Part shown: one piece after another, positions 1-21,509 of the stretch
Layout: every line of letters starts with the position of its first letter
How positions within the stretch are numbered: the stretch's first letter is position 1
DNA from: a virus
DNA length: 21,509 nt
IMG/VR virus record: IMGVR_UViG_3300021197_001219
Span: 1-21,509 of that record
Strand: one strand, 5' to 3'
Made by a program: the position numbers and the translations under genes
Notes under the pieces: generated by a model
Database searches by the model: none
The model's input: only the letters and a program-made list of their open reading frames with translations
Told to the model about the DNA's origin: nothing

Positions 1-230
1 AATCTCAAAAGATGCTGCCAATCATTAACCAAATGAAGAACGCTGATTTGGTTCGTCAACAAGCCATTAATGCTTCTAACACCCAAAACTATAGGGCGAT
101 GGGTACTGTTGCTACTGCTGGCAAACTTGCACTTGGTGCTCAAGAACAAGCCGGTGCCAATCTTCGTACTGCAATGACTGCTAATCCTTATGCGAATAGC
201 ACCATGCAGGCTCCTTCCATTAGCTACTGA
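1..230 (+). CDS. small virion-type protein, 5' end possibly outside window
   Basis: The reading frame is open from the left edge (codons from position 3) to the stop at 228-230, so the protein may begin upstream. If it starts at the ATG at 12, it has 72 residues. That ATG is preceded by AAAAG, and the starts at 236 and 836 also follow AAG. The sequence is Ala/Gln/Asn-rich with no Cys and looks helical, with a short disordered tail ending in a Tyr. I do not recognise a family. It sits at the head of a run of closely packed small genes that look like virion components, and the next gene starts five bases after its stop. A structural or internal-virion role is inferred only from this position and composition. 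Confidence 0.55.
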   Translation, partial: SQKMLPIINQMKNADLVRQQAINASNTQNYRAMGTVATAGKLALGAQEQAGANLRTAMTANPYANSTMQAPSISY

Positions 231-235
231 GTAAG

Positions 236-817
236 ATGACACGTATTTCTGCTTATGCTTCTCCTTTGATAGGTCAAACTGTTGGCGGAGATATTGACCC
301 TGACATTTTGGCGCGTGCTTCCTTAATTCAACAAGGACAGCAAAACGGACTGCTTCCAGAAACGGGAAACCCAGAAGGCCCTATTTCTATTCAAGTCCAA
401 CCTTTTCAGGACTATCTAAATAGCACTAAATTAGATAATGGCACAGAGCCTGTACCTTCTGGTAGCGATCTTCCAGCTACTCCTGAAAGCCCTAAGCCGA
501 TGGACTTCTTTGATAAGTTCATGAAGTATCAACAAGATGCAAAGATGTATGAAAATAGCCCGGAAGTAATGAAGGCAAAAACTGATGAAGCCTTAAGGTT
601 AATGAATGCAATTGGTGATCGCCAACAGAAGTACGGTTTGCAATCACAATTAGTCGGCTTTGCTTTAAACAAACTGCCAGACATGATGTCTGCCGGTGCA
701 CGTAATCGTAATTACTACTTAGACCAACTGGTAAGCAAAGGACCAGCAATTAGTCAAGCAGCTTCAAGTATGTATACAGGAGCAGGTACTGGTAATTACT
801 TTGGCAGAGGAGTCTAG
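236..817 (+). CDS. hypothetical virion-type protein (193 aa)
   Basis: An intact 193-residue frame starts at ATG 236, five bases after the previous stop, with only a weak AAG upstream. Residues about 40-90 are rich in Pro, Ser and Glu and probably disordered. Residues about 90-150 are charged and helical (a Lys/Asp/Glu/Met-rich stretch suited to a coiled coil). The C-terminus is Gly/Ser/Tyr-rich. There is no signal peptide, no membrane segment and no Cys. I recognise no family. Context, in a tight co-directional series upstream of the terminase, suggests an internal virion or tail-associated protein, but nothing in the sequence proves this. The frame carries no competing overlapping gene; the antisense frame at 519-749 is a shadow. 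Confidence 0.8.
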   Translation: MTRISAYASPLIGQTVGGDIDPDILARASLIQQGQQNGLLPETGNPEGPISIQVQPFQDYLNSTKLDNGTEPVPSGSDLPATPESPKPMDFFDKFMKYQQDAKMYENSPEVMKAKTDEALRLMNAIGDRQQKYGLQSQLVGFALNKLPDMMSAGARNRNYYLDQLVSKGPAISQAASSMYTGAGTGNYFGRGV

Positions 818-835
818 TAGCTGTAAAATATTAAG

Positions 836-1333
836 ATGGCAGGCCTTAATTCCGCGCCCTCGTCTGTTGCCACTTCTTTTTTAAATCAGACTGCTGGAAC
901 CAATACTTCTCAGTTTTGGAACCCCAGCAATATGGCAAACACCTGGGGAATCCAAAACCCAACACCTACAACACAAACAGGAGGCAATATGGTATTTCCA
1001 TGGGCAGCTGCAGCAACCGTAGCAGCTCCAATCATTGGAGGGTTGTTTCAGAACAATGCGGAGGGTCAACGCCGAGAAGCTGGTAAAGAAGCTATTGGCT
1101 TACAGTCTGCTATGCAGCAAGACATGGCATTGGCTGGTTTTGGTGCACAGGAATTAACAAGAGATAATGATTACCAAAGGCAATACAGAGGCATGATTGA
1201 TTTGCTCGGCTTAAAAAATAGTCCGGGTTATATCGCTGACATGGGGAGACAAGCAGGCTTTGCTGGTTCTCTTGCTGGCCAATCACCGGCAACATTAGCT
1301 AGAGCAAATGCAATGTTTGGAGGTTTCGCATGA
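836..1333 (+). CDS. virion-type protein with one hydrophobic segment, possible internal/ejection protein
   Basis: The protein has 165 residues. A Ser/Thr/Asn-rich N-terminal tail of about 50 residues is followed by one hydrophobic segment (about residues 53-70, Phe-Pro-Trp then an Ala/Val run with Pro-Ile-Ile-Gly-Gly). A charged, Gln/Glu-rich helical region and a Gly/Ala-rich end come after it. One short hydrophobic stretch followed by amphipathic helices is the general plan of podovirus internal virion proteins such as T7 gp14, which enter the cell envelope during DNA delivery. That comparison is architectural, not a sequence match. The stop overlaps the next start (ATGA at 1330-1333), so translation of the two genes is probably coupled. 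No SD is evident before the ATG at 836. Confidence 0.8.
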   Translation: MAGLNSAPSSVATSFLNQTAGTNTSQFWNPSNMANTWGIQNPTPTTQTGGNMVFPWAAAATVAAPIIGGLFQNNAEGQRREAGKEAIGLQSAMQQDMALAGFGAQELTRDNDYQRQYRGMIDLLGLKNSPGYIADMGRQAGFAGSLAGQSPATLARANAMFGGFA

Positions 1334-1881
1334 TTTTCGGATTAGGCAGTTTATTTGGTGGTGGCAAATCTGCCCAAGCGCCTAAACAATTAGGTTATGA
1401 ACCTAATGCGGCCACAGAGTATTTGATGGACTACCTTCAAGACGGTAGTAAATTTTCATCAGCAAACGAAGAATTTCGTGATAGTTTAACTAGTACCTTG
1501 GGTCAAGATGTAGGACGAAATGTCGTACAAACCACATTTGCTCCGATGATGAGCAGGTTTGGCAACGAAGGAGAAATTGATTCTCTTTACAATGCTGCTC
1601 GCCTTGCAGGTGCAGCTGATAATCCTAATGAATTACGGAACTTTACTTCGCAATATCTTGCGATGACACCTGCTGGTCAAGAGCAAGACATGACTCCTTA
1701 CTACAATAATCAGTCTTACCTTGGACCAACAATTAGAAGGGAAGATGGAACTTATGGGGGACAGGATGTTTTCTTAGGTGATGAAGAAAAATATGCAGCA
1801 GCCGATGCAACCATGAATGCTGCCAATAAGGTAGCTTCAAATTACCTTGCTAAACTAGGTGCTAAAGGAGGCTTCTCATAA
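1330..1881 (+). CDS. hypothetical virion-type protein (183 aa)
   Basis: The start is well supported: GGAGG at 1319-1323 lies six bases before ATG 1330, and the ATG overlaps the previous stop. The N-terminus (residues 1-17) is Gly/Phe/Leu-rich, then Lys/Gln-rich, a pattern seen in small phage structural proteins. The rest is mixed and acidic, with an Asn/Gln/Tyr-rich middle, and the final 30 residues are Ala-rich and helical. There is no Cys, no obvious membrane segment and no catalytic motif. I do not recognise the family. The stop overlaps the next start (TAATG), and the SD of the next gene lies inside this gene's last codons. It was probably co-transcribed with its neighbours as a virion assembly cassette. 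Confidence 0.8.
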   Translation: MIFGLGSLFGGGKSAQAPKQLGYEPNAATEYLMDYLQDGSKFSSANEEFRDSLTSTLGQDVGRNVVQTTFAPMMSRFGNEGEIDSLYNAARLAGAADNPNELRNFTSQYLAMTPAGQEQDMTPYYNNQSYLGPTIRREDGTYGGQDVFLGDEEKYAAADATMNAANKVASNYLAKLGAKGGFS

Positions 1882-2633
1882 TGACAAAAGTAGGAAAGAG
1901 AAAGTATTTAGACTGGGCAGGTGATCGCGAATGTGGTACAGAAGCTAGAGCACTTGAGGTAGCACAACAGATTGGCATTACAAATGTAAATAGCCAGAAT
2001 GATGCTAACCAAATGAATGCGGAGTGTAGGAAGCAAAATAATGCCTCTGCACCTTCTCCTTCTCCTTCTCCTTCGCCAGAGCCTCTTGTAGAATCAGGCC
2101 CTACCTTTGTTGGTAGTAATGCAGATGGACAAGGCTTGACTGCCGCTGAGTTTGATCTGTACTCCCAACAAACAATGTTTGGGCTGCAGTCTGCACAGCA
2201 GTCGCAGGTCCAAGATTCTATTAATTCCACTTCGTTGGCAATTCAGAATCTTCAAAACGAAGCTAGTGCTTATGCGCAAGATTCAGAATCAGCACGTAAT
2301 GTTTATAGCGAAGACGCTTCCAGCTGGCGCACACAATATTCTGTTGATGCACAAGAACGATGGAATAAGTTTGATTCATCGATGGACTATAAGGCTACAA
2401 CTGATGCTCAAAAAATCAAAGGAGAATATGATGTTAGCCTTCGTAAAATTATGAATGCAGGTAATGAATCTGTAGCTAAAATTCAAGGTGAATACTCTAC
2501 AGCTAATACTCGTTTATCAGGTGAATATAGCTTAGCAGGCGAAAAAGTTCGTGGTGCTGCTTCTCGTGATGTAGCTCAACGCAACAAAGAAGCATCTATG
2601 TTCGGTAGCTTTCTTGGTGGTTTTTGGTCTTGA
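1881..2633 (+). CDS. coiled-coil virion-type protein with Pro-Ser repeat and hendecad-spaced GEY motifs
   Basis: The start at 1881 is supported by AAAGGAGG at 1864-1871, nine bases upstream, and by the TAATG overlap. Of 250 residues, 1-50 form a small basic-to-acidic head with two Cys (19 and 49). Residues 57-68 are a Ser-Pro repeat encoded by an imperfect CCTTCT repeat. Residues 90-240 are Ser/Ala/Gln/Glu-rich and helical. Within this helix, Gly-Glu-Tyr recurs at 181, 203 and 214, spacings of 22 and 11, the signature of a hendecad (11-residue) coiled coil. The C-terminus turns hydrophobic (Phe/Gly/Trp). This is the last gene before a 51-base gap. A tail or internal virion role is plausible, but no family is recognised. 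Confidence 0.82.
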   Translation: MTKVGKRKYLDWAGDRECGTEARALEVAQQIGITNVNSQNDANQMNAECRKQNNASAPSPSPSPSPEPLVESGPTFVGSNADGQGLTAAEFDLYSQQTMFGLQSAQQSQVQDSINSTSLAIQNLQNEASAYAQDSESARNVYSEDASSWRTQYSVDAQERWNKFDSSMDYKATTDAQKIKGEYDVSLRKIMNAGNESVAKIQGEYSTANTRLSGEYSLAGEKVRGAASRDVAQRNKEASMFGSFLGGFWS

Positions 2634-2660
2634 TTTAAGATGTAGTGTCAGTAGTATAAT
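2630..2660 (+). promoter_or_regulatory. possible sigma-70-type promoter
   Basis: TATAAT lies at 2655-2660, with TTGATT at 2630-2635 upstream. The spacer of 19 bases is longer than ideal. The -10 box overlaps a perfect inverted repeat AATTAA-TGTAG-TTAATT at 2658-2674 in the 51-base gap before the gene at 2685. The perfect -10 box in one of the few real gaps of the window is the main support; the -35 is weak. Confidence 0.35.
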
Positions 2661-2674
2661 TAATGTAGTTAATT
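2658..2674. repeat. inverted repeat, possible operator
   Basis: The repeat AATTAA and its exact complement TTAATT are separated by five bases (TGTAG). It overlaps the last three bases of the possible -10 box at 2655-2660, a position suited to a repressor or other regulator. It is not followed by a T-run, so it is unlikely to be a terminator. Confidence 0.35.
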
Positions 2675-2684
2675 CGTTTATACA

Positions 2685-2867
2685 ATGGCTAACGATCCAG
2701 GTGATTCCGGCTCCAATAATCAGGATGCAGCGGTTGACCTTACTACCTTCCAACAGCTTTTAGACAAGCTAGAAGGATCCAAGAAGCGTCAGCAGCGCCA
2801 GAAATCCGTAGAAGGTCGTCGTGACATCTACAGCCAAGGTCTTGCCTCAATGATGGGCAACTTCTAA
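2685..2867 (+). CDS. small hypothetical protein (60 aa)
   Basis: This 60-residue frame is the first gene after the 51-base gap and possible promoter. The N-terminal third is acidic and Asn/Ser-rich. The middle (about residues 20-45) is a charged amphipathic helix with a Lys/Arg/Gln cluster, and the C-terminus ends in Met-Gly-Asn-Phe. There is no SD before the ATG. No family is recognised. It lies immediately upstream of the genes leading to the terminase and is separated by 11 bases from the next frame. Small acidic/basic proteins in this position are common in phage genomes and mostly uncharacterised. Confidence 0.6.
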   Translation: MANDPGDSGSNNQDAAVDLTTFQQLLDKLEGSKKRQQRQKSVEGRRDIYSQGLASMMGNF

Positions 2868-2878
2868 AGAGTTGATCC

Positions 2879-3178
2879 ATGGTTGTAGGAGCACCTGACC
2901 CCAAACAAGGACAAGTAGGAATGACATCATCTACGCCTCAAAACGTTGACGATACTTATGCAGACGACGATTGGTTTGATCTAGACCAATACAAGAAAGC
3001 TGCACAAGTCGCTTACGATTTTTCCATTGGAAAGATGGAAAAGGGCGGTGAAGAAGAACGTGAAACCATTGGGAAAGGAGCTTTTGAACAACGCAAGTCA
3101 GCCGATCAGCAGCAAGAGTTCAGCGAAAAAGACGAAGCCAGGGATTACCGCCAGGCGCAAAAGGGATATCGATTCTGA
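2879..3178 (+). CDS. small acidic pre-terminase protein (99 aa)
   Basis: The frame starts at ATG 2879. An in-frame ATG at 2921, with AGGA upstream, is an alternative start that gives 85 residues. Residues 22-40 are very acidic with aromatic residues (Asp-Asp-Asp-Trp-Phe). The C-terminal half is a highly charged Glu/Lys/Arg/Gln helix. The TGA stop at 3176-3178 lies inside the longer frame 3027-3677, which is +1 relative to this one. The last codons follow AAGGGA-TAT, a context reminiscent of the prfB frameshift site. It could therefore be either a free small protein or the N-terminal part of a frameshift product. No family is recognised. Confidence 0.6.
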   Translation: MVVGAPDPKQGQVGMTSSTPQNVDDTYADDDWFDLDQYKKAAQVAYDFSIGKMEKGGEEERETIGKGAFEQRKSADQQQEFSEKDEARDYRQAQKGYRF

Positions 3179-3677
3179 TATCAACGTCAAAGTTTTTGAA
3201 CATTGGCTAGATAATTTAGATAGTGCATCGAGAGAGTCTTTTTCTGCTTTTGCAGAAGAGACTTTTTCTCCTATCCAGGTTTATCTATACGCCAAATTCC
3301 TGGGGTATGAAAGCAGCATTATTGCTGTGGATCATTGGGTAGCAGTTGCCTATCCAAAGCCTGATCATTATCGAGTGCTGTTGCATGAGATTAATGAGAT
3401 GCAAGAAGACATCCGTAAACTCAGGGAAGACATTGAGAATACTGCGGTCAAGCGTGATGCTGGTGTAGCACGTATTGCACAGATGCAGAAAGAGCTTAGA
3501 GGCACCATTGCTCAAGTTGATTCTTTTGTATCTTCTAAAGACAGAAAAGGTTTGTTGATGGCCGGAGCAGACCGTGCCTTGCGTGAGCTGGCCTCTGTGT
3601 TTAAAGATGACCCTATCGAAGGCCCCTTACAAGAAGCATCAATGTCTGTATGGGCTAGAATTCAGTTTGAAGAATAG
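3027..3677 (+). CDS. coiled-coil protein upstream of terminase, candidate small terminase subunit; start uncertain
   Basis: The open frame from ATG 3027 gives 216 residues, but the first 50 overlap the acidic gene 2879-3178 out of frame and look like a basic shadow of it. The convincing protein begins near 3177-3180 (Asp-Ile-Asn-Val-Lys-Val-Phe). It has an N-terminal helical, aromatic-rich region, then a long coiled coil (about residues 115-160 of the full frame, heptads rich in Glu/Ile/Arg) and an amphipathic C-terminus. There is no ATG, GTG or TTG between 3090 and 3180 in frame. Translation may start upstream at 3027 or at TTG 3084 (preceded by AAAGGAG only three bases away), use a non-canonical codon, or arise by +1 frameshifting. 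A DNA-binding head plus coiled coil just upstream of TerL is the usual plan of TerS, but the family match is not certain. Confidence 0.55.
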   Translation: MERWKRAVKKNVKPLGKELLNNASQPISSKSSAKKTKPGITARRKRDIDSDINVKVFEHWLDNLDSASRESFSAFAEETFSPIQVYLYAKFLGYESSIIAVDHWVAVAYPKPDHYRVLLHEINEMQEDIRKLREDIENTAVKRDAGVARIAQMQKELRGTIAQVDSFVSSKDRKGLLMAGADRALRELASVFKDDPIEGPLQEASMSVWARIQFEE

Positions 3678-3686
3678 GTTTATTTA

Positions 3687-3872
3687 GTGGAAGAATCTGC
3701 TGGCCCATCTGTAGAATCTTCGTTCACGCATAAGTCGATGAACAATATTTTGCAGGCCTTAGATCGTAACCGCCGAGTCAGTCCTGGCTTCAATAACTTC
3801 CGCCCAGTGGATGAAACACCACAGGGAGGTAACCCATATCCCGATCAACCCTTAGCAGGGAAGTATATGTAA
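3687..3872 (+). CDS. small hypothetical protein (61 aa, GTG start)
   Basis: The frame starts with GTG at 3687, nine bases after the previous stop, and has 61 residues. It is Ser/Asn/Pro-rich with a short helix (about residues 15-28). The last residues read Ala-Gly-Lys-Tyr-Met, and the small gene at 6826 begins with a similar Leu-Ala-Gly-Lys-Tyr. The stop overlaps the next ATG (TAATG at 3870-3874). There is no SD. No family is known to me. The close packing and coupling to the next gene support it being real, but a 61-codon frame with a GTG start deserves caution. Confidence 0.5.
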   Translation: MEESAGPSVESSFTHKSMNNILQALDRNRRVSPGFNNFRPVDETPQGGNPYPDQPLAGKYM

Positions 3873-4027
3873 TGGCTAAGAAAAAAATGCCTCCCCAGTT
3901 GGTGGAGTATTACAAAAAGAAAACAGGTGGTAAAGACGGAGATGAGGCTGAGAAATCAGCAGAGAAGGGATTGAAAGCTGCTAAGGCAGCTAAAAAGCAT
4001 AAAGATTGTAACTGCAAAGACAAGTAA
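3872..4027 (+). CDS. Lys-rich small basic protein (51 aa)
   Basis: The gene is 52 codons including the stop, and starts in a TAATG overlap with the previous gene. Lys makes up close to a third of the residues. The tail has an Ala/Lys helix followed by a Cys-Asn-Cys motif. The Lys-Ala-Ala-x-Ala-Ala-Lys-Lys tail recurs in the 94- and 69-residue proteins at 6542 and 6996, so the three form a set of related small basic proteins. Such charge suggests nucleic-acid binding or a condensing role in the virion, but this is inference. It directly precedes the large terminase, with a 30-base gap that contains a 7-bp hairpin. Confidence 0.62.
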   Translation: MAKKKMPPQLVEYYKKKTGGKDGDEAEKSAEKGLKAAKAAKKHKDCNCKDK

Positions 4028-4044
4028 GTTACTATTTAGTAACT
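4027..4044 (+). other. hairpin between small basic gene and large terminase
   Basis: AGTTACT and AGTAACT are exact complements separated by a four-base ATTT loop. The hairpin starts at the last base of the preceding stop codon and ends 13 bases before the GTG of the terminase. No T-run follows, so it is not a normal terminator. It may be an RNA processing or translation-tuning element. Confidence 0.4.
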
Positions 4045-4057
4045 ACTAGGTCTGCTT

Positions 4058-5584
4058 GTGCCTTCTCATCTTCACTTAGCTTATCGACGTAATGCAAAGG
4101 CTGCTGCAGCAAACCATCGCATACGCAAGACTGATCAAGAAGAACTGTACGAAAAAGCAAGAGAAGACTTTGGTTTCTTTTGTGAGTATGTTGCTGATAA
4201 AGCTCCAGCAGAACACCATAAGTATTGGAACCAGCAGTTGGTTACCAATGAAAGTAGTTCATGCCTAACAAAAATTGCTGGACCCAATATTGACCTATTG
4301 GGGCCGCGTGGATCAGCTAAAAGTACAGTCCTAGGTTTATACACTGCCTGGGCCATTGGTGTACATACCACAGCCAAGAAGCCTCTACAAATTCTTTACC
4401 TCAGTTATACCGTTGATATTGCAAGATCTAAATCAGCCACGATCAAACGGATCATTGAATCTAAAAGATATCAGAATGTATTCCCTACCGTTAAGCTGCT
4501 CAAAAACGTTACTAGCAACGAGTACTGGTCCATCGACCACAAGTTTGCTGGTATTGATACAACTGGTGAAGAACAGTTTACTTTATGCGCCGCTGGTCTT
4601 AAAGGATCGGTGACTTCAAAACGATCTCACCTTGTCATCATTGATGACCCTGTGAAATCTGCTGCAGATATTGGCAACCCAGACATCCGCAAGATGATGC
4701 AGGATAACTGGAATGCAGTGATTGCTCCCACGATGTTTGAAGGCGGCCGTGCGATATGCCTGGGGACACGATTCCGTCATGACGATATCCATGCGACAAC
4801 GTTCTGCCCACAGAACAATTGGATGCAGATCGTCCTATCAGCGATCTTAAATAACGAGGAGACAGGCGAAGAAGAGTCATACTGGCCAGACATGTGGTCA
4901 TTAGATTACCTAAAAGAAAAGAAAAGGCAAGCACCGATTGCGTTCTCTTTTCAGTACATGAATCAGATTGTCAGACAGAACGAACTGTCATTGGCACCTG
5001 AACTACTGGTTAAAGCAGAGATTGCGACAGAATTTGATTGTCTTGGTATTGGCGTTGACTTGTCTGCTGGAATCAAAGAGAAAAATGATTACACAGTAAT
5101 GGTGTTAGGCGGGAAGATTGGTAACAAAATTCATATTATTGACTATAGAAGAATCCGTGTAATGGGTAATCTAGAGAAACTTGATGCAATGAAAGAGCTT
5201 CTTAATGACTGGTCAATCGTTGGCCGTCAAGATGACGGCTTGTATTTCCCCACTTTCTCTACATGTGATATCTGGTCTGAAGCAGTTCAGTATCAAGCAT
5301 CACTAGAAGCAGATTTTAAACGAGTCTGCTTGGAACAAGAAGACTTATACAATCTTATTTGGCATCCAGTCAAAGGATTCCGTGCAGATAAACTTGCACG
5401 TTTCAGAGGTATAATGGGTATGTTTGAAGATCACAAAATCATCTTCAATCGTTACAGAAATTTTACTACGATGTTTGAAGAGCTAACTAATTTTGGTGTT
5501 AGTTCGCACGACGACTGTGTTGATGCATTGGTATGGCTTGTTAACGGTTTGATGAAACGAGGAAAACTGCAACTGGATTATTAA
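4058..5584 (+). CDS. terL: terminase large subunit (TerL)
   Basis: This is the packaging motor: an ATPase that pumps DNA into the procapsid through the portal, and a nuclease that cuts concatemers. Residues 82-89 (GPRGSAKS) are the Walker A loop. Residues 192-197 (LVIIDD) are Walker B with the catalytic acid. CLGTRF at 234-239 matches the coupling motif III. The C-terminal nuclease has the expected acidic residues: Asp334 in GVDLS, Asp404 and the DD at 485-486 within DDCVDA. The length of 508 residues is ordinary for the family. It starts with GTG and has no clear SD. The 13 residues after the start include His-Leu-His and an Arg/Asn/Lys-rich stretch, so a slightly later start is possible. 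The stop overlaps the next start (TAATG). Confidence 0.97.
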   Translation: MPSHLHLAYRRNAKAAAANHRIRKTDQEELYEKAREDFGFFCEYVADKAPAEHHKYWNQQLVTNESSSCLTKIAGPNIDLLGPRGSAKSTVLGLYTAWAIGVHTTAKKPLQILYLSYTVDIARSKSATIKRIIESKRYQNVFPTVKLLKNVTSNEYWSIDHKFAGIDTTGEEQFTLCAAGLKGSVTSKRSHLVIIDDPVKSAADIGNPDIRKMMQDNWNAVIAPTMFEGGRAICLGTRFRHDDIHATTFCPQNNWMQIVLSAILNNEETGEEESYWPDMWSLDYLKEKKRQAPIAFSFQYMNQIVRQNELSLAPELLVKAEIATEFDCLGIGVDLSAGIKEKNDYTVMVLGGKIGNKIHIIDYRRIRVMGNLEKLDAMKELLNDWSIVGRQDDGLYFPTFSTCDIWSEAVQYQASLEADFKRVCLEQEDLYNLIWHPVKGFRADKLARFRGIMGMFEDHKIIFNRYRNFTTMFEELTNFGVSSHDDCVDALVWLVNGLMKRGKLQLDY

Positions 5585-5808
5585 TGGAGCATTTAGTAGC
5601 TGTTGTTATTGCAGGCATTACAGGCATCGGCTGGGGTACAGGAAAACTCTTTAGTAGACTTCGTACCCTAGAAGATCGCATTGATCGCTTACCAATCGAA
5701 TACGTTTTGAAACAAGATTATATTCGTGAGATGCAACGCACAAATGATGAGTTTAGCGAAATCAATAATAAGCTTGATAAACTTGTGGAAAAGATCTTGT
5801 CCAAATGA
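5584..5808 (+). CDS. small membrane-anchored coiled-coil protein (74 aa), lysis-type candidate
   Basis: Residues 4-18 are hydrophobic and Gly-rich (Val-Ala-Val-Val-Ile-Ala-Gly-Ile), enough for one N-terminal membrane anchor. A Gly-Lys-Leu-Phe-Ser turn and then a continuous charged helix (about 25-74) with heptad Leu/Ile spacing follow. One N-terminal anchor plus a coiled coil is the layout of inner-membrane spanins and of some small holin-like proteins. At 74 residues it would be very short for a spanin, and no partner is visible, so a lysis role is only a guess. It is translationally coupled to TerL (TAATG) and to the following AbrB-like gene (ATGA). Confidence 0.7.
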   Translation: MEHLVAVVIAGITGIGWGTGKLFSRLRTLEDRIDRLPIEYVLKQDYIREMQRTNDEFSEINNKLDKLVEKILSK

Positions 5809-5984
5809 GCTACTACGTAGAGCTTCTTGAAGATAACAATGGTGATTTGGTCATGCAAATCCCTGAAGAAGTAATGGAAACTTTCGGTTGGGAACCAGGC
5901 CAGCTTCTTACTTGGGATTTAAAAGGAGACGGGATTATCCTTCAAAGATTAAATGGGGAAGGAGGATTTGAACCCTTAGAATAA
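5805..5984 (+). CDS. AbrB/MazE-like small protein (59 aa)
   Basis: The gene overlaps the previous stop by four bases (ATGA). The protein has 59 residues. The middle reads Gly-Asp-Leu-x-Met-Gln-Ile-Pro-Glu-Glu-Val-Met-Glu-Thr-Phe-Gly-Trp-x-Pro-Gly-Gln. This is the swapped-hairpin AbrB/SpoVT/MazE pattern: a strand, IP-x-E, a helix, then GW-x-x-G-D/Q and two strands. Proteins of this fold are DNA-binding regulators or antitoxins. No toxin gene lies next to it; the neighbour on each side is a coiled-coil membrane protein and a Gly-rich protein. I recall similar small proteins in marine phage genomes, so it may be a regulator of late genes. The assignment is by motif only. Confidence 0.72.
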   Translation: MSYYVELLEDNNGDLVMQIPEEVMETFGWEPGQLLTWDLKGDGIILQRLNGEGGFEPLE

Positions 5985-6002
5985 TAAAAAGCTTTACTAG
6001 AT

Positions 6003-6542
6003 ATGATTGGTGGATTAGCAGGACGAGCACTTTCCACTCAAGGTGGCTTTATGGGAAATTCTGGCGGATTAGCTGGCCAGTATCCTTTAGGTCTTCTTGG
6101 TCAGATCGGCGGTATTAATGAGCAGTTATCCCCACAAGAAGGAGGTAATCCGTTCGGAATAGGCGGCTTGGTAGGACAGATGCTTCCTCCTATTGATCCT
6201 GCTTCTCATCGCAATCAGATGAGACAAAAGAAAATCTATGACAAAGGGCGTGGCACAGATAATCCAAACGAAGCAGATACTTTTCTTCGTAGGACTGGTG
6301 CTCAGCTTCCACCATTAGCCCAAGGTTTACCCAATGGAGAACAGGGACCATCACAAGGCCCTAATACTCCTGTAAGAAATTATCCAGGCATGGGTTACGG
6401 ACCAGTTGGCCCAATGGGTGGCGGGTTGCCTCCTACACCAATGGCCAGTATGTATGGCGGTCCTCAGATGGGACAAGCTGGTGGCTTACTTGGCAATGCC
6501 AACTTCTTTAATGATCCAATGACAATCAAACGTGTAAGCTGA
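6003..6542 (+). CDS. Gly/Pro-rich low-complexity virion-type protein (179 aa)
   Basis: The 179 residues are dominated by Gly, Pro, Gln and Met. The N-terminus has repeated Gly-Gly-Leu-Ala-Gly/Gly-Gly-Leu-Val-Gly units, and the C-terminal half has many Gly-Pro-Met-Gly steps. Only residues about 65-95 are charged and normal (Arg/Gln/Lys/Tyr/Asp). There is no transmembrane helix, no Cys and no catalytic motif. The composition suggests a disordered or loosely packed structural protein. Its stop overlaps the next start (TGATG). No family is recognised. The 18 bases before the ATG contain no clear SD. The start was chosen because it is the first ATG after the previous stop and the protein shows the same character throughout. 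Confidence 0.7.
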   Translation: MIGGLAGRALSTQGGFMGNSGGLAGQYPLGLLGQIGGINEQLSPQEGGNPFGIGGLVGQMLPPIDPASHRNQMRQKKIYDKGRGTDNPNEADTFLRRTGAQLPPLAQGLPNGEQGPSQGPNTPVRNYPGMGYGPVGPMGGGLPPTPMASMYGGPQMGQAGGLLGNANFFNDPMTIKRVS

Positions 6543-6826
6543 TGGCACAAGACGATTCAAAATATACCAAGCCAGAAGTTCGTGAACGGATTAAAAACCG
6601 TGTTATGAAAGGAACCAAAGGCGGTAAAGCTGGTCAGTGGTCTGCACGTAAGGCACAACTCGTAGCTTCCGAGTACAAGAAAGCTGGTGGCGGGTACAAA
6701 GGTGGAGAAGGAAAGAAGCAAAAATCTTTAAAGAAATGGGGCAAGGAGGATTGGCAGACCAAAGATCAATATGAAAAAGGTAAAAAAGCAGCTTCTGCAG
6801 CTAAGAAATACAAGGAGAAAAAGTAA
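6542..6826 (+). CDS. Lys/Gly-rich small basic protein (94 aa), first half of a DUF5872-like pair
   Basis: The gene is coupled to the gene before (TGATG) and to the gene after (TAATG). Lys and Gly dominate. Residues 33-60 read Trp-Ser-Ala-Arg-Lys-Ala-Gln-Leu-Val-Ala, then Tyr-Lys-Lys-Ala-Gly-Gly-Gly-Tyr-Lys-Gly-Gly, and then Lys-Gln-Lys-Ser-Leu-Lys-Lys-Trp. From memory this resembles the N-terminal part of a Lys-rich family (DUF5872) known from large algal viruses and phages. The C-terminal part of that pattern (RYLPKKAW) appears in the gene at 6996 instead. The tail is Lys-Lys-Ala-Ala-Ser-Ala-Ala-Lys-Lys. Nucleic-acid binding is likely from charge only; the function is unknown. Confidence 0.68.
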   Translation: MAQDDSKYTKPEVRERIKNRVMKGTKGGKAGQWSARKAQLVASEYKKAGGGYKGGEGKKQKSLKKWGKEDWQTKDQYEKGKKAASAAKKYKEKK

Positions 6827-6996
6827 TGCAGTTAGCAGGTAAGTATGCGGGGATGACACAGCCTTTGTTTTCTATACAAGATAGTCCTGAAGGTCACCCA
6901 GAGGATTACTTTATGCCGAGCGAAGGTATGTGGAGAAGTCAGCTACTTCCTCAAGACGTAACTATTGATCAAGCAATTATGGACGGTACTTGGTAA
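6826..6996 (+). CDS. small hypothetical protein (56 aa) between the two Lys-rich genes
   Basis: The gene is 57 codons including the stop, starting in a TAATG overlap and ending in another. Residues 3-7 are Leu-Ala-Gly-Lys-Tyr, the same short motif seen at the end of the protein at 3687. The rest is acidic to neutral with Pro, Met and two Trp. There is no membrane segment or Cys. The exact stop/start overlaps on both sides support it as a real gene although it is short. It sits between the two Lys-rich genes, so it may be an insertion into what was once one gene. No family is recognised. Confidence 0.55.
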   Translation: MQLAGKYAGMTQPLFSIQDSPEGHPEDYFMPSEGMWRSQLLPQDVTIDQAIMDGTW

Positions 6997-7205
6997 TGGC
7001 CGATAAAGCAATTCAATCTGACGGTACAACCAAACGCTACCTTCCCAAGAAAGCATGGGCCTCCCTTTCCAAAGAAGAAAGGGAAGACACTGATCGCAAG
7101 AAACGAGCAGGATCCAGGGAAGGTAAACAATTCGTTGGGAACACAGAGAAGGCAAAGAAAGCTGGTAAAGCTGCTAGGATGTATAAAAGTAAGGCTGGTA
7201 AATAA
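6996..7205 (+). CDS. Lys-rich small basic protein (69 aa), second half of a DUF5872-like pair
   Basis: The start at 6996 (ATG in TAATG) is preferred over the in-frame TTG at 6990. The protein has 69 residues. Residues 11-21 (TKRYLPKKAWA), a Leu-Ser-Lys-Glu-Glu stretch, and Lys-Gln-Phe-Val-x-Asn-Thr-Glu at about 46-53 match what I recall of the C-terminal part of the DUF5872-type family. The tail has the Lys-Lys-Ala-Gly-Lys-Ala-Ala-Arg motif shared with the 51- and 94-residue proteins. Its stop overlaps the portal start (TAATG), so its translation is coupled to the portal. The function is unknown; a basic virion-associated or DNA-binding role is inferred from charge. Confidence 0.68.
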   Translation: MADKAIQSDGTTKRYLPKKAWASLSKEEREDTDRKKRAGSREGKQFVGNTEKAKKAGKAARMYKSKAGK

Positions 7206-9586
7206 TGGCCGGAACGAGCGCCCGTCTAAAAGAAATCGTTAACTCATACATCGAAAGAGATGGTAATGAGTACGTTGACACGGGTATTGTCGCAGGTCAT
7301 ATCGCTCAGATGAAACTCTTTGGCATTCGCCAAGGGGTTGAGTTTTTTCCTTCTCAGGATAACTTTGGTAATCAGAGAAAAGATTTTATCGATAAAGTAA
7401 TTAAATACAACAAATTAGATACCAGGCTTGATTCAATATGGGATTACTTTCTTTGTGATGGAAAAGGGCTTTTCTACATCCGACCTACTAAAAATAATTA
7501 TCGTCTCTATTATTTCCGTAGCCATGAGTATCGCTCTTATTACAACGTAGATGGTGAGCTAGAAGAAGTCGTAATCATCTACAGCTATAAAGTCAAGACT
7601 GGTAAAGGAGGAATATACCAAGACATTGGGTTGTCTGGAATGAGTGGTGCAACCGATCATGAGAACCCTGGACAGAAACGTTATATCCGCCTATCAATCA
7701 AACCTGATGTTATCGAAGAAACTCACTCAGAAGGTGAGATTTCATTTGACAATGTCAACATGATGACCCCTGGCAAAACCCAGAAATTTGCCAATGAGCT
7801 TTTATATATCCCTTGCGTTGAGATCTTCAACAACCCTAAGGGCTTCTCCATGGAGGGCAGTGGAGAATTTGATCAACTAGCTAATCACATCATTACGCAT
7901 GATGAGTTAGTTCGCAACATGAAGAAGAACTTGCAGTTCTTTGGTAATCCTACGTTACTTTCTTCCCGTCCCAAGACGGATCTGATGGAACCAGGGGGGA
8001 CAGGGGATGGATCAGCTCAACGTCCTTCTATTGCTGCCAACTCAGGGTTCAATAGTATGTCGCCAATGTCGCGATCTACCTTTAAACAGGATCCTATTCA
8101 ACGTGGTGTTGATGGACAGCTTCGTGTTCCAAGGGTCATTGCAAACCTGGAACCTAATGACCGAGTTGGTTATATTGTTCCTGATGCAATTTCAGGTGAC
8201 CAAAATGCATTTGTACGGCAATACAGAGAAGAGATTCGTACTGCACTTGGAGGTGTAGATGAACTTTCAATCTCCGCAGGTGTTACTGCTACCGAATATA
8301 AAAGTTTGTTTGGTCGTGTTGCGGCCACCAGTAAAAAGAAAGCGAATTCGATTTATACGCATGGGCTCTGCCGATGCATGGAATTAATCATCTTTCAAGA
8401 GGAACAACTCTTTAGAGATACCTTGGCAGCAGCCGCAAAATTTGAAAAGCCAGTGACTCCTCAACCAGGAGCTGGTCCAGAAGAAATGCAGTTTTATCGT
8501 GAGGCGATGGATGAATATGACCAACGAGTAAATCAACTTATGATGGCATGCGTTAAAGCACAAATGATTCCACCTGGTGTTAGGGGACTAATACCAGATG
8601 GAGACATCACAATGCTTTGGCGTTGGCTTGGGCCGGTCTACGAAGAATCGACTCAAGATATCCTGAACAATTCAATTGTTGTAAGAAACTTGCAAGAATT
8701 GGGTGTTGATAGCATAGAAGCACTGAAATATCTTTTCCCTTCAAAAACAGAAGAGGAAAGAGCGGAGATGCTTTCAGGATTTCCGTTCAGGATGGTCAAC
8801 GAGTTACAAGGTGCTTACAACCAATTTTCTCGTTTGATTGGGGGAATGATGCAGACCCCTCATCCACAATCTCCAGATTTGCCTATGGCAGCTGACCCGA
8901 GATTGGACCTTACTCCATATCTGTATCGAACACTAGAAGCATTACAAAAGGAGATGAGTTATGCAGGACGCTTCCGTCCAATCGATCCCACAGATGAGCC
9001 AGCCATCCGTGGCCCCGAGCAGTTACGTGGCGGCAGCACCGGCAGCTCCGGTAGCGGCTCCTCAGGCAGCCCCGGCTCAGGTGGGAACGTACTTCCCCCA
9101 GGCGGTGCCCCAGGCGGCTCCAGCCTCGACTACCAGTTACCAATCAAACCCGTCAGCATTCGTCCCCCCTTCCCAGGGAATGGCGGATCAGGGGAACCCA
9201 TGGGAATCGGCCTTCAACAAGGTGGTGAACCTACTGGGCAGTCCGGTGCAATCCCCGTTCCAGGGAGCACCATCACAGGCCCCGGTTCAGACTCCGGGTC
9301 AGTATACCCCGGCCAATTGGGGTCAAGCAACATCGACCCAACCCGACGCATCAACGAGCTGGGCTCAGCAGACCTCGCAAACAAGCCCGACCTCATACAG
9401 CAGCTCTTCCCAAACTTCATCGATCAACTCCTTAGCCGACGTGGCGGATCTCCTTCAGTGGAGTCCGGAGAGTCAGATGGTGGTGGCGAACTACGGGACG
9501 GAAGCGCCAGCGATTCTAAACCAGTACGCACTAAACCTGGAAGGAATGCTGGACAGCGCGGTCGCGTGGGGAAACGAGGCAAGTAA
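7205..9586 (+). CDS. portal protein with long disordered C-terminal extension
   Basis: This would be the dodecameric ring at the special vertex, docking TerL and later the neck. Its position between TerL and the scaffold/capsid genes, its 793 residues and its large mixed alpha/beta core (about residues 1-585: charged N-terminal helix, Tyr-rich beta region at 80-130, long helices at 420-590) fit the large podovirus-type portals. The assignment rests on position and architecture rather than one motif. From residue about 586 the sequence becomes Gly/Ser/Pro-rich and disordered, ending in an Arg/Lys/Gly tail. These last 208 codons share their DNA with the scaffold-like gene starting at 8961 in the +1 frame. 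Bases 9000-9560 are visibly G+C-richer than the flanks. It is translated from a TAATG overlap. Confidence 0.85.
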   Translation: MAGTSARLKEIVNSYIERDGNEYVDTGIVAGHIAQMKLFGIRQGVEFFPSQDNFGNQRKDFIDKVIKYNKLDTRLDSIWDYFLCDGKGLFYIRPTKNNYRLYYFRSHEYRSYYNVDGELEEVVIIYSYKVKTGKGGIYQDIGLSGMSGATDHENPGQKRYIRLSIKPDVIEETHSEGEISFDNVNMMTPGKTQKFANELLYIPCVEIFNNPKGFSMEGSGEFDQLANHIITHDELVRNMKKNLQFFGNPTLLSSRPKTDLMEPGGTGDGSAQRPSIAANSGFNSMSPMSRSTFKQDPIQRGVDGQLRVPRVIANLEPNDRVGYIVPDAISGDQNAFVRQYREEIRTALGGVDELSISAGVTATEYKSLFGRVAATSKKKANSIYTHGLCRCMELIIFQEEQLFRDTLAAAAKFEKPVTPQPGAGPEEMQFYREAMDEYDQRVNQLMMACVKAQMIPPGVRGLIPDGDITMLWRWLGPVYEESTQDILNNSIVVRNLQELGVDSIEALKYLFPSKTEEERAEMLSGFPFRMVNELQGAYNQFSRLIGGMMQTPHPQSPDLPMAADPRLDLTPYLYRTLEALQKEMSYAGRFRPIDPTDEPAIRGPEQLRGGSTGSSGSGSSGSPGSGGNVLPPGGAPGGSSLDYQLPIKPVSIRPPFPGNGGSGEPMGIGLQQGGEPTGQSGAIPVPGSTITGPGSDSGSVYPGQLGSSNIDPTRRINELGSADLANKPDLIQQLFPNFIDQLLSRRGGSPSVESGESDGGGELRDGSASDSKPVRTKPGRNAGQRGRVGKRGK

Positions 9587-9959
9587 TACCCTGATGGGTT
9601 ATGCCAACTTCTCCGTGAACGAGCATCGCGAGAACCTGGCTTACAACGAAATTCTTACTAATCCTGACATCTTGTCAGATTACACCTTGAATTTCTTTGG
9701 TCCTCAAGGTCCATATCCTGTCTACGAATCTGAAGCAGAATTAGCTACCCCTGGTTATCCAACTCAGCAGGTATCTAATGAGCAAATGATTCCTGGCGCA
9801 AACTTCCCTGCACCTCCACAGGCTGCTGCTCCTCAAGCTCCCCAAGATTTCTGGGGTTCTTTCAAGCAACAGATGGATCAAGATCCTACGCAAGCATGGC
9901 GTGTGATCAACCAGGCTTCACCTCAAGTGATGGCTAACAAACTCTTCGTGATGGAGTGA
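8961..9959 (+). CDS. scaffold-like protein overlapping the portal 3' end
   Basis: The gene starts inside the portal gene with a strong RBS: AAAGGAG at 8947-8953, seven bases before ATG 8961. That is one of the best sites in the window. It has 332 residues. Residues 1-75 are Ala/Pro/Gln-rich and disordered. Residues 77-92 form a short helix (NPWESAFNKVVNLL). Residues 93-155 are Ser/Gln/Thr/Pro-rich. Residues 156-215 are a helical region with normal composition (Leu-Ala-Asp-Val-Ala-Asp-Leu-Leu...), and the C-terminus is another Pro/Ala linker ending in a helix. Position between portal and major capsid, a disordered body and terminal helices are typical of capsid scaffolding proteins. The 374 bases past the portal stop are unshared and clearly coding. 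Scaffold is an inference; no family name is certain. Confidence 0.8.
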   Translation: MQDASVQSIPQMSQPSVAPSSYVAAAPAAPVAAPQAAPAQVGTYFPQAVPQAAPASTTSYQSNPSAFVPPSQGMADQGNPWESAFNKVVNLLGSPVQSPFQGAPSQAPVQTPGQYTPANWGQATSTQPDASTSWAQQTSQTSPTSYSSSSQTSSINSLADVADLLQWSPESQMVVANYGTEAPAILNQYALNLEGMLDSAVAWGNEASNTLMGYANFSVNEHRENLAYNEILTNPDILSDYTLNFFGPQGPYPVYESEAELATPGYPTQQVSNEQMIPGANFPAPPQAAAPQAPQDFWGSFKQQMDQDPTQAWRVINQASPQVMANKLFVME

Positions 9960-9963
9960 TCCA

Positions 9964-10539
9964 ATGCGTAACGCTTTGAAATATGGTATTCCTGCTGCTG
10001 CCGGTCTCGGCGCTGCAGGTCTTGTTGCCAGTCAAGGCGGGAATCCTGTTGAAGCCGGTGGCGCTGCTGTTGCTGCTGGCTTAGGGGGTGCTGCTGGTTT
10101 AGTAGCCGCCCGTCAACTTGCTGGCAAATACAATCCGCAACTCATCCAACGAGTTAGCGGAGCACTTAACAGTGCCGGTAATGCAGTGGGCGATTATGCT
10201 CGCGAACTTCCGGACGACAGCATCGTTCGCAAGCGTGGTGCTGGCATGGCAGCTGATGCTGTTTCTGCAGTTGATAACCGTCTTATGGGTATTCCTGGTG
10301 AACGGTCTGGCGCAATGCCTTTCCCCACTCAAGGAGTACAACGTAATGTCGGCAAGGCTGCCGCTGCTGGTTTAGTTCCAGCTTCTGCTGCTACCGCTGC
10401 CCTTGGTGGTGTTGCCGCAGGACAAGCAGTTGGTGCTGTTGGCCAGATGATTGGTATTGATCCAGAACTACCTGGTTCCAGCAATACAGTCAATTCCCGA
10501 TTAAACATGCAAGGTATGAACTACCTTCCGATGTATTGA
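9964..10539 (+). CDS. Ala/Gly-rich hydrophobic virion-type protein (191 aa)
   Basis: The start at 9964 is supported by GGAG at 9953-9956 with seven-base spacing. Residues 8-50 contain two Ala/Gly-rich hydrophobic stretches linked by a Gly-Gly-Asn-Pro turn, and residues 115-150 contain another. Glycine-zipper spacing (Gly-x-x-x-Gly) occurs repeatedly. The middle (50-110) is charged and normal. This could insert into membranes like a DNA-delivery or internal core protein, or be packed in the virion. It lies between the scaffold-like gene and the capsid gene and is followed by a terminator-like hairpin, so it probably ends the upstream transcription unit. No family is recognised. Confidence 0.75.
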   Translation: MRNALKYGIPAAAGLGAAGLVASQGGNPVEAGGAAVAAGLGGAAGLVAARQLAGKYNPQLIQRVSGALNSAGNAVGDYARELPDDSIVRKRGAGMAADAVSAVDNRLMGIPGERSGAMPFPTQGVQRNVGKAAAAGLVPASAATAALGGVAAGQAVGAVGQMIGIDPELPGSSNTVNSRLNMQGMNYLPMY

Positions 10540-10575
10540 TTAGCACTTAAAATATTTAAGACTGCTAAACTTTTA
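10540..10575 (+). terminator. terminator-like hairpin before the major capsid gene
   Basis: TTAGCA-CTTAAA (10540-10551), loop ATA, then TTTAAG (10555-10560), a two-base bulge AC and TGCTAA (10563-10568) form a 12-bp stem, AT-rich with one bulge. ACTTTTATTT follows. The stem is weak in G+C, so efficiency is uncertain. It begins directly after the stop of the preceding gene, where a terminator would be expected. Confidence 0.45.
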
Positions 10576-10626
10576 TTTAGATAGGGTGATTGTTTTGCCC
10601 GAATCTTTCGTTTGACAAACTTACTA

Positions 10627-10640
10627 TCCGTATACGGAGG
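10627..10640 (+). promoter_or_regulatory. palindrome overlapping the major capsid ribosome binding site
   Basis: TCCGTATACGGA (10627-10638) is a perfect 12-base palindrome that shares its right arm with the SD GGAGG at 10636-10640, ten bases before the GTG start of the capsid gene. A TTGACA at 10612-10617 lies upstream but has no -10 box at normal spacing. The palindrome could be an operator, or as RNA a four-pair hairpin with a UAUA loop that hides part of the SD. Confidence 0.45.
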
Positions 10641-10650
10641 ATAAACACAA

Positions 10651-11814
10651 GTGTTTTTAGATAACGACTTTCCTAAGATTTTAGGTGCGGAACTATACCG
10701 TCCGCATCCTGCTTATGTCTGTGAAATGGCTGTTGAGCCTGTGGTCGTCCACGACTTCACCTCTCAGCCTGGCCAGACCGTGCAGCTGGACCGCTATAAG
10801 TTCTGGGGAACTCCTGGTACTAAGGATTCACGCGAGCGCATTGCTGACCAGACCATTGGTACAGCTAACAGCCGTAACATCACGAAGGAGAAAGTCCTCG
10901 TGGTGCTTAAGGAATACACCGGCCCTGCGGACCCAGGTGATCCTACCCAGCCTTCAACCTTTAAGATTGCTCGTGAGACTCTGGTCACCGCGCAGCGTTT
11001 GCTGCTCGACACTGGCAACCTGAACATGTTCCACCAGTCCATCGGTAGCTTGACGCTGCTCGATGACTATCGTCGTTGGCGTGACCGCGTCTTCATTGAC
11101 GAACTTGCAAAAGCAGAAGCACAAGGTCAAGCTTCTAGCACCCAAGGTGGTTACTACTTCGCTGGTGACAAGGTCAAGGATTCAACTGGCCGTATTTCTT
11201 ATACAGCTGCTGAGTACACTGCACAAGTCCAACAGTTCTCTGTTCGTACCGACCTTCTCGAAGTTGTAAAAGATCTTCGTAAGCGTAACGTACCTACCTT
11301 TGCTGATGGTCTGTATCGCTGTATTTGCGATCCTACCTTCATGATGCACTTGCGTCGTGACGAAGACTTCCGTGAGATTGCTCGCTACGCAGGCAATCCT
11401 GGACAAGGCATGTACATGGCTAACCCCATGATGCCTAACAACTCCAGCTTCTACATGGGTCCACAGGCTGGCCAAGGTTACTTCCTGGCTGGTGAACCTG
11501 TGATGCCTACTGGCGTTCAGTTTGAAGGCGTTAAGTTCTTCGAGTCAACCAACTTCCCCAACAAGTCAGTACAGACATCATTCGATGCTGGTGGTAACTA
11601 CGCTGCTGAAGAAGTTGCACAAGGTTACTTCTTCGGTCCTCAGTCTGTTGGCGTCGGTATTGGCGGTCCTAACGCACAAGTACTCATCAACAACAATGAT
11701 GACTTCTCGCGCTTCATCATTCTTATTTGGCAGCTGTATGCTGGTTTCGAGGTCTTGAACAAAGACTTCATCACAACTGCATTCAGCTACCTCTCCGATG
11801 ACGGCGTGGTCTGA
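10651..11814 (+). CDS. major capsid protein (N4-gp56-like, HK97 fold)
   Basis: This is the main shell protein of the head. It has 387 residues with a GTG start, and GGAGG sits ten bases upstream. The segment around residues 221-248 (Tyr-Arg-Cys-Ile-Cys-Asp-Pro-Thr-Phe, then Leu-Arg-Arg-Asp-Glu-Asp-Phe-Arg-Glu) resembles the conserved part of the N4-gp56 family of major capsid proteins. The early Gly-x-Thr-Val-Gln-Leu-Asp-Arg-Tyr strand fits the N-arm/P-domain entry. Codons favour C-ending forms compared with neighbouring genes, consistent with high expression. It has its own leader after a terminator-like hairpin. The family call is from remembered motifs plus position after portal and scaffold; a capsid role is very likely in any case. 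Confidence 0.88.
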   Translation: MFLDNDFPKILGAELYRPHPAYVCEMAVEPVVVHDFTSQPGQTVQLDRYKFWGTPGTKDSRERIADQTIGTANSRNITKEKVLVVLKEYTGPADPGDPTQPSTFKIARETLVTAQRLLLDTGNLNMFHQSIGSLTLLDDYRRWRDRVFIDELAKAEAQGQASSTQGGYYFAGDKVKDSTGRISYTAAEYTAQVQQFSVRTDLLEVVKDLRKRNVPTFADGLYRCICDPTFMMHLRRDEDFREIARYAGNPGQGMYMANPMMPNNSSFYMGPQAGQGYFLAGEPVMPTGVQFEGVKFFESTNFPNKSVQTSFDAGGNYAAEEVAQGYFFGPQSVGVGIGGPNAQVLINNNDDFSRFIILIWQLYAGFEVLNKDFITTAFSYLSDDGVV

Positions 11815-11844
11815 TCATAAATAAGTTAACCTCTATCAAGAAAA

Positions 11845-12612
11845 ATGGCATACTTATCTGCTAAGAAAATCTTCCCAGGTGATATGACTGAGCCCCTTAA
11901 CGGGTGGTATCAGAACATTGACACCAACGGTGGATCCCAAAACAACGCCTCTGCGGCTGGCCCGACTTCTGTCTTGGCCAACCCCGGCTGGCAGTTCTAT
12001 CAACTGCGTGGCTACGTGCCTGTCACCAATACTTCTGGTGCTGGCTATGTCACAGTGGGCGACGTTATCATTCCTTCTCCTTACAAGAATGATGATACTC
12101 GCGTCAACATCACCGGCATGACCGTGGTTGCTGATACTGATCGTCCTGCTTACGTCTATCGCACTGCTGTTTCCGTAGCCTCTGGCTGGGGTGACGGACG
12201 TGTCTCCCTTGATGGCATCCAGACCTCTGGTGCTACTCAGGTAATCGGCTTCGGCCCTGGTACAGCTACTGCTCCTGTGAGTTTCTCAGGTGTAGTTGAA
12301 GGCGCTAACATCACTGCTGTTGCTAATGAGCTTCCTGCAGGTACTGGTGGTTTAGGTGCTTGTCCTCTGGACTCTGCCATCGACTACGAAGTTCTTACTA
12401 CGAACACCAACTTCCGCGTCTATTCCAAGGCTCAGACTAACTCCACTGCCACTAACGGCGGTTGGGCTATCTCTAATGCTGACGCAGCTGCTGGTCGCGC
12501 TGGTTACATCCTTTGCGAAGTTTGCTTCGTACGTCAAGATGTTCCTGTCGATTACGACGAGCTTGAGCAGTATCTCCCCTACAAGATCGCTTCTAACTAT
12601 CCTGGTTATTGA
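11845..12612 (+). CDS. beta-rich virion protein, possible capsid decoration/head protein (255 aa)
   Basis: The gene lies 30 bases after the capsid gene and has the same C-rich codon usage, so it is probably abundant and co-expressed. It has 255 residues, rich in Gly, Thr, Val, Ala and Asn, with alternating hydrophobic residues throughout, indicating beta-sandwich or beta-barrel structure. There is no membrane segment and little helix except near the C-terminus (Asp-Tyr-Asp-Glu-Leu-Glu-Gln-Tyr). Two Cys occur near residues 224-228 and one at 173. Position directly downstream of the capsid gene and this composition suit a cement or decoration protein. A fibre or neck protein is an alternative. 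The 261-residue gene at 15790 has a similar character without obvious alignment. Confidence 0.75.
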   Translation: MAYLSAKKIFPGDMTEPLNGWYQNIDTNGGSQNNASAAGPTSVLANPGWQFYQLRGYVPVTNTSGAGYVTVGDVIIPSPYKNDDTRVNITGMTVVADTDRPAYVYRTAVSVASGWGDGRVSLDGIQTSGATQVIGFGPGTATAPVSFSGVVEGANITAVANELPAGTGGLGACPLDSAIDYEVLTTNTNFRVYSKAQTNSTATNGGWAISNADAAAGRAGYILCEVCFVRQDVPVDYDELEQYLPYKIASNYPGY

Positions 12613-12627
12613 TATTTAGGGTAACAT

Positions 12628-12655
12628 GGGGCTAGTTAATAAAATAGCTAGTCCC
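12628..12655 (+). other. 11-bp hairpin directly before the start codon of the HhH gene
   Basis: GGGGCTAGTTA (12628-12638), loop ATAAAA, then TAGCTAGTCCC (12645-12655) form a stem of 11 pairs with two G-U wobbles. It ends one base before the ATG at 12657. No SD lies between. It follows the highly expressed capsid/decoration genes by 16 bases. It may stabilise the 3' end of that mRNA, act as a weak terminator, or restrict translation of the next gene. Confidence 0.55.
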
Positions 12656-12656
12656 A

Positions 12657-13067
12657 ATGCTCTTTAAACACAATAAAACCGGCGTAAGGTTAAAGATTGT
12701 ATCTGAATGGGATGAAGGCGATTGGTTCATGGTCGAAGACCAAGACGGTCGCATCTTCACTGTTTACAAGACAGAAATCGTTGAAGACAAGGAAGCATCT
12801 AAGAAGGTTAAAACTCTTCAAGTAAAAGATGCAGCCAAAGGCGATGAGCCTCGTAAATTTCCTACAGATGTTCGGCTTAATGTCAATGGAGCTACGGCTC
12901 AAATGATTGCCGATCATATCAAGGGAGTCGGTCTTAAAACTGCAAAAGAGATTAAGGATTTACAGCTTTCTTTGTCAGGCGAAAGGTTCACTAGCCTTGA
13001 GCAGTTAAAATCGATTCCTCGCGTAGATTGGGATTCAGTATTTGCAGCTGATCTAATCCGCGTCTAA
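12657..13067 (+). CDS. helix-hairpin-helix (ComEA-like) DNA-binding protein (136 aa)
   Basis: Residues 1-45 form a small beta-rich domain (Lys-Ile-Val-Ser-Glu-Trp, then Trp-Phe-Met-Val-Glu-Asp, then Phe-Thr-Val-Tyr) of SH3-like pattern. A charged linker (45-70) follows. Residues 73-126 match the helix-hairpin-helix layout of ComEA-type domains: Leu-Asn-Val-Asn at the start, a helix, the hairpin GVGLKTA at 90-96, a helix, then Phe-Thr-Ser-Leu-Glu-Gln-Leu and Ile-Pro-Arg-Val. Such domains bind DNA backbone non-specifically. The gene stands alone between a hairpin and a strong terminator, and has no SD. It could help DNA packaging, head completion or genome protection in the capsid; this is inference. 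The motif assignment is fairly secure. Confidence 0.8.
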   Translation: MLFKHNKTGVRLKIVSEWDEGDWFMVEDQDGRIFTVYKTEIVEDKEASKKVKTLQVKDAAKGDEPRKFPTDVRLNVNGATAQMIADHIKGVGLKTAKEIKDLQLSLSGERFTSLEQLKSIPRVDWDSVFAADLIRV

Positions 13068-13072
13068 TGGTT

Positions 13073-13094
13073 AAGCCCCTGTAGGGGCTTTTCT
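13073..13094 (+). terminator. intrinsic terminator
   Basis: AAGCCCC (13073-13079), loop TGTA, GGGGCTT (13084-13090), then TTCT form a seven-pair G+C-rich stem with a U-rich tail extending into CTATTATTT. It starts six bases after the stop of the HhH gene and is the strongest intergenic terminator in the window. It closes the capsid-region transcription unit. Confidence 0.85.
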
Positions 13095-13109
13095 ATTATT
13101 TGTGCAGAT

Positions 13110-13115
13110 TATAAT
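13110..13115 (+). promoter_or_regulatory. possible -10 box after the terminator
   Basis: TATAAT followed by TAA lies 23 bases before the GTG of the next gene and just after the terminator, where a new promoter would be needed. The same nonamer TATAATTAA occurs at 2655. No convincing -35 is seen at 16-18 bases upstream, so it may rely on another element or factor. Confidence 0.35.
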
Positions 13116-13137
13116 TAACCAATACTGACGGTGCATT

Positions 13138-13617
13138 GTGCAGTTATCTGATTTCAATAAAAGCCGCGTCAGATATCATCTGGGGTATTACGTTACTAGT
13201 GTTCCAGCAGGTGACTATGCGCGGCTAGAAGAAGCTTTGAACTCTGTTCCTGATTCAGTGTTCAACGATAAGATCATTTATCAGATCAATCGTTGTGACG
13301 CTGCAGAGAAGAAGACACAGCTTGCTTCTTATGAGGATGACTTCACACCTCCAAGTACCAGAGTCGAAGGTATTGTGGGAGACGTTGATCGTACGATCCG
13401 ATCCAGCAATGTCAAGGATGCTTTAAAAGTATGGGACGAAGTTTATCTGTATGAGACTAATCGTCTTGCACAGATTCTTTACGTTCCTAACTATAAAGAT
13501 CCGTTCCAGGCACGTTATCGCTATGAACGTTCTGGAGCAGAATTTATCATGGCTCTACCAGGCCCAGCTGATACCGCAGTGGGCGCAAACATTTACCTTC
13601 GCGTTAACTACAGATAG
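13138..13617 (+). CDS. connector-sized structural protein (159 aa), function unassigned
   Basis: The frame has a GTG start, 71 bases after the previous stop, and is the first gene after the terminator. It has 159 residues of mixed alpha/beta, mostly helical N-terminal two thirds (Ala-Arg-Leu-Glu-Glu-Ala-Leu, then Lys-Val-Trp-Asp-Glu-Val-Tyr-Leu-Tyr) and a beta C-terminus ending Val-Asn-Tyr-Arg. There is a single Cys near residue 53 and no membrane segment. Size and place, after capsid genes and before other virion proteins, fit a head-tail connector or head-completion protein, but no family motif is visible. Charge is balanced and the protein looks well folded, unlike its Pro-rich downstream neighbour. 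The next ATG follows after two bases. Confidence 0.75.
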   Translation: MQLSDFNKSRVRYHLGYYVTSVPAGDYARLEEALNSVPDSVFNDKIIYQINRCDAAEKKTQLASYEDDFTPPSTRVEGIVGDVDRTIRSSNVKDALKVWDEVYLYETNRLAQILYVPNYKDPFQARYRYERSGAEFIMALPGPADTAVGANIYLRVNYR

Positions 13618-13619
13618 CC

Positions 13620-14942
13620 ATGAGTGTACTAAATCTTTTAAGAGGCGCATACAGCGTTGCGCGGCCTGCTCTAAGAAGCACAGCTGTAGATACAATTACG
13701 AACCCTCAAACGTATATTGGTTTAGCTGATGACGTAACTAATACCCTTGGGAGAATGCTACCTAAAGGATTTCAAGGAGCTGGAATCCAAAGAGCACCTA
13801 TGAGTGTCTTGGGTCAAGTAGATGATATTGCCAAGATGGCCCCAGGTAGAGCTAGAGAAGTAGCTCGCGACCAGGCAGCAAGAAACTTTCGCATGGCAGG
13901 CAGGCTAGACGATGGCGTCCGACCTGTAGGCCAAGGACCATCAGGTGCCTTGAGAGCGCCCACTGTCGGCTCTAAAGCACCCAGGCCAACCCCTGCAACC
14001 TCTGCTCCAAGTAGTTCATTACCAGGCTCTGGACCTTTACAACGAGATAATGAAGCAAGTCGTGCCTTGTTGCGTGAAGCAATTAAACAAAGAAGAGCTT
14101 TAACTCCGGTACAAAAAGCCGCTGGAGCAAGTGTACTGGCCGGAGGCGGTGCCTTAGCTGCATCTGAAATAGGGGCAGGCCAAGGTCTTACAGATCAAAT
14201 CGAAGGAGCTTTAAATAATGTAGGACCAGCACTTGATAATTTTGTTGGTGGATTGAACTTACCTTTCCAACAGTGGGGTCGTAATCAAGAGAAAAGAGGC
14301 TTCGGATCTCTTCTTGATATGGCAACTGGCATAACAGGCGTTACAGGAATGCTTGGTCTTAATGATTTAATTCCTAACAGTAAACCTCTTACTCCTGCAC
14401 AGATAGACGATATCAGAAAGAAAAATCCAGGCATTAATCTTCCTAACCAGCAAACTCCTTCACCAAGCAGGCCAGACGGAACTTACGGATCCATTCCACC
14501 TTCCGTCAATGATGATCTTCCCGGACAAAAATACGATCCAAGTGTGACACTACCTGGTGCACCCACTATTAACAATCCTCCTTACGTACCACCTACAACA
14601 CTGACACCTGATCCCGTACCTCCTGCACCAACGCCTGACATTGGCCAAGCAATGGACCCTTACGCCTATCAATTGAATGTATATGGGCAAGGACGCCAAG
14701 ATGCTGCTACCCAGTCCTCACAAGCTGCTGTGCGTGATCTCGGGCTTTCTATCCACAGGCAAATGTATCCCGACCTTTATAAAAATGACGGTCCTAAGAC
14801 ACCTTTGCAGGAGCCCAGCACAATGAATAATCTGGATGCAGTTTCTGAACTAGATGCTTCCACGCGAGCAGTAGAAGAATTAATTGATCCTACAATTCTT
14901 GCTCAACTGAATGCAATGAACTTAAGGAGGTCAGGGTATTAA
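13620..14942 (+). CDS. Pro/Ala-rich virion-type protein with hydrophobic segment (440 aa)
   Basis: The start at 13620 lies two bases after the previous stop. Residues 1-100 are basic and helical. Residues 115-150 are a Pro/Ser/Ala linker. A hydrophobic Ala/Gly segment at about 165-182 follows a Lys/Arg-rich helix. Residues 195-260 are helical with Gly-rich turns and could include a second weak hydrophobic stretch. Residues 270-350 are strongly Pro-rich with Thr-Pro and Pro-Pro steps. The C-terminal 90 residues are helical and acidic. One or two membrane-active segments in a long low-complexity protein next to a transglycosylase gene suggest an internal or ejection protein. No family is recognised. 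The stop overlaps the next start (TAATG). Confidence 0.75.
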   Translation: MSVLNLLRGAYSVARPALRSTAVDTITNPQTYIGLADDVTNTLGRMLPKGFQGAGIQRAPMSVLGQVDDIAKMAPGRAREVARDQAARNFRMAGRLDDGVRPVGQGPSGALRAPTVGSKAPRPTPATSAPSSSLPGSGPLQRDNEASRALLREAIKQRRALTPVQKAAGASVLAGGGALAASEIGAGQGLTDQIEGALNNVGPALDNFVGGLNLPFQQWGRNQEKRGFGSLLDMATGITGVTGMLGLNDLIPNSKPLTPAQIDDIRKKNPGINLPNQQTPSPSRPDGTYGSIPPSVNDDLPGQKYDPSVTLPGAPTINNPPYVPPTTLTPDPVPPAPTPDIGQAMDPYAYQLNVYGQGRQDAATQSSQAAVRDLGLSIHRQMYPDLYKNDGPKTPLQEPSTMNNLDAVSELDASTRAVEELIDPTILAQLNAMNLRRSGY

Positions 14943-15760
14943 TGGATTATCAAATTACAGATAAAGATAAAGCAGCCATTGTCAGAACGGCACAACAATT
15001 AGGTGTTACTCCTAATGAGCTAGGTGCCGTTCTTCAACGCGAGTCAGGCATGAACCCTAATATCTGGGGTGGTGCAGGCGGCAACTACTATGGTGCTATT
15101 CAATTTGGTGGTCCAGAACGTAGAGAAGCTGGCTTAGATCCTAATAAAATCGGCAACTACAGCCTGGCAGAGCAAATGCCACATGTTAAAAAATGGCTTG
15201 GTGGTCGAGGTTATGAGCCAGGAATGGGCGTAGATCGTTTGTATAACACAATTCTTGGCGGTAATCCAAATGCCAACATGAATAGACAAGATTCATTTGG
15301 TAGTTCAGTAAACAACTCTTTGCAAAGATTTCAACCCGGTGGTGTTGACTACACTGCAGCACAAAAAAAACTAGGAGATCTAACTAACTACGGTGTAGGG
15401 CAAGGCGGTCCAGGTCTCCCCCAATACTCCTACCAATTCGACGAAGACGGAAACGTTGTCGGCATGGATGCCAATCAATCCGGTAGCTCTACTGCTACCA
15501 ATGGCAATACTTACAACACTACTATTAATCTCACGCAAGGCAAAGAAAAAGAAAACTTCATGGATGCGATTAAAAAGCAGCTCATGGGCCAGGCGATTTT
15601 GGATCAGAATAAAAAAAGTTCAGGCTCGTACGATCCGATGAGTATCGTCCAGCAGTACACAGGCATGAATTTAAAGCAATTTATGCCAGGAGGAACGACC
15701 AAAGAAGAGACACCTGGATATTTAGATCCAGCAACCTATCTAAACTTAATCAATAAGTAG
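14942..15760 (+). CDS. lysozyme-fold transglycosylase-like virion protein
   Basis: The start is in a TAATG overlap, with AAGGAGG 11 bases upstream. The protein has 272 residues. Residues 14-75 match the lysozyme-like lytic transglycosylase layout: Leu-Gly-Val-Thr-Pro, then LQRESGMNPN with the catalytic Glu at 34, then an aromatic-Gly-x-Ile-Gln-Phe motif at about 50-55, followed by a charged helix. The last 140 residues are Gly/Asn/Gln-rich linker, a Thr/Asn-rich strand region and a helix with a Met-Gly-Gln motif. Such enzymes cut the glycan strands of the cell wall during entry or release. Being surrounded by virion genes, it is more likely a virion-borne entry enzyme than the lysis endolysin. 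There is no signal peptide. Confidence 0.82.
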   Translation: MDYQITDKDKAAIVRTAQQLGVTPNELGAVLQRESGMNPNIWGGAGGNYYGAIQFGGPERREAGLDPNKIGNYSLAEQMPHVKKWLGGRGYEPGMGVDRLYNTILGGNPNANMNRQDSFGSSVNNSLQRFQPGGVDYTAAQKKLGDLTNYGVGQGGPGLPQYSYQFDEDGNVVGMDANQSGSSTATNGNTYNTTINLTQGKEKENFMDAIKKQLMGQAILDQNKKSSGSYDPMSIVQQYTGMNLKQFMPGGTTKEETPGYLDPATYLNLINK

Positions 15761-15789
15761 TAAAATAAACTGATACTAGAAGTGGAAAC

Positions 15790-16575
15790 ATGACCGCTAC
15801 GAATACTAACAAGCAGCCAGTATTTGTTGATCGGCCGCTAATTGCTCGGACTCGCTTAACAAATCAGGTTGTTGGTAGTAGCGCAACGGTCGAAGTCCAG
15901 GGTGGTCAAAGCCCTGCTCTACTCGTTGATATGGATGCAAACCTAAGCTCCGACAACAACAGTGGTGGCATCATCGATTCTGTGATGGCTGTTCGTGATG
16001 ACATGAACATCGCCATTGATCCTGACTATGTTATTAATACAAGCACATCAGGAGCATACATTGGCTTGGTTAGTGGCCAGACTGTTTTTGTTACTGATTC
16101 TGGCTTGTTGGCTAATGAGCCTTCTAACGGTGCTGGGTATTACACCTATACAGGATCACTTGCTAGTGGAAACATCAACACAGAGATCCTTTACTCAGGA
16201 GGAGTTGTCAATGGTTTTTCATATAGCTCCCCTGAAGCTGGCACTCTTCCTGCCGTTACCTTAGCTCTGTATCACACTCGTGGAACTACAGTCCCCATCC
16301 CAGCAGATGGCGATTACCACATGATTAGTTATAAGACTTTAACTGTAGGTGATACTGCAATGGACTTTACAGATGTCTTACCTGAACTCAGCGTACCGGT
16401 TCCTAATACCGGTAATATCACCGGTCTGGGCGAAGCTACTCCTTTGCGTAATAGGGCTATCAATCTTCAACGCGGTGATCGTCTATACGTTGGTGTTGTA
16501 CAGCGCGGTGCACAATCTTCTTCAGCTGGTTATGTAAACGGAATTAGAATTACAGCGCAAGGCGGTTTCTATTGA
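15790..16575 (+). CDS. beta-rich virion protein (261 aa), possible fibre or decoration protein
   Basis: The gene starts 30 bases after the previous stop, with no strong SD. The 261 residues are rich in Thr, Ser, Gly, Val, Asn and Ile with alternating hydrophobic positions, which indicates mostly beta structure. The N-terminal Pro-Val-Phe-Val-Asp-Arg-Pro and the C-terminal Arg-Ile-Thr-Ala-Gln-Gly-Gly-Phe-Tyr are well formed. There is no Cys, no Trp-rich region and no membrane segment. A collar, decoration or short fibre protein is possible, but no family is identified. Its codons include three copies of ACCGGT within 31 bases (16395-16425). The next gene starts one base after its stop. Confidence 0.75.
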   Translation: MTATNTNKQPVFVDRPLIARTRLTNQVVGSSATVEVQGGQSPALLVDMDANLSSDNNSGGIIDSVMAVRDDMNIAIDPDYVINTSTSGAYIGLVSGQTVFVTDSGLLANEPSNGAGYYTYTGSLASGNINTEILYSGGVVNGFSYSSPEAGTLPAVTLALYHTRGTTVPIPADGDYHMISYKTLTVGDTAMDFTDVLPELSVPVPNTGNITGLGEATPLRNRAINLQRGDRLYVGVVQRGAQSSSAGYVNGIRITAQGGFY

Positions 16576-16576
16576 T

Positions 16577-18310
16577 ATGACAAGGAAAAGACCCGGAGGA
16601 AACTTTGGAAACTTCGGATCTGATTCTTTTGCAAGAAAAGTAGATAAAAAAACTCAAAACTATAAAGTAAAACCAATCACCGCAGAGTTTGGAGGTAGTG
16701 TCCCAGACTCTCTTTATAGCAGCAACAGAGAAGCAGCCTGGACACGATGGCGCAAAGGATGGGAGCTTGCCGTTGGTGATGGTGCACGGAAGTCTTTTCT
16801 GTATCCTTTCGACTATGAGATCCCTTTTCCTTCAGGGATCATTACACCCATTGGCGCAAGACAACCTGTTATCTCCGGTATCTTACAGGGTTTTCCAACT
16901 CAGAACAAAGAACTGGGTATGCATTGGGCGGGTGTTGTAGAAGCAGGTAATTTACGTTTTGATAGCTTAACGTCAGAAGATGGCACTCGTTTAGCAGTTT
17001 CTGGAGAAGCTGATCCAAGAGTTTTATTTCTCAGTAGCGGCCAAGACAATACAAATTATTGGTACATCCAACTCAGTGGTACTTTTAGTTCAGGAACAAT
17101 TTCAGGAGTAAGTGGACCCTTACCTCCACCTTTATATGTCAACTTTGGTCCTGGCGGAAGTTTAAAGGCAATCAATGGAGACGTATTAGAAGATACGATT
17201 CTTACAGTATCTGGAGAAGCTATTGACGCTGAGACTCGTGATCCATTAACCAATAAACTATATGGTTTTGTGCAAGCTGTTCTTATTGATGTTGATCAGA
17301 ATCAAGGCATTCTTAAAGTTGCAAAGACTGGTTCAGTAGAAACCACAATTGATTCTGGTGTCAGAAGGACACCTTCTCGTATTCCATTTCATCCAGGACG
17401 TTATCTACAAACAGGCAGGCGTTACTGCTGCTCTTGTCAGGACTACATGCGTCGTGATTATGCTTACTTGTCTACTCTTGGACTGAGGAAAAAACCACTG
17501 TTCCCGGTCACCAAGTGTGCAACCACTAAGCCTGGTCGCTACGAAATGATGACAATGAATGGGCAGATGATGAATGCAGCCCAAACAAAAGTCAATGCAC
17601 AGATTCAACAAAACCGTTTGATGACCATTGTTTACCCCAGCGGTAATCCAAATGACTACTCATTACCAGGGATAGGTACATTTGAATCAGGTAAAAACAT
17701 AGAAGATCCCAAGAATTTATACCGGGATCTGCCGGGTGTATTCTCTGATTTTGGTAAGGCTTATACCAGAGGAGTCGGACCAAACCCTGACCAGGTGGCA
17801 GAAGGTATGCCTAATTACAACGACTACAGGGCACCCGGTGGAGAGATTACTTTTATTAGTGACAACTGGACATATACGCTTGACTCTTATAGATGGTGCA
17901 AACATATTTATGCGATGAAGTTTGCAGCTGGAGAAGCACCACCAGAACCATCAGACTTCCCTGTAGAAGTGGGACTAATGAGTGAATGGGAAACAAAATT
18001 AGTTCTTAGAACCCAAGCAGAACAGGTACGTGCATTTAATAAACTAGATTATTACGGAATGGGCTACATGGATGTACCCCCATTTAACATTCAGGCACCA
18101 ATGATGATGCCAATGATGCAAAGACTATTTAATGTACCTAGTACTTTTATCAGAATAGGTAATTTTTTAATGAAGGATAAAGACGGTAACTACTACAGTG
18201 TTGCATCAGGACAGATGCCAGCAGCAGGTGGACAACCAAGTGGCTTTACTATCAACGATTGGAACTTTAAGACGAACGCTTACAACCTTGGACCAGGCAT
18301 AAATTACTAG
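16577..18310 (+). CDS. large virion protein with SWIM-like Cys/His pattern (577 aa)
   Basis: The gene starts one base after the previous stop. Residues 1-60 are basic and Gly-rich. Residues 60-265 are largely beta with Gly/Ser turns and two similar Val-Ser-Gly-Glu-Ala motifs (141-145 and 211-215). Residues 282-290 hold a Cys-Cys-Ser-Cys cluster (C284, C285, C287). A further Cys is at 314, and Trp-Cys-Lys-His-Ile-Tyr-Ala lies at 440-446. The pair CxC ... CxH is the ligand pattern of SWIM zinc fingers, here split by about 153 residues that include Gln/Met-rich and Gly/Pro-rich parts. The C-terminus is Met-rich, then Gly/Asn-rich. Tail or neck structural protein is the likely class. It is the last gene before the promoter of the integrase-like gene. 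Confidence 0.8.
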   Translation: MTRKRPGGNFGNFGSDSFARKVDKKTQNYKVKPITAEFGGSVPDSLYSSNREAAWTRWRKGWELAVGDGARKSFLYPFDYEIPFPSGIITPIGARQPVISGILQGFPTQNKELGMHWAGVVEAGNLRFDSLTSEDGTRLAVSGEADPRVLFLSSGQDNTNYWYIQLSGTFSSGTISGVSGPLPPPLYVNFGPGGSLKAINGDVLEDTILTVSGEAIDAETRDPLTNKLYGFVQAVLIDVDQNQGILKVAKTGSVETTIDSGVRRTPSRIPFHPGRYLQTGRRYCCSCQDYMRRDYAYLSTLGLRKKPLFPVTKCATTKPGRYEMMTMNGQMMNAAQTKVNAQIQQNRLMTIVYPSGNPNDYSLPGIGTFESGKNIEDPKNLYRDLPGVFSDFGKAYTRGVGPNPDQVAEGMPNYNDYRAPGGEITFISDNWTYTLDSYRWCKHIYAMKFAAGEAPPEPSDFPVEVGLMSEWETKLVLRTQAEQVRAFNKLDYYGMGYMDVPPFNIQAPMMMPMMQRLFNVPSTFIRIGNFLMKDKDGNYYSVASGQMPAAGGQPSGFTINDWNFKTNAYNLGPGINY

Positions 18311-18336
18311 GATTTGACTTAGCATAACTTAATCCT
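18309..18336. repeat. inverted repeat overlapping the integrase-like promoter
   Basis: AGGATT (18309-18314) and its exact complement AATCCT (18331-18336) flank a direct repeat ACTTA-N5-ACTTA. The dyad covers the -35 box and spacer of the promoter at 18314-18343, the usual place for a repressor operator. Confidence 0.4.
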
Positions 18337-18343
18337 TTATAAT
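18314..18343 (+). promoter_or_regulatory. sigma-70-type promoter of the integrase-like gene
   Basis: TTGACT (18314-18319), an 18-base spacer and TATAAT (18338-18343) match the consensus closely. The promoter lies just after the stop of the 577-residue gene and gives a leader of about 100 bases before the ATG at 18448. It is the best promoter match in the window. Confidence 0.72.
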
Positions 18344-18349
18344 GTTTTT

Positions 18350-18387
18350 ATCAAGGAACAATAAGTTCTCTTGATATTTAAATCAAG
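18350..18387. repeat. cluster of three ATCAAG elements in two orientations
   Basis: ATCAAG occurs at 18350-18355, its complement CTTGAT at 18370-18375 and ATCAAG again at 18382-18387. The first two also form an imperfect long dyad (ATCAAGGAAC with GTTCTCTTGAT), and the last two a dyad around ATTTAA. A further ATCAAG lies at 19092. They sit where transcription would begin and could be operator or recombination-protein sites. Confidence 0.4.
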
Positions 18388-18447
18388 TTACTCATCGAGC
18401 TGGTTAGCCAGTGTCTATAGTGCCGTTACTCCTTCCACCCTCTTACC
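18388..18447 (+). other. remaining leader of integrase-like gene
   Basis: A short stem CTGG-TTAG-CCAG lies at about 18401-18412 and a pyrimidine-rich stretch precedes the ATG at 18448. There is no SD. I see no tRNA-like fold and cannot identify an attachment core here. Confidence 0.3.
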
Positions 18448-18867
18448 ATGATCCATCAACATCTTCCGAATGATGCCCGGATAGTTGACGAAGTTTTTAA
18501 TGTGGTTGCAAAACCAGGCTTATCGAAAGTAGGTTGGCTTCTTGCCATGGTTGCTGTCTACGGTAAATCTCCTGCTGAATTAGAAGGGTTTACCTGGAAT
18601 GAAGATAACTCTATAAATATCAAATCAAAAAAAAGATCTATTTCCCCACTGCATCCTCAGTGGGTTTTTATTTTTCAACTAAAAGAAAAGCAGCCTCCCA
18701 AAAGGAAGAACTGCTGGAATCCCCTCGTCGTCAGCTTAACTGATGCAATGGACCAAGGAAAGATCAACCTTTCGATTGATGGTCTTATCCTTGCCCATAA
18801 GATTCGTAAAATTTATTACACTCCTATTAAACGACAGAAGCAGTTTCCTGCTCTTGTTTCTGCTTGA
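18448..18867 (+). CDS. short integrase-like (tyrosine recombinase-like) protein, catalytic set incomplete
   Basis: The protein has 139 residues. Residues 28-66 match the box I region of tyrosine recombinases: a hydrophobic helix, Tyr-Gly-Lys-Ser-Pro-Ala-Glu-Leu, a Trp-Asn-Glu-Asp turn, then Ile-Asn-Ile-Lys-Ser-Lys-Lys-Arg and Pro-Leu-His. The usual catalytic Arg after Gly is Lys at position 40. A possible HxxR box (His117, Arg120) follows, but only 19 residues remain and no nucleophile Tyr is placed as expected. At 139 residues it lacks the N-terminal arm and core-binding domains of a full integrase (often 300-400 residues). It may be a degenerate enzyme or a regulator with integrase fold. 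An intrinsic terminator lies inside the frame at 18645-18675. Its 3' end overlaps the convergent excisionase-like gene by 41 bases. Confidence 0.65.
   Translation: MIHQHLPNDARIVDEVFNVVAKPGLSKVGWLLAMVAVYGKSPAELEGFTWNEDNSINIKSKKRSISPLHPQWVFIFQLKEKQPPKRKNCWNPLVVSLTDAMDQGKINLSIDGLILAHKIRKIYYTPIKRQKQFPALVSA
18645..18675 (+). terminator. intrinsic terminator inside the integrase-like gene
   Basis: CCCACTG (18645-18651), loop CATCCT, CAGTGGG (18658-18664) and TTTTTATTTTT (18665-18675) form a perfect seven-pair stem with a strong T-run. A run of eight A's lies upstream (about 18627-18634). It encodes residues 67 onward of the integrase-like protein, in a stretch that looks conserved. Transcription of the full gene would be attenuated unless antitermination or coupling occurs. 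Confidence 0.7.
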
Positions 18868-19045
18868 GAAGCTTTGCTACCAAAGGAATATTCCAGTAAT
18901 AGGTGTCCCGGCATCTAGTCATAGGGCCTGCACCAAAGTGCTTGCCTAGCTTGTAGTCACCGCTATCCCGCATACGATAAAGCGTACGAGAATCTACACC
19001 AAGCATCTTCACTGCACGGTGCCTGGGCTGCCAACTACTAACCAT
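18827..19045 (-). CDS. excisionase-like / MerR-fold DNA-binding protein (72 aa)
   Basis: This is the only convincing minus-strand gene. The protein has 72 residues. Residues 8-36 form a helix-turn-helix with the pattern Arg-Ala-Val-x-Met-Leu-Gly-Val-Asp-Ser-Arg-Thr-Leu-Tyr-Arg-Met-Arg-Asp-Ser-Gly, followed by a wing rich in Gly/Lys/Arg and Arg-Asp-Thr-Tyr-Tyr-Trp. This is typical of small Xis/MerR-like winged-helix proteins. The C-terminus is a Lys/Gln helix. Its last 41 bases overlap the end of the convergent integrase-like gene, as expected for an int/xis pair. Possible promoter elements lie at 19069-19096. A repressor role is an alternative. No full-length integrase is present in the window. 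Confidence 0.75.
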   Translation of the reverse strand: MVSSWQPRHRAVKMLGVDSRTLYRMRDSGDYKLGKHFGAGPMTRCRDTYYWNIPLVAKLLKQKQEQETASVV

Positions 19046-19068
19046 TAGTTTTAATCATGTACCCACTC

Positions 19069-19096
19069 AAGATAATCCCAGATGTAAAAAAATCAA
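19069..19096 (-). promoter_or_regulatory. possible promoter of the excisionase-like gene
   Basis: On the minus strand TTGATT (19096-19091), 16 bases and TATCTT (19074-19069) lie upstream of the ATG at 19045. The match is moderate. The -35 box shares bases with an ATCAAG element like those near 18350-18387. Confidence 0.35.
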
Positions 19097-19124
19097 GCTG
19101 TGTGTAGCGGATGTTAACAGAATC

Positions 19125-19138
19125 TTCAACAGGTTGAA
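19125..19138. repeat. inverted repeat in the divergent gap
   Basis: TTCAAC-AG-GTTGAA is a perfect six-base dyad with a two-base centre, in the 141-base gap between the minus-strand excisionase-like gene and the plus-strand HNH gene. This is a typical operator geometry. No certain promoter for the HNH gene is visible beside it. Confidence 0.4.
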
Positions 19139-19186
19139 ATTTTATGATATTGACCTGACATATGATGGATTAACGGCTAGAACAAC

Positions 19187-19549
19187 ATGTTCAAAACGGA
19201 GAACGAACCGCTCGCACTCCTACTTGAACTCCGACCGAAACAAGCGAAAAAACGCTTCAGAGAAGAAATATACAAAGCCTGGAACTACAAGTGTGGCTAT
19301 TGCGGAAACGAAGCAACCAGCCTAGATCACATAGTCCCAAAGTTTAAATCAGGTTCGTCCAACCGAAGCAATTTGATTCCTTGTTGCCGCACCTGCAACA
19401 CAAATAAAGCTTCCAGTCCAATGGAAGAATGGTACAGAAAACAAGAATTTTTTTCCCAAAGCAAGCTAGATGCTGTTCATGAGTGGACAAAAGGAGATAA
19501 AATAGTATTTACTTCTGAATTAAGCCAGCTAAGGCTAGGCGTTGCATAG
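19187..19549 (+). CDS. HNH endonuclease (120 aa)
   Basis: This is a small metal-dependent nuclease of the HNH superfamily. Cys36-x-x-Cys39 and Cys67-x-x-Cys70 form the structural zinc pair. Asp47-His48 in LDHIVP supplies the catalytic His, and Asn62 and the Asn71-x-Asn region complete the beta-beta-alpha-metal motif. An N-terminal basic helix (residues 17-33, Lys/Arg-rich) precedes it, and a charged helix plus a short strand follow. At 120 residues it is ordinary for stand-alone phage HNH proteins, which act in packaging or as homing nucleases. It is far from the terminase and next to the integrase-like module, so homing or a mobile origin is plausible. Its stop abuts the start of the next gene. 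Confidence 0.9.
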   Translation: MFKTENEPLALLLELRPKQAKKRFREEIYKAWNYKCGYCGNEATSLDHIVPKFKSGSSNRSNLIPCCRTCNTNKASSPMEEWYRKQEFFSQSKLDAVHEWTKGDKIVFTSELSQLRLGVA

Positions 19550-21509
19550 ATGGCTTCTTATTCAAACGGCGGATGGCAAGGAACTAATTTATCTTTTACC
19601 GGAAGAAGTTCAAGTAATAATCCGTACAAACCAGGTGAGTTTAAAGATGCGATACCTTTAAGGGCAGCAGACCGTAAAACAGATGCATTTGCTGGCCGTG
19701 CAGAAGAAACAGCAACAACAATTTATGTAAAAATTAAAAACGGGAAAACAGTAGATCTTAAAAATGATGGTAAAGATTATCAAGGCGGTGAATGGAAAGC
19801 TTTTACTATTAGACAACCAAATGAATACAATGGTTACGGGTTGAACCAGTTTGCACAGGATAGAAACTTTGAATGGAAGGAGAAGTATTTAAATGAGGCA
19901 CGTGGTATTGGCGACCGAATAAAAAATGAACGAGATAGTAATATTGCCGCAAATGAGGCTGCTAGAACACAAAATGAAGAAAACAGAATTTTAAACGAAC
20001 AGGACCATGCTTACAACCGTGATGAAGTTCCTGTCTTACGTCAGGCAAAGGCAGATGAATTCAACGAAGCAGGCGATAAAGAAGAGTTTAGGGTTGAGAG
20101 TATAAATAAATGGAGTGATGCTGCTATCAGGTGGGCAGAGGCTAGCCCCACAGGGAATTACGTTGGCAACCGTAGTCAAATCGATTCTACTGCCCCTGGA
20201 GGACAATCAGAATACTTAACCTCTTTGGTAAATAACGGAGTAATTGACAACAGTACAAAGAATAGTTTATTAAAGACGTTAAAACTTTCATACAAAGGAT
20301 ACTACGGTTCGACAAGAGTAACGCCATGGGATTACGAAGCACAAGGTATAAATCCACCAGTAGGTGGATTTGAGAGTGATTATTACTTAAAAGAAAACCA
20401 AGGAGGTCAGAACCTACAAGGTACATGGAATAATGCAGTACGACAAGATGATCTCGACATTACTGTACGTTATGGCAACGCAGGTACTTTTGCATGGAAT
20501 GCTTATAGCACAACAGGAAAAGCAGCAGGCTATCGAGGTAACAGAGAAAAACCAACAGCACAAACAGATGCCTATAGAGAAGACTTCCAGAAAAACTTTT
20601 CAGATGCTGATAGGCAATTAATCCGTGATAATCAGCTAGGACTTACTGGCGAAAGAATATCAAACGGTCAACCTATTCGTACAGTTAACTGGGAAGACGG
20701 TGTTGGAGGTGATCTTGAAACAATTGTTGGTGGAAGCATTGCACAAAAAGAGTTAACAGAACAAGATAAATTCAAAGGCATTGGCCTTGACATGCAAACT
20801 GAAGCAATTAATGAATTAAATAAAGCCAGAGCAAGAGAAAGAGAATTAGATATCTACAAAGGCCTGCCAGGGTTTAGTGAAATATTTAATATGAACGCTA
20901 CACTTACGAATTCCATCCTTGGTGACTCAGGTGTAGGGGGAATACTAGGGACAATGGGAGTCAACACGTCTCAACTAGAAGACAATTTTGAAGATACAAT
21001 TGGTCAATACACAGGAGTAAACTTTAACAGTTCAGAGTATAACTGGCAAAAATGGTTTAATGATACTTTAATTAAAGATATAGAAGGCAAGAGTGAGGTC
21101 TTAGGTTTCGGCGTTGATTATGATAAGAACACAGGCGAAGTAACAATCGGAGATGAACGTACAACTGTATATCAACTAGAAGAAGATTTTAAAAAGAACT
21201 TTATTGATAACTATGTAACACCACGCTTTGATCAATCCAAATCAATGGATGAATTCATTAGTTATATTGACACTATTGACAAGGAAACAGATCAGAATAT
21301 CTTTCAAACACAAACAGCAGTAAATGCATTGCGTGATATTGCAGCCTTACGTGCTGAAAACTTTTACGCAGATCTAGAAGGAAAAGTAGGTGACAGTTAC
21401 CAGAAGTCTTTTGATCCGGCATTTTATTTCAATCCCGGTGACTCTGCTGAGTATGGAACTGTAAATGATGCAAAGAAATTAGATTATGCAAACCAAAAAG
21501 AAAAAGTTG
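19550..21509 (+). CDS. large hydrophilic virion-type protein, 3' end outside window
   Basis: The frame starts at ATG 19550, immediately after the HNH stop at 19547-19549, and stays open for 653 codons to the right edge. The protein is hydrophilic and rich in Asn, Asp, Glu, Lys, Gln, Gly and Tyr, with no membrane segment, no signal peptide and no Cys in the visible part. Residues about 1-100 are mixed with beta-like stretches. Residues 105-165 are a charged helical, coiled-coil-like segment. Residues 165-310 hold many Tyr and Trp, and the remainder alternates helices with Asn/Gly loops. Length and composition fit a large internal virion, tail or fibre-associated protein of a phage. No enzymatic motif or family is recognised. 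Confidence 0.85.
   Translation, partial: MASYSNGGWQGTNLSFTGRSSSNNPYKPGEFKDAIPLRAADRKTDAFAGRAEETATTIYVKIKNGKTVDLKNDGKDYQGGEWKAFTIRQPNEYNGYGLNQFAQDRNFEWKEKYLNEARGIGDRIKNERDSNIAANEAARTQNEENRILNEQDHAYNRDEVPVLRQAKADEFNEAGDKEEFRVESINKWSDAAIRWAEASPTGNYVGNRSQIDSTAPGGQSEYLTSLVNNGVIDNSTKNSLLKTLKLSYKGYYGSTRVTPWDYEAQGINPPVGGFESDYYLKENQGGQNLQGTWNNAVRQDDLDITVRYGNAGTFAWNAYSTTGKAAGYRGNREKPTAQTDAYREDFQKNFSDADRQLIRDNQLGLTGERISNGQPIRTVNWEDGVGGDLETIVGGSIAQKELTEQDKFKGIGLDMQTEAINELNKARARERELDIYKGLPGFSEIFNMNATLTNSILGDSGVGGILGTMGVNTSQLEDNFEDTIGQYTGVNFNSSEYNWQKWFNDTLIKDIEGKSEVLGFGVDYDKNTGEVTIGDERTTVYQLEEDFKKNFIDNYVTPRFDQSKSMDEFISYIDTIDKETDQNIFQTQTAVNALRDIAALRAENFYADLEGKVGDSYQKSFDPAFYFNPGDSAEYGTVNDAKKLDYANQKEKV

Follow-up and report, generated by a model that had tools for sequence, protein, structure and literature searches.

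Organization of the head genes

The window analyzed in this work (the whole stretch of 21,509 nucleotides of IMG/VR virus record IMGVR_UViG_3300021197_001219) harbors a head module with the gene order of tailed phages, that is, terminase, portal, an inner gene starting within the portal gene, a gene coding for 191 amino acids, and the major capsid protein (Table 1). In agreement with the initial annotation, the open reading frame (ORF) coordinates place the portal and the inner gene in different frames with an overlap of 626 nt, corresponding to 208 extra portal residues, and the start context of the inner gene is also as described there: AAAAGGAG ends at 8953, with a spacing of seven bases to the ATG at 8961. 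A TGA in frame with the inner gene (8955-8957) directly precedes this ATG, so that 8961 is the first possible start.

Table 1. Coordinates of the genes and segments of the head module in the window.
Feature	Position	Strand	Remarks
Terminase large subunit	4058..5584	+	phrog_38, E 7.8e-77; Pfam Terminase_6C
Portal ORF	7205..9586	+	793 aa; core = residues 1-585 (7205-8959)
Inner-gene start codon with its ribosome-binding site (AAAAGGAG)	8946..8963	+	Within portal codons Q581-Y586
Inner gene, probable scaffolding protein	8961..9959	+	332-aa ORF; +1 frame relative to portal
Dual-coded segment, purifying selection on both frames	8961..9443	+
Short conserved motifs of the portal arm	9134..9436	+	Conservation over 186 loci
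Portal frame without sequence conservation, stops avoided	9444..9515	+
Portal-frame run-out; stop site differs between relatives	9516..9586	+
Major capsid protein	10651..11814	+	phrog_1357 "major head protein", E 1.7e-16

Among cultured phages, Synechococcus phage S-EIV1 (KJ410740) is the nearest relative; it possesses the same genes and the same overlap (554 nt), the portal core and the inner protein being 76% and 66% identical, respectively. In its annotation only the last 133 of the 325 residues of the inner gene are present, and the overlap is not annotated.

As regards the neighboring genes, the Ala/Gly-rich 191-aa gene of the window (9964-10539) gave no tblastn match in S-EIV1, which has at this position a 158-aa protein with Gly/Ala-rich stretches; judging from the sequences, this gene may be either fast-evolving or replaced. 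The capsid protein of the window matches KJ410740 at 60859-62007 (+) with 85.5% identity, where the record lists a minus-strand coding sequence (60784-61545) and, on the plus strand, only a C-terminal one (region 60784-62010; 7227-8453 in our locus L001); on this comparison, the major capsid gene of S-EIV1 appears to be misannotated. In the S-EIV1 terminase (KJ410740 54080-56620; L001 523-3063), some 333 residues form an intein-like insert (residues 202-526 match Pfam Intein_splicing, E 1.4e-11), which is absent from the window terminase.

The portal protein and its C-terminal arm

The assignment of the outer gene as a portal gene was borne out by profile matches, and a fold comparison based on a low-confidence model is compatible with it. 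A match to phrog_20475 (E 1.9e-256), annotated as "virion structural protein, head and packaging", spans residues 5-738 of the portal ORF, and the portal arm is thus part of the proteins of this family. Of 31 homologues, 29 matched the "portal protein" family phrog_64 (best E 6.4e-5), and phrog_533 and phrog_104 were matched more weakly. All ten Foldseek matches with E <= 0.001 were phage or SaPI portal or portal-tail structures, with low TM-scores and a model pLDDT of 40. The gene sits between the terminase and the capsid genes.

As the initial annotation had it, the residues added to the portal are rich in Gly, Ser, and Pro and predicted to be disordered; they embed a series of short motifs (QLPI.P.S.RPPiP, GiGvQQggep, IPvPGST, vypGqL, and GSaDL..qPg.laQLFPN). 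These finish near 9436 with QLFPN and a short predicted helix, and LFPN itself was found in 184 of the 186 loci compared.

Conservation of the overlap

These 186 loci, retrieved by five collection scans and completed with the S-EIV1 record, are distinct and complete, have an unbroken portal frame, and represent one fairly compact family. In one of the scans, loci were picked up by an unsorted DNA pattern of the portal core and not by similarity to the window; the conservation of the overlap is therefore independent of ranking by closeness. The +1 overlap is present in all of them, with a length of 497-677 nt (median 599), and portal stops early in the overlap were looked for and not found. The position of the inner start within the portal gene is also invariant, the ATG falling at an identical portal codon in 186/186 loci and being always preceded by GGAG, even though GAG accounts for only 33% of the Glu codons of the portal cores. 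The 15 nt upstream of the ATG read AAAAGGAGATGAG(T/C)T in 183 loci, AACAGGAGATGAGTT in two, and AAAAGGAGATGTCTT in one.

Both frames being open for about 600 nt in all relatives, the overlap might be regarded as the footprint of a programmed frameshift yielding a fusion of the portal core with the inner protein. However, a stop directly precedes the inner ATG in the +1 frame (ATGAG context) in 185/186 loci, and the invariant ribosome-binding site accounts for expression without any shift; we consider such a fusion very improbable.

The exception to this picture is locus L147, whose portal gene is split into many frames along its whole length and whose inner gene also has frame breaks; this is probably sequencing error in an error-rich contig. 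No homologue lacking the overlap was found among annotated phages (where S-EIV1 was the only match), prokaryote genomes, or viral contigs, the latter scanned from two window seeds, the portal-core DNA pattern, and the divergent seed L208; the similarity scans of viral contigs comprised the best 80 loci each, so that a distant branch could be missed. In the prokaryote genomes two loci were found, of which one is complete and the other partial; both are probably on viral contigs inside metagenome-assembled genomes (MAGs). Locus L139, with both the portal and the inner gene, comes from a MAG; its 11.4-kb contig (RFNU01000069.1) is probably that of a phage that ended up in a bacterial bin. The family is part of the S-EIV1 lineage of cyanophages, a widespread lineage known from one cultured phage and from environmental contigs numbering several hundred.

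Selection on the two reading frames

The selective pressure on each frame was estimated with a script of our own, similar to OLGenie, in which each pairwise difference is classed by its effect in each frame; the main set consisted of 84 independent pairs, with no sequence shared between pairs. Over 8961-9443, omega was 0.29 [0.18-0.43] for the portal frame and 0.18 [0.12-0.25] for the inner gene. Two controls, with values of 1.92 for the portal frame extended through 9600-9956, where only the inner gene is encoded, and 2.05 for the third frame, unused within the overlap, indicate that the baseline of an unselected frame lies here near 2 and not 1. In the last part of this segment (9282-9443) the constraint is, by point estimate, stronger on the portal frame (0.19) than on the inner gene (0.28). 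A first, less strict set of pairs (p-distance 0.01-0.15) agrees with the 84 independent ones: changes silent in the inner gene and altering the portal dropped from 0.546 outside the overlap to 0.162 inside it, while doubly silent changes were similar (0.55 and 0.58, respectively). Hence, by the two-frame comparison of sequences, both proteins are under purifying selection over 8961-9443, that is, this segment is dual-coding, and the loss of selection on one frame that might have undermined the initial annotation was not observed.

These data bear directly on the idea that function in the overlap is confined to the inner gene, the portal tail being a passive read-through left by overprinting after the loss of an older portal stop, which the initial annotation had put forward as one option. 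The disordered, low-complexity composition of the tail would suit this idea, as would the far end of the portal frame described below. Over 8961-9443, however, it is refuted by the strong conservation of the portal frame and by the suppression of portal-altering changes, and the retention of LFPN likewise argues against it.

Stop codons and the far end of the portal frame

The absence of portal-frame stops was compared with a null in which the inner protein was kept fixed and synonymous codons were drawn from the usage of neighboring coding DNA. The recoded overlap of the window contained on average 10.5 portal-frame stops, and none of 1000 recoded sequences was stop-free, against an observed number of zero; the open portal frame across the overlap is not due to chance. 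When codons were shuffled only within the overlap, the expected number of stops was lower (4.8), the overlap itself already having a high G+C content (0.60 vs. 0.43 in the portal core, means of 67 loci). Over 8961-9443, in 94 representatives, none of 1565 codons in a stop-risk context ends in T.

Beyond 9443 the sequence of the portal frame is unconstrained, with an omega of 2.36 [1.39-4.56] in 9444-9515 and 1.35 in 9516-9586. Nevertheless, in 9444-9515 a third-position T precedes a stop-completing pair in just 4 of 405 codons, vs. 328 of 1386 in safe contexts; stop avoidance thus reaches about 24 codons past 9443, fading and then disappearing in 9516-9586, where stops become common. The portal extends 17-74 residues after LFPN (median 56, 186 loci), with at least 35 residues in 93% of the loci vs. 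an expected 2.8%, and one group of loci has its portal stop 17 residues past the motif. Across relatives, the portal frame of the same 9444-9515 stretch contains hardly any C, H, W, or Y. A basic DNA-binding tail from 9444 onwards was also considered and is not supported, since the net charge (0.056) is not higher than that of the recoded null (0.099).

The passive extension can therefore be retained in part for the last 140 bases or so, where the sequence is free to vary and the stop position is variable, although stops are avoided even there. As an account of the whole overlap we consider it hardly tenable, given also the zero stops against the expected 10.5.

It is possible that the stop-free 9444-9515 stretch reflects either a flexible spacer or ribosomes having to read on. 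The latter idea can be extended to the entire open portal frame, which would then serve translation, either by preventing termination inside the inner gene or by a regulatory passage of ribosomes over the inner start. The avoidance of stops in an unconserved sequence and the excess of loci with long extensions after LFPN fit this scenario; on the other hand, it leaves the amino-acid conservation over 8961-9443 unexplained, and the stop sites vary widely, down to the group ending 17 residues after LFPN. On balance it seems quite improbable to us.

Codon usage did not separate an older from a younger frame, the portal frame being the more typical one in 48 of the 94 representatives; in the window alone, it leans to the portal frame.

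The inner protein

The N-terminal half of the inner protein is predicted to be disordered and is rich in Ala, Gln, Ser, and Pro, and the C-terminal half is predicted to be helical, with helices over 182-246 (including a long one at 182-233) and C-terminal ones over 297-331. The protein is acidic (24 D+E vs. 5 K+R in the window), and its gene lies between the portal and the major capsid genes, separated from the latter by one gene. Scaffolding proteins typically show such a position, an acidic character, a disordered N-terminus, and helices at the C-terminus. Position, acidity, and predicted layout thus suggest that the inner protein is a scaffold, by resemblance rather than by demonstration. 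No match was found among PHROG, Pfam, PDB sequences, or PDB folds, and the sole BFVD match was A0A0C4K645, a viral protein of 133 aa, exactly as long as the truncated S-EIV1 annotation. Since scaffolds diverge quickly, the missing family or fold match is weak evidence against this assignment.

The dual coding might also be real and the inner protein a different head protein (internal, ejection, or decoration), the scaffold being, for example, the product of the 191-aa gene or part of the capsid protein. The lack of family and fold matches leaves room for this alternative, as does the presence of another unassigned gene between the inner and the capsid genes. Against it stand the scaffold-typical traits listed above, and the 191-aa gene, which gave no tblastn match in S-EIV1, is less convincing as the carrier of a core function. 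We regard this alternative as conceivable, if doubtful.

Discussion

The whole body of data suggests, in our opinion with reasonable though far from full probability, that the S-EIV1 lineage harbors a same-strand dual-coding pair formed by a portal arm and the disordered N-terminal half of a probable scaffold, with the arm acting inside the head. In this model, the portal gene carries in frame 0 a C-terminal extension of some 160 residues bearing the short conserved motifs, and the +1 frame of the same DNA encodes the disordered N-terminal half of the following gene for head assembly. The product of this gene is most likely the scaffold, and its translation would start from the strong ribosome-binding site inside the portal gene. 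Internal initiation might allow the scaffold to be made in excess over the 12-subunit portal. The arm may project from the portal crown into the head, and its motifs might dock the scaffold or internal head proteins during procapsid assembly.

The placement of the arm is suggested by analogy with P22. According to two papers (PMC13386823, PMC12005531), portal and scaffold nucleate P22 procapsids together, the scaffold binds the portal wing and crown, and the crown and barrel are sites for ejection proteins; by analogy, a C-terminal portal arm could plausibly lie inside the head. The P22 portal also resembles the one described here in having an extra C-terminal domain after the crown, disordered in the procapsid; the P22 barrel, however, adopts a helical form in the virion and is not described there as dual-coded, whereas the arm described here is Gly/Ser/Pro-rich with short motifs (PMC12005531, PMC13386823). 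The predicted disorder of both arms encoded by the overlap is in line with the finding that disorder is common in overlapping genes, whose origin by overprinting has been reviewed (PMC8227390).

As regards other systems, the initial annotation had drawn a parallel with the nested scaffold of lambda, in which a scaffolding gene likewise starts within an upstream head gene. This parallel fits poorly, since Nu3 lies within C in the reading frame of the latter and shares one sequence with it, whereas in 186/186 loci the inner gene is in the +1 frame, the two sequences are unrelated, and the host gene encodes a portal and not a protease. Another likeness is found in PhiX174, whose genes B, E, and K are overprinted Microviridae genes, with same-strand, out-of-frame overlaps; B, an internal scaffolding protein, overlaps gene A. 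PhiX174, however, is a small ssDNA phage whose genome is tightly size-limited, whereas this is a tailed dsDNA lineage with genomes near 80 kb. A literature search, with most subscription journals outside its reach, found no published out-of-frame overlap between portal and scaffold genes.

A more specific version of the dual-coding model, which we consider unlikely, is that the two arms encoded by the same DNA bind each other, the scaffold being recruited to the portal arm by its own N-terminal arm. If this were true, a single dual-coded stretch would lock the contact that nucleates the procapsid, and the two partners could evolve only together.

A systematic annotation gap also emerges, the inner gene being without a PHROG and cut to 133 residues in the one cultured relative. 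A long same-strand, out-of-frame overlap of two structural genes is unusual for tailed phages, in which genome size is not thought to force such an arrangement. Being fixed across the lineage, this overlap makes it possible to test directly which constraints dual coding imposes on two disordered arms.
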